A stretch of 64,000 nt of DNA from Bombilactobacillus mellifer (GTDB lineage: Bacteria; Bacillota; Bacilli; Lactobacillales; Lactobacillaceae), in NCBI RefSeq assembly GCF_000970795.1, contig NZ_KQ034028.1, forward strand, positions 837,839 through 901,838. Reading direction: 5' to 3'. Position 1 is the first letter of the stretch, and each line of letters starts with the position of its first letter. The position numbers and the translations under genes were made by a program. This document shows, in pieces, positions 1 to 64,000 of the stretch. The notes under the pieces were generated by a model. It did not search any database. It was given only the letters and a program-made list of their open reading frames with translations, and was not told where the DNA came from.

Positions 1-600
1 GATACCCGGACTATTATTACTAAATTGGCTGACATCTCTGTACCAATCTTTTTAGTAATTAATAAGATTGACTTAGTTCATCCAGATGCTCTTTTACCGC
101 TAATTGATCAGTATCAACAGTTACATCATTTTCAAGAAATTTTCCCCATTTCGGCCACACAAGGGAATAATGTGGCCGAACTCTTAACTGCTGTAGGTCA
201 AATTCTACCAGTAGGCCCCAAGTATTACCCTGAAGATCAAATAAGCGATCATCCAGAATATTTTGTGGTGAGCGAAATTATTCGCGAAAAGATTTTAGAA
301 TTAACACGCCAAGAGGTTCCACATGCAGTAGCCGTAGTTGTGGAGGATATGCAGCAACGGTTACAGGGTAAATTACAGGTACAAGCGACCATTTATGTGG
401 AACGCGCTAGTCAAAAGCAAATTATAATTGGCAGTAAAGGTTCGATGTTAAAGAATATTGGCATTCGCGCTCGCAAAAAAATTGAATTATTGCTTGGGGA
501 ACGTATTAACTTACAATTATGGGTCAAAGTTCAAAAAAATTGGCGGAATGATCCGTTATTTTTAGCGCGAATGGGTTATGCTGTGAAGGACTTGAAATAG
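1..600 (+). CDS. era: GTPase Era, 3' part (5' end outside the window)
   Basis: This is the C-terminal part of the ribosome-assembly GTPase Era, which binds the 3' end of 16S rRNA during 30S maturation. The frame is open from base 1, so the start, Walker A and switch regions lie upstream. The fragment keeps the G4 guanine-specificity motif NKID (about bases 61-72) and the SAT-like G5 region. It is followed by the KH RNA-binding domain with the core [13 protein letters not shown] and the downstream basic helix RARKKIE. The first 24 bases also translate in frame (DTRTIITK), which supports a partial gene rather than a start at base 25. The stop lies 2 bases before recO, an arrangement common in lactobacilli. 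Identification is firm. Confidence 0.96.
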
Positions 601-602
601 CG

Positions 603-1364
603 ATGGTTTTAGCACGTAATCAGTCTTTTCGAGGACTGGTTTTACGCTTACAAGATTATCATGATAATGATCAATTGGCTTATTTGTTAACCGATCGTTA
701 TGGGTTGGTCACCTTTTTAATGCGGGGTATCAAGAAACCTAACGCTAAGCAACGTTATTTAGTGTTGCCATTTACCTATGGTCATTATCAGGGTACTTTC
801 AATGATCATGGATTTTCTTATTTAAGTACGGCCCAAGAATTACAACAATTTGAAAATGTAGCGCAAGATATTTTTAAAAATGCTTATGTTACTTATATTT
901 ATGATTTGACAATCCGTGCTTTTACTTCACAATCATTGAGCACTGCTTGGTTTGAGCAAATTTTGTGGGCTACTAAATTAATCGACGCAGGACAAGATCC
1001 GGAGATTATCTGCAATATTCTTGAAGTGCAGCTATTACAACCATTTGGGGTTCAACCTAATTGGCAACGTTGTGTAGTGGGGGGCGAAAACCAAGGCCCG
1101 TTCGATTATTCTGTTGTTTATAGTGGAATTTTGTGCCAAAAGCATTGGCCTCAGGACAAACATCGTTTACATTTAAAACCAAAAGTGGTTGCTTATTTGC
1201 GGTTATTTGCCCAACTTCGGCTCCGTCGCATCAAGCACATTGCAGTGGATGAGTCGACCAAAGCGCAACTGCGACATACCTTAGATATCATTTATCAAGA
1301 CACCGTAAGCGTTTATCCCAAAAGTAAAAAGTTTATTGATTCGATGTATCGCTGGCAAATCTAG
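603..1364 (+). CDS. recO: DNA repair protein RecO
   Basis: RecO loads RecA on SSB-coated single-stranded DNA with RecR (RecFOR pathway). The 253-residue length and the N-terminal OB-fold region (FRGLVLRLQDYHDNDQLAYLLTD type) fit the family, and the gene directly follows era. The C-terminal zinc-ribbon region is degenerate: the first C-x2-C pair reads C-V-V-G, and the second reads C-Q-K-H. At most two Cys and one His remain, so zinc binding is doubtful. The ATG start is 2 bases after the era stop, so translation is probably coupled. Confidence 0.93.
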   Translation: MVLARNQSFRGLVLRLQDYHDNDQLAYLLTDRYGLVTFLMRGIKKPNAKQRYLVLPFTYGHYQGTFNDHGFSYLSTAQELQQFENVAQDIFKNAYVTYIYDLTIRAFTSQSLSTAWFEQILWATKLIDAGQDPEIICNILEVQLLQPFGVQPNWQRCVVGGENQGPFDYSVVYSGILCQKHWPQDKHRLHLKPKVVAYLRLFAQLRLRRIKHIAVDESTKAQLRHTLDIIYQDTVSVYPKSKKFIDSMYRWQI

Positions 1365-1367
1365 GAG

Positions 1368-1395
1368 TTGACAGTATCGAGAGGAATGCTAAAAT
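1368..1395 (+). promoter_or_regulatory. Promoter of the glyQS T-box transcript
   Basis: The -35 element is a perfect TTGACA (1368-1373). A 16-base spacer separates it from the -10 TAAAAT (1390-1395), which is preceded by TGC as an extended -10. It begins 4 bases after the recO stop and lies just upstream of the T-box leader. Confidence 0.8.
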
Positions 1396-1401
1396 TAAAC
1401 T

Positions 1402-1550
1402 TGATTTCCGAACAGCGAGCGTGGATGGTGGAAGCACGCCGTTAATATGGCTCTTGGAATTAATGATAAACTGAGCGCAGGTTAATTCCTGAAGTAGGGT
1501 GGAACCGCGAGTAAATTCGTCCCTATGCAATTTTTGCATAGGTTTTTTTT
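1402..1550 (+). promoter_or_regulatory. T-box riboswitch (glycine) upstream of glyQS
   Basis: This leader senses uncharged tRNA-Gly and controls termination ahead of glyQS. The diagnostic T-box sequence AGGGTGGAACCGCG is at 1496-1509. A terminator follows: 9-bp stem CCTATGCAA/TTGCATAGG (1522-1542) and a run of eight T (1543-1550). Upstream is a stem I-like hairpin GCGTG/CACGC with GGTGG in its loop. A GGC glycine codon at 1449-1451 is the likely specifier. The specifier assignment is inference; the T-box and terminator are directly visible. Confidence 0.93.
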
Positions 1551-1588
1551 GTGCATAATATCTGTTTTTGTAGAAAGAGGTTAATACT

Positions 1589-2503
1589 TTGAAGAAAAAG
1601 CTAAATATTCAGGACATGATTTTAACCCTGCAACAATTTTGGAGTGCTAAAGGTTGTATGTTAATGCAAGCCTATGATACGGAAAAGGGTGCTGGGACAA
1701 TGAGTCCTTATACCTTTTTACGTGCGATTGGGCCGGAACCTTGGAATGCTGCTTATGTAGAACCTTCACGGCGCCCTGCTGATGGTCGTTATGGTGATAA
1801 TCCTAACCGACTATATCAGCATCATCAGTTTCAAGTGGTGATGAAGCCCTCACCTCTGGAGATTCAAGATTATTACTTAGATAGTTTACGCGCTTTAGGA
1901 ATTGAACCTTTGGAACATGATATTCGATTCGTTGAAGACAATTGGGAGAATCCATCAATGGGTTGTGCCGGTGTCGGTTGGGAAGTTTGGTTAGACGGGA
2001 TGGAAGTCACGCAATTTACTTATTTTCAACAGGTAGGCGGCTTAACCGCAGAACCGGTGACTAGTGAAATAACTTACGGAGTGGAACGCTTAGCTTCTTA
2101 TATTCAAGATGTTAACTCGGTATTTGATTTAGAATGGGGCGATGGCGTCCGCTATGGTGATATTTTTAAAGAACCGGAATATGAACATTCAAAATATTCC
2201 TTTGAAGATAGTGATCCGGCAATGTTATTTAAGTTTTTTGATGCTTATGAAAAAGAAGCCAAACGTTTGATTAGTTTAAATTTAGTCCATCCGGCCTATG
2301 ATTATATTTTAAAATGTAGCCATACCTTTAATTTATTAGATGCCCATAAGGCGGTTTCCGTAACGGAACGGGCCGGTTTTATGCATCGGATTCGCTCATT
2401 AGCTCATCAAGTGGCGCAAGCCTTTGTCAGTGAACGCCAAAAATTAGGTTTTCCTTTATTAGATGAAGCTACCCGTCAAAAAATTTTGCAGGAGATGAAA
2501 TAA
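1589..2503 (+). CDS. glyQ: Glycyl-tRNA synthetase alpha subunit
   Basis: Catalytic subunit of the bacterial tetrameric (alpha2beta2) glycyl-tRNA synthetase, which charges tRNA-Gly with glycine using ATP. The 304-residue protein carries the highly conserved class II core typical of GlyQ ([18 protein letters not shown], then [15 protein letters not shown]). The start is TTG at 1589, preceded by AGAAAGAGG at a good distance; no ATG fits the known N-terminus. The stop overlaps the glyS start (TAATG), so the two subunits are translationally coupled. Expression is governed by the T-box directly upstream. Confidence 0.97.
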
Positions 2504-4581
2504 TGACGCATTCATTTTTATTAGAAATTGGTTTAGAAGAAATGCCCGCGCATGTGGTGACACCCGCTATGGAACAATTAAAACAGCGCGTAATAAATTT
2601 TTTAGATGCTAATAATTTAAAGCATGGAACTGTGGAACCTTTTGCCACGCCGCGGCGTTTGGCAGTTTTGGTTCACGAATTAGCTAATCAACAACCGGAT
2701 CAAGATCTTGAAGTTAAGGGTCCCGCTAAAAAAATTGCAGTGGACGAGCAAAACCATTGGACGAAAGCTGCCGAAGGCTTTGCCCGTGGTCAAGGTGTTA
2801 GCGTCCAGGATATTTTTTTCCAACCAGTCAAAGGTACTGATTATGTTTATATTAAAAAACATATTGCCGGCCAACAAGCGGCCGACATTTTACCCGGTAT
2901 CAAAGATGTGATCACGGCGATGACTTTTCCTACCCGTATGCGCTGGAACAAATATAAGTTAGAATATATTCGCCCGATTCATTGGGTGGTAGCCTTGTTA
3001 GACCACGAAGTGATCAATTTTCAGCTGCTCAATATTCACACCAGTAATCAAACTTGGGGCCATCGTTTTTTGGGTAGTCAAATCACTCTAGCACAAGCAA
3101 CAGACTATCAGCAAGCTCTAGCTGACGATTTTGTGATCGCCGATCCACAAGAACGTCAGCATTTAATTGAAGAGCAGTTACAGACTTTAGCACAGCAACA
3201 CCATTGGCAAATTGAAATTGATCCGGAATTGTTAGAAGAAGTGACAAATCTGGTAGAGTATCCTACGGCTTTTGCCGGTCACTTCGATCCTAAATATTTA
3301 CAAATACCCGAAGAAGTTTTGATTACCTCCATGAAAGATAATCAACGCTACTTTTATGTTCGGGATCAAGACGATAAGTTAGTACCTTATTTTATTGGGG
3401 TTCGCAATGGGAATCAACAGCATTTAGACCAAGTAATTGCTGGTAATGAAAAAGTATTAGTTGCCCGTTTAGAAGATGCCGCGTTCTTTTTCCAAGAAGA
3501 TCAAAAACACGATATTAACTATTATGTACACCAATTAGAGAATGTTACTTTTCATGATAAAATCGGTTCCATGACCGAAAAAATGACACGTACCAAAATC
3601 ATTGCGCTGCTCTTAGCTCAAAAATTTAATTTAACAGCAGAAGAACAACAAAATTTACAGCGCGCCGCGGATATTTATAAATTTGACCTCGTCACTGATA
3701 TGGTTGGTGAATTTGCGGAACTGCAAGGAGTAATGGGGGAAAAATACGCCCTGAAGTTTGGTGAAACTCCCGCCGTCGCCCAAGCCATCCGCGAACATTA
3801 TTTACCAACATCTGCTGAAGGGGTACTGCCACAATCTACTGTAGGGCAGGTTTTAGCATTAGCTAATAAATTAGATAGTATTATGAGTTTTTTTGCAGTG
3901 GATTTAATTCCCAATGGTTCAAATGATCCTTATAGTCTGCGCCGTCAGGCTACAGGGATTGTCCGTATTTTAGAAAAAAAGCACTGGCATCTAGATTTCA
4001 ATCAATTGCAGCCGCAAATAATTGCTGCATGGCAGCAAACTGGAGCGCAAAAGCAACTGGATTATCATAAACATGTATCCGAAGTGAACGAATTTTTAAC
4101 AGAACGGGTCCGTCAGTTATTGCTTCAATCTCAAGTAGCTCATGATCTGATTGCCACCGTGACGACTACGACAGTTATTGATCCGGTAGCCATGCTGCAG
4201 CATGCTCAAGTTCTCCAGGCCCATCAAGCCGATTCCCAATTTAAAGAAGATATTGAGGCCTTGACAAGGGTATTGCGCATTACTGCCAAAGCAGCACTTC
4301 CCATTACTCAAGTTGCGGTGAATCCCAAATTATTTGAAACAGCTTCCGAACAGCAACTTTATCAAGAGGTTCAACAATTAGCCGCAGATTTTGCTCAACG
4401 GGACAATGATCAGCAATTGCAAGGTCTGCTTGCGTTGCAACCAACAATTACCAAATATTTTGACGACAATATGATTAATGCTGCTGATGACCAAATTCGA
4501 TACAACCGTTTGCGGCAATTGCAGCAGTTAGCCCAGATGATTCAGGTTTTTGGTGATTTAACTCAGTTAATTGTAAAATGA
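2503..4581 (+). CDS. glyS: Glycyl-tRNA synthetase beta subunit
   Basis: The beta subunit binds tRNA-Gly and completes the alpha2beta2 enzyme. Its 692-residue length and N-terminus (FLLEIGLEEMPAHVV) are typical. The internal segment FATPRRLAVLV and the HD-like region with KFDLVTDMVGEFAELQG also fit GlyS. The C-terminal anticodon-binding-like part is glutamine-rich. The ATG overlaps the glyQ stop by one base. Both genes form the T-box-controlled transcription unit. Confidence 0.97.
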   Translation: MTHSFLLEIGLEEMPAHVVTPAMEQLKQRVINFLDANNLKHGTVEPFATPRRLAVLVHELANQQPDQDLEVKGPAKKIAVDEQNHWTKAAEGFARGQGVSVQDIFFQPVKGTDYVYIKKHIAGQQAADILPGIKDVITAMTFPTRMRWNKYKLEYIRPIHWVVALLDHEVINFQLLNIHTSNQTWGHRFLGSQITLAQATDYQQALADDFVIADPQERQHLIEEQLQTLAQQHHWQIEIDPELLEEVTNLVEYPTAFAGHFDPKYLQIPEEVLITSMKDNQRYFYVRDQDDKLVPYFIGVRNGNQQHLDQVIAGNEKVLVARLEDAAFFFQEDQKHDINYYVHQLENVTFHDKIGSMTEKMTRTKIIALLLAQKFNLTAEEQQNLQRAADIYKFDLVTDMVGEFAELQGVMGEKYALKFGETPAVAQAIREHYLPTSAEGVLPQSTVGQVLALANKLDSIMSFFAVDLIPNGSNDPYSLRRQATGIVRILEKKHWHLDFNQLQPQIIAAWQQTGAQKQLDYHKHVSEVNEFLTERVRQLLLQSQVAHDLIATVTTTTVIDPVAMLQHAQVLQAHQADSQFKEDIEALTRVLRITAKAALPITQVAVNPKLFETASEQQLYQEVQQLAADFAQRDNDQQLQGLLALQPTITKYFDDNMINAADDQIRYNRLRQLQQLAQMIQVFGDLTQLIVK

Positions 4582-4596
4582 TCTTTGGCAAAATTT

Positions 4597-4625
4597 TTGC
4601 ATTCATCTGACAAAACGAGTAAAAT
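4597..4625 (+). promoter_or_regulatory. Promoter for dnaG-rpoD
   Basis: The candidate -35 is TTGCAT (4597-4602), with a 17-base spacer to -10 TAAAAT (4620-4625). It lies just after the glyS stop and about 75 bases ahead of dnaG. It is predicted from sequence only. Confidence 0.6.
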
Positions 4626-4645
4626 AATAATTAAAATTAGGTTGA

Positions 4646-4679
4646 GTAGTCGCATTTTTAGTGCGGCTATCTTTTCTTT
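4646..4679 (+). terminator. Terminator-like hairpin in the dnaG leader
   Basis: The stem GTAGTCGCA pairs with TGCGGCTAT (two G-T wobbles) across a loop of seven bases and is followed by the T-rich tail CTTTTCTTT. It sits downstream of the predicted dnaG promoter. It could therefore end read-through from glyS, or attenuate dnaG-rpoD transcription. Confidence 0.5.
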
Positions 4680-4701
4680 AGTGCGATTGTGAGGTGAGAC
4701 A

Positions 4702-6546
4702 ATGGCTCAAATTCCTGCTGCTTTCATTGAAGAAGTTCGCCAAAAAACGAATATTGTGGATGTGATTGAACCCTATGTCCAATTAAAAAAATCAGGACGT
4801 AATCTGTTTGGATTATGTCCCTTTCATGAGGAACGAACTCCTAGTTTTTCAGTATCTGAGGAGAAACAAATTTTTCATTGTTTTAGTTGTGGACGGGGTG
4901 GCAATGTTTTTAAATTTTTAATGGAGATTGAAAGTCTGAGTTTCCCTGAGGCGGTTATTAAGGTTGCCGAATTCAGTGGTTTATCTTTGCCCGCAGAATA
5001 TCAGGCGGCTAAAGGTCCATCCGAAAACCAATCAGCTACACTCTTAAAGCAGGACTACCAAGCGGCGCAAGAACTTTATCATCATATTTTAATGCGGACA
5101 CAGTTAGGGGAAACAGCGCTGAATTATTTACATCAGCGTCAACTAACTGATGCCACTTTGGAACATTTTCAAATTGGTTTTGCGCCTGATCAACAGCAAA
5201 TGCTATTGAGTTTTTTTCAAGTCAAACAAAAGGAGACAAGCGAATTAGCACGTTCCGGCTTGTTTACGCAAACTGATGAAGGAAAACTATTGGATCGCTT
5301 TCGTGATCGGGTGATATTTCCCGTCCAAGATCAAAGCGGAGATGTGATTGCTTTTTCAGGACGTATTTTACAAAAACCCGATCCCCAAAGGCCCGTGGGG
5401 AAATATTTGAATAGTCCGGAAACGGAGATTTTTAATAAAAGTAAAACCCTGTTTAATCTGGCAGCCGCCAAAAAAGAAATTCGTCAACAAGGTGAAGTCA
5501 TTTTATTTGAAGGATTTATGGATGTAATCAGCGCCTACCAGGCTGGTGTCAAAAATGGCGTAGCCTCCATGGGAACTAGTTTAACCGAACAACAAGTCTA
5601 TTTATTGCAGCGGATAACGCAACGGTTAATTATTTGTTATGATGGTGATGCTCCCGGTCTCAAGGCTGCTTGTCGAGCTTTAGAATTATTACAGTCCACT
5701 TCTTTGGAAGTTGGTGTAGTTATTTTGCCCCAAAATCAAGATCCGGATGAATTTATTAAAAGTCAAGGAGCCCAAGCCTTTAGTCAATTAGTCCATCATA
5801 AGAGTTTATCCCCAGAAGCCTTTATGATTGAATATTTGAGTCGTCAGTATAACTTAAACAATGATTTAGAAAAAGTTGATTATTTAAATGCAGCCTTAGC
5901 ATATATACTGCCCGTACAATCGCCTGTACAACAAGAATTGTATGTGGAACAATTAGCCCAACATTTAAATCTACCTTCCAGCACGATCCGACAAGAACTG
6001 CAAGAACAACAAAAAACTAAGAAAATCTTAACACCAGTGGCTGATTATGGTCAAAATCAGGCGGAAAAACGCAGTGCGCCGGATCACGATCAGGAATACG
6101 TTGGTTTAGACAGTGTTGAAAAGTCCGAACGTAATCTATTAAATATTGTTTTTCATTATCCGGAAGTATTGCAGATTATTGATCAGCATTCTGGTTTTCA
6201 TTTTGTGCACCAGCAGTATCAAGATATTTTTGATTATTGGGTCCGTGAATCTTTAATGAATGAACATTTAACCGTTGCACAATTTGTAGATTTAGTACCC
6301 GCTGACTTACGTGATTTGATCGTGGCAATTGAAATGATGCCCCGTCCGGATAATTATTTACCCGAAGAAGTTCAAGATTACATCACTAATATCGAACAAA
6401 ATAAGCAACGTCAACAATTGCAGAAATATCAAGTGCAAGTAAAACAAGCAAAGCAAATTGGTGATAGTCAACAAGAATTGGAACTAACCAAAAAAATGAT
6501 TGTATTGAGCCAACAGATGGATCAAGCCAAGTCAGTTAACAATTAG
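4702..6546 (+). CDS. dnaG: DNA primase
   Basis: Synthesises RNA primers at the replication fork with the DnaB-type helicase. The N-terminal CHC2 zinc ribbon has C39, H42, C60 and C63 (CPFHEERTPSFSV...HCFSCGRGGN). The TOPRIM catalytic core has E270 (LFEGFMD) and the metal-binding acids in YDGD (D314, D316). The C-terminal third is the helicase-interaction region, rich in glutamine. Its 614-residue length is normal. It starts with ATG after GAGGTGAG and is followed 12 bases later by rpoD, forming the usual macromolecular-synthesis operon. Confidence 0.97.
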   Translation: MAQIPAAFIEEVRQKTNIVDVIEPYVQLKKSGRNLFGLCPFHEERTPSFSVSEEKQIFHCFSCGRGGNVFKFLMEIESLSFPEAVIKVAEFSGLSLPAEYQAAKGPSENQSATLLKQDYQAAQELYHHILMRTQLGETALNYLHQRQLTDATLEHFQIGFAPDQQQMLLSFFQVKQKETSELARSGLFTQTDEGKLLDRFRDRVIFPVQDQSGDVIAFSGRILQKPDPQRPVGKYLNSPETEIFNKSKTLFNLAAAKKEIRQQGEVILFEGFMDVISAYQAGVKNGVASMGTSLTEQQVYLLQRITQRLIICYDGDAPGLKAACRALELLQSTSLEVGVVILPQNQDPDEFIKSQGAQAFSQLVHHKSLSPEAFMIEYLSRQYNLNNDLEKVDYLNAALAYILPVQSPVQQELYVEQLAQHLNLPSSTIRQELQEQQKTKKILTPVADYGQNQAEKRSAPDHDQEYVGLDSVEKSERNLLNIVFHYPEVLQIIDQHSGFHFVHQQYQDIFDYWVRESLMNEHLTVAQFVDLVPADLRDLIVAIEMMPRPDNYLPEEVQDYITNIEQNKQRQQLQKYQVQVKQAKQIGDSQQELELTKKMIVLSQQMDQAKSVNN

Positions 6547-6558
6547 AGGGATTTAAAT

Positions 6559-7686
6559 ATGGCAGAAGAAAAAAAGAAAAAGAGTGTCATCAAATCAAGC
6601 AAGGAATTAGAAAAAGCCACTAAAAAATTAATTCAAGACTATCATGATCAAAAAAAAGTCTCTGAACAAAAATTAAGTGAGCAAATTTTAAAACCTTTTG
6701 CACTAAAGGGTAAATCAGTAACCGAATTGATCGATCATTTACAAGATCATGGAATAAGTGTCGTCGATGCCCAAGGAGAGCCGAGCAAGTTAGCTTTGAA
6801 GAGTCAAAAAGAAGTTAACCACAAAGAATTAAGCGATATGTCGGCTCCCACGGGTGTGAAAATGAATGATCCCGTGCGAATGTATCTCAAAGAAATTGGG
6901 CGCGTACCCTTGCTCAATGCGCAACAGGAAGTAGAATTAGCCCAACGGATTGAAAAAGGTGATGAGGAAGCTAAACAACAATTAGCTGAAGCCAATTTAC
7001 GTTTAGTCGTATCCATTGCTAAACGCTACGTCGGACGTGGAATGCACTTTTTGGATTTAATTCAAGAAGGTAATATGGGATTAATGAAAGCCGTGGAAAA
7101 GTTCGATTATCGCAAAGGCTTCAAGTTCTCCACTTATGCTACATGGTGGATTCGTCAGGCGATTACGCGGGCTATTGCTGATCAAGCACGGACAATTCGA
7201 ATTCCGGTGCACATGGTGGAAACCATTAATAAATTAATTCGTATTCAACGTCAATTATTACAAGATTTGGGCAGAGAACCAACACCTGAAGAAATTGGTG
7301 CGGAAATGGAAATTCCGACAGCCAAAGTGCGGGATATTCTCAAAATTGCCCAGGAACCTGTCTCCTTAGAAACTCCCATTGGAGAAGAAGACGACTCGCA
7401 TTTGGGTGATTTTATTGAAGATGATGACGCAACTAGTCCCGAAGATCACGCTTCTTATGAATTATTGAAAGAACAACTGGAAAGTGTCTTAGATACCTTG
7501 ACGGATCGTGAAGAAAATGTATTGCGACTGCGGTTTGGATTAGATGACGGCCGCACCCGGACGTTAGAAGAAGTTGGTAAAGTTTTTGGTGTAACGCGGG
7601 AGCGTATTCGCCAAATTGAAGCAAAAGCTCTACGTAAATTGCGGCACCCATCACGTTCAAAACAATTACGGGACTTTTTGGAATAA
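6559..7686 (+). CDS. rpoD: RNA polymerase primary sigma factor (sigma-70/SigA)
   Basis: Directs RNA polymerase to housekeeping promoters. At 375 residues it is the short SigA form of Firmicutes without the large non-conserved insertion. After a lysine-rich N-terminus (region 1.1-like), region 1.2 begins near residue 101 ([16 protein letters not shown]). Region 2 contains the -10-recognition and melting segment ([21 protein letters not shown]). Region 4.2 contains the helix-turn-helix [20 protein letters not shown]. The start follows AGAGGG at normal spacing. A terminator ends the dnaG-rpoD unit. Confidence 0.98.
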
Positions 7687-7706
7687 ACCGCATTCGCGGT
7701 TTTTTT
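7685..7706 (+). terminator. Terminator after rpoD
   Basis: AAACCGC and GCGGTTT pair around the loop ATTC, followed by more T (to 7706). It overlaps the rpoD stop codon and lies 28 bases before trmK. Confidence 0.85.
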
Positions 7707-7734
7707 CATTGTCTCAGATAATGAGGAGGTTTAT

Positions 7735-8424
7735 GTGCACAAGTTATCTAATCGCTTACAAAAAATTGTGGATTTAGTTCCTCCCGTCACCTGTCTGGCG
7801 GATATTGGAACAGACCATGCATTTGTTCCGATTTATTTAATCCAAAAAAAAATGATTCAACACGCTGTGGCCTGTGACGTGGCTGTGGGTCCGTTATCGA
7901 TTGCACGAACTAATATTCAGGCAGCGCAATTGGATACACAAATTGCAACCCGTCTAGCTGACGGTTTGCTGGGACTTCGTCCTGCCGATCAAGTAGATTT
8001 AGCAGTAATCGCGGGGATGGGTGGGCAATTGATTACGCATATTTTAAATGCCGGCTCTCAACAGTTACAGTCAATTTCTCAGTTAATTCTGGAACCTAAT
8101 AACGATGAGCCGTTAGTTCGCCAATGGTTAAATGATAGTGGTTGTTGGCAGATTGTTGCTGAAGCTATCGTACAAGATGGGCGCCACAATTATGAAATCA
8201 TCAGAGCCCAAAAACAAGAAGCAGTCGCTGCCTTAACCCCACAAGAAATTATGTTTGGACCATTTTTATTGCAAGAGAAAAGTCCTGTATTTCGTCATAA
8301 ATGGCAACAACAACTAACACGCACGCAATTAACGTTAGCTAATTTGATTCGAGCTCAACATTTAGAACCTACGAAGATTGCCGTCGCACAACAAAAATTA
8401 CAAAAAATAGAGGAGATTATTTAA
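7735..8424 (+). CDS. trmK: tRNA (adenine(22)-N1)-methyltransferase
   Basis: SAM-dependent enzyme that makes m1A22 in tRNA. The 229-residue protein carries the Rossmann motif I VTCLADIGTDHAFVPIYL, then AVIAGMGGQLITHIL and the family motif LILEPNNDEPLVRQWL. The C-terminal helical part (HKWQQQLTRTQL...) fits TrmK. The start is GTG at 7735 after GAGGAGG; an ATG two bases earlier is out of frame. The neighbour is nif3, as in many Firmicutes (YqfN-YqfO pair), with 3 bases between the genes. Confidence 0.93.
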   Translation: MHKLSNRLQKIVDLVPPVTCLADIGTDHAFVPIYLIQKKMIQHAVACDVAVGPLSIARTNIQAAQLDTQIATRLADGLLGLRPADQVDLAVIAGMGGQLITHILNAGSQQLQSISQLILEPNNDEPLVRQWLNDSGCWQIVAEAIVQDGRHNYEIIRAQKQEAVAALTPQEIMFGPFLLQEKSPVFRHKWQQQLTRTQLTLANLIRAQHLEPTKIAVAQQKLQKIEEII

Positions 8425-8427
8425 ATT

Positions 8428-9225
8428 ATGGAAGTAACAGGGCAAGATATTGTCACCCAGATTGAAGCCTATGCACCGCTAATTTTAAAAATGAATCATG
8501 ATCCATCTGGTTTACAATTGGGCGATTTGCGCCGACCCGTGCATCGAGTTTTGACCACTTTAGATGTTCGACCAGAGGTCGTCCAAGAAGCGATCACCAA
8601 TCAAGTCGATTTTATTTTTGCGCATCATCCCTTAATCTTTCACCCAGCGGTCAATTTGGATACAACTATTCCACAAAATGCTATGTATGCTGAATTATTA
8701 AAACATGATATTACGGTTTATGCTGCGCATACCAATATGGATAAAACCTGTCCCGGAATGAACGATTGGCTGGCCCAAGCTTTAAAATTGCAACAACTAG
8801 AAAGTTTTGCCCGCGATAACGATGGTGTTGGGTTAGGGCGCGTGGGGCTTTTAGCAACTCCTATGACTTGTTTAGAATTAGCCAAATATGTTAAACAGGT
8901 GTTCCATTTAGGAGGCTTGCGTTTAATTACCCCAGATATTAACAAAGTCGTTCAACGTATCGGTATTATTGGTGGCGATGGAGGTAAATTTTACTTAGAT
9001 GCGTTAGAAGATCATATTGATGTATTCATTACGGGAGATGTTTATTATCATACCGCTCATGATATGCTAAGCGCCGGCTTGAGTGTTATTGATCCGGGCC
9101 ATCATATTGAATCAATTTTTAAAGTACAAACAGCTAAATTGCTTAAACATTGGGCTCATGAGAACCAGTGGGCCCTCACCGTACAATCTTCGCAACTGTC
9201 GACAGAGCCTTATCAATTTATTTAA
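8428..9225 (+). CDS. Nif3-like dinuclear metal-centre protein
   Basis: Member of the Nif3/YqfO/YbgI family, which has a dinuclear metal site and no settled cellular role; some members act as GTP cyclohydrolase-like enzymes. The metal-ligand motifs are visible: H66-H67 in AHHPLIFHP, a Thr-Asn-Asp region (AAHTNMDK) and DPGHHIE near residues 222-228. At 265 residues it is the short form without the PII/CutA-like insertion found in B. subtilis YqfO. It lies 3 bases downstream of trmK, so both are probably co-transcribed. Confidence 0.9.
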   Translation: MEVTGQDIVTQIEAYAPLILKMNHDPSGLQLGDLRRPVHRVLTTLDVRPEVVQEAITNQVDFIFAHHPLIFHPAVNLDTTIPQNAMYAELLKHDITVYAAHTNMDKTCPGMNDWLAQALKLQQLESFARDNDGVGLGRVGLLATPMTCLELAKYVKQVFHLGGLRLITPDINKVVQRIGIIGGDGGKFYLDALEDHIDVFITGDVYYHTAHDMLSAGLSVIDPGHHIESIFKVQTAKLLKHWAHENQWALTVQSSQLSTEPYQFI

Positions 9226-9297
9226 TAGCATCACTTTAGCACGTGACTGCTTTATAACTATACAAAATTAGAGCTAAAATGTTAGTTTCCTAACAAT

Positions 9298-9416
9298 ATG
9301 TCGGAGTCAAATCCAGGTGACCTAAAAAGACACTAATGGAGGAGTCTGTATGTCGAATCCGTCAGAATTAATATGGAGGAGCCTGTATGTCGAATCCGTC
9401 AGAATTAATGAAGTAA
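9298..9416 (+). other. Cluster of tiny SD-preceded reading frames in the nif3-tautomerase gap
   Basis: The 248-base gap holds three short frames: MSESNPGDLKRH (9298-9336), one starting at 9350 with MSNPSELIW, and MSNPSELMK (9387-9416). The last two sit 5-6 bases after perfect GGAGGAG sites and are products of the tandem repeat. All begin with related peptides (MS..NP..L). They may be relics of a duplicated gene start or leader peptides; no function can be assigned. Confidence 0.35.
9336..9409 (+). repeat. Tandem repeat, two 37-bp units
   Basis: Unit 1 (9336-9372) and unit 2 (9373-9409) differ at a single base (T or C after GGAGGAG). Each unit carries a complete ribosome binding site, an ATG and the first codons M-S-N-P-S-E-L. 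There is no spacer or array structure, so it is a simple local duplication of a translation-initiation region. Confidence 0.9.
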
Positions 9417-9473
9417 AGAATAATAAATGTTATCATTAGGGTTATTCAATTAATATGCAAAGGAGAAATTATT

Positions 9474-9659
9474 ATGCCCTTAGTTCACATCGAATTACTC
9501 GAAGGCCGCAAGCCGGAGCAACTAAAACAACTGGTGCAAGACGTAACCGCAGCGATTACCAAAAATACAGGAGCACCTGCAGAACATGTGCATATCGTGT
9601 TAAACGAAATGCAAACTGATCATTATGCTGTTGGCGGCGTTTTAAAATCTGATCAATAA
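9474..9659 (+). CDS. 4-oxalocrotonate tautomerase family protein
   Basis: Small 61-residue protein of the 4-oxalocrotonate tautomerase superfamily, in which the amino-terminal proline (Pro2, exposed after removal of Met) is the catalytic base. It starts MPLVHIELLEGRKPEQ and continues with LVQDVTAAITKNTGAPAEHVHIVLNEM, which matches the beta-alpha-beta fold. The natural substrate cannot be read from sequence. The start follows AAAGGAG. It is a single-gene unit ended by the strong hairpin downstream. Confidence 0.9.
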   Translation: MPLVHIELLEGRKPEQLKQLVQDVTAAITKNTGAPAEHVHIVLNEMQTDHYAVGGVLKSDQ

Positions 9660-9680
9660 GACTCTCATTTTTGGGAAATA

Positions 9681-9721
9681 AAAAATATCTAGCCTGAAGT
9701 TATCCAGTGCTAGATATTTTT
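9681..9721. terminator. Bidirectional terminator
   Basis: A 13-bp perfect stem AAAAATATCTAGC/GCTAGATATTTTT encloses a 15-base loop with an inner CTG/CAG pair. It separates the tautomerase (plus) from the lepB unit (minus) and has T runs on both strands. Confidence 0.85.
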
Positions 9722-9738
9722 ATTAAGTCTAACAAACT

Positions 9739-9933
9739 TTAATTAGAACTAGAGGGATGATCGTTAATATATTGTACTAAGCGTTTTTCTTCATCCGGAG
9801 TATAAGCCGATTTTCCAGCCTTAATATCGTGAATCTTTTCCACGCTAAAATGACTTTCAAAAGCCATCTGAGCATCATTTTTATCAGTTTTCTTCTGGTA
9901 ATCAATAATTAATGCAGCTAACTTGGTATCCAT
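9739..9933 (-). CDS. Small conserved protein with HTH-like segment
   Basis: A 64-residue protein of unknown function. The sequence LIIDYQKKTDKNDAQMAFESHFSVEKIHDIKAGK resembles a minimal XRE-like helix-turn-helix, similar to short uncharacterised lactobacillar proteins (LBP_cg2779-like; from memory, not checked). It starts with ATG after AAAGGAG and lies 16 bases downstream of lepB on the same strand, so it is probably the second gene of that unit. The C-terminus is polar (NDHPSSSN). DNA binding is only a guess. Confidence 0.7.
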   Translation of the reverse strand: MDTKLAALIIDYQKKTDKNDAQMAFESHFSVEKIHDIKAGKSAYTPDEEKRLVQYINDHPSSSN

Positions 9934-9949
9934 TTCTTTACTCCTTTAA

Positions 9950-10612
9950 TTAAAAGACCTTCATCTGTGTGAGGGGCCAGTAGCGGAATTTGACCACACC
10001 TTCGATTTTATTACGGGGAATACAACCGATATAGCGGCTATCTTTGGAAACGCTACGGTGATCCCCCATAACAAAGTAAGTACCATTAGGGACTTGATTC
10101 GTACGTTTCATTGCTTGTAACTGTTTTTGAGAATAAATGGCACGATAATTACTGGTTTTGGCCAAACTTTTGAGACTGAAATCATTAGTGTCTGTGTAAT
10201 TAGTTCCATAAACACCATTACTACCGTCATCCACTAATTTGCTGCCAGGTTGTAAGAATTTTTGATTCAGCTTCTTACCGTTAATATAAATCTGATTGTT
10301 TTTGGCGACTATTTTTTGCTTCGGTGTAGCAATGACTCGCTTAATATAAAAAGATCCGGGCTGATCGGGGGCATCGATGACCACCACATCGCCCGTTTTG
10401 ATTTTACTATGGCGCCATGCGATCGCACGGTCTTGATCTTCAAAAGTTGGTTGCATTGAAGTTCCTTGAACTAGGGTATTGTCAATTACATACCGGTTTA
10501 AAAGCCACATGATCCCCCACAAAACAACCAGCATAAGTGCCGTTTGTAAAATCCAAATGAAGCCATCACGCACGGGCGAATTTACACTCGACGGAGTCTT
10601 ATTTTTACTCAT
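9950..10612 (-). CDS. lepB: Signal peptidase I
   Basis: Membrane-bound serine protease that removes signal peptides from exported proteins. The 220-residue protein has one N-terminal transmembrane segment (about residues 18-38). The catalytic serine is S52 (GTSMQPTF) and the general-base lysine is K91 (FYIKRVIATP). The box-E-like motif MGDHRSVSKDSRYIG follows, with His in place of the usual Asn in GDNR. The length and single anchor fit the Gram-positive type. It is divergent from the methyltransferase gene upstream. Confidence 0.95.
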   Translation of the reverse strand: MSKNKTPSSVNSPVRDGFIWILQTALMLVVLWGIMWLLNRYVIDNTLVQGTSMQPTFEDQDRAIAWRHSKIKTGDVVVIDAPDQPGSFYIKRVIATPKQKIVAKNNQIYINGKKLNQKFLQPGSKLVDDGSNGVYGTNYTDTNDFSLKSLAKTSNYRAIYSQKQLQAMKRTNQVPNGTYFVMGDHRSVSKDSRYIGCIPRNKIEGVVKFRYWPLTQMKVF

Positions 10613-10726
10613 ACCATCTGTTCCTCACTTAAAAAATTCTACAATCATCATAATCTATGATACACTTTTGAAAAGAAGAGCAAAACAAATAATTTTAAAT
10701 AATTCTTAAATCAAGGACTGTCTGCA

Positions 10727-11494
10727 ATTAATTATTTTCAAAAACTTCAACAATATCAAACGCAACTGGCAATGGATAGACCTTGTAGCCAGCTATTGCA
10801 TCAGTTACACCAAGTGATTATGGCCTATACCCAAAAACAGCTTCCAAATGTCATTTTATCAAATTTAGAAATTAACGCACAAGATTTAATTCGTTTAATT
10901 GCTAATAATGAGTTTTTGACGCAAGCTTCCATTTTTGAAAAAACCACTTATATTAATCAGTTGGCCCATTTTTTGGAAAATTTTCGCCAATATATCCAAA
11001 AAAGATTTGGGATTTGGGCAATGATTAATCAACCGATGATGGATCAATGGGTGCAACAATTCCCGCAACAAAGATACTTAGAGATTATGGCAGGAAACGC
11101 CAGTTTAAGTGCTGCGTTAGCCCAAAGAGACCAAAAAGTTATTGCCACCGACAATGGTTCCTGGGCCGCTTGGAGTCAGACTAGCCGTAACTGCTGGTTT
11201 CCTGTGCAAAAGCTAGACGCGCGCCAAGCCGTCCAAAAATATGGCGCTGAGAGTGATGTGATTTTATTAGCTTGGAGTCCTGATGGTGATCCAATCGATT
11301 GGCAAATCCTCCAATTAATTCGGCAGTTACCCAACCAGCCGCAATTTTGGATTATTGGAGAATATCAAGGAGCCACCAATAGCGCACTGTTTTGGCAACG
11401 GGCCCATTTTAAGTACGACCAGCGAATCCATAATATTAATCAGTACTATCCACATTTTGATTTGGTGAAAGATCGACTTCTGATGGTTAGGTGA
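10727..11494 (+). CDS. Putative SAM-dependent methyltransferase, probable AUU start
   Basis: The central motif YLEIMAGNASLSAALA, followed by VIATDN, resembles motif I/II of class I SAM methyltransferases. The N-terminal half is helical and glutamine-rich. The substrate is unknown. The first standard start codon is ATG 10772, but it has no ribosome binding site. The frame is open upstream to a stop at 10700-10702 and the upstream codons read like coding sequence (NYFQKLQQYQTQLA). AAGGA at 10713-10717 is 9 bases before ATT 10727, so I place the start there (255 residues). CTG 10718 is adjacent to the SD and less likely. The gene is followed 3 bases later by a membrane-protein gene. Confidence 0.7.
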   Translation: MNYFQKLQQYQTQLAMDRPCSQLLHQLHQVIMAYTQKQLPNVILSNLEINAQDLIRLIANNEFLTQASIFEKTTYINQLAHFLENFRQYIQKRFGIWAMINQPMMDQWVQQFPQQRYLEIMAGNASLSAALAQRDQKVIATDNGSWAAWSQTSRNCWFPVQKLDARQAVQKYGAESDVILLAWSPDGDPIDWQILQLIRQLPNQPQFWIIGEYQGATNSALFWQRAHFKYDQRIHNINQYYPHFDLVKDRLLMVR

Positions 11495-11497
11495 ACT

Positions 11498-12481
11498 ATG
11501 AAAAAAACAATTTGGATTAATGTTTTAATTATTTTTCTCTTATTTTGTGCCGGGCGTTTAGTAGCTCAAAATGATACCCGCAATTATCAAAATTTGATGG
11601 ATCGTGGGAATATTAGTAACCAAGCAATGAATTTAGTGACCCATTCTCGAAAGTCCATTCCGGGTATTTTACGGAAAATTGATCAGCAAAAAATAACTAA
11701 TCTGCAACTTTATTTTGTATCCAAACATGATCCCAACTTGTCATATGTTTATATGCCTAAAAGATTAAAAAAGCTTCCAATGACTAGCGGCCGCTTTTTT
11801 GTGAAAAGCGATTTTCAATCACCGATTCCGTTTGTGGTCTTAGGACAGACTGTTGCCGCTCAAACCGCATATAAACCTCAATCGCAAAGTTATTATCAGT
11901 TACGGCAAAATTATTATTCTGTCATTGGCGTCACTGGCTTAAATAATACTAAAAATTTGAATCAGCATGTTTTTATTTCAACCTCGCCCAAACAACATGA
12001 TCATACGCAATTGCGAAACTTTCAAATCATTGTTGATGGCGAGATTTTGCATTATCCTAAACAGTTACAACAATTAAAAAAGGCTTTTAAGGCCCGGCAA
12101 ATTTACCGTATTAATAACCATTTAAATCCAAAATCTCAGACCTGGTGGAATCGTTGGGGGCAAACCTTAATTTATTTAGGGATTATTGCCCTGTTGGTCT
12201 TAAGCCTGACTACTTTATTACAAGTTCCCACAGTCCGAGCCGTCAAAATTTCGGCTTTACGCGGTGATTTATTAACTGACTATCAATTAGAAAATTGGTT
12301 TAAATTTTTACTGACTCAAATAGTAGTTTTTGTCGCAGCCGGCGGCCTAATTTTTTGGCGCTTACAGCTCTTAAGTTGGAATTATTTATTGTTATATTTC
12401 TTAGCTTTATTTACGCTGGTCAATCTAGGTGCGCTCATTCAAATTTTCTTTATTAATTTTCAGAAAGGTTCTCCAAAATGA
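11498..12481 (+). CDS. FtsX/MacB-like membrane protein without ATPase partner
   Basis: A 327-residue protein with an N-terminal membrane segment (residues 4-24) and an extracellular domain of about 190 residues. Three further membrane segments follow (LIYLGIIALLVLSLTTLL, LLTQIVVFVAAGGLIFW, LLLYFLALFTLVNLGALIQ). This is the topology of FtsX/MacB-type permeases. The stretch TSGRFFVKSDFQSPIPFVVLG resembles the MacB periplasmic core motif. No ABC ATPase gene is nearby. It lies 3 bases after the methyltransferase gene and overlaps rsmF by 4 bases, so all three are co-transcribed. The function is not known. Confidence 0.65.
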   Translation: MKKTIWINVLIIFLLFCAGRLVAQNDTRNYQNLMDRGNISNQAMNLVTHSRKSIPGILRKIDQQKITNLQLYFVSKHDPNLSYVYMPKRLKKLPMTSGRFFVKSDFQSPIPFVVLGQTVAAQTAYKPQSQSYYQLRQNYYSVIGVTGLNNTKNLNQHVFISTSPKQHDHTQLRNFQIIVDGEILHYPKQLQQLKKAFKARQIYRINNHLNPKSQTWWNRWGQTLIYLGIIALLVLSLTTLLQVPTVRAVKISALRGDLLTDYQLENWFKFLLTQIVVFVAAGGLIFWRLQLLSWNYLLLYFLALFTLVNLGALIQIFFINFQKGSPK

Positions 12482-13824
12482 CATTACCGGCAATGTTTCT
12501 TAACCGATATCAACAACTAATGGCCCCAGCAGAATTTACCGCTTTTAAACAAAGTTTGACGCAGCCCGCGACTCATGGCTTTCGGATCAACCCCTTGAAG
12601 GCATCTCTGTCACAGTTACAAGAATCTGTGGCGCAGCCAGTACCAGGTATTGCGAATGGTTATTACGGTCAAATACAAGGGCAAAGTATTGATCACTTGG
12701 CAGGATGGATTTATTCACAAGATCCTAGTGCTATGAATGTTGCCCAATTAGCTGCACCACAAGCACATGAGCGTGTCCTAGATTTGTGTGCCGCACCAGG
12801 AGGCAAGACCACCCAGTTAGCAGCTTTAATGAATGATCAAGGGCTATTGGTGGCTAATGAAATCAACCATCAACGCGCATTAGTGCTTTCTTCTAATGTT
12901 GAACGGTGGGGATTAACACATACTGTAGTCACAAATAACTCCCCGGAACAATTAGCGCAAGCTTTACCGGAATTTTTTGATTGCATTGTAGTGGATGCAC
13001 CTTGTTCTGGTGAAGGCTTGTTCCGCAAAGATCCTTCCGCCAGCGACTACTGGTCAGTAGCTAACATCCAATTTTGTGCCCAGCGGCAAAAAAAGATTTT
13101 AACCGCGGCTTTAACTATGTTACGTCCCGGCGGACGCTTGATTTACTCAACTTGTACTTTTGCCCCCGAAGAAGATGAACAAAATTTAAGCTGGCTGTTG
13201 GATCAACCCCAAATACAACTTTTGCCATTGCCGGCGCTATCTAAGATGGATCGGGGGCGGCCAGCGTGGGCCCAACAACGAATGGCGGTTCAAGGAGCAC
13301 TGCGCTTGTTTCCGCATCACTATAGAGGTGAGGGCCATTTTATTGCTGCGGTGAGTAAGCAAGGGACGGCGCCTTCCACCAGGCCTGCGGGCAAGTCCTT
13401 AAAACGATTGTCTGCTGATCAAGTACAATTGTGGCAGCAATTTCAAACCACGACCTTGACAGGAGTTTCGTTTAAGCAGCTGCAACCTCAAGCTGAGGTA
13501 TTATGGGCACCGGCTGGGATTTTTCCACAGTCGCAGCTGAAGATTATCCGAAATGGCTTACGGCTCGGGCAATTTAAGAAAAAAAGATTTGAACCGGATC
13601 ATGCGTTAGTCATGGCTTTATCACCCACACAATTTCAGCAGCGGTTTGATTTAACGGCCGAGCAATTTGCCCATTTTGTGCATGGTGAAGCTCTGATATT
13701 AAAAAATAAAGCCTATGCCCCCGGTTGGGTTGCCGTCAGCTATCAACAAAAGATTTTTGCTTGGGGTAAAGTCGTTCAGGGACAATTAAAAAATTTCTTG
13801 CCTAAGGGTCTTAGAATTCAGTAG
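12478..13824 (+). CDS. RsmB/NOP-family rRNA (cytosine-C5) methyltransferase, RsmF-like
   Basis: SAM-dependent m5C methyltransferase of ribosomal RNA. Motif I is LDLCAAPGGKTTQLA, motif IV is DAPCSGEG with C176, and motif VI is STCTFAPEEDEQN with the catalytic C226. The C-terminal 150 residues form the PUA-like RNA-binding region typical of RsmF/YebU-type enzymes (FVHGEALILKNKAYAPGWVAVSY). The 448-residue length matches lactobacillar members. The ATG overlaps the upstream stop (ATGA), indicating coupling. The exact rRNA position is not determinable from sequence. Confidence 0.9.
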   Translation: MTLPAMFLNRYQQLMAPAEFTAFKQSLTQPATHGFRINPLKASLSQLQESVAQPVPGIANGYYGQIQGQSIDHLAGWIYSQDPSAMNVAQLAAPQAHERVLDLCAAPGGKTTQLAALMNDQGLLVANEINHQRALVLSSNVERWGLTHTVVTNNSPEQLAQALPEFFDCIVVDAPCSGEGLFRKDPSASDYWSVANIQFCAQRQKKILTAALTMLRPGGRLIYSTCTFAPEEDEQNLSWLLDQPQIQLLPLPALSKMDRGRPAWAQQRMAVQGALRLFPHHYRGEGHFIAAVSKQGTAPSTRPAGKSLKRLSADQVQLWQQFQTTTLTGVSFKQLQPQAEVLWAPAGIFPQSQLKIIRNGLRLGQFKKKRFEPDHALVMALSPTQFQQRFDLTAEQFAHFVHGEALILKNKAYAPGWVAVSYQQKIFAWGKVVQGQLKNFLPKGLRIQ

Positions 13825-13869
13825 TTTCTAATAATGGTTAGTTAGTAAGTAAAAGAGGAAGATGAACTC

Positions 13870-16398
13870 ATGGTCGCAACTAAAAATACGGTGCAGCAGA
13901 TTGAAGTTATTGGCGCTCAGGTTCATAATTTAAAAAATATTAATGTACAAATTCCACTCAATCAATTTGTAGCAATCGCCGGCCTTTCGGGATCGGGCAA
14001 AAGCTCCTTAGCAATGGGAGTTTTATATGCGGAAGGCTCACGTCGCTATCTGGAAGCCTTATCTACGTATACTCGGCGGCGGATTGGTCAAAATAAACGC
14101 TCTCAAGTCCAAGAAGTAAAACATATTCCGGCAGCGATCGCCTTACATCAACGTCCTCAAGTACCCTCGCAACGGTCTACGGTAGGAACCATGAGTGAAA
14201 TTTTTAATCAAATCCGCTTGATTTTTTCTCGTTTGGGCTCACCAGTGTGTCCTAATGGTCATCGCCTGGCGCCCAGTTTACAAATTGCCCAGGCTATGGA
14301 TTTAAGTGGTGCTGCGATGGGGCGGCTAGAATGTCCAGTTTGTCATGTGCGTTTTTACGCGAAATCGGCGGAAGATTTTGCGTTTAACGCTGCCGGTGCT
14401 TGTCCCAAGTGTCAAGGAACTGGCCAGGTTCGGACCTTAGATCCTCAAAAATTAATTTTAGATGACAATTTATCATTACAAGAAGGCGCCGTTGCCTCTT
14501 GGCATTTACCGGGTCGTAATTTTATGCCCAGCATGGCCGAAAATTTAGGCGTGCGGATTGATGTCCCATACAAAGAATTAACTCCCCATGAAAAAGAAAT
14601 CGTTTTGCACGGTGAAAAGAAACGCTATCCGTTTGATTTTCGGACTTCCACGGGACGCGTTTTTCACTCGGAAAATGCTCTATACGAGAATGCTTATGAG
14701 GCGGTTTATGAAGCGGCCAAAAATGCTAAAAGTGAGCGGTCAATAGCACAAATTAATCAGTTTTTCCGGTTTGCGGTTTGCCCTGAGTGTCATGGTTCGC
14801 GCTTAAATCCAGAATTATTAAAACAACTATGTGGTCACAAAAACATTGCGGAAGTGACAGCTTTACCTTTAGGTTCAATCAAGCCGTGGTTGACCACCTT
14901 AAAAAAGGAATTACCTGCTAATATGCAATCATTGGCGGCGGTATTAATGCAGGATTTAACTGATAGTTTACAGCCCTTATTAAAATTAGGTTTAGACTAT
15001 TTAACCTTAAATCGCAGTGGCAATACTTTATCTACTGGAGAACTGCAACGCATTCAATTAGCCAAAACTTTACGGATTCAAACTACCGGAGTTTTATATG
15101 TTTTAGATGAGCCCTCTATTGGATTACACCCGGATAATGTTCATGGTTTAATTGATATCTTGCATGAATTAGTTGCTCAAGGTAATTCTTTGGTAGTCGT
15201 CGATCATGACGTGGCTTTAATCGAAGCAGCTGATTGGGTAATCGAAATGGGCCCCGGTTCCGGGATTGCCGGAGGGGAGGTCTTGACACAAGGCACCCCT
15301 CCGGATTTAGCCCAAAATCCCCAATCATTAATTGGTCCATTTTTAACGGGCAAGGCAACCATTTGGCCCCATCAGTCAGCTACTGTCTCAAACCAAGACA
15401 TGACAACATTGCAAGTCCAAAATTATTTCAACTTGCACAACATTCAAGTGCAGATTCCGGAACAACAAATTACTACGATTACAGGTTTTTCGGGAGCCGG
15501 TAAAACTAGTTTGATTTTAGACAGCTTGGTCCCGGCTTTACAGCAAAGACAACAGCATTTGCCTTTACCGGCGCAGGTTTCAGCTTTACAAACGCACTTA
15601 CAGCACGTGGTGGCAGTAGATGCAACACCTATTGGCAAAAATAGCCGCTCCTCGGTAGCTACGTATACCAATTTAATGGATCACTTACGGACTTTGTTTG
15701 CTCATCAACCTGCAGCCCAAGATCACAATTGGGGTCGAGCTTATTTTTCCTACAATAACAAACAGGGCGCATGTCCTTATTGTAAGGGATTAGGGACGAT
15801 TACTTTAGATATTCAATATTTACCTGATATGGAAGAAATCTGTCCCGTCTGCCATGGTGAGCGCTTTAAACCCGAGATAGCTCAAATTAAGTGGCACGAC
15901 TATAGCATCATTGATGTGTTAAACCTCTCGGTTACTGAAGCCCAAAAAATTTTCGTGTCGATTCCAGCAATAGCGCAGCAATTACAATTATTAGCCGCTG
16001 TCGGGTTAGGTTATTTACATTTAGGTGAAAGTACACCAACCCTATCGGGTGGAGAAGCACAGCGCTTGAAATTAGTTAAACATCTGCATCACCAACAAGC
16101 GCACACCCTGTTTGTGTTTGACGAACCATCTGTGGGCTTGCACCCTTTAGATGTTCAAACTTTATTAAAGGTCTTACAGCGCTTAAAAATTCAAGGAGCT
16201 ACCATTATCATCATTACACATGATTTGGATATAATGGCGCAAGCGGACTATTTAATTGATCTCGGACCCAAAGGGGGGCAAGCTGGCGGCAAAATAGTCG
16301 CCACCGGACGGCCGTTGGAGTTAATTCAGCAAAAGCATCCCAGTCTCACGATCCAGTATTTACAACGACATTTTCAAAAATTCCATCAAAAAAACTGA
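13870..16398 (+). CDS. UvrA paralog (short, UvrA2/DrrC-like ABC ATPase)
   Basis: A double ABC ATPase of the UvrA class with 842 residues, about 100 shorter than canonical UvrA. Walker A motifs are at residues 38-45 (GLSGSGKS) and 539-546 (GFSGAGKT). The signature motifs are LSTGELQRIQLAKTL and LSGGEAQRLKLVKHL, with two DEPSIGLHP/DEPSVGLHP Walker B motifs. Zinc-binding Cys pairs occur at CPVC, CPKC, CPEC, CPYC and CPVC. The shorter N-terminal half suggests that UvrB binding is reduced or lost, as in UvrA2 proteins linked to DNA-binding drugs. Whether a full UvrA exists elsewhere cannot be told here. The first signature has Thr instead of Gly. Confidence 0.88.
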   Translation: MVATKNTVQQIEVIGAQVHNLKNINVQIPLNQFVAIAGLSGSGKSSLAMGVLYAEGSRRYLEALSTYTRRRIGQNKRSQVQEVKHIPAAIALHQRPQVPSQRSTVGTMSEIFNQIRLIFSRLGSPVCPNGHRLAPSLQIAQAMDLSGAAMGRLECPVCHVRFYAKSAEDFAFNAAGACPKCQGTGQVRTLDPQKLILDDNLSLQEGAVASWHLPGRNFMPSMAENLGVRIDVPYKELTPHEKEIVLHGEKKRYPFDFRTSTGRVFHSENALYENAYEAVYEAAKNAKSERSIAQINQFFRFAVCPECHGSRLNPELLKQLCGHKNIAEVTALPLGSIKPWLTTLKKELPANMQSLAAVLMQDLTDSLQPLLKLGLDYLTLNRSGNTLSTGELQRIQLAKTLRIQTTGVLYVLDEPSIGLHPDNVHGLIDILHELVAQGNSLVVVDHDVALIEAADWVIEMGPGSGIAGGEVLTQGTPPDLAQNPQSLIGPFLTGKATIWPHQSATVSNQDMTTLQVQNYFNLHNIQVQIPEQQITTITGFSGAGKTSLILDSLVPALQQRQQHLPLPAQVSALQTHLQHVVAVDATPIGKNSRSSVATYTNLMDHLRTLFAHQPAAQDHNWGRAYFSYNNKQGACPYCKGLGTITLDIQYLPDMEEICPVCHGERFKPEIAQIKWHDYSIIDVLNLSVTEAQKIFVSIPAIAQQLQLLAAVGLGYLHLGESTPTLSGGEAQRLKLVKHLHHQQAHTLFVFDEPSVGLHPLDVQTLLKVLQRLKIQGATIIIITHDLDIMAQADYLIDLGPKGGQAGGKIVATGRPLELIQQKHPSLTIQYLQRHFQKFHQKN

Positions 16399-16421
16399 GA
16401 ACAGTAATTGTTCTCAGTTTT
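16388..16421. terminator. Shared bidirectional terminator containing both stop codons
   Basis: The 13-bp perfect stem AAAACTGAGAACA/TGTTCTCAGTTTT has a 5-base loop. The UvrA-like stop TGA (16396-16398) lies in the left arm and the fni stop (16414-16416, minus) in the right arm. The minus strand has a run of seven T, so termination is strongest for fni. Confidence 0.88.
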
Positions 16422-17451
16422 GGGTTTGGTATTGTGCTAAATGTGGTGATAAACGATAAGAAACCTGAGTTAAATCCTGGATGGACTGACAACCCAATAA
16501 AGCCACAAGTTCCCGTAATTGTTGCAACCAAGTGTGAAAGTATTGGATGGTGTGTTCCACACTGTGATGATTTAATTGATGTAAAACCGGAGCAGCCAAG
16601 CCAACTGCGCTTGCACCTAAAACTAAACATTTAACCGCATCTAAGGGCGAACGAATCCCCCCGGAAGCCCAAATTGTCGCAGAATGTTGCTTTGGGACGA
16701 CATTCACCAGGGACTCTAAAGTAGTCAGGCCCCAATTTTGTAAAAAGCTATAATCTTGTTGATGATTGCGTTCATTTTCAATTTGTACAAAATTAGTCCC
16801 ACCACGCCCAGCTAGGTCAATATTTTGGACCCCGAGCTGTTCCAAATGCCATACATCTTTTTGAGTCATCCCACAGCCCACTTCTTTGACAACAACGGGA
16901 ACTGATACTTGCTGAACAATTTTTCGAATATTTTCCTGCCAGACAAAACCGCGGTTTCCTTCCGACATGACCATTTCTTGGGCCGCATTGACATGAATTT
17001 GCAGAGCTTGCGCTTGAATTAAATCTACACATTTTTGGGCATCTGTCGCTGAGACATGCGCCGAAACATTTGCCAAAATAAAACCATGAGGATTGGTTTG
17101 GCGCACAATTTCATATGATTCCGACACCCCGGAGATGCCCGCATACTTTAGATAGTTACTCATAGACCCAACCGCTAAGGGCAGATGTAAAGCGGCTGCG
17201 ACTCGCGCTAATTTTTGATTAATCGCTGTCACTTGAGCACATCCACCAGTCATCGCGTTAATATACAGGGGAGTAGGTAGCGTTTGATTGCAAAAGGTCG
17301 TCGTCAATTGAACTTGATCAATAGTTGTTTCAGGTAAAGCCGGGGGTAAAAGTTTTAATTCCTCAAAAGTAGGATTAGTAGTCTGATAAAATTTTTCCGC
17401 TAAAAATAAATGTTCCAGCTTACGTTGTAAATCTATAGGTTGTTTGGGCAT
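16414..17451 (-). CDS. fni: Isopentenyl-diphosphate delta-isomerase, type 2
   Basis: FMN- and NADPH-dependent enzyme interconverting isopentenyl and dimethylallyl diphosphate. The 345-residue TIM-barrel protein has the type 2 motifs INAMTGG, VGSMSNYLK, EVGCGMT, LAGRGGTNFVQIENER and ASGGIRSPLDAVKCL (the last being the phosphate-binding loop). It is the last gene of the mevalonate operon, 9 bases after mvaK2. The pathway supplies undecaprenyl carrier and other isoprenoids. Confidence 0.96.
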   Translation of the reverse strand: MPKQPIDLQRKLEHLFLAEKFYQTTNPTFEELKLLPPALPETTIDQVQLTTTFCNQTLPTPLYINAMTGGCAQVTAINQKLARVAAALHLPLAVGSMSNYLKYAGISGVSESYEIVRQTNPHGFILANVSAHVSATDAQKCVDLIQAQALQIHVNAAQEMVMSEGNRGFVWQENIRKIVQQVSVPVVVKEVGCGMTQKDVWHLEQLGVQNIDLAGRGGTNFVQIENERNHQQDYSFLQNWGLTTLESLVNVVPKQHSATIWASGGIRSPLDAVKCLVLGASAVGLAAPVLHQLNHHSVEHTIQYFHTWLQQLRELVALLGCQSIQDLTQVSYRLSPHLAQYQTQN

Positions 17452-17460
17452 TACCGACCT

Positions 17461-18540
17461 CTAATCTTTCTGCAGCGAATAAACATTAAAATTCAGGGGT
17501 TGAATTTGGTGTTGCTGCCAATCAGCTAGTAAAGCTTGTCGCACTTTTGGATCTGCATTAATCACTGCGATACCACAATCTCCACCGCCAGCGCCGGAAC
17601 TTTTGGCTGCTGCACCGTGGTGTAAGGCAATTTCACACAATTGGGTTAATTTTTTAGTTTCAATGGTTACTCCGCTGAAATTAGCTAAATCACGTAATAA
17701 TTGGCGATTGACCGTTAATTGTTGTTTAATTACTTGGCTATTCTGCTGTTTAAAACCAGTGATCATCATTTGTAAACATTGCCGCGATGCATGCAAAAAT
17801 TCTTGATAGTGTTGAGCTGCATGGGCTCGAGAAGTGGCGATTTGATCCACTAAAATCGGCGTGGAAGCTGGTTTACCACTCCAACCAATTAATAAATTTA
17901 AATCAGGTGGGAATTGCAACGGTTCCACTTTTAATTGGGGCCAAGGTAATTGAATAACTTCGACCAAAGGGCGGCTGGCTAACATATTGGTTAACCATTG
18001 ACGATCGGGTGATTGATAAGCAATCCAGCCCCCGTAAACACTGGCTGCCAAATCACCAAAAGAGCCATTGTTTTGTACTTTAAAATGAGAAATAGCTGCT
18101 AATTTAAAAATTTCTTCGGCTGACAAATGTAGTTGGTAAAACTCGGATAGGGCTCTAACCGTAGCCACAGTCACTGCTGCGGAAGATCCGAGACCATATT
18201 TTTTGCCATCATCGGAATCCAGTTGACTATTGACCGTTAAATCAAATAGGGCTAGTTCATGCCGTTTTTCTAATGCATATTCTTCGGTGTACTTAATTGA
18301 TGATAAAATATATTCAAAAGGATTGTCACGATTGTCAATGACCAATTGATTACCTTTACGTTGCCAAAAGACGGACGTTTCCTGGTACTGTTTTGAGTTG
18401 ATCGTCCCAAATTTTTGTGCTTGTTCAATTGAAACCGTTACAAACTGGTCTACCGCGACCACAATAGCCTCATAACCAGGTTCTACTACTGCATATTCAC
18501 CAGCTATGTATAGTTTGCCTGGGGCTTTAACCGTTATCAC
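17461..18540 (-). CDS. mvaK2: Phosphomevalonate kinase
   Basis: GHMP kinase converting 5-phosphomevalonate to 5-diphosphomevalonate with ATP. Motifs seen are the N-terminal VKAPGKLYIAGEYAVVEPGY, the ATP loop GLGSSAAVTVATVRAL and the C-terminal KSSGAGGGDCGIAV. I set the start at GTG 18540 (ITVKAPGK..., 359 residues), which follows GAAAGG by 10 bases and gives the family length. The open frame extends further upstream into mvaD, but that part has no family similarity. A good extended -10 promoter lies just ahead. Confidence 0.93.
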   Translation of the reverse strand: MITVKAPGKLYIAGEYAVVEPGYEAIVVAVDQFVTVSIEQAQKFGTINSKQYQETSVFWQRKGNQLVIDNRDNPFEYILSSIKYTEEYALEKRHELALFDLTVNSQLDSDDGKKYGLGSSAAVTVATVRALSEFYQLHLSAEEIFKLAAISHFKVQNNGSFGDLAASVYGGWIAYQSPDRQWLTNMLASRPLVEVIQLPWPQLKVEPLQFPPDLNLLIGWSGKPASTPILVDQIATSRAHAAQHYQEFLHASRQCLQMMITGFKQQNSQVIKQQLTVNRQLLRDLANFSGVTIETKKLTQLCEIALHHGAAAKSSGAGGGDCGIAVINADPKVRQALLADWQQHQIQPLNFNVYSLQKD

Positions 18541-18579
18541 ATCATCAAAACCTTTCACATAATAATTAACCGAAATAGT

Positions 18580-18588
18580 ATTATAGCA
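18580..18588 (-). promoter_or_regulatory. Extended -10 promoter inside the mevalonate operon
   Basis: Reading the minus strand, TGCTATAAT forms an extended -10 with a perfect TATAAT 40 bases upstream of the mvaK2 GTG. No good -35 is visible. It overlaps the region just past the mvaD stop, so mvaK2-fni may also be transcribed separately. Confidence 0.6.
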
Positions 18589-18592
18589 TACT

Positions 18593-19564
18593 TTACTGAA
18601 TACCCGATCCGGGATATAAAATTGTTGTTTGGGCTTCAGGAAAAGAATGTTGGACTCGGGCTTGAATTTGTTGGACTTGATTTTTTTGAGTGATAATTTT
18701 AACATTGGGGCCTGCATCCACGGTAGCGTAGGCAACTAATTGTAATTCCTGACGCCATTGTTGAAGCAAATTAATTAATTTCCAAGTTGCATCGGTGAAA
18801 TATGAAAACGCTGGACGGGCACTCCAATTTAAAGCATGCATTGCCAAGCAATTATTTTCCGCAATTTGGCCAATTTGCTGCAAATCAGCAGTAGCAATAG
18901 CTTTTTTCATAGCCGACAAATCGTTAGCTACAATGTGTGGCCAGCAACTATAAAAAGGTGAGGTAGTGCGGGCCCGTTCCATTCCTTGAGTCGAGGAGAT
19001 CTTTTTAGGTTGATCGTTAAAAACCACACTGAGCAAACAAATCGGCAGCTGCGGGTGTTCATCTATAGGCACAGCCAAGGAAGTCTGATCAGATGAACCT
19101 TGTTGCCACCAAACCCAACCACCATAAATGGAACGCGCAGCTGAGCCAGAACCTCGACGCGCTAAACAAGATAGTTGTGCACGTGATAAATGCATTTGAA
19201 ATAGTTTATTTAAAGACCCGGCTAAAGCTGCAAAACCTGAGGCCGAAGAAGCCAGTCCTGCTGCTGTTGGCACATGATTAGTCGTAATAATTTGAATTTT
19301 TTGCTTACAATGATTCAATTGCCGACATAAATCTAAAAATTTTTGAGTACGTTTAAAAAAACCTACTGGAGCGCGCTGACCATTCAACCAAATTTGATCT
19401 TCATTATCCGAAATAAATTTAGAAGTGGTTGTCGTAAAATAACCGTCTAAAGTAAGTGATAAACTGTCGGTACAGGGTAAATTGAGTTGCGCATCTTTTT
19501 TACCCCAATATTTAATAAAGGCAATATTCGTATGAGCAGTTGTCTGTGTATTTTGATATTCCAA
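18593..19564 (-). CDS. mvaD: Diphosphomevalonate decarboxylase
   Basis: ATP-dependent decarboxylation of mevalonate diphosphate to isopentenyl diphosphate. The 323-residue protein shows the signature HTNIAFIKYWGKKD, the serine-rich loop GLASSASGFAALAG, and ARRGSGSAARSIYGGWVWW. The C-terminal AYATVDAGPNVKII is the product-binding segment. It sits between mvaK1 (16 bases upstream) and mvaK2, the standard order in lactic acid bacteria. Confidence 0.96.
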   Translation of the reverse strand: MEYQNTQTTAHTNIAFIKYWGKKDAQLNLPCTDSLSLTLDGYFTTTTSKFISDNEDQIWLNGQRAPVGFFKRTQKFLDLCRQLNHCKQKIQIITTNHVPTAAGLASSASGFAALAGSLNKLFQMHLSRAQLSCLARRGSGSAARSIYGGWVWWQQGSSDQTSLAVPIDEHPQLPICLLSVVFNDQPKKISSTQGMERARTTSPFYSCWPHIVANDLSAMKKAIATADLQQIGQIAENNCLAMHALNWSARPAFSYFTDATWKLINLLQQWRQELQLVAYATVDAGPNVKIITQKNQVQQIQARVQHSFPEAQTTILYPGSGIQ

Positions 19565-19580
19565 GAGTTCAAATCTCCAA

Positions 19581-20516
19581 TTAATAATTTGTCAAAGGCT
19601 GCAACCAGACTTGTTGCGCGCCGGCGGACAAAGCCGCGGTTTTAATGTGCTGGGCCGTAGTCTGATCAGCTGCTAAACTGATTAAACAGCCTCCCCGACC
19701 ACCACCAGTAATTTTAGTTCCCAAACTGCCTGCAGCTTGGGTTCGTTGACACAGAATATCCAGTTGATGATTGCTGACTTGTAAGGTTTGTAAAATTTGT
19801 TGCGCACGTTGAAACAATTGTCCTAATCGTGGCAGTTGATTAGAACTAACTGCTTGTTTAGTTTGTTGCGACAAGCTTCCCAGTTCTTGAAGCAAAGGTT
19901 CCACCAATTGCGGCCGATGTTGTTTCAAAATCCGGAGATCATGCACAGCGGCCCCGGTATTACCACGCATTCCAGAATCAATAATAACTAAAATACCTTG
20001 TAAATTCATGTTAAAAGTAGAAATCCGATCTGGACGGATATAATAAATTGGTTGGCTAGCATTCACCGTAACGGCATCAACCCCACTGGGGGTTCCGTGA
20101 ATAATTTTTTCGGAAAAATTTGTATAATGAAGAAGATCTTCATAAGTGAGATGGGTGTTGGCAAAGGCAAATAAGGCTTTACAAATGGCCGAACCAGTAG
20201 CCGCTGAAGACCCCATTCCTCGTTCAATTGGCAAATCACTAAGCACTTTGATCTTTAAATGAGATTCAATCGGCAAATCTTTAATTAACAGATTAATCAA
20301 AGCCGCCATGCCTTCTAAACTAGGCGGAACTTGCGCTAAAGGGCCACAATAATAAGTTGAATCCAAATAATCAGCCGCTTGCAAACTGGGTTGCACTTCA
20401 ACTTGTGTATTGAGGTTCAAAAGGGGAATCGTAATTGCCGGTTGGCCATAAACCACAGCATGTTCACCCATTAAAATAATTTTACCATGTGTTTCAGAAG
20501 TAAAATTCACAATCAA
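19581..20516 (-). CDS. mvaK1: Mevalonate kinase
   Basis: GHMP kinase phosphorylating mevalonate, the first gene of the operon. Motifs are GKIILMGEHAVVYGQPAI, the ATP loop IERGMGSSAATGSAI and the C-terminal GSLGTKITGGGRGGCLISL. The start is uncertain: TTG 20516 is only 4 bases from AGAAGG (20521-20526). An in-frame ATT (20513) and GTG (20510) have more usual spacing. All choices give about 310 residues, the family length. The upstream region is shared with the divergent rexB. Confidence 0.94.
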   Translation of the reverse strand: MIVNFTSETHGKIILMGEHAVVYGQPAITIPLLNLNTQVEVQPSLQAADYLDSTYYCGPLAQVPPSLEGMAALINLLIKDLPIESHLKIKVLSDLPIERGMGSSAATGSAICKALFAFANTHLTYEDLLHYTNFSEKIIHGTPSGVDAVTVNASQPIYYIRPDRISTFNMNLQGILVIIDSGMRGNTGAAVHDLRILKQHRPQLVEPLLQELGSLSQQTKQAVSSNQLPRLGQLFQRAQQILQTLQVSNHQLDILCQRTQAAGSLGTKITGGGRGGCLISLAADQTTAQHIKTAALSAGAQQVWLQPLTNY

Positions 20517-20605
20517 TCATCCTTCTATATAATAATTTATTCTACACAAACATTTTAAGTTTTACAGTTTTATTCGCAAGAGTGAGAATTGGAGCAAGGT
20601 TTTCT

Positions 20606-23600
20606 ATGAAATTAAACTTTATTTTAGGCAAAGCCCAAAATGATAATAAAGCTCAGCTGTTGCAGCGCTTAGCTGTTCAAGCAGCTTGCTATCCAACGGA
20701 TCAATTTATCTGGTTAGTTCCCAATCACATTGCTTTTGAAATGGAAGTTTCCGTTTTACAATCCTTGCAGCAGCAATCAGGTTATTTTGCTACTAATCAA
20801 ATTCAAGTTTTATCTTTTTCGCGCTTAGCATGGTTTTATTTACGTGAACAACCCATTTATCAACAACCTCGATTGACATCCACGACACAAGCTATGATTT
20901 TAGCACGAATTGTTCGCGATCAAAGTAAGCAATTACGCTTATATGCGGGTGAAGCACAACGAGCCGGGTTTATTACTACGCTGCAAGAGCAAATCCAACA
21001 ACTACTGCAAAATCAAATTACGCCGACGGACTTAATGCAATGGCAAAAACAAGTGCAAACTCAAGGTGATTTAAAATGGAAATTGGCGGATCTACAGTTA
21101 ATTTATCAAGCTTATTTAACACAAGTTCAGGGCCGCTATAGTGATGACAATCAATTATGGCAAGCTTTAGACCAATATTTAAGCCATGATCCCCACCAGA
21201 CTACAACCCATTATTTTGTCAGTGACTTTGCTTATTTTGAGGTGGCCGAACAACAACTGCTAGCCACGATGATTCGTCATAGTGCTGAAGTACAAATTAG
21301 TTTGACACTGGATCATCCTTATGATAAAAACCAGGAAAGCATTTTCTTCCATCGCCCCCGGCAAGTGTGGCAAAAATTAACACAAAGTGCGCGTCAAGCT
21401 CAAGTACCAGTGACTAATGAGGTAACCCAATCATTACGGGTTTGTCCATCTTTGGCCATGGTCGATGATTTTTGGATCCAGCAAAATACAAATTTACAGC
21501 AATTAACGCCGGTGAACTTGCCCGATCCCCAAGCTGTTCAAATTTGGGTAGCCACTTCACCACAAGCCGAAGTCGCTGCGGTTTCCACTTATATTCGGCA
21601 ATTAGTGGCTACGCAGAATTATCGCTATCAAGACTTTTTAGTTTTGGCTCGGGATTTAACGGATTATCAACAATTTTTAGAACCCTATTTTACTAACCAA
21701 GGCATTAGTTATTTCTTGGATTTACAGCATTCGATGCAGAGTCATGCTTTTAAAGATTTATTGGATAGCTTGTTTGATTTATACCAAAATAATTTGCAAT
21801 ATAGTGATGTTTTTCGATTATTAAAAACAGAATTGATTGTCCCCGCCAATTGGCCCTTAACGGCTTATCGAGAAGCCGTAGATTTGTGTGATAATTATGT
21901 TTTAGCTCATGGCCTCCGGGCTGCTGATTGGCTACAAGAAGCTGACTTTCCCAATGATAGTCCTAGTCAAACCATCCAAAAGCAGATGGCTCAAATCAAT
22001 CGGATTAAACATTTGATCATGGCAGTCTATCAAGAAGTGCAGCAAATTGTCACGACTCAGTTAAATTGTCAACAAGCCTGTACCAAATTGTACCAACTTT
22101 TAGAGGAATTTCAGGTATTCGCCAATCTGAAAAATTGGGAGCAACAAGCAGTTAAAGCGGGCGATATTGCTTTGAGCCAACAACCCCAGCAAATTGTCAA
22201 TACTTTCGTTGCTATTTTGGATGATTATGTCACCATTTTTGAAACCGCACCGTTTGTAGTCGATGAATTTCGGACGGTGATGGATACAGGGTTTGAAAAT
22301 GCCAATTATTCAACGATTCCCTCTGTGTTAGACTCGGTTCAGATTTCTGGTCTTAGTGCCATTCATAATAATAATCGCCGCATTACATTAATTATGGGAG
22401 CCAATGATGTCGATATGCCGCTGCAAAATCATCAAGATCGTTTATTAACCGATGATGATTTACAAACTTTACAAACTATTATTACTGAAGATGTAACTTT
22501 GCCTCAAACTAGCCAAGATATTAATAGTGCGGAGCCTTATTTACATGAATTGGCTTTTTTATCCGGTACAGAGCGTCTGATTTTTACTTATGCCACCAAC
22601 AAAAATGATTCGGTGGTGCAAATGTCGCCGTATGTTAAATTACTCCAAGAGCATTTTCAAATTCCGGTACGACCATTGAATGCTGCTAATGTCACCACGG
22701 AAGATGAAATTTTGCACTTCGTCGGTAGTCCCATCATTACCGCTAACCAAGTGGTCGCAATTTATCGCCAGGCACAAGAACGCGGACAAACTGTTGCTGC
22801 TCCTTGGCAGCAATTGCGCACACTATTAAATCAGTTACCCACACACCAAACCCAACTGCAAAAGATTTGGTCTGCCTTAGATTATCATAATCAACCACAA
22901 CCGCTCCAACCGCAAATTGCCCGCGCTTTGTATGGTGATCAATTAATTGTTTCTATTTCACAATTAGAAAGCTTTTATCAAAACCCTTATGAATACTTTT
23001 TGCATTATGGTTTGAATTTAAAGCCGCGTCCAGAATTTAAAATTACTCCTGCCAATCAAGGAACTTTTTACCATGAAGTACTTGATGAAACGATTAAAAA
23101 TTTACAACAGCAGCAATTGTCGTTAAATCAATTGAATGAAGCACAATTAGCAGTGGTAGCACACCAAGTTATTCAACAGGTTTTACAACAAAAATCTTTC
23201 CAAGTTTTTTCATATGATGAAAAATTTGCCCGACAACGGCTCATTCAAACTATCCAACGCTCATTGGAGGCTATTCGGCGGCAGACACAATTGGTGCCTT
23301 TTTATCCATTTAAAACAGAGGTTGCATTCGGGCAGGTGGGAGCGCTTCATAATATCCGACCTTTGACCTATCAATTAAATGATCATCAAAGCGTTGTTAT
23401 TCGGGGACGAATTGATCGCATCGATCGCTTGACCCAATATCCGGACAATTATTTCGTGGTAGATTATAAATCCGGCGCGCATGATTTTAAATATAGTGAT
23501 TTTTATGCGGGCTTAGATTTACAAATGATGACGTATTTAGCTAGTTTACTCAACGATCCTTCACTCATGGGGGAAGCAGCCGTGCCCATTGGGGGATTTT

Positions 23601-24082
23601 ATTTTCAATTACAAGATCCAATTGTTAAATTTGAAGATTTAAAAGGCCAACCACAAACGGCTCACCAAAAGCTGTTTAAGCAATATAGCTATAAAGGCTT
23701 GGTAATTGATAAAGGACAAACAGGGGCACAACTAGCACCAGATGCCCAACAAGCTTCTTTAATCTTTCCGGTAAATAAAAATCAACGCTTAAAACCTAAT
23801 AAGACGGTGTCTTATGCCGAATTCCAGTTGATGCTGGCTTATAATCGTTATCTGATCATGTTGGCCGCTGAAAAAATTTTAGCCGGAGAAATTAGTCTGA
23901 GTCCTGTGCGGCTGGATAAACAACGTACTACTTTGCAATACAGTGATTATTTACCGATTATGCGTTTTGATGCGATGCTCGCAGAAAATAACTATCGCTT
24001 AGTGCGACCTTTAAGCAAAAAAGATTTTTTGAAACGGATTAATCAAAAATTAAAGGAGGCTGGCTATGCCGACAAAATTTAA
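20606..24082 (+). CDS. rexB: ATP-dependent nuclease subunit RexB (AddB)
   Basis: Subunit of the RexAB (AddAB) helicase-nuclease that resects double-strand breaks for RecA. The 1158-residue protein starts at ATG 20606 (MKLNFILGKAQ) after GAGCAAGG; an in-frame GTG at 20582 lacks a binding site. The C-terminal RecB-type nuclease motif is VVDYKSGAHDF (D953, K955), followed by GLDLQMMTYL. The four cysteines that hold the Fe-S cluster in B. subtilis AddB are absent (SFYQNPYEYF; LQYSDYLPIMRFD), as known for RexB types. It overlaps rexA by 17 bases. Confidence 0.95.
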   Translation: MKLNFILGKAQNDNKAQLLQRLAVQAACYPTDQFIWLVPNHIAFEMEVSVLQSLQQQSGYFATNQIQVLSFSRLAWFYLREQPIYQQPRLTSTTQAMILARIVRDQSKQLRLYAGEAQRAGFITTLQEQIQQLLQNQITPTDLMQWQKQVQTQGDLKWKLADLQLIYQAYLTQVQGRYSDDNQLWQALDQYLSHDPHQTTTHYFVSDFAYFEVAEQQLLATMIRHSAEVQISLTLDHPYDKNQESIFFHRPRQVWQKLTQSARQAQVPVTNEVTQSLRVCPSLAMVDDFWIQQNTNLQQLTPVNLPDPQAVQIWVATSPQAEVAAVSTYIRQLVATQNYRYQDFLVLARDLTDYQQFLEPYFTNQGISYFLDLQHSMQSHAFKDLLDSLFDLYQNNLQYSDVFRLLKTELIVPANWPLTAYREAVDLCDNYVLAHGLRAADWLQEADFPNDSPSQTIQKQMAQINRIKHLIMAVYQEVQQIVTTQLNCQQACTKLYQLLEEFQVFANLKNWEQQAVKAGDIALSQQPQQIVNTFVAILDDYVTIFETAPFVVDEFRTVMDTGFENANYSTIPSVLDSVQISGLSAIHNNNRRITLIMGANDVDMPLQNHQDRLLTDDDLQTLQTIITEDVTLPQTSQDINSAEPYLHELAFLSGTERLIFTYATNKNDSVVQMSPYVKLLQEHFQIPVRPLNAANVTTEDEILHFVGSPIITANQVVAIYRQAQERGQTVAAPWQQLRTLLNQLPTHQTQLQKIWSALDYHNQPQPLQPQIARALYGDQLIVSISQLESFYQNPYEYFLHYGLNLKPRPEFKITPANQGTFYHEVLDETIKNLQQQQLSLNQLNEAQLAVVAHQVIQQVLQQKSFQVFSYDEKFARQRLIQTIQRSLEAIRRQTQLVPFYPFKTEVAFGQVGALHNIRPLTYQLNDHQSVVIRGRIDRIDRLTQYPDNYFVVDYKSGAHDFKYSDFYAGLDLQMMTYLASLLNDPSLMGEAAVPIGGFYFQLQDPIVKFEDLKGQPQTAHQKLFKQYSYKGLVIDKGQTGAQLAPDAQQASLIFPVNKNQRLKPNKTVSYAEFQLMLAYNRYLIMLAAEKILAGEISLSPVRLDKQRTTLQYSDYLPIMRFDAMLAENNYRLVRPLSKKDFLKRINQKLKEAGYADKI

Positions 24083-27000
24083 ACCGACTATTAATCAACA
24101 AAAAGCCTTAGATGCCCAGCACAGTGATATCCTGGTCTCGGCTTCTGCCGGTTCGGGGAAAACTCGGATTTTAGTCGATCGTATTATCCAACGTTTATTA
24201 GCTGGTCAGTCTATCGATCATTATTTAATTGTCACTTTTACGGAAGCGGCCGCTCGGGAAATGAAAGTACGGTTAACGCAAACTATTCGCGAACAACTGC
24301 CAAAGATCGCTGACCCCAGCTTACGCCAGCATTTATCACATCAGTTAGCCTTAATTCCGGGGGCTTATATCAGTACTTTGCATGCTTTTTGTTTACGGGT
24401 CATTCAAAAATTTTATTACTTGATTGATTTAAATCCGACTTTTCGCTTATTAAGTGATGATAATGAACGCTTTCTGTTGGAAGAACGTGCTTGGGATCAG
24501 CTGCGCAGACACTACTACCAAGCTGAGGATACAGATTTTTTTGCTTTGGAGAATAATTTTGTGACTGGCATTAATGATGACCAAATGGCGCAAGTTATTT
24601 TCCAGCTGACCAATTTTGTGTTAACTAATCAAGATTCTCAAGCATGGTTAGCGCAATTACCGCAACAATATGCAATGAATGATGAATTAACGCAAACTGA
24701 TTTTTATCAAAAGCAGTTTCAACCGACTTTGACACAACAACTTGAGTTTTTATTACTGCAATTAGAGCAGGCGGAACATTATGTGCAACAACATGAACAA
24801 TTAACTAGCTATCAAGCTAGTATCCAGACCTTACAACAGCAATTACAGCAATTAAAAATCCAACTATCTGCTAGTTCGTGGGATGAATTATGTCAGCAAG
24901 TACAGGCTTTATCACCAATTAAAGGTCGCGCCCGGCCGAAAACTCCCGCTGAAACTGTCGCGCCGCTGAATGATTTTAAAAAGAGTATTAATCCTACAAT
25001 CGAAGATTGGCAATATAAATTTTTTGCATTAAAAAATCACGATTGGCAACTGATTTTACACAAATCACAACAATTAATTGAAAAGTTAGTGGAAGTAGAA
25101 AAACAATTTTTAAAAAAATTCCAGCAGGAAAAGCAGCGACAACATTGTTTGGACTTTAATGATTTGGAACACTATACTCTTCAAATTTTGCAAACCCAAA
25201 AAGAGGGGCACTTTTTAGCACGCGATTATTATCGTGATTTATTTGCCGAAATTTTAATTGACGAGTATCAAGATACTAATCCTTTGCAAGAGGCCATTAT
25301 TCAACAATTTAAACAACAAACCCCTGGCAACTTATTTATGGTCGGTGATGTTAAGCAATCAATTTATGGTTTTCGTCAAGCAGCACCATATTTGTTTACT
25401 AATAAATATCATCAAATGCAGACTGACCCACAAGCCGGACAACTCATCAATCTCGCGGAAAATTTTCGTTCTTCTACTAATGTTATTGCGACGATTAATG
25501 CTATTTTTGAACGCATTATGGATCAAACTATTGGGGATGTTGATTATACAACCACAACTAAATTAGTGGCGGGCGGCAACTTTCCGCCAGAAATTGAAGA
25601 TGGTACGGAGATTTACTTGCAACAAACGGTCGATGCCGCTCAAATAACCACTGATCAAGCAGAAATTAGGTTGGTTATTCAACGTATTCAAGAATTAATG
25701 GCTCAAAAATATGAAGTTTATGATCGCCAGACCGGCCATAAGCGGCCTATCGAATATCGGGATATTGCGATTTTAACCCGGACTAAAAGTTGGAATAATG
25801 ATTTAATCAATCAAATGAGCCAAGCTCATTTGCCGGTAGTAGTCCAGGATGCAGCCAATTATTTTCAAGCTACAGAAGTTCAAGTAATGTTATCGATGCT
25901 CCAAATTATTGATAATCCACATCAAGATATTGCCTTAGTGGCTGTTCTTCGTTCGGCTTTAGTCGGTTTAAATGAAAATGAATTAGCTTATCTGCGCATT
26001 AATAATCGGACGGGTAATTATTACGAAGCGCTGATCAGTTATTTACATGATCCAGTTTATAATCAGGCTAATGCCTTCGCAAAGGCTTTGACTACCAAAG
26101 TTACCGCTTTTGTAGAGCAATTATCTGATTTTCGCAATTTAGTTTCCAAAATGAGCATTGCTGAGTTAATTTGGCAAATTTATTTAAAAACCGGGTATTT
26201 ATCCTATGTTCGTGGATTGCCGAATGGGATTCAAAGAGTGGCCAATTTACATGCTTTATATCAACGAGCCGATCAATTTGAAAAAATGGAATTTAAAGGT
26301 CTTTTTCAATTTATTCGCTTTATTCAGCATATTCAGGACAATGACCATGATTTAGCCCGGCCGACAACTTTTCAACCAGATCAAAATGAAATTCAAGTTA
26401 TGACGATTCATGGCAGCAAAGGTCTGGAATTTCCGGTCGTTTTTTTGTTAAATATCAATCATCACTTTAATACGGATGACTTAAAGAAAAAATATTTGTT
26501 AGACGCCCAACAGGGTATTGGTCTCAAATATTTGGATCCGCAAACAAGAATTACTTATGAAACTTTGCCGCTCACAGCAATGAAAGCCAAGCAGCAAAAA
26601 AAGATCCTTTCAGAAGAAATCCGTCTACTTTATGTAGCTTTAACCCGCGCACAGCAAAAATTAATTTTAGTGGGGGCCATCAAAGACGATTTAAAAACAG
26701 CCTGGAGTAAATGGCAAATACCTCTGCATTTACAATCCAGTGGCGTGATTAGTACAGCGATAAGACTGCAATTTAATTCTTTTCAAGCAATGCTTCAGTA
26801 CGTTTGGCGGCAAAATGGACAATTGCGCGATGAGCAAACTGCAGTGGCCACGCCCCAAAGCCCATTTCACTTTACTTTGCATTTTGTCGCACAAACACAA
26901 CCCACAGTAGCTGCTGTACCTGACGAACAAGCCAATCAACAGCCATCCAAATCCATCTCTCAAGTAGCTGACACTTTTTCGAACACGGCTCAAACTATTT

Positions 27001-27737
27001 TACAACTACAATATCCACATCAAGCAGCTACGCAAACGACCGCTTATCAAGCAGTATCAGAAATTAAACATGTCTTTGCGCAACCAGAAGATCAGCATTT
27101 ACCAATAATTGACACGCAGGCTAACCAAGGTAATCGCTATATTATGAATGACTTTAATCGGCCGCGTTTTTTGACTACTGAGCAAAATAATGTCCGCCCG
27201 GCAGATATTGGAACAGCCGTCCACTTGTTATTACAACAAATTTCTTTAACGACGGTGCCAACCGCTGCGGATTTTCGTACCTTAGCCCAACAACTAATTG
27301 ACCAGCATCTGTTAATGCCTGCTGTAGCTAGCCAGATTGATTATCAAAGTTTAGAAGATTTTTATGCTAGTGATTTGGGACAAACCATTTGGCAGCAACG
27401 GCATTCTTTAAAAAGAGAATGGCCGTTTTCGATGTTAATTCCGGCGCGGGATGTTTTTACAAATTTTCAGCAAACAGATTCGGAACAAGTTTTGGTGCAC
27501 GGAATTGTTGATGGCTGGTTTTATGATGCTCATCAGCAAATTACAGTTTTTGATTACAAAACGGATTATCTCAATCTTAATTTAAAAGAGGGAAATCATT
27601 CATTATCACAAGCAGTGAACAACTATCGGGGCCAATTGCAATTATATCAGCAAGCGATTGAAAGTGTGACACAGCAAAACGTGGTGCACAAATATCTCTG
27701 TTTTCTCTCGATAAATCAAACAATTAGTGTAGACTAG
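24066..27737 (+). CDS. rexA: ATP-dependent helicase/nuclease subunit RexA (AddA)
   Basis: Superfamily 1A helicase with a C-terminal nuclease, partner of RexB in recombination repair. Walker A is SASAGSGKT (residues 25-33). Helicase motifs include VTFTEAAAREMKVRL, DEYQDTNPLQE (motif II), VGDVKQSIYGFR (motif III), VMTIHGSKGLEFPVVFL (motif V) and LLYVALTRAQQKLIL (motif VI). The nuclease site is VFDYKTDYL (D1163, K1165). At 1223 residues it is full length. The 17-base overlap with rexB indicates one transcript. Confidence 0.97.
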   Translation: MPTKFKPTINQQKALDAQHSDILVSASAGSGKTRILVDRIIQRLLAGQSIDHYLIVTFTEAAAREMKVRLTQTIREQLPKIADPSLRQHLSHQLALIPGAYISTLHAFCLRVIQKFYYLIDLNPTFRLLSDDNERFLLEERAWDQLRRHYYQAEDTDFFALENNFVTGINDDQMAQVIFQLTNFVLTNQDSQAWLAQLPQQYAMNDELTQTDFYQKQFQPTLTQQLEFLLLQLEQAEHYVQQHEQLTSYQASIQTLQQQLQQLKIQLSASSWDELCQQVQALSPIKGRARPKTPAETVAPLNDFKKSINPTIEDWQYKFFALKNHDWQLILHKSQQLIEKLVEVEKQFLKKFQQEKQRQHCLDFNDLEHYTLQILQTQKEGHFLARDYYRDLFAEILIDEYQDTNPLQEAIIQQFKQQTPGNLFMVGDVKQSIYGFRQAAPYLFTNKYHQMQTDPQAGQLINLAENFRSSTNVIATINAIFERIMDQTIGDVDYTTTTKLVAGGNFPPEIEDGTEIYLQQTVDAAQITTDQAEIRLVIQRIQELMAQKYEVYDRQTGHKRPIEYRDIAILTRTKSWNNDLINQMSQAHLPVVVQDAANYFQATEVQVMLSMLQIIDNPHQDIALVAVLRSALVGLNENELAYLRINNRTGNYYEALISYLHDPVYNQANAFAKALTTKVTAFVEQLSDFRNLVSKMSIAELIWQIYLKTGYLSYVRGLPNGIQRVANLHALYQRADQFEKMEFKGLFQFIRFIQHIQDNDHDLARPTTFQPDQNEIQVMTIHGSKGLEFPVVFLLNINHHFNTDDLKKKYLLDAQQGIGLKYLDPQTRITYETLPLTAMKAKQQKKILSEEIRLLYVALTRAQQKLILVGAIKDDLKTAWSKWQIPLHLQSSGVISTAIRLQFNSFQAMLQYVWRQNGQLRDEQTAVATPQSPFHFTLHFVAQTQPTVAAVPDEQANQQPSKSISQVADTFSNTAQTILQLQYPHQAATQTTAYQAVSEIKHVFAQPEDQHLPIIDTQANQGNRYIMNDFNRPRFLTTEQNNVRPADIGTAVHLLLQQISLTTVPTAADFRTLAQQLIDQHLLMPAVASQIDYQSLEDFYASDLGQTIWQQRHSLKREWPFSMLIPARDVFTNFQQTDSEQVLVHGIVDGWFYDAHQQITVFDYKTDYLNLNLKEGNHSLSQAVNNYRGQLQLYQQAIESVTQQNVVHKYLCFLSINQTISVD

Positions 27738-27741
27738 TAAT

Positions 27742-30516
27742 ATGGATATAGAAACAAAATATTTAGTGGTGGATTTGGAGACCACAGGGACTAAGTGGAA
27801 GCAAGGCGATCGAATTATTCAATTTGCGGCTACTTTAGTTGAAAAAGATCACTTAACACAGCAGTATAATTTTTTGATCAATCCAAAACAACCGATTTCA
27901 GAACGAATTAGTGAATTAACGAATTTAACCAATGATCAATTAGCACAACAACCACCGTTTGCTTTTTATGCACCCAAAATTCAAGCGCTCTTGCAAGACG
28001 TGGTGTTTGTGGCCCATAATGTCAATTTTGATTGGCCATTTTTACAAGATGCTTTGCGCGCAGCAGGTTACGCCGTACCCAACATTGCGGCGATTGATAC
28101 CGTCCAATTAGCGCAGATACTTTTACCGCAAGCTCCAAGTTTTAAATTGAGTGATTTGACCAGGTATCTCAATATCGAACACGATCAGCCGCATCAAGCC
28201 GATAGTGATGCCGCTGCCACAGCGCAATTATTTTTATATTTAAAACAGTGTCTGCAACATTTACCCGTACTGACTTTAAAAACGTTGCAACGTTTTAGTG
28301 GGGGCTTGTTGCGCCAAACGGGCGATTTTATCGATAGTATTAGTGAGCAAATGCAAAATCAGCCTGCTGTTTTAGCTGCTGATTTAGTTGAAGTTCATCA
28401 TCTGATTTTAAAACGTCCCACTAGGTCTAGTCACAGTCTTCCACAAGCCAGCAAATTTCCTCTGAGTTTGGCCAAAAAGAAGCAGCTGTTGGGACCAAAA
28501 ATTGAGTTACGTCCCCAACAAATGAAAATGATGAATTTTGTTTATCGCAAAACAATCACGCAGACACCGTTAGCCCTGATCGATGCGCCGACTGGGATGG
28601 GGAAGACCTTAGGTTATTTATTACCTTTATCGTATGCCGTTGATCAAGGACAAGTGGTGGTAATTGCTACTTCAACTAAGTTACTGCAGCAGCAATTGCT
28701 TCAAGAAGCTTTGCCAATACTCAATCACCTTCGCCAGCACCATTATTCGGCCGTCACTATTAGTAGTCCGTACAACTATTTGGATTTAGATAATTTTTAC
28801 TTTTGGTTATTTCATGCTCCTATTCGACGCTCTACCGCCATTGTCAAAATGCGGTTATTAGTTTGGCTCACGCAAACCGAAACCGGCAACTTGAATGAAC
28901 TAAATTTAACGAACTATGATAATGACTTTTTTAAACTTATTCGCAGCAATGGTCATCGACAACAAAGCCAATTTCACGAATATGAATTTTGGCAACGACG
29001 TCAACGCCAAGTTGCTCAAAGTGATTTTATTATTACTAATCAAGCTTATTTATTACGCAGTTTAAATACTAAAATTTGGTCTGACTCGGCCATTTTGGTT
29101 GTGGACGAAGCTAGCAGTTTATTGAACCACTCTTTGCAGTTGCACGCTTGTTTGACTATCGGAGTACTTAAGACGGCACTGAAAAAAACCAGTGATCTAT
29201 TGTATCAAAATCGTGTAACCTTACGCGATTTTTTTGCGACCAATCAGTTAGCGGCCTGGACACATGACGATCTGAGTAGTTTACAAGCAGCTTTTGATAC
29301 TTTTACGCAACAGCTGGCAATTTTTCAAGCAGACTTAAGCAGTCATTATTTAAAAAAATTAGTCCCCTTAGATCAACGACAAAAACCCATTACCTTGGCG
29401 TTGAATCCGGAACAAATTTTACCTTTGACGTTACAGCGTTTAGAAAAATTAGCTCGTAGTTTACAAAGTATTTTATTAAAATTAAGTAAATTATTTGATC
29501 TTTATGAAGCTATTCAACCTAATACCCCGATCATCATTAATCGGATCATTTACCAATTAAGAACGGAATATAGTACACTGGTTTATCAAGAACGGCAAAT
29601 CGAAGACTTATTAGCCAGTGGTTCAATTTGGCGGACACATACTAGTTGGATCTTGCAGCAGACACAGTATCATAATTGGGATAGTTTAAGTTTATGCACT
29701 CAATTATTTGATCAGAGTAATTATCTAACGGCTTTGCAAGAGCAATTTTCATGCTGTTTATTTATTGGGGGAACTTTAGCATATCATCATAGTTTTCAAA
29801 ATTTCCAACAGCAATTGGGGCTCACTCAGCCTTTAGATCGTCAACAAAAATTAATTTTGAAACGAGACTTTGCACTAGAGACACGTCTTCAAGTCTATGT
29901 AGCTGAGCATATACCGCCTCCTCGCGCCCAGGCGGACTATGAACAACAATTAACTCAATGTTTATGGGAAATTTTAAAATCACAGTCCGGGAAGGTTTTG
30001 ATCTTATTCAATTCTTTAACCACTATCCAAACGGTGGTAAGTTACTTAGCGACCACCAACTTAGCTAATCAATGGGAATTTTTGGTGCAAGGCAACGGCT
30101 CTAATGCGCGCTTGCAAAAGCGGTTTGCGCTAGGTCGCCAAGTTGTCTTATTTGCGACGCAAAGTTTTGGTGAGGGTGTTAATCTAGCACCGCATGCTTT
30201 AAAATTAGTGATTATTACTCATTTACCTTTTGACGCCTTGGACGATCCCCTAGTTCAGGCCAAAAGTGATTTTTGGCGCCGACAACATCTCAATCCTTTC
30301 ACTGTTGAAAGTTTACCCACTGCTACTCGGCGCTTAAAACAACAAGTGGGGCGGTTGATCCGAACCCCTGAAGATCGCGGTGTTCTGCTATTTTTAGATT
30401 CGCGTATTGCCAATACTCGTTATGGACAACAGATGTATCGCGAATTAGGTTTGCCCAAGTATCAAGTTTTTAATTCGAATGCCGCAATTGTTCAACAACT
30501 TAAGATGTTTTTATAA
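27742..30516 (+). CDS. dinG: DinG-type helicase/exonuclease
   Basis: Fusion of an N-terminal DEDDh 3'-5' exonuclease (residues 1-170) and a C-terminal XPD/DinG-like helicase. Exonuclease residues are D11/E13 (VVDLETTG), HNVNFDWPFL, and H/D in HQADSDAAATA. Helicase Walker A is APTGMGKT (282-289). The Walker B box reads VVDEASSLL (D455-E-A-S458), with Ser replacing the usual His of DEAH. No Fe-S cysteine cluster is present between the helicase motifs, as in other Firmicutes DinG proteins. The 924-residue length is normal. It follows rexA by 4 bases and is probably co-transcribed. Confidence 0.93.
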   Translation: MDIETKYLVVDLETTGTKWKQGDRIIQFAATLVEKDHLTQQYNFLINPKQPISERISELTNLTNDQLAQQPPFAFYAPKIQALLQDVVFVAHNVNFDWPFLQDALRAAGYAVPNIAAIDTVQLAQILLPQAPSFKLSDLTRYLNIEHDQPHQADSDAAATAQLFLYLKQCLQHLPVLTLKTLQRFSGGLLRQTGDFIDSISEQMQNQPAVLAADLVEVHHLILKRPTRSSHSLPQASKFPLSLAKKKQLLGPKIELRPQQMKMMNFVYRKTITQTPLALIDAPTGMGKTLGYLLPLSYAVDQGQVVVIATSTKLLQQQLLQEALPILNHLRQHHYSAVTISSPYNYLDLDNFYFWLFHAPIRRSTAIVKMRLLVWLTQTETGNLNELNLTNYDNDFFKLIRSNGHRQQSQFHEYEFWQRRQRQVAQSDFIITNQAYLLRSLNTKIWSDSAILVVDEASSLLNHSLQLHACLTIGVLKTALKKTSDLLYQNRVTLRDFFATNQLAAWTHDDLSSLQAAFDTFTQQLAIFQADLSSHYLKKLVPLDQRQKPITLALNPEQILPLTLQRLEKLARSLQSILLKLSKLFDLYEAIQPNTPIIINRIIYQLRTEYSTLVYQERQIEDLLASGSIWRTHTSWILQQTQYHNWDSLSLCTQLFDQSNYLTALQEQFSCCLFIGGTLAYHHSFQNFQQQLGLTQPLDRQQKLILKRDFALETRLQVYVAEHIPPPRAQADYEQQLTQCLWEILKSQSGKVLILFNSLTTIQTVVSYLATTNLANQWEFLVQGNGSNARLQKRFALGRQVVLFATQSFGEGVNLAPHALKLVIITHLPFDALDDPLVQAKSDFWRRQHLNPFTVESLPTATRRLKQQVGRLIRTPEDRGVLLFLDSRIANTRYGQQMYRELGLPKYQVFNSNAAIVQQLKMFL

Positions 30517-30563
30517 AAAGAATTTTGTTAAACTAAAGGTCGTAACCAAAAAAGGATAGGATC

Positions 30564-31046
30564 ATGGGAAAACAGGCACACCGAACTATTATTGTGGGAA
30601 TTATCGTGGTACTCATCGCTCTTGTAGTAGGGAGCTATTATTCGCTCACTGCAGCGCGGATTACTGCGCGTTCGCAAGCTGTGCGCATTGCCCGAACTCA
30701 AGGCCATATTGAGCGAGCAGATTTTTTTGCACAGTATAATCGTCAGTCAACTTATTATTGCGTTGGCGGTTATGATCAGCACCGACCTAATACTTATAAG
30801 TATGTCTTGATTAACGGGCACACTGGGCGCCTTCGCGCTATTTCGGGAGACCAGTCGTTACCCGATCAAGCCCGTTCTATTGTACAGGAAAGTCAACATC
30901 CCAAAAAAATAACGCGGGTAGCTCTTGGTTATCACCGCCATCAATTAGTTTGGGAAGTGACTTATTTTAATCGTGATCATACCGTGGGGTACTATCTATT
31001 GAATTTTAAGAATACAAAGATTATCCAAATTATTGATAACTTATAG
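30564..31046 (+). CDS. YpmB-like DUF5590 membrane-anchored protein
   Basis: A 160-residue protein with one N-terminal membrane segment (about residues 8-27, [19 protein letters not shown]) and an extracellular PepSY-like domain. Two repeats of about 60 residues end in similar ligand-like strands ([26 protein letters not shown]). Its position between dinG and asnS matches B. subtilis ypmB. The function is not established. Confidence 0.8.
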
Positions 31047-31084
31047 TAAAATATTTTTTAGGATTAAATTTAGGAGGCGCTGTT

Positions 31085-32380
31085 ATGCAGCAGATAAATA
31101 TTATTGATGCTAAAAATCACGTCAATGAAGAGGTTAAAATTGGGGTGTGGTTAACTGATAAACGTTCTTCAGGAAAAATTGCTTTCCTCCAATTACGTGA
31201 CGGCACGGCTTTTTTTCAAGGGGTCGTAGTAAAAAATAATGTCAGTGCCGAAGTTTTTGAATTTGCCAAAAAAATGCCTCAAGAAACCAGCTTTTATGTC
31301 ACCGGCGTGATTCATCAAGATCAACGTTCCCATTTTGGCTATGAAATTGAAGTCTCGAATTTAGAGTTGGTGGGAACTAGTGAGGATTTTCCCATTACTC
31401 CTAAAGAACATGGAATTGAATTTTTACTAGATCATCGCCATTTGTGGTTGCGTTCCCGGCGCCCATATGCCATTATGCAAATTCGCGATCAAGTGATTCG
31501 TTCAACTTATGACTTTTTTCATCAGGAAGGTTTTATTAAAATGGATCCACCCATTTTAACGGGAACCGCACCGGAAGGAACGACCGAATTATTTGAAACC
31601 GATTATTTTGATACCCCGGCGTATCTTTCTCAAAGTGGTCAATTGTATGAAGAAGCAGGGGCTTTGGCTTTTGACAAAGTTTATTCTTTTGGTCCCACCT
31701 TTCGAGCTGAAAAATCTAAAACCCGGCGGCATTTAACTGAATTTTGGATGATTGAACCGGAAATGGCCTTTATGCACCAAGAAGAAAGTCTGGATATTCA
31801 AGAACGCTATATTGCGTATTTGGTGCAAGCCGTTTTAGATAACTGTCAATACCCGTTAAAATTATTGGATCGGGATCCGCAGATTTTACAAAAATTTACC
31901 AAAACTCCTTATCCCCGTATTTCTTATGATGAAGCTATTAAAATGTGTCAAAAAGGCGGCATTGATTTGCAATGGGGCGATGACTTTGGCGCGCCAGACG
32001 AAACCTATATCTCTGACCAATTTGAACAACCGGTCTTTATTTTAAATTACCCTAAAACCATTAAACCTTTTTACATGAAATCACATCCGACACGTTCGGA
32101 TTTGTATATTTGTGCGGATCTATTAGCCCCGGAAGGTTATGGCGAGATCATCGGCGGTTCGGAAAGAGAAACCGATTTTGACCAACTGAAGGCTAATATG
32201 GAAGCCAGTGGATTAAATTTAGCAGATTATCAATGGTATTTAGATTTACGCAAATACGGAACTGTTCCACATTCCGGTTTTGGTCTGGGTCTTGAACGGG
32301 CGTTAACTTGGATTTGTCATTTGGACCATCTTCGGGAAGCCATTCCATTTCCGAGAATGATCAATCGTTTACGACCTTAA
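31085..32380 (+). CDS. asnS: Asparaginyl-tRNA synthetase
   Basis: Class IIb aminoacyl-tRNA synthetase of 431 residues. An N-terminal OB-fold anticodon-binding domain ([22 protein letters not shown]) comes first. Class II motifs follow: motif 2 [21 protein letters not shown] and motif 3 [15 protein letters not shown]. It starts with ATG after GGAGG. It is not T-box controlled in the visible 38-base leader. Neighbours dinG and dnaD are the usual ones in Firmicutes. Confidence 0.96.
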
Positions 32381-32404
32381 ATTAATTGAAAATAATCAAA
32401 TTCA

Positions 32405-32448
32405 AAGCCCGAAATTTAATGAACAATTAATTTCAGGCTTTTACTTTT
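32405..32448 (+). terminator. Terminator after asnS
   Basis: AAGCC-GAAATT pairs with AATTTC-GGCTT with one mismatch, followed by TTACTTTTT. It ends just before the dnaD start region. Confidence 0.75.
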
Positions 32449-32465
32449 TGAACGAGGTAAGAATA

Positions 32466-33077
32466 TTGATTTCACAAAAAGATATTATAAATGCCGGAAC
32501 CACCTCGATTAATAACTTAATTCTCCTACATCTTCAAGATTTAGAGATGAGTAGTGATGAATTCTTGTTATATTGCAATTTAAAAATGTTTCAAGAACAG
32601 CAAGTATTTTTTCCCAGTACACAACAATTAATAACGGATACAGGTTTTTCTGAGGGAAAAATTTACCAATTAGTTCAAAGTATGATTCAAAAACATTTTA
32701 TTAAGATTGATTCACAGACGGTTAAGGGTCAAAAATACCAAGATTATTATGATCTATCTCCAATTTATCAAGTTCTCTTAGGAGAGCAGCTTAATTCTCG
32801 AACTTCTGCGAATTTAAATGATATCCAAACATTATTCCAAAAAATTGAAGTAGAATTTGGGCGCCCTTTATCTCCCATTGAGCAGCAGACAATCCAAGCT
32901 TGGATTGTGGATGATCATTATTCCGTTCCTTTGATAATGCTAGCGTTGAAGGAGGCCGTTTTGAATCAGGCCTATTCATTAAAATATATGGATCGAATCT
33001 TATTAAATTGGGAAAAAAATAACATTAAAACACCGGAACAATTACAAAATTATAATAAACGATTAGAAGGCTACTAA
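32466..33077 (+). CDS. dnaD: Replication initiation protein DnaD
   Basis: Primosome protein acting with DnaB and DnaI to load the replicative helicase. An N-terminal winged-helix domain (residues 1-95) is followed by a DnaD C-terminal domain (FGRPLSPIEQQTIQAWIVDDHYSVPLIMLALKEAVL ... YMDRILLNW). I choose TTG 32466 (MISQKDIINAG, 203 residues), 8 bases after GAGG; an earlier in-frame TTG at 32448 has no SD and lies in the terminator. It is followed by nth after one base. Confidence 0.92.
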   Translation: MISQKDIINAGTTSINNLILLHLQDLEMSSDEFLLYCNLKMFQEQQVFFPSTQQLITDTGFSEGKIYQLVQSMIQKHFIKIDSQTVKGQKYQDYYDLSPIYQVLLGEQLNSRTSANLNDIQTLFQKIEVEFGRPLSPIEQQTIQAWIVDDHYSVPLIMLALKEAVLNQAYSLKYMDRILLNWEKNNIKTPEQLQNYNKRLEGY

Positions 33078-33078
33078 A

Positions 33079-33732
33079 ATGCTATCACAGCAACAAATCA
33101 ATCAAGCCATGCAGCTGATTATTAAACAATTTCCGCAAGCTGGCCCAAGTTTGCACGCGGCTTCTAACTTTCAATATTTAATTGCCGTGACCTTAAGTGC
33201 TCAAACTACTGATAAGGCGGTGAATCAAGTAACGCCGCAATTGTTTCAAAGTTTTCCCACACCCCAGGCGCTAGCCTTGGCTTCGGTACCACAAGTCGAA
33301 AACCTCATTAAATCACTGGGGCTTTATCATACTAAAGCTGTGCGGATTATTAAGTGTGCCCAACAAATTGTCACAAATTTTGACGGCCAAGTTCCGGCTA
33401 AACATCGCCAATTAGTTACGCTGGCTGGTGTTGGTAATAAAACCGCCAATGTTGTGTTGGCGGATTGTTTTGGTATTCCAGCTTTTGCAGTGGATACACA
33501 CGTGAGTCAAATCGCCAAACGTTTACATTTCGTTGCTCCCAAAGCCAATGTGCAACAAATTGAAGCCACGATTACTCAAGCACTGGAGAAGCAATATTGG
33601 ATTAAGGGCCATCATGCCATGATTTTCCTCGGCCGTGCCTATAATTTTCATAACGAAAAGCAAATCCACAATTTACCTATTGTGCAACAATGTGATGCCT
33701 GGGAGGCAGAACAACTAGCTCATTGCCATTAA
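33079..33732 (+). CDS. nth: Endonuclease III, without Fe-S cluster ligands
   Basis: Bifunctional DNA glycosylase/AP lyase of base-excision repair. The helix-hairpin-helix LAGVGNKTANVV carries the catalytic Lys (K121) and the Asp of AVDTHV (D139). The C-terminal Fe-S motif (C-x6-C-x2-C-x5-C) is not there. The corresponding stretch, LGRAYNFHNEKQIHNLPIVQQC, keeps only one aligned Cys (C205), plus C216 near the terminus. The 217-residue length is normal, so this is residue replacement rather than truncation. The dnaD-nth order is standard. Activity is likely since the catalytic pair is kept. Confidence 0.93.
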   Translation: MLSQQQINQAMQLIIKQFPQAGPSLHAASNFQYLIAVTLSAQTTDKAVNQVTPQLFQSFPTPQALALASVPQVENLIKSLGLYHTKAVRIIKCAQQIVTNFDGQVPAKHRQLVTLAGVGNKTANVVLADCFGIPAFAVDTHVSQIAKRLHFVAPKANVQQIEATITQALEKQYWIKGHHAMIFLGRAYNFHNEKQIHNLPIVQQCDAWEAEQLAHCH

Positions 33733-33753
33733 ATTGATGCGATAATGTAAACC

Positions 33754-33807
33754 AGGTGGTACCACGAAAATTAACTCTGAACAAGAGAACCTCAGCTGGT
33801 GATTTTC
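33754..33807 (+). other. T-box-like fragment between nth and pepN
   Basis: AGGTGGTACCACG (33754-33766) closely resembles the T-box consensus AGGGTGGTACCGCG. It is followed by CGAAAAT pairing with ATTTTCG (33801-33807), as in the 3' half of a T-box. Only 21 bases separate it from the nth stop, so no stem I or specifier fits, and no T run follows. It is either a decayed T-box or a chance resemblance with secondary structure. Confidence 0.4.
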
Positions 33808-33825
33808 GACTATTACAAAATTAGG

Positions 33826-33831
33826 TATAAT
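33826..33831 (+). promoter_or_regulatory. -10 element of the pepN promoter
   Basis: A perfect TATAAT 28 bases upstream of the pepN ATG. The position 17 bases upstream has only TTTTCG, which overlaps the 3' arm of the structured element. Confidence 0.55.
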
Positions 33832-33859
33832 AATAATTAATGAAATTAGGAGGCATGTT

Positions 33860-36397
33860 ATGAAGAATAACCCGCATTTATATCAGGTTTTTCAGCCAAC
33901 AAATTATCAAATTTTTATCGACATTAACCGCCGTACCCGGCGGATTGTCGGCCGTACCATTGTTAGCGGTACAGCTTTGCAGAACCAGATTGCGTTGCAT
34001 CAAAAGTATTTGGATATTAAATCGATTCAATTGCAACAACAGGATTTAAATTTTCAGCTGGATGACTCACAAGCTTTAGTGCATATTACTTTACCGCAAA
34101 CCGGCCAAATCAGACTGGTAATCGATTATCAGGCCGCTTTGACTGATAGTATGATGGGGATTTATCCTTCTTACTATCAAGTCGAGGGTGTCGCCAAAGA
34201 GTTAATTGGGACGCAATTTGAAACTACGTTTGCGCGCCAGGCTTTTCCCTGTGTGGATGAACCTGAAGCCAAAGCAACTTTTGATTTAGCTTTGAAATTC
34301 GATGAGCATCCGGGAGAAATTGCATTAAGTAATATGCCCGAAGAAAAAGTCGTCGATGGCTTCCATTATTTTGCGACAACCGCTAAAATGTCCACTTACT
34401 TAGTAGCCTTTGCTTGTGGCGAATTGCAAGGTAAGCAAACAACAACCAATAGTGGTGTGCAAGTGGGCGTCTTTTCGACCAAGGCCCATGATCCTGAAAA
34501 GTTAGATTTTGCTTTAGATATTGCTAAACGCTCTATCGAATTTTATGAAAACTTTTATCAAACTCCTTATCCTTTACCACATTCTTGGCAATTGGCATTA
34601 CCTGATTTTTCTGCGGGTGCCATGGAAAATTGGGGATTAGTAACTTATCGGGAAGAAGCACTATTAGTCGATCCGCATAATTCGACTTTAGATTTTAAAA
34701 AATATGTAGCGACCGTCATCGCGCATGAATTAGCTCATCAATGGTTTGGTGATTTAGTCACCATGAAGTGGTGGGATGATTTATGGCTGAACGAAAGTTT
34801 TGCGAATATGATGGAATATGTGGCAATTGATGCCTTAGAACCTGACTGGAAAATTTGGGAAACCTTTGAAACGGATGAAACACCGGCAGCGTTGCAAAGA
34901 GATGCTACAGATGGAGTACAAGCCGTCCACGTGGCTGTGGAAGATCCAGCGGAAATTGATGCTTTGTTTGATAGTGCGATTGTCTATGCTAAAGGAGCCC
35001 GCTTATTAGTAATGGTTCGGGCGCTCATTGGGGATGAAGCTTTGCGTCAAGGTTTAAAAGCATATTTCCGAAAACATCAATATGCCAATGCTACCGGCGC
35101 CGATTTATGGCAGGCGTTAGGTGCAGCATCGCAATTAGATCTTGCTCAAATTATGCAGGCCTGGTTAGAGCAGCCAGGTTATCCCGTAGTCAATGCCCAA
35201 GTCATTGCAGGCAAATTAACTCTAACGCAACATCAATTCTTTATCGGGGAGCATCAAGCTGAGCAGCGCTTGTGGCCCATTCCCTTAAATAGCAATTATT
35301 CAAACGTCCCTACTTTAATGACAACACAAGAATTAGTCGTAGGGGACTATCAAACTTTACGGCAAGCAGCAGGGCAACCCTTTCGCTTAAATGTCGGCAA
35401 CCATTCTCATTTCCTAGTGCATTATGATGATCAATTATTAAATGATCTGTTACAGCAACTACCTCAACTCGATGCCATTTCTCAACGACAATTACTGCAG
35501 GAGTTGCGTTTATTAGCCCAAAGTCAGCAAATATCTTATGCCCAATTAATTCCATTATTAAAAAGTTTTGCGAATAGTCCATCGGCGATTGTTAATCAGG
35601 AATTATATCAAATTACAAAGGCTTTAAAGATTTTTATTGCTCCCGATACAACTGTTAAAGCCAATTTAGAAAATTTATTAAATCAATTAAGTCAACAACA
35701 GGTTCAACGTTTAGGGTGGCAAGCTCTGGATACTGATACTGATGATGATCAATTGATTCGTCCTATAGTTTTGCAAGCGGCTGTGGAAGGTAAAAACACG
35801 GAAGCCATTAACGCGGCCCATCAAGTATTTTTACACTATCAAGCACAAGTTGATCATTTGCCAGCAACAATTCGGCCATTAGTTTTAAGTAACGAAGTGA
35901 AAAATTTTGGAAGTTCTGAAGTCTTAGATGATTTATTATCATCATATCAACAAGCGTCTGATGCCCCGTATCGAAGTGATATCTGTCGCGCTTTAACAAG
36001 TAGTCTGGATCCAAGTTTTTTGCAAAAATTAGTTAGTTGTTTTAAAAATCCCCGAATTATTAAACCGCAAGATCTTCGCCGTTGGTTTAACTTAGTTTTA
36101 GCAAATCCTCAGGGCGAACAATTAGCATGGGATTGGATTCGCCAAGAATGGGATTGGTTAGAAGCGACCGTGGGTGGCGACATGGAATTTGTGACATTTA
36201 TTACAGTAATTGCACAAGTTTTTAAAACGGCGCAACGGTTAACAGAATTTCAAGAGTTCTTTGAGCCGAAACGGCACCAGGCTGGGCTCACTCGTGAAAT
36301 TACGATGGACTATAAAGTGATTGCGGGTCGGATTGATTTGATTAAGCAGCAGCAATCCGATGTTATGCAAGCTCTGTCAGACTGTACAGCGCATTAA
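33860..36397 (+). CDS. pepN: Aminopeptidase N (M1 family)
   Basis: Cytoplasmic zinc aminopeptidase that removes N-terminal residues from peptides; a main peptidase of lactic acid bacteria. Substrate motif GAMENWGLVTYRE precedes the zinc site H289-E-L-A-H293 and E312 (NESFAN). The C-terminal ERAP1-like helical domain is complete (845 residues in total, the normal length). There is no signal peptide. It starts with ATG after AGGAGG and is followed by a strong terminator. Confidence 0.97.
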   Translation: MKNNPHLYQVFQPTNYQIFIDINRRTRRIVGRTIVSGTALQNQIALHQKYLDIKSIQLQQQDLNFQLDDSQALVHITLPQTGQIRLVIDYQAALTDSMMGIYPSYYQVEGVAKELIGTQFETTFARQAFPCVDEPEAKATFDLALKFDEHPGEIALSNMPEEKVVDGFHYFATTAKMSTYLVAFACGELQGKQTTTNSGVQVGVFSTKAHDPEKLDFALDIAKRSIEFYENFYQTPYPLPHSWQLALPDFSAGAMENWGLVTYREEALLVDPHNSTLDFKKYVATVIAHELAHQWFGDLVTMKWWDDLWLNESFANMMEYVAIDALEPDWKIWETFETDETPAALQRDATDGVQAVHVAVEDPAEIDALFDSAIVYAKGARLLVMVRALIGDEALRQGLKAYFRKHQYANATGADLWQALGAASQLDLAQIMQAWLEQPGYPVVNAQVIAGKLTLTQHQFFIGEHQAEQRLWPIPLNSNYSNVPTLMTTQELVVGDYQTLRQAAGQPFRLNVGNHSHFLVHYDDQLLNDLLQQLPQLDAISQRQLLQELRLLAQSQQISYAQLIPLLKSFANSPSAIVNQELYQITKALKIFIAPDTTVKANLENLLNQLSQQQVQRLGWQALDTDTDDDQLIRPIVLQAAVEGKNTEAINAAHQVFLHYQAQVDHLPATIRPLVLSNEVKNFGSSEVLDDLLSSYQQASDAPYRSDICRALTSSLDPSFLQKLVSCFKNPRIIKPQDLRRWFNLVLANPQGEQLAWDWIRQEWDWLEATVGGDMEFVTFITVIAQVFKTAQRLTEFQEFFEPKRHQAGLTREITMDYKVIAGRIDLIKQQQSDVMQALSDCTAH

Positions 36398-36413
36398 AAA
36401 TATCAAAGAATTC

Positions 36414-36444
36414 AAAAAGCCTAACTGAAAAGTTAGGCTTTTTT
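36414..36444. terminator. Bidirectional terminator between pepN and ponA
   Basis: A 13-bp stem AAAAAGCCTAACT/AGTTAGGCTTTTT with a GAAA loop; T runs on both strands serve pepN (plus) and ponA (minus). Confidence 0.9.
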
Positions 36445-36522
36445 ATATACTAGAAAATTGATCGATGACATCTAAAAATCAGTTGTGCAATCAATTAATT
36501 GAAAACAAGCTCGCCCGCATGA

Positions 36523-38859
36523 TTAGGGAACCGTTGCACTCGAACCGCTATGATTTCCAGCAGGTGGACTAGAATTCGGATTATTATTGTTGGCTGGATT
36601 ATTATTCATAGAAGGCTGATTGGGGGTACTGTTATTATCCGTATTCCCGCCAGAATTTTGGGAATCGTTCTTATTATTGTTGGTGGTAGTGTTATTTTGT
36701 TCATTTTGCTGACTTTGTTGATTATCATTATCTTCCGTGTCTTGATTACTATTAGATTCTTCGTCACGATTATCACCAGAAGATGGAGACGTCTGATCTT
36801 GATCTTCATTGATATTATTTTGTGACCACGTATTTTTATTATTGCTGCGGGGAGCTGGTAAATTATTGGGCTGATGGTTGCGCAAATATAAAACATCCGT
36901 CCCTTTAACGCGTACAACATTGTGGGGTTTTTTCCAATCCCGGTTCGATTTTGAAGCAGATAAGGACCGCATTAATAATTGATATATTTGACCCGCTAAT
37001 TTTTGTTGGGTCATGTCTAATCCATTTTGTAATGGACTATCATATCCGGTCCAAACACCGATGGCATAGTTTTGAGTATAGCCGGCAAACAACGAATCTT
37101 TTGCCAAGCCTTTTAATGCGGGATTTTGAGCCAATTCCTGGTCACTGTAATTGGTAGTTCCGGTTTTGCCAGCTTGATATAAATGCGCGATGTAAGCTTG
37201 GGATCCTAAACCACCAGGTTTAACTACATCTTTTAAAATATCCGTGATAATGTACGCGGTAGCCGGGCTCATGGCACGTTTTCTTGAAGTAGAGTAAGAA
37301 TGTTTAATTCCATCTGCGGTTTCAATTTGTGCTAGATATTCTGGTTGATAATAAGTCCCGCCATTGGCTAAAGCTGCATAGGCACTCGCCAGCTGTAAAG
37401 TAGAAACGTTAGCGCCAATCCCAGCAGATAAACCAGCATTAGCCGGAATGGTAATTCCTAGGTTATTTACAAAATCGACGGCCTTATTAAAACCTACCTC
37501 AGACAATGTCCGCACCGCCGGTACATTGCGCGATTGTGCTAAAGCCGTGCGCATGGTCATTTTGCCTTGAAAAGTATGATCCCAATTTTCTAAGGCAATT
37601 TTGGTCCCCGGGTAAGTGTATGGACTATCAACTACCGGATGATTGGTCGCCCAAGATTCATACTCTACAGCCGGGGCATAATCTAATAATGGCTTCATAG
37701 TCGATCCGTTACTACGTGAGGTTTGAATGGCACGATTCAGCCCGAGTTGCACCTGTCCTACTTTACGACCGCCAATCATTGCAATTACTCGGCCATTTTG
37801 AGGATTAACAACCGTCACGGCAGTTTGTAATTTATCGTCGGGAAAATTTAATTCATTATTATTAACGATTTGATACAGCCGTTTTTGAGCAGCAATATCC
37901 ATATTAACGGTAATTTTTAAATTATCACGATAGGGATCATAGCCCTTCTTTTTGACTTCATGAATAACTTCCTTAATATAAGAGTCAACAATTAGCTTAT
38001 TTTCACCGACCCCTGAATTAGGACGGTAAGCTTTCAACCCCTGATCAACGGGCGTGTTAAGCGCTGTTTGAGCTTGAGCTGCACTAATTTTATGGTTATT
38101 CAACATGGCTTTAATCACAGTATCCCGGCGATTTTTGGCCGCTTGGGGATGGCGATAAGGATCATAATTCACAGGAGCTTGCGGCATACCAGCTAATAAG
38201 GCTATTTGAGGTAAAGTTAATTGGGTTAAATTTTTACCATAGTAATAATGGGCAGCCGTCTGAAAGCCATAAGTGCCATTGGCCAAATAAACCTTGTTCA
38301 AATAAAATTCCAAGATTTGATCTTTGGAGAAAGTGCGTTCTACTTTAGCAGCCAACCAGACCTCTTGAATTTTCCGTTTGATTGTTTGATCAGATTTTTT
38401 CGTAGAAAAAACGGACAACTTAATTAATTGTTGGGTTAGAGTACTGCCACCTTGAACATTATCAGGCCCGCTTAAAATATTGTTCACAGCAGCCAAAAAA
38501 ATTCGAAAGGGATTAATGCCTAAGTGTTCTTGATAAAAATGCCGATCCTCAATCGAAACAATGGCCGCTTGAACTGTTTTTGGTACATGATCAATCGTTA
38601 CGTAAGTTCGATTTTCATTACCTAAGGTAGTAATTTGATGACCATTTTGATCAAAAATGGTTGAAGAACCACCACTTTGTAAAACTTCCTGGGAGATAGA
38701 TGGCGCGGATAGTCCATAGTAACCAAAAACACCGATAATTGCTACAATAATAACCACAATACTTCCAACTAACCAATGCCAACCGGAGTGCTTTTTCTTG
38801 GGTGAATTAGACTTTGCTTTGGACTGAGAATGGTATTTTTGTAAACGTGATTCAGACAT
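36523..38859 (-). CDS. ponA: Class A penicillin-binding protein 1A
   Basis: Bifunctional peptidoglycan synthase on the outer membrane face. After a short basic cytoplasmic tail and one membrane segment (residues 29-50), the glycosyltransferase domain has the catalytic E104 (SIEDRHFYQEHLGI) and GGSTLTQQLIK. The transpeptidase domain has S386-T-M-K389, the S443-R-N motif and K565-T-G-T. From about residue 680 to 778 the protein is a low-complexity tail of Asn, Ser, Gln, Asp and Pro, probably disordered. The gene follows recU with an 8-base overlap, the usual recU-ponA pair. Confidence 0.97.
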   Translation of the reverse strand: MSESRLQKYHSQSKAKSNSPKKKHSGWHWLVGSIVVIIVAIIGVFGYYGLSAPSISQEVLQSGGSSTIFDQNGHQITTLGNENRTYVTIDHVPKTVQAAIVSIEDRHFYQEHLGINPFRIFLAAVNNILSGPDNVQGGSTLTQQLIKLSVFSTKKSDQTIKRKIQEVWLAAKVERTFSKDQILEFYLNKVYLANGTYGFQTAAHYYYGKNLTQLTLPQIALLAGMPQAPVNYDPYRHPQAAKNRRDTVIKAMLNNHKISAAQAQTALNTPVDQGLKAYRPNSGVGENKLIVDSYIKEVIHEVKKKGYDPYRDNLKITVNMDIAAQKRLYQIVNNNELNFPDDKLQTAVTVVNPQNGRVIAMIGGRKVGQVQLGLNRAIQTSRSNGSTMKPLLDYAPAVEYESWATNHPVVDSPYTYPGTKIALENWDHTFQGKMTMRTALAQSRNVPAVRTLSEVGFNKAVDFVNNLGITIPANAGLSAGIGANVSTLQLASAYAALANGGTYYQPEYLAQIETADGIKHSYSTSRKRAMSPATAYIITDILKDVVKPGGLGSQAYIAHLYQAGKTGTTNYSDQELAQNPALKGLAKDSLFAGYTQNYAIGVWTGYDSPLQNGLDMTQQKLAGQIYQLLMRSLSASKSNRDWKKPHNVVRVKGTDVLYLRNHQPNNLPAPRSNNKNTWSQNNINEDQDQTSPSSGDNRDEESNSNQDTEDNDNQQSQQNEQNNTTTNNNKNDSQNSGGNTDNNSTPNQPSMNNNPANNNNPNSSPPAGNHSGSSATVP

Positions 38860-39466
38860 GATGATCTCCTAAAGTTTGAATTAAATGATCACAAGCTTCC
38901 AGGTAGGGTAAGACTGGATTATAACCAGGATGAATTTCTAAGGCATGCGTGGCAATAAAAGTACGCGACATGGATTTTTTGCCACCTTTTTGTGCTTGCT
39001 GCCAAAATTTAATTAAAACACTGGCAGGTAAAATAAAATAGCGTTTTAAAGTCACAAATTTGACAAAAGCAAAACAAATTCCTTGTTGTTGCAGGCATTG
39101 ATGCAAATGATCAATTTGATGTTGATGAAAATTGCTTAATGGAAAAGAATCTTTATGCCGTGTTTCTTTAGCTTCAAAGTCAATGTAATATCCGCGGTAA
39201 ACTCCATTATAATCAGTAGTGGAAGCTTGCCGAAAATAGGCTTCTTTGATTACCGCACGACTCCTTTTAGGGTAATCAACTTTAACAATTTGAATGGGAG
39301 TCGGTTTTTTATAAATCACTGCTAAATTGTGATTGCGATAATACTTGTTACTGTCATTAATTTCTTCTTCTAAAGTCATACCGCGATCACCAAAAATAGT
39401 GGGACGCTGAGGCTGCAGATTAGAAGGAAATTGGTTGGCAGTTCCTTGTGGATAATTAATTGTCAA
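38852..39466 (-). CDS. recU: Holliday junction resolvase RecU
   Basis: Resolves Holliday junctions and assists chromosome segregation in Firmicutes. Motifs are GDRGMTLEEEINDSNKYY and YIDFEAKETRHKDSFPLSNFHQHQ, which contain the nuclease acids and lysine. I choose TTG 39466 (MTINYPQGTANQFP, 204 residues), 9 bases from AGGAG; an earlier in-frame TTG at 39475 touches the SD. Co-transcribed with ponA. Confidence 0.94.
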   Translation of the reverse strand: MTINYPQGTANQFPSNLQPQRPTIFGDRGMTLEEEINDSNKYYRNHNLAVIYKKPTPIQIVKVDYPKRSRAVIKEAYFRQASTTDYNGVYRGYYIDFEAKETRHKDSFPLSNFHQHQIDHLHQCLQQQGICFAFVKFVTLKRYFILPASVLIKFWQQAQKGGKKSMSRTFIATHALEIHPGYNPVLPYLEACDHLIQTLGDHHV

Positions 39467-39531
39467 TGATCTCAACTCCTAATTTACGTATTATACCATG
39501 ATGCTAATCTTTTAACTTAAAGGGGTAATCA

Positions 39532-40086
39532 ATGAAATCCATTACAAATCTCTGGGTAACTGGGTATCGTGCTTATGAATTGGGCATTTTTACTGCTAAT
39601 GATCCCAAAATTAAAATTATTACAACTTATCTGACGCGTACTTTGCAAAACTATTGTGAACATGGTTTAAAATGGGTTTTAACCGGAGGTCAATTAGGTG
39701 TGGAACAATACGTGGTCCAAGCCGTCAAACAGCCTGTGTTAGCCCCCTACCAACTACAAGTGGCAATTTTATTGCCATTTCAAAATATGCAGCAACGCTG
39801 GAATGAAAAAAATCAACAAATTTTCTTTCAGACGTTGCAGCGTGCGGATTTTTGTCAAATTTTGAGTACCCAGCCTTACCAAAATCCACGCCAATTTCAG
39901 ACTTGGCAGTCCTTTATGCTACACCATACTCAAGGTAGTTTGCTAGTCTATGATCCGGAATATCCGGGTAAAACCAAATATGAATATCAGGCTATTCAAC
40001 AATATCAAGCGCATGTTCCCTATGATTTGCAATTAATTGATATGTATGATTTACAAGATTTTGTCGACGATCAGCCATCCTTTTAA
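39532..40086 (+). CDS. YpsA-like DUF1273 (SLOG) protein
   Basis: A 184-residue protein of the DUF1273/YpsA family, which has the SLOG Rossmann-like fold expected to bind a nucleotide-type ligand. Motifs are LWVTGYRAYELGIF, LTGGQLGVEQYVVQA and LLVYDPEYPGKTKYEYQ. In B. subtilis YpsA is linked to cell division and sits near gpsB, as here. It starts after AAAGGGG and is divergent from recU. Confidence 0.9.
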   Translation: MKSITNLWVTGYRAYELGIFTANDPKIKIITTYLTRTLQNYCEHGLKWVLTGGQLGVEQYVVQAVKQPVLAPYQLQVAILLPFQNMQQRWNEKNQQIFFQTLQRADFCQILSTQPYQNPRQFQTWQSFMLHHTQGSLLVYDPEYPGKTKYEYQAIQQYQAHVPYDLQLIDMYDLQDFVDDQPSF

Positions 40087-40129
40087 AACTGAAAACCTAG
40101 GGGGTTATGCTACCAGAATAAAGAAGTTT

Positions 40130-40138
40130 TGCTATAAT
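40130..40138 (+). promoter_or_regulatory. Extended -10 promoter of gpsB
   Basis: TGCTATAAT forms an extended -10 with a perfect hexamer, about 30 bases upstream of the chosen gpsB start. No clear -35. Confidence 0.6.
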
Positions 40139-40168
40139 TAGACTATGAAGTTAGGAGTGTCTTATATT

Positions 40169-40597
40169 ATGGATGAAATTAAATTAAGTCCCAAGAAAAT
40201 CGTCGATAAACGGTTTAAGGTTTCGATGCAGGGTTACAATCGAAAAGAAGTGGATGCCTTTTTAGATCAGGTGATTCAAGATTATGAAAATTATGAAAAA
40301 AAATTGGCCGCTTTACAAAGTGAAAATGAGCGTTTAACCAAGCAAAATCAACAAGTAGCGGCAGCCACGGCAACTCCTAAGAATGATTTTGCCAATGCTA
40401 ATTTTGGTTCGGATATGCCAACACCCGGAACCACTAATTATGATATTTTAAAACGATTGTCCAATTTGGAGCGCCATGTCTTTGGTCAAACAGAAGGTAA
40501 TGCTAAAGAGAGCTTAAATAAGTATCCGCAAACCAATTTTTTGGATATTAACAAACAAAATCCTCTTGATGATACCACAGAGACATCTAAATTCTAA
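40169..40597 (+). CDS. gpsB: Cell division regulator GpsB
   Basis: Cytoplasmic DivIVA-like protein that coordinates PBP1-type synthases with the division site. The N-terminal DivIVA domain (residues 1-70) has LSPKKIVDKRFKVSMQGYNRKEVDAFLDQVIQDYE followed by a coiled coil. A linker rich in Ala/Asn and a short C-terminal helical domain (NYDILKRLSNLERHVFG) complete it. ATG 40169 (MDEIKLSP, 142 residues) follows AGGAG; an earlier in-frame ATG at 40145 lacks an SD and overlaps the promoter. It is upstream of rnpB as in other lactobacilli. Confidence 0.95.
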   Translation: MDEIKLSPKKIVDKRFKVSMQGYNRKEVDAFLDQVIQDYENYEKKLAALQSENERLTKQNQQVAAATATPKNDFANANFGSDMPTPGTTNYDILKRLSNLERHVFGQTEGNAKESLNKYPQTNFLDINKQNPLDDTTETSKF

Positions 40598-40642
40598 AAA
40601 TGATAGTTTTTCCGTTATTTTTGGAGTATGATATTAATGCAG

Positions 40643-41020
40643 GTTTTGAGTAATCGCGGTTTGTTAAAGCAAGCTGAGGAAAGTCCACGCCGGCATAAGC
40701 TGCAATGCTTATAGTGTTCGCGTTCAGCCCAATAAGCTGGAGCACTTGGAATTCCAAGTGACGGCAGTTAACGTACTAAGGTGTAATAACTAGGTACTAG
40801 TAGCTTGAAAGTGCCACAGAAACGCAGTCTTTTGGAAACAAAAGAATGGAACGGGTAAACCCCACGAGCAGGAAACCCAAACTTTGGTCGGGGAGCTTCA
40901 ATACAAGGAAATAAACTTACGTTGAAGGCATTCAATAGAATGCAGATAGATGATTACTGAAGGTTAGTAGCAGAGCGCTCGCCTAACTGGAACAGAACGT
41001 GGCTTATAAAAATCTGTAGC
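40643..41020 (+). ncRNA. rnpB: RNase P RNA (type B-like)
   Basis: Catalytic RNA of RNase P, which matures tRNA 5' ends. The conserved P4 5' strand region GAGGAAAGTCC is near 40676-40686, followed by the second conserved block with GCCACAGAAACG. The 3' block ACAGAACGTGGCTTAT (about 40992-41007) closes P4. The length of about 380 bases and its place between gpsB and an RlmL-type gene fit Firmicutes. A possible -10 TATGAT lies at 40627-40632. The ends are approximate. Confidence 0.92.
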
Positions 41021-41023
41021 GCT

Positions 41024-41052
41024 AAAGGGATGGACGATGTCCATCCCTTTTT
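41024..41052 (+). terminator. Terminator after rnpB
   Basis: A 12-bp stem AAAGGGATGGAC/GTCCATCCCTTT around GAT with a T tail; it ends 14 bases before the rlmL-type start. Confidence 0.88.
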
Positions 41053-41066
41053 ATAAAGGAGAAATT

Positions 41067-42197
41067 ATGAAATTACTAGCAACCATGGCCAGTGGCCTAG
41101 AAGCAGTTACTAAAAAAGAATTACAACAACTAGGTTATGCTAATCTCAAAGTGGAAACCGGCAAAGTTTATTTTACCGGAACAGCGGCGGATATTGTCCA
41201 AACCAACTTGTGGCTTCGCAGTGCCGATCGCATTAAAATTGTTCTAGCCACCTTTAAAGCGACCACTTTTACAGCTTTATTCGATCAAGTTTATAATTTA
41301 GCTTGGGATGAGTGGCTACCGTTAGATGCTGCTTTTCCGGTTAAAGGCCGCACCGTCAAATCACAATTGCATTCGACACCTGATGTTCAAGCAATTACCA
41401 AAAAGGCAATCGTCAATAAAATGGCCGCGATTTATCATCGTCGGGGGCGCTTACCCGAAACCGGATTTGAATTTCCCCTTGAAATCCGACTACTTAAAAA
41501 TCAAGCCGAATTAACTTTAGATACAACCGGTAGTTCCTTGTTTAAACGCGGTTATCGCCAAGAACATGGCGTAGCCCCACTGAAAGAAAATTTAGCCGCA
41601 GCTCTTATTTTATTAACCCCTTGGCGGCCGCAAGATGCTTTTTGTGATCCGACTACCGGTTCGGGGACGATTGCGATTGAAGCCGCCATGATTGGCCGTA
41701 ATATCGCCCCTGGTCTCCAACGGCACTTCGCATTTGAAAATTTTCCTTGGATATCACCTAAAATCTTGCCGGCAGCACAAGAACAAGCCCGCGCCCAAAT
41801 TAAGCCACCAGAGCAATTAAACATTTGGGCGAGCGACATTGATGGTTCCATGATTGATTTAGCCCGTGCTAATGCTTATCAAGCTGGGGTCTTACATGAT
41901 ATTCAATTTAAGCAAATTGCAGTGAAGGATTTAGTCCTGAGCGCACAAGACGGCATTTTGATCGCTAATCCTCCTTATGGACACCGCTTACAAGAACAAG
42001 CCCAAGTTCACCATTTATATCAACAAATGGGGGCTAACTTTCAAAAGTTAACCACTTGGAGTAAATATTATTTAACCAGTGACTTAAATTTTGAAAAGTT
42101 TTACGGCTATCAGGCCACCAAACGCCGCAAATTATACAACGGTTCTTTACGAACTGATTTGTTTCAATACTGGGGACAACCTACCTATAAGAAGTGA
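41067..42197 (+). CDS. 23S rRNA guanine-N2 methyltransferase, RlmL/YpsC type
   Basis: Class I SAM methyltransferase with N-terminal THUMP RNA-binding domain (residues 1-160) and a C-terminal Rossmann domain with FCDPTTGSGTIAIEAAMI and the catalytic NPPYGHRL motif. It probably forms m2G in 23S rRNA. ATG 41067 (MKLLATMASGLEAV, 376 residues) follows AAAGGAG; an in-frame ATG at 41037 lies inside the rnpB terminator and is rejected. Its 3' end overlaps the convergent corA gene by 13 bases. Confidence 0.92.
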   Translation: MKLLATMASGLEAVTKKELQQLGYANLKVETGKVYFTGTAADIVQTNLWLRSADRIKIVLATFKATTFTALFDQVYNLAWDEWLPLDAAFPVKGRTVKSQLHSTPDVQAITKKAIVNKMAAIYHRRGRLPETGFEFPLEIRLLKNQAELTLDTTGSSLFKRGYRQEHGVAPLKENLAAALILLTPWRPQDAFCDPTTGSGTIAIEAAMIGRNIAPGLQRHFAFENFPWISPKILPAAQEQARAQIKPPEQLNIWASDIDGSMIDLARANAYQAGVLHDIQFKQIAVKDLVLSAQDGILIANPPYGHRLQEQAQVHHLYQQMGANFQKLTTWSKYYLTSDLNFEKFYGYQATKRRKLYNGSLRTDLFQYWGQPTYKK

Positions 42198-43111
42198 CGC
42201 CGAAGCATATCTAAAACCATAATGACAATTAAAATTACAGTAATTATAATAATTAATAGCCATGACCAAGAAGTATTAGCCAGTGGTAAGCGGACGTTCA
42301 TCCCATAAAAACCGCCGACAATGGTAGGAATCGTCAAAATCAACGAGTAGACCGTTAAATAGCGCATCACATCATTAGTCTCGTTATTTAATAAATTGTT
42401 GTAGGTACCAGATAATTGTTGCACAATTTCGTTAATCAATTGGAGGTTTTTTTCGGCTTGATTGGCTTCAATTTCAGCCAGTTCTAAGCGCTTTTCTAAA
42501 TTAGCCGATAATTCAAAATTATTATCATCTTCATCAATTAAACTATAAATTTCATCTATTAGATCGTCATTACCAGAAGTGGCCGCCACGCCAAAGGTAA
42601 TTCGCGTTTGTAAGTCGGCGAGATCATTGATAGTTTGGGAGCGATGTTTGCGTTGGTGAAAACGTAATTCAATCCGCTCTTGTTCATCGTAAAATTGTTT
42701 TACTAATTCCAAAAAATTGTCCGAAATGATCCGAACTAATTCCGCAAAAATTTCAAAAATCGGAGATTGGGAAGCATTCCCGTTATTTTTGGAAATTTGA
42801 ATAATGTGGGGCATTACGTATTGGCATTCCGGAGAGGTAAAACAAACTAGTACTTGCTTATTGACAAAAATGGTTACAGATTGAACAATACGTTCTAACG
42901 TGGTCTGCTGAAAAGGAACGGAAATCACCATTAAGTAACTTTGCGTGGCTTCATCATAGCTAATTCGGGGGCGCTCAAATTTATCTAAAGCATAGCGCAT
43001 GACTTCTTGTGATACTCCATAATGTTCTATTAAGTATTTTTGTTCTGGGGGAGTAGGATTATTTGCATTAATGACAACTTGATCGATTGCAGTATCATAA
43101 TAATTAAGCAT
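42185..43111 (-). CDS. CorA-family divalent cation transporter
   Basis: A 308-residue protein with a large N-terminal cytoplasmic domain, a long helix with coiled-coil character (residues 155-235), and two C-terminal membrane segments. The pore motif YGMN follows the first segment (VGGFYGMNVRLPLA). The last segment is followed by a basic end (RRHFL). Transport of Mg, or of Mn or Co, is expected; the ion cannot be decided. The stop lies inside the 3' end of the convergent methyltransferase gene. Confidence 0.88.
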   Translation of the reverse strand: MLNYYDTAIDQVVINANNPTPPEQKYLIEHYGVSQEVMRYALDKFERPRISYDEATQSYLMVISVPFQQTTLERIVQSVTIFVNKQVLVCFTSPECQYVMPHIIQISKNNGNASQSPIFEIFAELVRIISDNFLELVKQFYDEQERIELRFHQRKHRSQTINDLADLQTRITFGVAATSGNDDLIDEIYSLIDEDDNNFELSANLEKRLELAEIEANQAEKNLQLINEIVQQLSGTYNNLLNNETNDVMRYLTVYSLILTIPTIVGGFYGMNVRLPLANTSWSWLLIIIITVILIVIMVLDMLRRHFL

Positions 43112-43237
43112 TATTTTTTCCTATTTCTTTTTTTTCATCATACCATAGATTGTTTTGAGAGTTGTTCATAGTCGATTACTATTTTATGGTAAAATTTAAA
43201 TAGCTTGGTTTTTTCAAAGCCGATAGGAGTGAATATT

Positions 43238-43636
43238 ATTCAAAAAATTCACTATCAATTATTAAATCCTATTTCTTTAATCGTCTGGTGTTGGCTAGGA
43301 ACGATGTTTTTTATAGGGGGTATTTGGCAGCTTGAAAGTAATCGTTTTAACTTTTGGGCAGTAATATTAATGCTTAGTGCTTTAATCCTTATGATCATCA
43401 TGCGGCAACGGCATGTTTTAATCATTGATTATGAGCACCAAACATTATTATTTCGCGGAATAATCCTGCGTAATTCCCATATTTTTACACGCAAACAAAT
43501 TCAACATCTCCGCCTAGCTCCCCGTCAAGCAATACTTTCGTTTGTTGATGCAAGTTATTTTCCTATGCATCTTGTTGTAAGTAAAAAAGGGCAACACCTT
43601 TTAAATAAATTTGTTACGGTAAGGGATGAATTATGA
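43238..43636 (+). CDS. EbsA-like small membrane protein, possible AUU start
   Basis: A protein of about 132 residues with two membrane segments ([35 protein letters not shown]) and a C-terminal cytoplasmic domain ([22 protein letters not shown]). Size, topology and position resemble EbsA-type proteins of lactobacilli and enterococci, but this is from memory. AGGAG at 43225-43229 is 8 bases before ATT 43238. The in-frame GTG 43229 overlaps the SD and TTG 43205 has none, so AUU is the best-placed start. The stop overlaps the fhs start (ATGA). Confidence 0.6.
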
Positions 43637-45306
43637 AAACTGATATTGAAATTGCTCAAACCAATGAAGCCCATCAAATGTGGCCTATTACTCAAGTAGC
43701 TCAAGGGCTGCATATTCCGCTGGATGATTTAGAACTTTATGGTAAATACAAAGCTAAAATCGCCGCTAGGGCAATCACTCGGCTTAAAAACAATCGTCCG
43801 GGCAAACTTATTTTAATTACGGCAATGAATCCCACACCAGCGGGTGAAGGTAAATCAACCGTCATGATTGGGTTAGCTGATGCTTTGCACCATTTACAAC
43901 AAAACGTTATGGTTGCTATGCGGGAGCCTTCATTAGGGCCCGTCATGGGTATTAAAGGTGGGGCCGCCGGCGGCGGCTATGCTCAAGTAGTGCCCATGGA
44001 AGATATCAATCTTCACTTTACGGGTGATCTGCATGCTTTGACTTGTGCTATCAACACTTTGTCTGCCTTGATCGATAATCATATTCAACATGGTAATCAA
44101 TTAAATTTAGACCCACGAAAAATTACTTGGCAGCGGGCGCTCGACGTCAATGATCGGGCCTTGCGCAATGTGGTAATCGGCCTTGGCGGTCCTAGTTCTG
44201 GGGTGGTTCGTCAAGAACATTTTCAAATTACAGTGGCCTCGGAATTAATGGCGGTTTTGTGTTTAGCTACTGATCAAACTGATTTAAAGCAGCGTATCGG
44301 TCAAATTCTGATAGGCTATACTTATGAAGACCAACCAATTTTTGTAAAAGATTTACAGGCCCAAGGGGCATTAACATTAATTTTAAAAGATGCACTCAAA
44401 CCGAATCTAGTCCAGACCTTAGAACATACACCCGTTTTAATTCATGGCGGACCTTTTGCGAATATTGCTCACGGTTGTAATAGTATCATTGCCACTAACT
44501 TAGCCTTACATTTGAGTGATTATACCCTAACAGAAGCCGGCTTTGGCGCCGATTTGGGGGCAGAAAAGTTCTTAGATATTGTCACACCACACTTAGAGCA
44601 AACGCCTGAAGCGGTAGTGGTTGTTGCAACTGTGCGGGCTTTAAAATATCATGGTGGCCAACCGTTAGATCAAATTTCTCAACCCAATACCTCCGCTATC
44701 CAAAGTGGTTTTCGCAATCTACAACGGCATTTAATTAATTTACAAAAATATCAGGTACCTGTAATTGTTGCCATTAATCAATTTACTAGTGACACTCCCG
44801 CAGAAATCCAATTGGTTCAACAATTGTGTCAAGAAATGGGCATTAATGCCTATCCCGTGACGGTCCACGATGACGGGGGAGTAGGAGCTTTAAATTTGGC
44901 ACAAGCTCTAATTGATCTTCCAAATAAAGCCGATTGGCAGCCTTTATATGCCCCCGAAGCGGCCATTGAAGACAAAATTAATCGTATTGCCACAGAAATT
45001 TACGGTGCCCGACGAGTTGTTTATAGTAATACAGCCCGCAAACAATTACAAAATTTACAAAAACGTCATTGGGATCAATTGCCAATCTGTATTGCCAAAA
45101 CACAATATTCTTTTAGCGATGATCCTCATTTGCTGGGAGCACCAGATAATTTTGATTTGCATGTGGAAAATATCAGTCCTAATTTAGGAGCCGGTTTTTT
45201 AGTAGTCCGCACCGGTAATATTTTGACAATGCCTGGATTACCGACGCATCCTGCCGCTTTACAAATGGATATTGATGCCGCAGGTACAATTAAAGGACTA
45301 TTTTAG
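43633..45306 (+). CDS. fhs: Formate-tetrahydrofolate ligase
   Basis: Makes 10-formyltetrahydrofolate from formate, THF and ATP, feeding purine and formyl-Met-tRNA synthesis. The 557-residue protein has the ATP loop [20 protein letters not shown] (about residues 65-84), [37 protein letters not shown], and the C-terminal [15 protein letters not shown]. It is complete and of normal length. It overlaps the upstream small gene by 4 bases and is followed 10 bases later by lspA. Confidence 0.97.
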
Positions 45307-45316
45307 GAGTTTTGGT

Positions 45317-45793
45317 ATGCCATGGTATTGTTTAGCAATTATTATTTTTGGAATTTTAATTGATCAATTAACAAAATATTGGGCCGTCACTTTTTTGCCT
45401 TTAGGTCAAGTTGACGTGATTATCCCTGGTTTCATTGAATTGCAACGGTTAAACAATCATGGCGCTGCCTATAATATTTTAACCGGCAAGATAACCTTAC
45501 TTTTTTTAATCAGTGTTATCGCCGTGATAATTTTGGGATATCTTTTGTACCATTATCGTTGGCACCAACCACTGCTGCTCATTGGACTGAGTTGCCTTTT
45601 AGCGGGCAGTGTAGGTAATGCTTTGGATCGAGGGATTCGTGGCTATGTAGTCGATATGATATATATTAACGTTTGGAACATACCCTTACTTAATTTTGTT
45701 TGTAATCTCGCAGACATTTTCATTAGCCTTGGGGTAATTTTGATTTTAATTTATTTATTACACAACAATGATAAAGGAGCAGTAGCACATTAA
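45317..45793 (+). CDS. lspA: Lipoprotein signal peptidase (signal peptidase II)
   Basis: Aspartyl membrane protease that cleaves prolipoproteins. The 158-residue protein has four membrane segments and the two catalytic aspartates D113 (RGYVVDMIYI) and D133 (VCNLADIFI). The family NxxD segment (GNALDR) is present. ATG 45317 follows AGGAG; in-frame starts inside fhs are rejected. Its stop overlaps the proposed AUU start of rluD. Confidence 0.95.
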   Translation: MPWYCLAIIIFGILIDQLTKYWAVTFLPLGQVDVIIPGFIELQRLNNHGAAYNILTGKITLLFLISVIAVIILGYLLYHYRWHQPLLLIGLSCLLAGSVGNALDRGIRGYVVDMIYINVWNIPLLNFVCNLADIFISLGVILILIYLLHNNDKGAVAH

Positions 45794-46682
45794 CACTTTA
45801 GAATTTGAAGTCTCCCAAGCACAACGTTTGGATCTTGCTATTAATCAACAATTTGCACAGTATTCTCGTACTCAAATTCAAGATTGGATTAAGCAACAGC
45901 AAATTACAGTCAATGATCAAGTTATTACTAAACCCAGTTATCAAGTACATCCGCAAGATAAAATTAGCGTAACACCTTCGCCCCGGCCAGCTTTGCGGGC
46001 TATTGCGCAACCCATGCCATTAGATATTATTTATGAAGATCATGACGTTTTAGTAGTCAATAAGCCTCAAGGCTTAGTAGTTCATCCTTCTCCTGGCCAT
46101 CCTGATCATACATTAGTAAACGGTATTTTGTATCATACCAAAATTGCCAGTTCGGATACTATTCGTCCCGGTATCGTTCATCGCATTGATAAAGATACTT
46201 CGGGTTTATTAATGATCGCTAAAACCGAATTAGCCCAAGCTTCATTGACGAAACAACTCCAACAAAAAGTTAATCTACGGCGGTATTTAGCCATCGTGCA
46301 CCAGCCCTTTACGGACACTCAAGGAACTATTACGGCACCAATTGGACGAGATAGTAAAGATCGCAAACGTCAAACGGTGAGTGCTACGGGGAAACCAGCA
46401 ATTACCCATTTTCAAGTACAACAAAATTTTGCGCATTATGCGCTAATTTTATGTCGTTTAGAAACTGGCCGCACTCATCAGATTCGCGTACATCTCAAAT
46501 ATATTGGCCATCCCGTAGCCGGAGATCCACTTTATGGTCCCCGAAAAACATTACCTGGCCCGGGGCAATTTTTGCATGCTCAAAGTTTGGGTTTTTATCA
46601 TCCCCGAACGGGCAAGTGGTTAGAATTTTCAGTCGAGCCGCCGGCGATTTTTCAAACCACTTTGCAAAAATTAGCTCAATAA
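45789..46682 (+). CDS. rluD: RluD-family 23S rRNA pseudouridine synthase, probable AUU start
   Basis: Pseudouridine synthase with an N-terminal S4 domain (RLDLAINQQFAQYSRTQIQDWIKQQQITVNDQ) and a catalytic domain with the essential Asp in GIVHRIDKDTSGLLMIAK. The first standard start, TTG 45828, would cut into the S4 domain and has no SD. The frame is open only to a stop at 45783-45785, and the only plausible start is ATT 45789, 10 bases after AAGGAG and overlapping the lspA stop (ATTAA). This gives 297 residues with the expected N-terminus (NTLEFEVSQAQRLD). Next gene is pyrR. Confidence 0.93.
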   Translation: MNTLEFEVSQAQRLDLAINQQFAQYSRTQIQDWIKQQQITVNDQVITKPSYQVHPQDKISVTPSPRPALRAIAQPMPLDIIYEDHDVLVVNKPQGLVVHPSPGHPDHTLVNGILYHTKIASSDTIRPGIVHRIDKDTSGLLMIAKTELAQASLTKQLQQKVNLRRYLAIVHQPFTDTQGTITAPIGRDSKDRKRQTVSATGKPAITHFQVQQNFAHYALILCRLETGRTHQIRVHLKYIGHPVAGDPLYGPRKTLPGPGQFLHAQSLGFYHPRTGKWLEFSVEPPAIFQTTLQKLAQ

Positions 46683-46711
46683 AAAAAGATATAAAATAAT
46701 AAGGAGTCATT

Positions 46712-47248
46712 ATGAATAAAGAAATTGTTGATGACAAAACGATGAAACGCACTTTAACGCGAATTACTTACGAAATTATTGAAAAAAATAAGGGTAATCA
46801 AAATTTGGTTTTGATTGGAATTAAAACCCGGGGAGCCTTTTTGGCAGAAAGAATTAAAATGCGCCTACAGCAACTAGAAGATATTGATGTCCCCCAATTT
46901 GCTTTAGATGTGACCAATTGGCGTGATGATCAGCAAACCGTGCAAGCGGGTGGCGAACAACCGCCTTTTAGCGCGGATCAAATTGCCGGCAAGCACGTGG
47001 TTTTGGTGGACGATGTTTTATATACGGGCAGAACCATTCGAGCCGCTTTAGATGCTATTATGAGTGTCGGCCGACCGAGCAAGATTTCTTTAGCTGTGCT
47101 AGTAGATCGTGGACATCGTGAATTACCGATTCGCGCAGATTACGTCGGCAAAAATATTCCGACCTCTCATCGGGAAGCAATTAAAGTTTCTATGGCCGAA
47201 ATTGATGATGAGGATAAAATTGAAATAATTGAACCTGCTGCGGAATGA
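46712..47248 (+). CDS. pyrR: Pyrimidine regulator PyrR
   Basis: UMP/PRPP-responsive mRNA-binding attenuator, with uracil phosphoribosyltransferase fold. The 178-residue protein has the PRPP loop [20 protein letters not shown] and the C-terminal [24 protein letters not shown], all conserved. No PyrR-type attenuator is evident in the 29-base upstream gap. It is followed by the degenerate car pair, whose first ATG overlaps the pyrR stop (ATGA). In L. plantarum this position starts the full pyr operon, but the pyrB-E/F genes are not here. Confidence 0.95.
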
Positions 47249-48324
47249 ATAAATATTTAATACTGGAAGATGGCACAACTTTTCAGGGTGACGCGATCGG
47301 AGTTCCCTCTATTTCGACCGGGGAACTAGTAATTAGTAATAATCTAAGTGGGTTAGAAAATACGATCACCGATCAAACTTATAATGATCAAATTATTGTT
47401 TTTGTACGGCCTTTTGTGGATACAGGAGGTATGAATCGGGATGACTATGAAGCCATTGCTCCTAGCTGTAAAGGTGTAATTTTTAATAGTGTTCCGGCTA
47501 GTCAATTTTCCGTGCAAGATCCTCATTCTCTCAATAATTTTTTAAAAAAAAGGCACATTCCCGGCATCACTAATATCAATATTCAGCGTTTAGCGCAACA
47601 TATTAAAACCCATGGGGCGATGAAGGCCAGCATTATGGATACGGCAGATGAACATGCGCGGGATCAAATTCGCGCCTTAGTCATTCCGCGCGATCGAGTC
47701 AAAACTGTTTCCACGAAACAACCTTATCCGAATCCGAATGTGGGTTTTAAAATTGCAGTCATTGATTTGGGATTAAAATATTCTATTTTACGGCAGTTAT
47801 CCATCCGAAAATGCGATTCTATTGTTTTGCCTTATAATGCCACAGCTACGGATATCTTAGATTTAGATCCGGATGCGGTCGTTTTTACCAGTGGACCGGG
47901 TAATCCCCAAGAAATTCCGGAGACTTTAAAAACTTGCCAGCAACTAGAAGGGCAACTGCCAATTTTAGGAATTGGGTTGGGACATTTAGTGGTGGCTTTG
48001 GCGAATGGGGCAGAGATTTATCATATGGCTTATGGTCATCATGGCTCCAATTTGTCGACCGTGGAAATTGCGACAGAAAATATTGAATTTTCTAACCATA
48101 ATCACAATTACGCCATTGAACCCCAAAGTATGAGCCAAACGAATTTTTTTATTACGCATCGTTGTTTAGCTGACAATGTGATTGAAGGTTTGCGTCATCG
48201 GAGTGATCCCACCATGACCGTCCAATTTCAGCCGGAAGCTGCACCCGGCACACACGATGCACTATATATTTTTGATGAATTTATCGAAATGATTACGTCC
48301 TTTAAGCAAGGTAAAAATCTATGA
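47245..48324 (+). CDS. Degenerate carbamoyl-phosphate synthase small subunit (CarA-like, catalytic Cys lost)
   Basis: A 359-residue homolog of CarA with an N-terminal dimerisation domain ([26 protein letters not shown]) and a class I glutamine amidotransferase domain. The nucleophile motif GICLGHQ reads GIGLGHL here: the catalytic Cys is Gly244 (GGG codon, 47974-47976). The catalytic His of GHPEA is Gln329 (FQPEAAPG; 48229-48231), while the Glu is kept. The GHHGGN/QNHGF motifs read GHHGSN and HNHNY. Glutaminase activity is therefore not expected. The frame is intact and coupled to pyrR and the next gene. A scaffolding or regulatory role is inference. Confidence 0.88.
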
Positions 48325-50705
48325 CACAAAATCTACTTTTAATGGGCACGACCACTGGTTTAGCCACCAGTGAAAAGTTGGAACAAGAAAAAGCGCTGTA
48401 TATTGCTTGGCAACTACTGACTAAACGTGGCTATCGTGTTATTTTTTACACCGAAAATCGCGAGGCATTTGTTAATCTGCGAATTGATCCGCAATTGTTA
48501 GTGGTGGCCGAGATTAATTTGCATAATTTGAAGAAAGTTATTCAAAAGTTTGCGATTGAGCTTATTTTGCCAACTTTTAGTAGTTTTAATACTTTACTGA
48601 CCATTAAAAGCTTTATGAAAACTGATTTCTATCAACGTCATCCAGTTAAATTGATTAATCTTAATACGCAAACTTTAAAATTGACGATCAGCCACCATGC
48701 GTTGAATACTTTTTTACAAAATCAAGGCTTTCGTTTAATTGAACATCAATTGGTCCCAGACTTTTCAGCAGCTCAAAAATTTGTTATCAAACAGGGTTTT
48801 CCGGTTATTATCCGTTCCAGCAATAAAGAGATTAAAACTTACTGGAATACAATTTCTACCATTCAGCAGTTACAGGATTTTTTCGAAGCCAATCCCAGCA
48901 ACGATGGCTATGAAGTCGAACGGAGTATTAATAATTTTAAAGAAATTACAATGGTCATAATTGGGGATAAATTTGCAAATCAGGCGGTAGTTTATAGTTC
49001 TGAAGATGTTGATCCCATTGGCATTCATTCGACGGATTCCATTAGTGTGACTCCGATTTTTTCCATCAGCAATACTATGTATCAACGTTTACGAGATGCC
49101 GTATTGCGGCTGTGCCATCTTTTGAAAATTGTGGGGATGTGTACCTTTCACTTAGCTGTAGATGAAGCGACGAATTCTTTTTATATTCTCGAAATTTCTC
49201 CGCTCTTTCAAAGTAAAATTTTGCCGATGATTGAAAGTTTAGGCTATCCCCTATTTGAAGTAGTTTGTGAGGTAGGCCTGGGACAGCGTTTACAAAAAGT
49301 CGAAACTTTATCAGGGGCTACGATTAATGCTGCTGTAGAATTAACTCCTAACCACATTACAGCGCGCTTTCCTATTTGGCAGACTATAACCCAAAAAGAC
49401 TTAGTAAACAATTTAGGACCACGAAAAACTTCCACTGGCGCCATTATTGTGAATGGCAATAATTTAGAAACAGTAGTTATGAAAGGGCTCAAGGCCTGCA
49501 ATCTTCAAGAAGCAATTTTTTTAAAACATTTAGCGGCTTCCTTGTCAGACGAAGAAATTGAAGTGCGTTTATTTACTAAGAATGTCCAAAGAATTATTGC
49601 AGTCTGTGAAGCTTTAGATCGAGGCTTTGAAATTGCCGAAGTGCAAAGCTTTACTAAATATAATTTAACATTTCTACAAACTTTACAATATCTTTTACAA
49701 TTAAGTAATCAATTACAGGGTCAAAAAGGCGACTTGACACTTTTGATTCAAGCTCAAGAAGCAGGCTTTGATGATCAGTTGTTAGCTCAGCTTTGGCAAA
49801 TTACTCCCCAACAAATCAAACAAATTCGCCAACAATTAAGGTTAAATCAAATCCAACAAGCAACTCCTGCGAGTTTTGATATAGATCAGGGAGCAGTATT
49901 AAATTATTATAGCTCGTATTTACAAGATCCCGCTAAACGGCCTCCTAATTATCAAATTACTTTGGCAAATGAGCAAAATGCGGATGTTCTTTCCAATTAT
50001 GAAATGGTGATGTTGACACACCGGCTAATTCACCACTTTCAAGCGGATGGTTTTTCCGTGGCCGTACGCGGGAATCTCTTAAATAATCTGGATTCTTTGA
50101 ATCAAACTGACTTTTATACAGATAATCTGGAAGTCAGCAATGGTTTATATAACTCCAAAAATATTCTCCGGCTTCATTTCAATACTCAAGAAAAACATAA
50201 TCAGAATTATCAGTTAGCTATTTACAATTTATGGAGCTATCTCCATCTTTGGGATGCAGAACCTTTACAAGAAGTAGTTTTTATTCAAGATCAAAATCAA
50301 CAGCTCTGGCTGGCATCGCCTATTAGTAGTCAATTGACGCAAATTACTCCTCAACGATGGGAATTTGTCGCACTTTCCGGCAAACATCAGTCGCAAATCG
50401 TTCAACAGGCCACCGCCTATATTCATCAAATTCTCCCCACTGTAAAATTTGGGACATTATTTCTAAAAAATGATCAAGTTATTCAATTTCTCCCTGGATT
50501 TACAACCAATATTGGCTTAACTCAAGAAGTAAATACTAATTTTATCAATGTTTTAATTCACGTGTTAATGGGAATTGATTCGAGTTTTGCCAACAACAAA
50601 GTAGGATACTTTGGCCGTAAAGTGACAATCTATCGGCAAAAAAATGGTCTCTATACTAGCCGCATTAAATATCTCACCACTCAATTATCAAATGCTTCCT
50701 TATAA
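48321..50705 (+). CDS. Degenerate carbamoyl-phosphate synthase large subunit (CarB-like, shortened)
   Basis: A 794-residue CarB homolog, against about 1060 in the family. The first half aligns well in SSEDVDPIGIHSTDSISVTP (229-245) and the oligomerisation domain at 420-505. The GSGPIxIGQ start motif is gone, and the ATP loop GGTGGG after IIRSS (163-167) is replaced by NKEIKTYWN. The metal motif ExNPR reads E291-I-S-P-L. The second half is shrunk to about 265 residues; its metal motif EVNPR appears as Q-F-L-P-G (722-726). The allosteric MGS-like C-terminal domain is missing. No frameshift or stop is seen. It overlaps CarA-like by 4 bases. Catalysis is unlikely. Confidence 0.85.
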   Translation: MTQNLLLMGTTTGLATSEKLEQEKALYIAWQLLTKRGYRVIFYTENREAFVNLRIDPQLLVVAEINLHNLKKVIQKFAIELILPTFSSFNTLLTIKSFMKTDFYQRHPVKLINLNTQTLKLTISHHALNTFLQNQGFRLIEHQLVPDFSAAQKFVIKQGFPVIIRSSNKEIKTYWNTISTIQQLQDFFEANPSNDGYEVERSINNFKEITMVIIGDKFANQAVVYSSEDVDPIGIHSTDSISVTPIFSISNTMYQRLRDAVLRLCHLLKIVGMCTFHLAVDEATNSFYILEISPLFQSKILPMIESLGYPLFEVVCEVGLGQRLQKVETLSGATINAAVELTPNHITARFPIWQTITQKDLVNNLGPRKTSTGAIIVNGNNLETVVMKGLKACNLQEAIFLKHLAASLSDEEIEVRLFTKNVQRIIAVCEALDRGFEIAEVQSFTKYNLTFLQTLQYLLQLSNQLQGQKGDLTLLIQAQEAGFDDQLLAQLWQITPQQIKQIRQQLRLNQIQQATPASFDIDQGAVLNYYSSYLQDPAKRPPNYQITLANEQNADVLSNYEMVMLTHRLIHHFQADGFSVAVRGNLLNNLDSLNQTDFYTDNLEVSNGLYNSKNILRLHFNTQEKHNQNYQLAIYNLWSYLHLWDAEPLQEVVFIQDQNQQLWLASPISSQLTQITPQRWEFVALSGKHQSQIVQQATAYIHQILPTVKFGTLFLKNDQVIQFLPGFTTNIGLTQEVNTNFINVLIHVLMGIDSSFANNKVGYFGRKVTIYRQKNGLYTSRIKYLTTQLSNASL

Positions 50706-50779
50706 AGACTTTCTAATGGGCAAAAACTAATTTTTGCGCTATGCTGTTTTGGGAATAGTAAAAAGGGGAGTATACAGAA

Positions 50780-51142
50780 ATGTCAGCTAGTCATGCAATG
50801 ACTACGAAACAATTTATTTTTTGGTTACTTTGTATCGGATTGTTAATAATCATTACTTTATTACTACGGTATTTTTATTATCGTGTGGTGGTCCTCGATG
50901 CTCAAAGTAGAGGCTTGCCACACCCGCATTTTTGGTCATTATACCTGGTCAGCAATCAAAAAAAGAAACGTAGTTTAGGTTTTTATTTATTGGCATCGGC
51001 GCAGCAATTTCAAAAACATGCCAATGCTGATTTCTACAATCAATTTCGACAATTACAACGGATTATCTGGCTGTTATTCATTTTCCAAGTGGTCATGATT
51101 GTTATTAGTCTTGGCTACTTATTTTGGGCCATTTTAACTTAA
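50780..51142 (+). CDS. Small membrane protein of unknown function
   Basis: A 120-residue protein with two hydrophobic segments (FIFWLLCIGLLIIITLLLRY near residues 12-31; IIWLLFIFQVVMIVISLGYL near 95-114). Between them is a basic, Gln-rich loop (NQKKKRSLGFYLLASAQQFQKH). I recognise no family. The start ATG follows GGGGAG. A weak hairpin (GCAAAAA/TTTTTGC, 50720-50737) separates it from the car pair, and a strong terminator follows. Confidence 0.7.
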   Translation: MSASHAMTTKQFIFWLLCIGLLIIITLLLRYFYYRVVVLDAQSRGLPHPHFWSLYLVSNQKKKRSLGFYLLASAQQFQKHANADFYNQFRQLQRIIWLLFIFQVVMIVISLGYLFWAILT

Positions 51143-51157
51143 GATATTCTGATAAAC

Positions 51158-51193
51158 CAAAACCGCTCTGTTAATCATGGCAGAGCGGTTTTG
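51158..51193. terminator. Strong hairpin terminator
   Basis: A 13-bp perfect stem CAAAACCGCTCTG/CAGAGCGGTTTTG with a 10-base loop. It ends the small membrane-protein unit. The following 160 bases hold no supported gene. Confidence 0.8.
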
Positions 51194-51355
51194 ATATTAA
51201 ATTTTTTATACCAGAGGCCAAGGAGGGCAATAATTGATTTGGATGACTGGAAATAACGGGTTATTTTCAATAGAAAAACTGATTTAATTAAAAAATTATC
51301 TGACCCAACTTGGAATTATTATCCCTAATTCATCCAAGAGCCGATTACCGTGCTT

Positions 51356-51655
51356 TTAATGTGATGGTAATTTAGGATATCCTGAATCGGCGACGATTTG
51401 ATCATAATCACGAATTAATTCACGTTCAACTTGGTTGATATAACCAGTAAAAAGCACGCGGGTGATATCCTCGCGGTTAAAAAAAGTTAATTCATTGTTA
51501 GCATTTAAACCATCCGGATAAATCACAGCTGCATAATCGAAGTAACCGACTTGTTTACCTTCCTGATATAAGGCGGCACGATTCACAATCATGTAATCGG
51601 TCTGTGTATCTGTTTTAATGTGCACAATAGAACCTAAAGGTAAAATATGTTCCAT
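51356..51655 (-). CDS. DUF4176 domain protein
   Basis: A 99-residue protein resembling DUF4176, with the typical start ILPLGSIVHIKTDTQTDYMIVNR, then GYFDYAAVIYPDGL and FFNREDITRVLFTGY. DUF4176 genes often accompany type VII secretion/LXG toxin loci in Firmicutes, but no ESX component is seen here, so it is an orphan. ATG 51655 follows AAAGGA by 10 bases; an upstream extension of the frame has no SD and is rejected. The function is unknown. Confidence 0.75.
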   Translation of the reverse strand: MEHILPLGSIVHIKTDTQTDYMIVNRAALYQEGKQVGYFDYAAVIYPDGLNANNELTFFNREDITRVLFTGYINQVERELIRDYDQIVADSGYPKLPSH

Positions 51656-51786
51656 GCAAAGCAGTCCTTTCTCTAAAGTGTTTGGTGGGTAACAATCGTA
51701 TTCCAAAAATCAGTTACTTACGGCGTCAATGCAATGTGCTAGAATAAAAATATTAACAAGAAGAATAGGGGAGGCCACAAAAAATA

Positions 51787-53736
51787 ATGAAAAAACAAAG
51801 CCAAGTAATTGGTGGTGCAGGTGATACTACTCAAGGAGCAACCGCGACAGTACGTGACAATTTATATCTGGCGGTCAATGGTGAATGGTTAAAAACTGCT
51901 AAAATTCCAGCCGATAAACCACGAACAGGTGGATTTTCGGATTTAGATTTAGCTATTGAAGAGCAGATGATGCACGATCTAGATCAATTTGCTCACGGAG
52001 AACAACCAATTCCAAATGATTTAATGGCGCAAGCGGTCAAATTATATCAAATTGCGGGTGATTTTGATCAACGAAATCAACAAGGTTTTAGTCCAGCCCA
52101 AGCAGGATACGAGGAAATCAAAAATCTAACTAGTTGGGCCGATTATTTAGCCAAATTACCATCTTGGATCAAACAACCTAATCGACCACTACCGTTTGGC
52201 TTTGGCGTAGATGCAGATATGAAAAATACCCAAATTAACGTTGTCTATGCCACAGCACCTAGTTTAATATTACCGGATACCACCTACTATACGCAAGACA
52301 ACGCGGCGGGACAACATTTATTAACAGTCTATCAAAAGGCTGCTCAACAATTATTAATAAAGGCCGGAGAAACTCCCCAAGCGGCGGCACAGATTGTCAG
52401 CCAAGCCTTAGCTTTCGATCACTCTTTGGTGGCCCATGTTAAAAGTGCTCTAGAAAACGCAGATTACGTGAAAAGTTATAATCCGCAATCCATGGAGGAA
52501 TTTACTAAGCAGGGCGGCGAAGTTAATTTTGAAAATATTATTCAAGCTGCTACCCAAACTCAAGTAGATCAGGTCATTGTCACTGAACCGAAGTTTTTCC
52601 AAGATTTTACCACCGTTGTTAATGCTCAAGTTTTTCCGCAATTGCGCTCTTGGACACTGGTGCGCTATCTGTTTAGTGTGAGTTCTTATTTGAGCCAAGA
52701 ATTGCGGGAAATTGCGGGACAATATAGTTTGGCATTAAATGGTAATCAAACCTTAACGGCACCTGCCAAGCAAGCCTATCACATTACAAATACTATTTTT
52801 GATGAAGTTTTAGGCCAATATTATGGTAAGAAATATTTTGGACAACAAGCAAAAGCCGACGTAGAACAAATGGTGCGGCGGATGATTGCTATTTATGAAC
52901 AACGCATTCAAAAAAATACGTGGTTAAGTCCAGATACTAAAGCGCAAGCAATTGTTAAATTGAAAAAAATGGTCTTGAAAATTGGCTATCCTGAGCAATT
53001 ACGACCGTTATATCAAAAACTAGTTGTCAATGAGCAACTAGATTTATTAAGCAATATAAACCAAATCATGCAAGTAGTGCTCGATGATGCTTTTGCCCGT
53101 TTGCAGCGCCCAGTAGATCGTACCGAGTGGGCAATGCCCGGTCACTTGGTAAATGCGTGCTATGATCCCTCGCGCAATGATATTACTTTTCCAGCAGGTA
53201 TTTTACAAGCGCCCTTTTATAGTCTGGAACAAACCGCGAGTCAAAATTATGGCGGGATTGGAGCCGTAATTGCTCACGAAATTTCTCATGGATTTGACAA
53301 TAACGGCGCACAATTTGATGAACTGGGCAATTTGCATAATTGGTGGACGACTGAAGATTACGCTACTTTTAAAAAGTTGACACAAGCAATGATTGACGAG
53401 TTTGAAGGCCTGGATTTTGGTCCTGGGAAAGTAAATGGTGAATTAGTAGTCAGTGAAAATGTAGCCGATGCGGGGGGCTTAAGTTGTGCGTTAGAAGCGG
53501 CTAAACAAGATACTGATTGTGATTTAGTGTTATTCTTTGAAAATTGGGCACGCGTCTGGCGCACCAAATCCACGCCGGAATTTGCGCAAATGCTTTTACA
53601 AACTGATGTGCACGCACCTTCTCCGATGCGCGCTAATGTGCAAGCACAAAACATGGATGATTTTTATACCACTTTTCATATCAGTGAAGAAGATGGCATG
53701 TGGTTAGCACCTGAAAAGCGGGTTAACATTTGGTAA
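51787..53736 (+). CDS. pepO: M13-family endopeptidase PepO
   Basis: Neprilysin-like zinc endopeptidase that cleaves oligopeptides in the cytoplasm. The zinc site is H497-E-I-S-H501 (VIAHEISHGFDNNGA) with the third ligand E557 in SENVADAGG. The C-terminus ends in W, as usual for M13 enzymes (RVNIW). The 649-residue length fits and there is no signal peptide. The SD (GGGGAGG) is 12 bases from the ATG. A TGCTAGAAT extended -10 lies about 50 bases upstream. Confidence 0.95.
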   Translation: MKKQSQVIGGAGDTTQGATATVRDNLYLAVNGEWLKTAKIPADKPRTGGFSDLDLAIEEQMMHDLDQFAHGEQPIPNDLMAQAVKLYQIAGDFDQRNQQGFSPAQAGYEEIKNLTSWADYLAKLPSWIKQPNRPLPFGFGVDADMKNTQINVVYATAPSLILPDTTYYTQDNAAGQHLLTVYQKAAQQLLIKAGETPQAAAQIVSQALAFDHSLVAHVKSALENADYVKSYNPQSMEEFTKQGGEVNFENIIQAATQTQVDQVIVTEPKFFQDFTTVVNAQVFPQLRSWTLVRYLFSVSSYLSQELREIAGQYSLALNGNQTLTAPAKQAYHITNTIFDEVLGQYYGKKYFGQQAKADVEQMVRRMIAIYEQRIQKNTWLSPDTKAQAIVKLKKMVLKIGYPEQLRPLYQKLVVNEQLDLLSNINQIMQVVLDDAFARLQRPVDRTEWAMPGHLVNACYDPSRNDITFPAGILQAPFYSLEQTASQNYGGIGAVIAHEISHGFDNNGAQFDELGNLHNWWTTEDYATFKKLTQAMIDEFEGLDFGPGKVNGELVVSENVADAGGLSCALEAAKQDTDCDLVLFFENWARVWRTKSTPEFAQMLLQTDVHAPSPMRANVQAQNMDDFYTTFHISEEDGMWLAPEKRVNIW

Positions 53737-53807
53737 AATATTTGCGGATCCTAAAATTAAGAGTCAGCAATTTGTGAAACATAGAAATAAATAATTTCAT
53801 CGAAACT

Positions 53808-53845
53808 AAAAAAGCCTTCTGGTGACAAGAACCAGAGGCTTTTTT
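53808..53845. terminator. Bidirectional terminator between pepO and the AhpD-like gene
   Basis: AAAAAGCC-TCTGGT pairs with ACCAGAGGCTTTTT with one bulged T; T runs on both strands serve both convergent genes. Confidence 0.85.
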
Positions 53846-53863
53846 GTATACCCTGATCAGGGT

Positions 53864-54208
53864 TTATTTCTTAGCTAATAACGATTCAGCAATATTTAAA
53901 ACTTTGCCCCCAAAAGCAACAGAAGGCCCGCCACCCATCAGAACGGCGACTTCAATAGTTTCCGTAATTTCTTCCAAAGATACTCCTAAATTAATGGCTG
54001 CCTTAGTATGGGCCATAATGCAATTTTCACAACGATCAGCAATCGCAATTCCTAAAGCAATCAACTCTTTATTTTTTCTTGATACGGCTCCATCTTGATC
54101 AACAGCCGCATGCAATTCACTGAATTTTTGCATGACAGCAGGTGCTTGTTTGCTTAAATTTTTACTTTGCTGACTATTTTCTTGGTATTTAGTATCCCAA
54201 TCTTCCAA
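53864..54208 (-). CDS. Carboxymuconolactone decarboxylase/AhpD-like protein
   Basis: A 114-residue alpha-helical protein of the CMD/AhpD family. It carries the redox C-x2-C motif in ADRCENCIMAHTKAAINLG, so an alkylhydroperoxidase-type thiol role is more likely than decarboxylation. The conserved IAVLMGGGPSVAFG-type helix follows. The start is TTG 54208, 7 bases after GGAGG. It stands alone. Confidence 0.9.
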   Translation of the reverse strand: MEDWDTKYQENSQQSKNLSKQAPAVMQKFSELHAAVDQDGAVSRKNKELIALGIAIADRCENCIMAHTKAAINLGVSLEEITETIEVAVLMGGGPSVAFGGKVLNIAESLLAKK

Positions 54209-54308
54209 TTTGTTGCCTCCTTTAATTAGTTCCTCCTTTCATTCTACTCCAAAAACTGATTATTTGTTAACCTTTTCATAAGCAATTATTGCCACTTCTA
54301 TAAAATAT

Positions 54309-54680
54309 TTAGTGTCCGGCATAACGATTACGTTTGGTAGGTAAAACCATCAAAATAAAGAACCATAGCTGACCAATAAACGGCAAAATGTTAATTAAAA
54401 TCCACCAACCAGATCGATCAGTATCATGTAACCGCCGAAATTTTAACGATAGAGTGGCTAACCACACAACAAAGGTAATTACCAGTGTAATCACGTTAAC
54501 ATTCAAATCGCCCCAGGTATAAATATCATTGACCGGATGACCAATCGCCTTTTCTAACAACCAGCCGAGAATATCCCCCAAAACGTAATTAATAATAACT
54601 GGCCACCAATATTCAGACCGTTTAGCCGTCCCGGAAAAATTTAAAATATTGTGCCAAAATTTGGAATACGCTGTTCCCAT
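54309..54680 (-). CDS. DUF805 membrane protein
   Basis: A 123-residue inner-membrane protein of the DUF805 family. Diagnostic features are the N-terminal FWHNILNFSGTAKRSEYWWPV, three or four hydrophobic segments, and LKFRRLHDTDRSGWWILI before the last segment. ATG 54680 follows GGAGGGAG; longer frames upstream have no SD. Its role is not known. It is divergent from the SDR gene. Confidence 0.88.
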   Translation of the reverse strand: MGTAYSKFWHNILNFSGTAKRSEYWWPVIINYVLGDILGWLLEKAIGHPVNDIYTWGDLNVNVITLVITFVVWLATLSLKFRRLHDTDRSGWWILINILPFIGQLWFFILMVLPTKRNRYAGH

Positions 54681-54876
54681 AATTTTTCTCCCTCCAATAT
54701 AGGAAAATCTAACTAATTTATATGGTAATAGTTCTTGCAACCTACAGCAATAAATTAGCTTACAATCTTCACTAATCGCTATCAATGCGTTCATAAATTC
54801 TTAAAGCATAAATTTTGTTATTCATGAAAAAAACGGTTACTTTGAATTTATAAATATTAAAGGAGGAGAAAATGAT

Positions 54877-55764
54877 ATGGATGAAAAACTAACCGATCCT
54901 ACCACTTTATATTGGAATCATTTTGACAAACAACCCCAAAATTATCCCGGCATACAACAACAAATGCACCCGCTGCCTGCTGGTGATGCTCAAAATTTCC
55001 AGGGACATGATTTATTAGCTGGGCGTAAAGCTTTAATTACCGGAGGAGATTCGGGAATAGGGCGTAGTGTAGCTATCGCCTTTGCTAAAGAGGGTGCAGA
55101 TGTGGCTATTCAATATTTGCCTGCAGAGCAAGCAGACGCAGAAGCAGTCCAACAAATTATTCATAAATTGGGCCATCAAGTCATATTACTCCCCGCGGAT
55201 TTTAGAGAACCCGAGGCCCCCGCAGCAGTGGTGCAAAAGGCACAACAACAATTAGATGGCCTCGATTTGCTTGTCATGAATGCGGCCATCCAACAGCATG
55301 CTGCTGATATTACAGAATTGACCATGACACAAATTAGAGAAACGTTTGAAGTTAATATCATTTCCATGTATGCCATGGTCAAAGCCGCTTTACCTCATTT
55401 ACCAGCGGGCAGCTCCATTTTAACAACAACTTCTTTAGAAGCTTTTAGTCCTTCACCAATTTTGTTGGATTATGCGGCGACAAAAGCGGCGATTGTGAGT
55501 TTTACTACCAATTTAGCCCAAAGCCTTGCCACTAAAGGAATTCGCGTGAATGGAGTCGCACCGGGACCAGTTTGGACACCTTTGCAAGTTTGTGGCGGAC
55601 AACCGCAAAGTGCTATCCCGACTTTTGGACAAGAAGCTCCCTTACAACGACCAGGTCAACCCGATGAATTAGCCCCAGTCTATGTGTTTTTAGCTTCCAA
55701 TTATGCCAGTTATATTACTGGACAAATTTATGGTGTCACTGGCGGAGGACTAATTAATAATTAA
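54877..55764 (+). CDS. SDR-family oxidoreductase (general-stress type)
   Basis: NAD(P)-dependent short-chain dehydrogenase of 295 residues with an N-terminal extension of about 45 residues, as in the YhdF/YghA/GsiB-linked group. Motifs are TGGDSGIGRSVAIAFAKEGADVAI (cofactor loop), NAAIQQ, the Ser in TTTSLEAF, and YAATK (Y-x3-K). C-terminal motifs are GPVWTPLQ and GQIYGVTGGGLI. The substrate is not predictable. The SD AAAGGAGGAG is very strong. It lies alone, divergent from DUF805 and convergent with rqcH. Confidence 0.9.
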   Translation: MDEKLTDPTTLYWNHFDKQPQNYPGIQQQMHPLPAGDAQNFQGHDLLAGRKALITGGDSGIGRSVAIAFAKEGADVAIQYLPAEQADAEAVQQIIHKLGHQVILLPADFREPEAPAAVVQKAQQQLDGLDLLVMNAAIQQHAADITELTMTQIRETFEVNIISMYAMVKAALPHLPAGSSILTTTSLEAFSPSPILLDYAATKAAIVSFTTNLAQSLATKGIRVNGVAPGPVWTPLQVCGGQPQSAIPTFGQEAPLQRPGQPDELAPVYVFLASNYASYITGQIYGVTGGGLINN

Positions 55765-55837
55765 AAGACATGCCCAAACTGAGGTGTTTTAAAAAAACGA
55801 TCAGTCCCCCAAGACCCCCAATAACCATCGGATTGAA

Positions 55838-57553
55838 TCACTCTGAGGTGGGTAGTGAAGCGGGTTGCACCATAATAGTTTTTTGATCAGTGTAAATAAC
55901 GTAACCAGGTTTAGCACCGTTAGGCTTATGGACATGTTTAATTAAGGTATAATCTACGGCCACTTTGGCTTGACTAGTATTATGCGCTGAAAAATAGGCT
56001 GCCAATTGTGCAGCTTGAATGAGTGTCGTTTCACTAGGATGTAAGTTTTCAATAATCACGTGTGCTCCCGGAGCATTTTTAATATGCAGCCAGGTATAAC
56101 GCTTATCAGCCCATTTGGTAGTTAAATAATCATTTTGAAGATTATTTTTACCAACATGAATCTTAGTCCCATCTGCAGCTGTAAAAATTGCACCTTGTCG
56201 GGGAGATTTGGAGCGTTTCTTTTTCTTAGGAGCATGCGACCGCAAATACCCTTGCTGTTGTAATTCTGCAACAATAGCGTCTAAATCTTCTGGCTGGGCA
56301 TAATCCAATTGTGATAAAATACCAGTTAAATATTGTTCTTCGGTTTGCGTTAGTTCAATTTGTTCTTGCAAATGTTTTACCGAATTTTTTAATTTTTGAT
56401 AGGTTTTAAAATATTTTTGTGCATTGCGTGCAGGTGATAGTGCAGGATCTAATTGGATTTTTAAGGGACGATTAGCCTCATAGTAATTTGGCAGCGTCAC
56501 GGTGTGCGCACCAGTCGGAACTTGCTGTAAAAAAGCAGTTAACACTTCGCCTTTAATTCGTTGGATCTCGGCAGAATCTGTCTTGGCGAGGTCTAGTCGT
56601 AATCTTTTTAATTTTAATCGATTGCGTTTTTGATGACGTTTGATGACTTGTAAAACATTCGCTGCTTGTTGGCGCATACGATCTTTACGCGCACGATCAC
56701 GATAAAAATCGTCCAATAAACTACTCAAACTGGGAAATGCTTGTTGTTGATATTCTGCCACTAAACTCTGAAAGACAACGGGGGTGAAAATCTGTCGCTG
56801 TTGAGCATTGGTATTCAAAGTAGGCTGCCATTTTTGAAAAAAACTTTGAAAAGCTTGCCATAAACCTTGATAATCCTGGGGACTGTGGCATAGGCGCCAA
56901 GTTAATTCTTGCAGTGTGTCTTTACCTAAACCCATGAAAGTTGTTTGAAGTAACTGGGCGGTTACTTGCGGGTCTTGTTGTTGCAGACTAGTTAAATTTT
57001 GCTTAACGAACTTTTCCCGATCGAAAGCACTACATGGTTCTTGCGTACTTTTGGGTGCAGGAGGTAAACGATAAAAAACTCCGGGTAAAAGTTCTCGATA
57101 ACGATCTTGATTGACACTTACATGTTTAATGGCATCAATAATTTGACCGTTCTGATCATTGACTAAAATGATATTACTATGGCGGTTCATTATTTCAGTG
57201 TATAAAGTTAAATTCTGCAAATCGCCTAGTTCATTGCGCGCTGTAAACTTAATGGTCATGATTCGATCATTTTTTATTTGTTCAATCCCTTGAATAACTG
57301 CTCCGGCCAATTGTTTGCGCAAAGTCATTACAAAATTGCTTGGTCGCGGCGGGCTTATTAATTTGGCTTGCGTTAATTGAACCCGGGCATAGGTGGGATT
57401 AGCCGAAAGTAACAAATGAACATTTTGTCTTTGCACACGAATGGTTAAGATTAATTCATTAGCAAAGGGTTGCTGAATTTTAGTCAGCCTTCCCGTAACT
57501 AATTGCTGTAATTCTTGGACCATTGCGTGGGTAAAAACGCCATCGAATGACAT
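55838..57553 (-). CDS. rqcH: Ribosome quality-control protein RqcH (NFACT/FbpA)
   Basis: Binds split 50S subunits with stalled peptidyl-tRNA and adds C-terminal alanine tails. The 571-residue protein starts MSFDGVFTHAMVQELQQLV and has the NFACT-N domain with NRHSNIILVN. A long basic coiled-coil middle (residues 270-410) and the C-terminal NFACT-R domain (FTAADGTKIHVGKNNLQNDYLTTK...HIKNAPGAHVII) follow. It was formerly called fibronectin-binding protein FbpA. The start is ATG after AAAGGAG. Confidence 0.94.
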   Translation of the reverse strand: MSFDGVFTHAMVQELQQLVTGRLTKIQQPFANELILTIRVQRQNVHLLLSANPTYARVQLTQAKLISPPRPSNFVMTLRKQLAGAVIQGIEQIKNDRIMTIKFTARNELGDLQNLTLYTEIMNRHSNIILVNDQNGQIIDAIKHVSVNQDRYRELLPGVFYRLPPAPKSTQEPCSAFDREKFVKQNLTSLQQQDPQVTAQLLQTTFMGLGKDTLQELTWRLCHSPQDYQGLWQAFQSFFQKWQPTLNTNAQQRQIFTPVVFQSLVAEYQQQAFPSLSSLLDDFYRDRARKDRMRQQAANVLQVIKRHQKRNRLKLKRLRLDLAKTDSAEIQRIKGEVLTAFLQQVPTGAHTVTLPNYYEANRPLKIQLDPALSPARNAQKYFKTYQKLKNSVKHLQEQIELTQTEEQYLTGILSQLDYAQPEDLDAIVAELQQQGYLRSHAPKKKKRSKSPRQGAIFTAADGTKIHVGKNNLQNDYLTTKWADKRYTWLHIKNAPGAHVIIENLHPSETTLIQAAQLAAYFSAHNTSQAKVAVDYTLIKHVHKPNGAKPGYVIYTDQKTIMVQPASLPTSE

Positions 57554-57585
57554 AGAAAAACTCCTTTGTAAAACTTCAATATTAT

Positions 57586-57615
57586 TTTACACTAGACAAG
57601 GTATTATGCTAGAAT
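57586..57615 (+). promoter_or_regulatory. Promoter of degV
   Basis: -35 TTTACA (57586-57591), spacer 18, -10 TAGAAT (57610-57615) preceded by TGC. It lies about 60 bases upstream of the degV start. Confidence 0.65.
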
Positions 57616-57673
57616 AAATAATATTGTTTTTTATAATTTCGATTATTTTTCAAGTTTGGTTGGTGAAAACAAT

Positions 57674-58540
57674 ATGAAAATTGCTGTAGTAACTGACAGC
57701 TCTTCATATCTAACTCAAGAAGAAATAGCAAAATACGATCTTCATGTCGTTTCTATTCCCATTATGATTGATGGTCAGATTTATCATGAAGGTATTGATA
57801 TTACGAATGCAGATTTTTATCGGATGATGCGCCACAGCTCGCAATTACCTAAAACCTCCCAACCCGAAGTGGGGCAAATGGAGACTTTATATGATAATTT
57901 GGCCGCTCAAGGCTATGACGTAGTCATTTCAATTCATTTAGCAGCTACCATTTCTGGCTTTATTAACACTTTGCATACTTTGGCCGCCACAAAAACCAAT
58001 ATCAAAATTATTCCTTACGATTCGCGAATTACGGTGCGGCTAATGGGTTATTTGGCCATGGAGGCCGGTCGTATGGCTCAAGCGGGGGCTGATGTCGATG
58101 ATATTTTGGCTCGTTTGGATGATTTGCGCGCCACAATTGATCAAAATATCATTGTCAACGATTTAAATAATTTGGTCAAGGGCGGCCGTTTATCCAATGC
58201 TTCAGCAGTGATTGGCAGTATGTTAAATATTAAACCACTATTAACGTTTGATGATCAGAGTGACGAGATAGTAGCTTATAGTAAAGTCCGTTCCATTAAA
58301 CGAGCTTATTTAAAAACTGAAGAACGTTTTGCTAAAGCTCAAGCAGCAGCTGATTTTCCTTATCGTTTAGTAGTTTTAGATGCAAATGATCCTCATGAAA
58401 ATGATTTGTGGACCCAAGATTTACGTACCCGATTTCCTGATTTAACCATTGAACAAAGCTATTTTGGGCCCGTCATTGGGACTCATTTAGGCGAAAAAGC
58501 AATGGCTCTGGGTTGGATTAAGGATTTTGCTAAAGTATAA
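57674..58540 (+). CDS. DegV-family fatty-acid-binding protein
   Basis: DegV (FakB-like) protein that binds a fatty acid for phosphorylation by a FakA kinase or transports it. The 288-residue protein has VVTDSSSYLTQEE at the N-terminus, the fatty-acid-headgroup loop SQPEVGQMETLYD and the ligand motif ISIHLAATISGFINT. The ending IGTHLGEKAMALGW is family-typical. ATG 57674 is preferred over the in-frame start at 57656, although its SD is weak (GGTG). The gene is single and ended by a terminator. Confidence 0.92.
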   Translation: MKIAVVTDSSSYLTQEEIAKYDLHVVSIPIMIDGQIYHEGIDITNADFYRMMRHSSQLPKTSQPEVGQMETLYDNLAAQGYDVVISIHLAATISGFINTLHTLAATKTNIKIIPYDSRITVRLMGYLAMEAGRMAQAGADVDDILARLDDLRATIDQNIIVNDLNNLVKGGRLSNASAVIGSMLNIKPLLTFDDQSDEIVAYSKVRSIKRAYLKTEERFAKAQAAADFPYRLVVLDANDPHENDLWTQDLRTRFPDLTIEQSYFGPVIGTHLGEKAMALGWIKDFAKV

Positions 58541-58572
58541 TAAGATGATTTTCAAATAATATTTCATTAATT

Positions 58573-58608
58573 ACCTGTGTTAACTGTTTGGTTAGCGCAG
58601 GTTTTTTT
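58573..58608 (+). terminator. Terminator after degV
   Basis: ACCTGTGTTAAC pairs with GTTAGCGCAGGT (two G-T pairs), followed by a run of seven T. Confidence 0.85.
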
Positions 58609-58611
58609 ATG

Positions 58612-58641
58612 ACAAATGTCATCATAGTTTATGATATTTGT
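58612..58641. promoter_or_regulatory. Inverted repeat, candidate response-regulator binding site
   Basis: ACAAATGTCAT (58612-58622) and ATGATATTTGT (58631-58641) form an 11-bp inverted repeat with one mismatch, 8 bases apart. It ends 3 bases before the predicted -35 region of the ABC/two-component operon. The position fits an activator site for the LuxR-type regulator encoded in the same operon; this is inference. Confidence 0.55.
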
Positions 58642-58644
58642 GCA

Positions 58645-58673
58645 TTTCCGAAGCCTTACAGGCTCTATATAAT
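58645..58673 (+). promoter_or_regulatory. Promoter of the ABC/two-component operon
   Basis: -10 TATAAT (58668-58673) is perfect; the -35 position (58645-58650, TTTCCG) is poor at 17-base spacing, as expected for an activator-dependent promoter. Confidence 0.6.
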
Positions 58674-58711
58674 GAGATCGAAAAAATCAATATGCTATAG
58701 GAGATGCGCCT

Positions 58712-59590
58712 ATGCAACCTATTATTACCGCACAAAATCTGACGAAGACTTATGGTCAACAGATCGTTTTCCAAGATTTAAATTTTCAAATTCAACCAGG
58801 TGAAGTGGTGGGCTTAATTGGAAATAATGGGGCAGGGAAAACTACCTTGCTCAATTTATTAATTGGCTTACAAAGACCCACTGCTGGTCAGATTCATCTT
58901 TTTGCAGATAATTTAAGTCCGACGGCCATTCAACAAAAAAGAGGGATTATGTTTCAAGATGATTTTGGATTAAGCCGCGTAACAGTGCAAGAAATGCTAG
59001 CCTTAGCATGCAGCTTGTATGCGCAACCTTTAAGTCTGAGCACTGTCTTACAATTGACGGATTTAAACTCCCAAGCACAACAATACGTTTCCAAGCTATC
59101 CGGCGGACAAAAACGGCGTTTAAATTGGGGGTTAGCATTGGCTGGAAATCCGGAATTATTATTCTTAGATGAACCTACATCCGGAATGGATACTACTAGT
59201 CGGCATCACTTCTGGCAAGCAATTCAAGAATTAAATGCCCAAGGTAAGACAATTATTGTCACCAGTCATTATTTAGCGGAAATTGATTATCTGGCACAGC
59301 ATATTCTATTTTTAAAAGATCACCAGTTAATTCATAATGGAACTTTAGCGGATTTAAAAAACAAATATAGTCAAATCATTGTCACTTTTGATAGTTCACA
59401 AGATTTCACTCAACATAATTTTCACCAAGGCATTTTGCAAGACCATCAACAGAACCATTACATTTATCAGGTAACTTCTAGTGAACAATTTGTACAAGAA
59501 CTTAATGAGTTTTTGCCTGTTATCCAACATTTACGCATTCACCAAAAAAACCTGGATGAAATCTTTCAACAAGTTAATCAAGGAGAATAG
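58712..59590 (+). CDS. ABC exporter, ATP-binding subunit
   Basis: A 292-residue ABC ATPase of the DRA/CcmA type. Walker A is GNNGAGKT (about residues 36-43), signature LSGGQKRRL, Walker B LLFLDEPTSGMD, and the H-loop TSHYLAE. A C-terminal extension of about 70 residues fits drug/lantibiotic exporters. It pairs with the permease 3 bases downstream and with the two-component genes that follow, as in the B. subtilis YvfRS-TU and LnrLMN-JK arrangements. The substrate is probably an amphiphile or antimicrobial; not determinable. Confidence 0.9.
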   Translation: MQPIITAQNLTKTYGQQIVFQDLNFQIQPGEVVGLIGNNGAGKTTLLNLLIGLQRPTAGQIHLFADNLSPTAIQQKRGIMFQDDFGLSRVTVQEMLALACSLYAQPLSLSTVLQLTDLNSQAQQYVSKLSGGQKRRLNWGLALAGNPELLFLDEPTSGMDTTSRHHFWQAIQELNAQGKTIIVTSHYLAEIDYLAQHILFLKDHQLIHNGTLADLKNKYSQIIVTFDSSQDFTQHNFHQGILQDHQQNHYIYQVTSSEQFVQELNEFLPVIQHLRIHQKNLDEIFQQVNQGE

Positions 59591-59593
59591 CTT

Positions 59594-60316
59594 ATGGCTT
59601 TTGTAACTTTAACTAAAATTAATTTCAAACGTTTGATTTTACGAAACACTCGTTTTTTGATTTTCGATGTGGCTTCGCCGATTTTCTTTTATCTCATTTA
59701 TACACAAATATTTACTGGCGGTCAGCAGTTAAAAGTCAACATTTTTATCAGTATGACGGTTTTTGCTACTTTGTTGAGTTCGATTATCACGGTATCTAAT
59801 AATATAATGAGCGATCGCCAACAACATTTCTTTCGTTTTATGGCTGTAACACCCTTGTCGCAAAAACTCTATTATCTGTCATTATCGTTAGTGTTTATCT
59901 TTTTAAATGTATTGCAAATCTTGGCCATGGAAATCGTGGCTGCATTTGGGACTAAATTGAACTTATCCATGGATAAATATCTGCAAATATTAGTTATTGC
60001 CACAGTGGGTAGTTTTGCGCTAATCTTAATAGGAGCAGCAATAACTTTTTTGGGTAATAGTAGTTTTGTTAATTCAATTGCTTATAGCATCGTCTTCCCC
60101 CTGGCAATTATCAGTGGTTTGTGGACTCCTATGAACCTCATGCCTTCTTGGTTGCAACAAATTGGCAAACTCACTCCTACTTATGCAACCGTTAACCTGA
60201 TTCATAATTTCTTACAAAAGCAACCTTGGTCTTGGAATCTATTTGGCAAGTTAGGCATTTGGTTACTGCTGGCTATGGGTTTATTAATAATTTGTTCACG
60301 AAAGTCAGTTGATTGA
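59594..60316 (+). CDS. ABC-2 type permease
   Basis: A 240-residue membrane protein with six hydrophobic segments of the ABC-2 family. It includes the segment VASPIFFYLIYTQIFTGG, MSDRQQHFFRFMAVTPLSQKLYYLSL (the cytoplasmic coupling region), and FPLAIISGLWTPMNLMPSWLQQIGKLTPT (the typical ABC-2 motif). It is the partner of the preceding ATPase. Its stop overlaps the histidine kinase start by 8 bases. Confidence 0.9.
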   Translation: MAFVTLTKINFKRLILRNTRFLIFDVASPIFFYLIYTQIFTGGQQLKVNIFISMTVFATLLSSIITVSNNIMSDRQQHFFRFMAVTPLSQKLYYLSLSLVFIFLNVLQILAMEIVAAFGTKLNLSMDKYLQILVIATVGSFALILIGAAITFLGNSSFVNSIAYSIVFPLAIISGLWTPMNLMPSWLQQIGKLTPTYATVNLIHNFLQKQPWSWNLFGKLGIWLLLAMGLLIICSRKSVD

Positions 60317-61448
60317 ATTGGATTTTCTTCATAAATACTGTTTGTTTCCACGCGTCTTTGGTTTTAGTCCTTATTTTTGGCTGCTTTGGTTGCTTGTTCC
60401 TATTTGTCAGCTCTGGCCTTGGAATAGTTCTTTCAAATATAGTCAATTATTTTTGATTATTGTTTTTATTTGGTTTTATCGCAGCAGCTATACTTTAAGT
60501 CGGTGGTCACCGTTGTGGATTGGTGGTCAGTATCTATTAGCAATTTATTTTTATTTAAATAATATTGGATTATATTTTTTTGTATTTACTGCCTGGGTGA
60601 TTGGCTCTTTACCATTCAATAAATTTCACTTTCACTGGTATTTAATGATTTACTATATTGCACTATTCATTGCCTTGGCTGGTAAAGTATTCTTAACACA
60701 ATTTCATTGGCCTGCTTCTTCGTCTGCCAGGGCATTTTCGGTTATTTTTATGTTTTTTATTATTTTATCTCCTTTGGGAGGGCGGTCAGTCCGGAATACT
60801 TATTTACGCTCCGGGATTTTAAAACAACAAAAGCAACGATACGAACTTTTAATCCGGCGCCAAGAACGTGATCGAATTGCGCGCGATTTGCATGATAGTT
60901 TGGGACAAGCTTTCACTACTATTACAATACAAGCCGATCTAACTCAAAAAATCTTAACGCAAAATCCTACCGAGGCTAAGAAACAATTAACGGACATTAA
61001 AAAATCTGCACAACAAAATTTAAATTTAGTGCGTCAAATTGTCACAAATATGCGTACTTTGTCATTACCCGAAACTTTAATTAAACTGACTGATAAGTTG
61101 CAGGAATTTAAAGTCTCTTTAATTACAGAAAATGAAAACTTAAGTAAAACTTGGCCGAAAAAAATTCAACAAACCATTGCTGCCGTGATCCAAGAAGCCA
61201 TTACTAATACACTGCAGTACGGTCAAGCCCAAGAAGTTCGTATTAGTTTTTTTGAGGAGCAAGCGCAGGCACGAATTATAATCGTGGACGACGGACAAGG
61301 CTTTGAAAAAATCCATCCAGGCGCACATGGTATTCAAGGTATGCAAGAAAGAGTAGCCAAGTCTTCTGGTACTTTCCAAATATATAGCAGTCATCATGGG
61401 ACAAAAATTGATTTTTCATTGCCTTTATTGGAGGAGTCCGCTTCATGA
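60309..61448 (+). CDS. Sensor histidine kinase, LuxR/NarL-system (HisKA_3) type
   Basis: A 379-residue sensor with six N-terminal membrane segments (residues 20-155) and no obvious extracellular domain, so it probably senses within the membrane or through the transporter. The phosphoacceptor is H195 in RDRIARDLHDSLGQ. The ATPase N box is VIQEAITNTLQYGQA, with the G boxes VDDGQGF and AHGIQGMQERV. The start is TTG 60309 inside the permease 3' end; the SD is weak. The cognate regulator follows with a 4-base overlap. Confidence 0.9.
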   Translation: MIELDFLHKYCLFPRVFGFSPYFWLLWLLVPICQLWPWNSSFKYSQLFLIIVFIWFYRSSYTLSRWSPLWIGGQYLLAIYFYLNNIGLYFFVFTAWVIGSLPFNKFHFHWYLMIYYIALFIALAGKVFLTQFHWPASSSARAFSVIFMFFIILSPLGGRSVRNTYLRSGILKQQKQRYELLIRRQERDRIARDLHDSLGQAFTTITIQADLTQKILTQNPTEAKKQLTDIKKSAQQNLNLVRQIVTNMRTLSLPETLIKLTDKLQEFKVSLITENENLSKTWPKKIQQTIAAVIQEAITNTLQYGQAQEVRISFFEEQAQARIIIVDDGQGFEKIHPGAHGIQGMQERVAKSSGTFQIYSSHHGTKIDFSLPLLEESAS

Positions 61449-62050
61449 TAAAAATCATTTTAGCTGAAGATCAAAAAATGTTGAATTCTGCTTTAACAAT
61501 GTTATTGAATTTAGAAGCAGATTTAAATGTTATCGACAGCTTTACCGACGGTCAGATTGCCTGGCAGCAAATCATGCGGCAACAGCCGGACATAGCTTTA
61601 TTAGATATTGAAATGCCGCATTTAACAGGCTTAAAGATTGCCGAGAAAATAAATGCACAAAAATTAGCCACGAAGGTCATTATTTTAACTACGTTTGCTA
61701 ATAAAAGTTATTTTGAACAAGCTGTCGCAGCCCAGGTTAATGGCTATCTGCTCAAAGATCATTCCAGCGAAGATCTGATTAGCTCAATTCGGGCGATTAA
61801 TGACGGTCAAACCATCTACGATCCCGAATTAGTCCAATCGATCTTAAGTGAAGTTGCTAATCCGCTCACACGTCAGGAACAAAATGTATTACAAAAAATG
61901 GCCTCGGGAGCAGATACAGCAGAAATTAGTACTAGTTTATACTTATCCCGAGGAACGGTACGTAACTACATCTCAGCTATTCTAAGTAAATTAGGTGCCA
62001 GAAATCGGATCGAAGCCATCAAAGTAGCTCATGAAAATCATTGGTTATAA
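61445..62050 (+). CDS. Response regulator, LuxR/NarL family
   Basis: A 201-residue regulator. The receiver domain (1-120) has acidic E8/D9, the phosphoacceptor D54 (ALLDIEMPHLTG), T82-T83 and K104 (LLKDHS). The C-terminal LuxR helix-turn-helix (about 138-201) reads LTRQEQNVLQKMASGADTAEISTSLYLSRGTVRNYISAIL. It probably activates the ABC operon through the inverted repeat upstream of the operon promoter. The ATG overlaps the kinase stop. Confidence 0.94.
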   Translation: MIKIILAEDQKMLNSALTMLLNLEADLNVIDSFTDGQIAWQQIMRQQPDIALLDIEMPHLTGLKIAEKINAQKLATKVIILTTFANKSYFEQAVAAQVNGYLLKDHSSEDLISSIRAINDGQTIYDPELVQSILSEVANPLTRQEQNVLQKMASGADTAEISTSLYLSRGTVRNYISAILSKLGARNRIEAIKVAHENHWL

Positions 62051-62128
62051 TTAATAGGCTTATATTATTGATGCCTTGAGATTTACTGCTACTAGCAGCT
62101 GGTAATTAATCATTTGTTAACTTCCGAT

Positions 62129-62157
62129 TTGACAGTTCTTCTCAGTTACGTTATATT
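62129..62157 (+). promoter_or_regulatory. Promoter of glpK
   Basis: Perfect -35 TTGACA (62129-62134), 17-base spacer, and -10 TATATT (62152-62157); a strong housekeeping promoter 36 bases upstream of the glpK ATG. Confidence 0.8.
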
Positions 62158-62163
62158 ACTTGC

Positions 62164-62177
62164 GGTAAACGCTATCA
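62164..62177 (+). promoter_or_regulatory. CcpA-type cre site at the glpK transcription start
   Basis: GGTAAACGCTATCA matches the cre consensus TGWAANCGNTNWCA at 13 of 14 positions. It begins 7 bases after the -10 element, overlapping the expected start, a position suited to catabolite repression. Confidence 0.75.
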
Positions 62178-62193
62178 AAAATGGAGCAATTAA

Positions 62194-63687
62194 ATGACAA
62201 AAAACTACATTATGGCCTTGGATGAAGGCACTACAAGTACACGCGCTATTATTTTTGATACTCATATGCAAAAAGTGGCTGAAGATCAGCGGGAATTCAA
62301 TCAGATCTTTCCACACGCCGGTTGGGTTGAACATGACGCCAACGAAATCTGGAATGCTGTTTTAGCCACCATAGGCAATTGCTTTTTGAAATCAGGTATT
62401 CAGCCTGACCAAATTACTGGCATCGGCATTACTAATCAACGTGAAACAACGGTGATTTGGGATCGACAAACGGGTCTACCTATTTATAACGCGATTGTCT
62501 GGCAATCAAGACAATCGGAGGCTATTGCCCAAAAATTACAGACTGCTGGTTGGAGTGCCAAAATTCACCAAAAAACGGGCTTATTAATTGATCCTTATTT
62601 TTCGGCCACCAAAATTCGATGGATTTTAGATCAAGTTCCCCAAGCGCAAACCCGTGCGCAAAAGGGGGAACTTTTATTTGGTACCATTGATTCTTGGTTA
62701 CTATGGAAACTAACCGGTGGGCAAATACATGCCACCGATTATACCAATGCTAGTCGCACCATGCTGTTTAATATTCACACTTTGCAATGGGATGAAGAGA
62801 TTTTAAAGTTATTAAATATCCCGGCGATCATGCTTCCGGAAGTACAACCCAATTCTAAAATCTACGGTTATACTCAGCCGTATAATTTTTATGGTAGTAA
62901 AGTTCCCATTAGCGGTATGGCAGGGGATCAACAAGCCGCACTTTTTGGGCAAATGGCTTGGGAACCCGGAATGGTGAAGAATACCTATGGAACTGGAGCT
63001 TTTGTCGTAATGAATACGGGCTCGGAACTTAAATTATCCGAAAATAATTTGTTAACGACCATTGCTTATGGTTTAGGAGATCAAATTAATTACGCTTTGG
63101 AAGGTAGTATCTACGTCGCTGGTTCAGCCATTCAATGGTTGCGCGATCAGATGCAATTGCTCGATGCAGCACCAGATTCTTACCAAGCCGCCTTGGCCTC
63201 CCACGATGATGATGAAGTCTACGTTGTCCCGGCATTTACCGGTTTAGGGGCACCTTATTGGGACCCACAAGCTCGTGGAGCTGTGTTTGGCTTAACACGG
63301 GGGACCACCAAAAATGATTTCATTAAAGCTACTTTACAAGCTATTGCTTATCAATCGCGGGATGTTATTGATACCATGCAACAAGATACGGGGGTAGCTA
63401 TTCCCACGTTAAAAGTGGACGGCGGTGCAGCCAATAATAATTACCTCTTACAATTTCAAGCCGATATTATCAATACACCCGTTCAACGGGCGGTTAATTT
63501 GGAAACTACCGCGCTGGGAGCTGCTTTCTTGGCGGGATTAGGTGTCGGTTATTGGCAAAATCAACAAGAAATTCAACAATCTGCGGCTGCGGGCCAGATT
63601 TTCCGCCCCCGGATGGAGTCAACGCGCCGAGACAGTTTATATCGTGGCTGGCAAAAAGCCGTAGCAGCTACCCAATTATTTAAATAA
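62194..63687 (+). CDS. glpK: Glycerol kinase
   Basis: Phosphorylates glycerol to glycerol-3-phosphate. The 497-residue FGGY-family protein has the ATP loop [41 protein letters not shown] and [18 protein letters not shown]. In enterococcal-type enzymes a His (H232, in YHFYG) is phosphorylated by HPr; here the position is N231 (YNFYG, codon AAT at 62884-62886). Activation by the PTS is therefore not expected. No glpF or glpO/glpD adjoins. The stop abuts the convergent transporter gene. Confidence 0.96.
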
Positions 63688-64000
63688 TTAAATGTCTTTA
63701 TTATGAAACTGCTGTGTAAGTCGCTGAACACACAATGTGGTTGCTAAAGCCACGAGTGCGCCCACTAGCAAAATTCCAAAATCAATTTGGCTGCCTTGAC
63801 GAGCCGTTTGGGCTAAAAATGAGGGTGTATGCGGCTGAGACAATTGCAAAGCAGCAATCACGGCTGACATAATTCCTGTACCCAGGGATCCGGCGTATTG
63901 TTGTAAAGTATTGAAAAGTGAATTAACATCCGGTTTTTGTTCGTCATCAACCAGTTTGGTAGCATCAGACATGGTGTTGCCATAACCAAAATTGAAACCT
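63688..64000 (-). CDS. DHA2-type MFS transporter, C-terminal part (5' end outside window)
   Basis: C-terminal fragment of a drug/H+ antiporter of the EmrB/QacA (14-TM DHA2) group. The frame is open to the right edge (GFNFGYGNTMSDATKL), so ATG 63972 is internal. Family features are NTLQQYAGSLGTGIMSAVIAA, a helix of the last transmembrane bundle, and a final membrane segment (FGILLVGALVALATTLCV) with a short tail. The stop is adjacent to the glpK stop. Confidence 0.8.
   Translation of the reverse strand, partial: GFNFGYGNTMSDATKLVDDEQKPDVNSLFNTLQQYAGSLGTGIMSAVIAALQLSQPHTPSFLAQTARQGSQIDFGILLVGALVALATTLCVQRLTQQFHNKDI

Follow-up and report, generated by a model that had tools for sequence, protein, structure and literature searches.

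Which DNA element controls the operon for an ABC exporter and a two-component system in Bombilactobacillus mellifer, and which protein binds it? The locus lies near the end of the window, by which we mean the whole 64,000-nucleotide stretch analysed here. A preliminary description had drawn an inverted repeat next to the operon promoter and proposed direct activation by the LuxR-type regulator encoded in the same operon. Our sequence comparisons indicate that direct positive autoregulation of the export operon by this regulator is very likely, and that the operator needs to be redrawn.

The operon and its candidate regulator

The operon carries, in order, an ABC ATPase, an ABC-2 permease, a HisKA_3 kinase and a LuxR-type regulator (Table 1). 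This is the YvfRS-YvfTU-type order, and the closest PDB relatives of the regulator and kinase are DesR and DesK, though Pfam DesK_N has no match in the kinase. The five best PDB matches of the kinase are all DesK (YocF) entries, and its first 161 residues contain about five hydrophobic segments. For the regulator, the best PDB match, DesR, is followed by 4zmr and 4hye, both listed as 'Response regulator'. We take these two to be pneumococcal response regulators, and 4hye to be spr1814, presumably the protein known as RR11. Because a Pfam GerE search of the genome yields this regulator alone, no other LuxR-type candidate binder was detected; the other four P0001 matches in the genome are weak and lie mainly over the receiver part.

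An intrinsic terminator separates the operon promoter from the upstream DegV-family gene. Directly downstream of the operon, at window positions 62194-63687, is a gene for an FGGY-family carbohydrate kinase that looks glycerol kinase-like by eye.

Table 1. Features of the operon and its control region (window coordinates; a dot marks features without a strand)
Feature	Position	Strand	Basis or remark
Intrinsic terminator, end of upstream DegV-family gene	58573..58602	+	13 pairs, T-run; DegV family by Pfam
Site 1, perfect palindrome ATGACA-AA-TGTCAT, predicted DesR-type operator box	58609..58622	.	Unique exact ATGACAnnTGTCAT; conserved before orthologous operons
11-bp inverted repeat of the preliminary description	58612..58641	.	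Overlaps sites 1 and 2; itself not a conserved unit
Site 2, first half-site ATGATA (5/6 to ATGACA), direct orientation	58631..58636	+	22 bp downstream of site 1 start
Degenerate end of site 2, CAT (ACT in relatives)	58643..58645	+	C in 63/64, T in 64/64 when aligned on second half-site
-35 position TTTCCG (2/6 to TTGACA)	58645..58650	+	17 bp upstream of -10; read from sequence
-10 element TATAAT	58668..58673	+	59 bp from site 1 start, 37 bp from second half-site
ABC transporter ATP-binding protein, 292 aa	58712..59590	+	Pfam ABC_tran
ABC-2 type permease, 240 aa	59594..60316	+	Pfam ABC2_membrane / ABC2_membrane_3
DesK-type sensor histidine kinase, 379 aa, TTG start	60309..61448	+	HisKA_3 (Pfam); H195 in DLHDSLGQ
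LuxR/NarL-type response regulator, DesR/YvfU/RR11 type, 201 aa	61445..62050	+	PDB DesR 4ldz, E 2.3e-54; GerE domain

Redrawing the inverted repeat

The inverted repeat exists as it had been described: two 11-nt arms, 58612-58622 (ACAAATGTCAT) and 58631-58641 (ATGATATTTGT), are 91% complementary with one mismatch and stand 8 nt apart. The second arm ends three bases before the -35 position, and the contrast between a poor -35 and a perfect -10 also holds. The boundaries of the dyad were nonetheless wrong. Its first arm is most of a longer palindrome, ATGACA-AA-TGTCAT (site 1), and the real unit is this palindrome together with a direct half-site starting at 58631 (site 2). The 11-bp pairing arises because the second half-site continues as TTTGT in the B. 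mellifer genome; a TGT just after the second half-site is found in the window alone among 64 related operons.

Could the two arms as drawn nevertheless be the binding site of one regulator dimer? Their complementarity fits such a reading, and a dyad of 10/11 with a spacer of 0-20 is uncommon when the 109 bp that follow the terminator are dinucleotide-shuffled (12/500), which leaves it, taken alone, only moderately unusual. Against it, a dyad of at least 10/11 is present in only 3 of the 64 related promoters, the window included, and columns 29-34, into which the inner part of arm 2 falls, have 0.08-0.35 bits, compared with 1-2.3 bits for most columns of the 14-bp box. We consider binding of one dimer across the drawn arms highly improbable, and the dyad was dropped as a conserved unit.

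The palindrome matches the DesR-type operator pattern ATGACA-N2-TGTCAT exactly, and the exact sequence ATGACAnnTGTCAT occurs once in the 1,813,987 bases of the genome that were scanned. 6-N2-6 palindromes in general are no rarity, being present in 89 of 2000 shuffles; the significance of site 1 lies in its exact sequence, unique in the genome, and in its conservation, not in palindromicity. The genome search that had been suggested as a way to define a regulon found no second exact box in the 1.81-Mb genome. At up to two mismatches the pattern has 75 places per strand versus 62 for the reversed pattern, three of these places having one mismatch, so most of the weaker matches are what chance would give. 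On these counts further regulon members in the genome are unlikely.

Site 2 lies about two helical turns downstream of site 1. Its first half-site is a 5/6 match at +22 and the remainder is degenerate, giving a score of -1.4 bits against a median of 16.1, the lowest of the 64 operons. The -10 element, at +59, is spaced as in relatives and follows the poor TTTCCG, and the window alone among the 64 has a perfect TATAAT.

The control module in relatives and beyond

A search of 301 Lactobacillaceae genomes, taking the best regulator match per genome, gave 75 regions (L031-L105) with 46-100% identity. Sixty-eight were usable: no ABC gene was detected in L077, L085, L089, L100, L103 and L104, and the ABC start was wrong in L081. 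The module analysis (n = 64) also leaves out L064, L065, L069 and L105, where the box is absent or doubtful; the ABC match of L069 is truncated.

The ABC-permease-kinase-regulator order is kept in relatives. A box with at most one mismatch precedes 61 of the 68 orthologous operons, window included, versus 19 of 13,600 shuffles, a control that treats the operons as unrelated even though the 68 relatives share ancestry and are not independent. In the 260 bp preceding the ABC gene, the best box match has no mismatch in 19 operons, one in 42, two in 4 and three to five in 3. The orthologous operons of L064 and L065 (G089 and G058, of one genus) have no convincing box near the ABC gene, and the box of L105 has three mismatches at best. 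Conservation in relatives, which the preliminary description had made a test of its dyad, thus came out divided: the operator is kept, and the dyad as drawn is kept only at the palindrome and the second half-site.

Downstream of the box, the second half-site and promoter are conserved as well. A half-site matching ATGACA in at least 5/6 positions stands at +22 to +25 in 59 of the 64 operons, in 58 of them at +22 or +23. Half-site and -10 shift jointly, being at (+23, +60) in 34 operons and at (+22, +59) in 25, and therefore site 2 is locked 37 bp from the -10, with one base of play between sites 1 and 2. The CT that lies 13-14 bases past the second half-site is near invariant; the window is the sole exception in lacking its C. 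At spacers of 16-18, the best -35 match reaches at most 3/6 in 63 of the 64 operons. From sequence, this architecture, with a locked site 2 and no real -35, has the look of a promoter that requires an activator.

The same layout might instead suggest a repressor operator, at which promoter access is blocked by the regulator or by some other protein: site 2 coincides with the -35 position, so that protein bound to it could obstruct polymerase, and the perfect -10 of the window could fire alone. The poor -35 matches across the operons fit an activated promoter better, DesR-P induces des (PMC7726353), and, in the portion of PMC11034029 available to us, overexpression of the pneumococcal RR11 raises its own operon. 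We regard repression as very unlikely.

The box extends beyond these operons. The regulator alignment led to 80 named loci; a box lies upstream in 73 of them, and box, second half-site and -10 occur together in 68; half-site and -10 coincide at 122 of 16,000 random positions, the control for these loci. Because 52 of the 58 loci that have no clear ABC match still have the box, it goes with the DesR-type regulator and not with the transporter. It accompanies such regulators in Lactobacillaceae, Bacillaceae and Paenibacillaceae, and two different target genes are found behind it. At one of the 80 loci, a des-desK-desR locus of Bacillus halotolerans where the kinase has DesK_N, the same layout precedes a fatty-acid desaturase gene. 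A scan of 50 genomes with RTGACAWWTGTCAY gave at least one match in 30 of 30 genomes with an ortholog and in 5 of the 20 that lack one. In one of these five, a paralogous regulator whose recognition helix is nearly identical lies next to the box, and in the other four the box occurs only inside open frames. For G284 and G297 the scan match is not at the operon, whose box has two mismatches.

This association bears on whether an unrelated regulator might bind the palindrome, or the palindrome might belong to an RNA element. A terminator hairpin does lie in the same intergenic region, and an Rfam match to atoC RNA overlaps it at 21.5 bits. The gathering score of that family is 50, however, and no Rfam family reached its gathering score; the box, moreover, tracks DesR-type regulators in three families, and the five boxes in genomes lacking the ortholog stand beside a paralogous regulator or only inside open frames. 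An unrelated binder or an RNA element is scarcely credible. A riboswitch or other RNA element was set aside, no Rfam match coming near its gathering score.

Other copies of the box were seen in related genomes. In G284 and G297, exact boxes (L203:3001-3014 and L204:3001-3014) lie outside open frames of at least 90 codons, near ORFs whose starts resemble, by eye, sugar phosphotransferase-system proteins. In three congeners (G008, G105 and G047), the same box stands by a second LuxR-type two-component system (L106:3900-3913, L107:3195-3208 and L205:3001-3014). The regulator of this second system in L106 shows 36% identity; the recognition helix reads GTVRNYIS in L106 and GTVRNLIS in L107, and L205 agrees with the L106 pair at 73% and 59%. 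The second system has a divergent ABC gene, behind which L106 and L107 encode two large membrane proteins. In G008 and G047 the two systems may cross-regulate each other. L199:3001-3321 and the matching part of L198 (G108 and G081) contain another complete module, with a box, GTGACA at +23 and TATACT at +60. The gene behind it is a 66-aa ORF with a hydrophobic stretch, by eye, in its C-terminal half and no Pfam match over the cut-off; it is possibly a further regulon member.

Proposed control and known systems

We are confident, on the strength of these comparisons, in reading 58609-58645 as a DesR-type operator from which the regulator would activate its own ABC exporter-kinase-regulator operon at a promoter that has no usable -35. 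Direct activation by the operon's own regulator, as originally proposed, is favoured by the DesR homology, the single GerE protein and the conserved box. Positive autoregulation of the export system draws support by analogy from the pneumococcal counterpart, for which the accessible part of PMC11034029 gives RNA-seq measurements.

In the mechanism we propose, a phosphorylated dimer of the regulator would bind the palindrome, and a second dimer would probably join it at the degenerate direct half-sites, which lie 22 bp, or about two helical turns, downstream. Site 2 would thereby place protein next to a promoter with a -10 and no usable -35, where the bound regulator could substitute for the -35 contact and recruit RNA polymerase. 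ABC exporter, DesK-type kinase and regulator would then be co-induced in response to a membrane or cold-type stimulus perceived by the kinase. The predicted outcome is an operon of the YvfRS-YvfTU type (pneumococcal TCS11 type) that is positively autoregulated.

Given its weak site 2 and perfect -10, the B. mellifer promoter likely allows some expression independent of the activator. The combination of the weakest site 2 with the sole perfect TATAAT suggests partial relief from activator dependence, in a single case that may be chance. No trade-off between site-2 strength and -10 strength was seen across the 64 operons (Spearman -0.14, p 0.26), and the decay of site 2 in the window is therefore a single case. 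One can go further, tentatively and with the odds somewhat against it, to a joint reading in which this promoter has slid to leaky, partly constitutive expression, with the palindrome tuning and not gating it, and in which the -35-less module is common to NarL-type regulators with several outputs. These regulators would have nearly the same GTVRN recognition helix, and the outputs would comprise a desaturase, ABC exporters of two kinds and a small membrane-anchored protein, the last of these in two genomes.

These results assign a precise predicted operator to a transporter operon found in many lactobacilli, and they extend the DesR motif, described for Bacillus and pneumococcus, to most of the Lactobacillaceae operons examined. 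An operator this uniform lends itself to reporter assays aimed at the signal and the substrate. The principle is already published: a membrane-sensing two-component switch on its own transporter operon is a known type, and the lactobacillus example is new. Among the titles listed for DesR and Lactobacillus, none concerns an operator of this kind in lactobacilli. In the portions available, PMC7788899, a study of cold shock in three species of lactic acid bacteria, notes that they have no homologue of DesK-DesR; PMC7090030 contains nothing relevant; and the streptococcal papers PMC11502775 and PMC7105139 give no operator for the DesR-type regulator family.

The LnrJK-LnrLMN system of B. subtilis is a LuxR-type two-component system adjoining an ABC-2 exporter. 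A similar-looking system with the same box is present in the congeners represented by L106 and L107 and absent from the window genome, which has one GerE protein. The accessible part of PMC7472640, on LnrJK, contains no operator information.

The B. subtilis DesK-DesR system, with its des promoter, is among the nearest known counterparts. The B. halotolerans homologue of DesR and the window regulator are 51% identical, and the promoters share ATGACA-N2-TGTCAT and a -10 at nearly equal distance, with a downstream repeat that is degenerate in the window. The DesR target, however, is a lipid desaturase, whereas the window target is an ABC exporter with kinase and regulator in the same operon. Homologous kinases are activated by cold or membrane order (PMC7726353). 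B. subtilis YvfRS-YvfTU and its S. aureus and Bacillus counterparts are described in the same paper; unlike them, the window combines a degenerate site 2 with a consensus -10.

Streptococcus pneumoniae TCS11 (RR11, HK11), with its ABC operon, resembles the window in motif and, as far as the available part of PMC11034029 describes it, is positively autoregulated. There the RR11 motif is [ATGACATTTGTCAT]-N7-[AGTGACA], which resembles the DesR motif; the authors state that their candidate motifs still need biochemical validation. The pneumococcal operon differs in having two further hypothetical genes, and this ABC/TCS operon is reported there as the sole specific target of TCS11.
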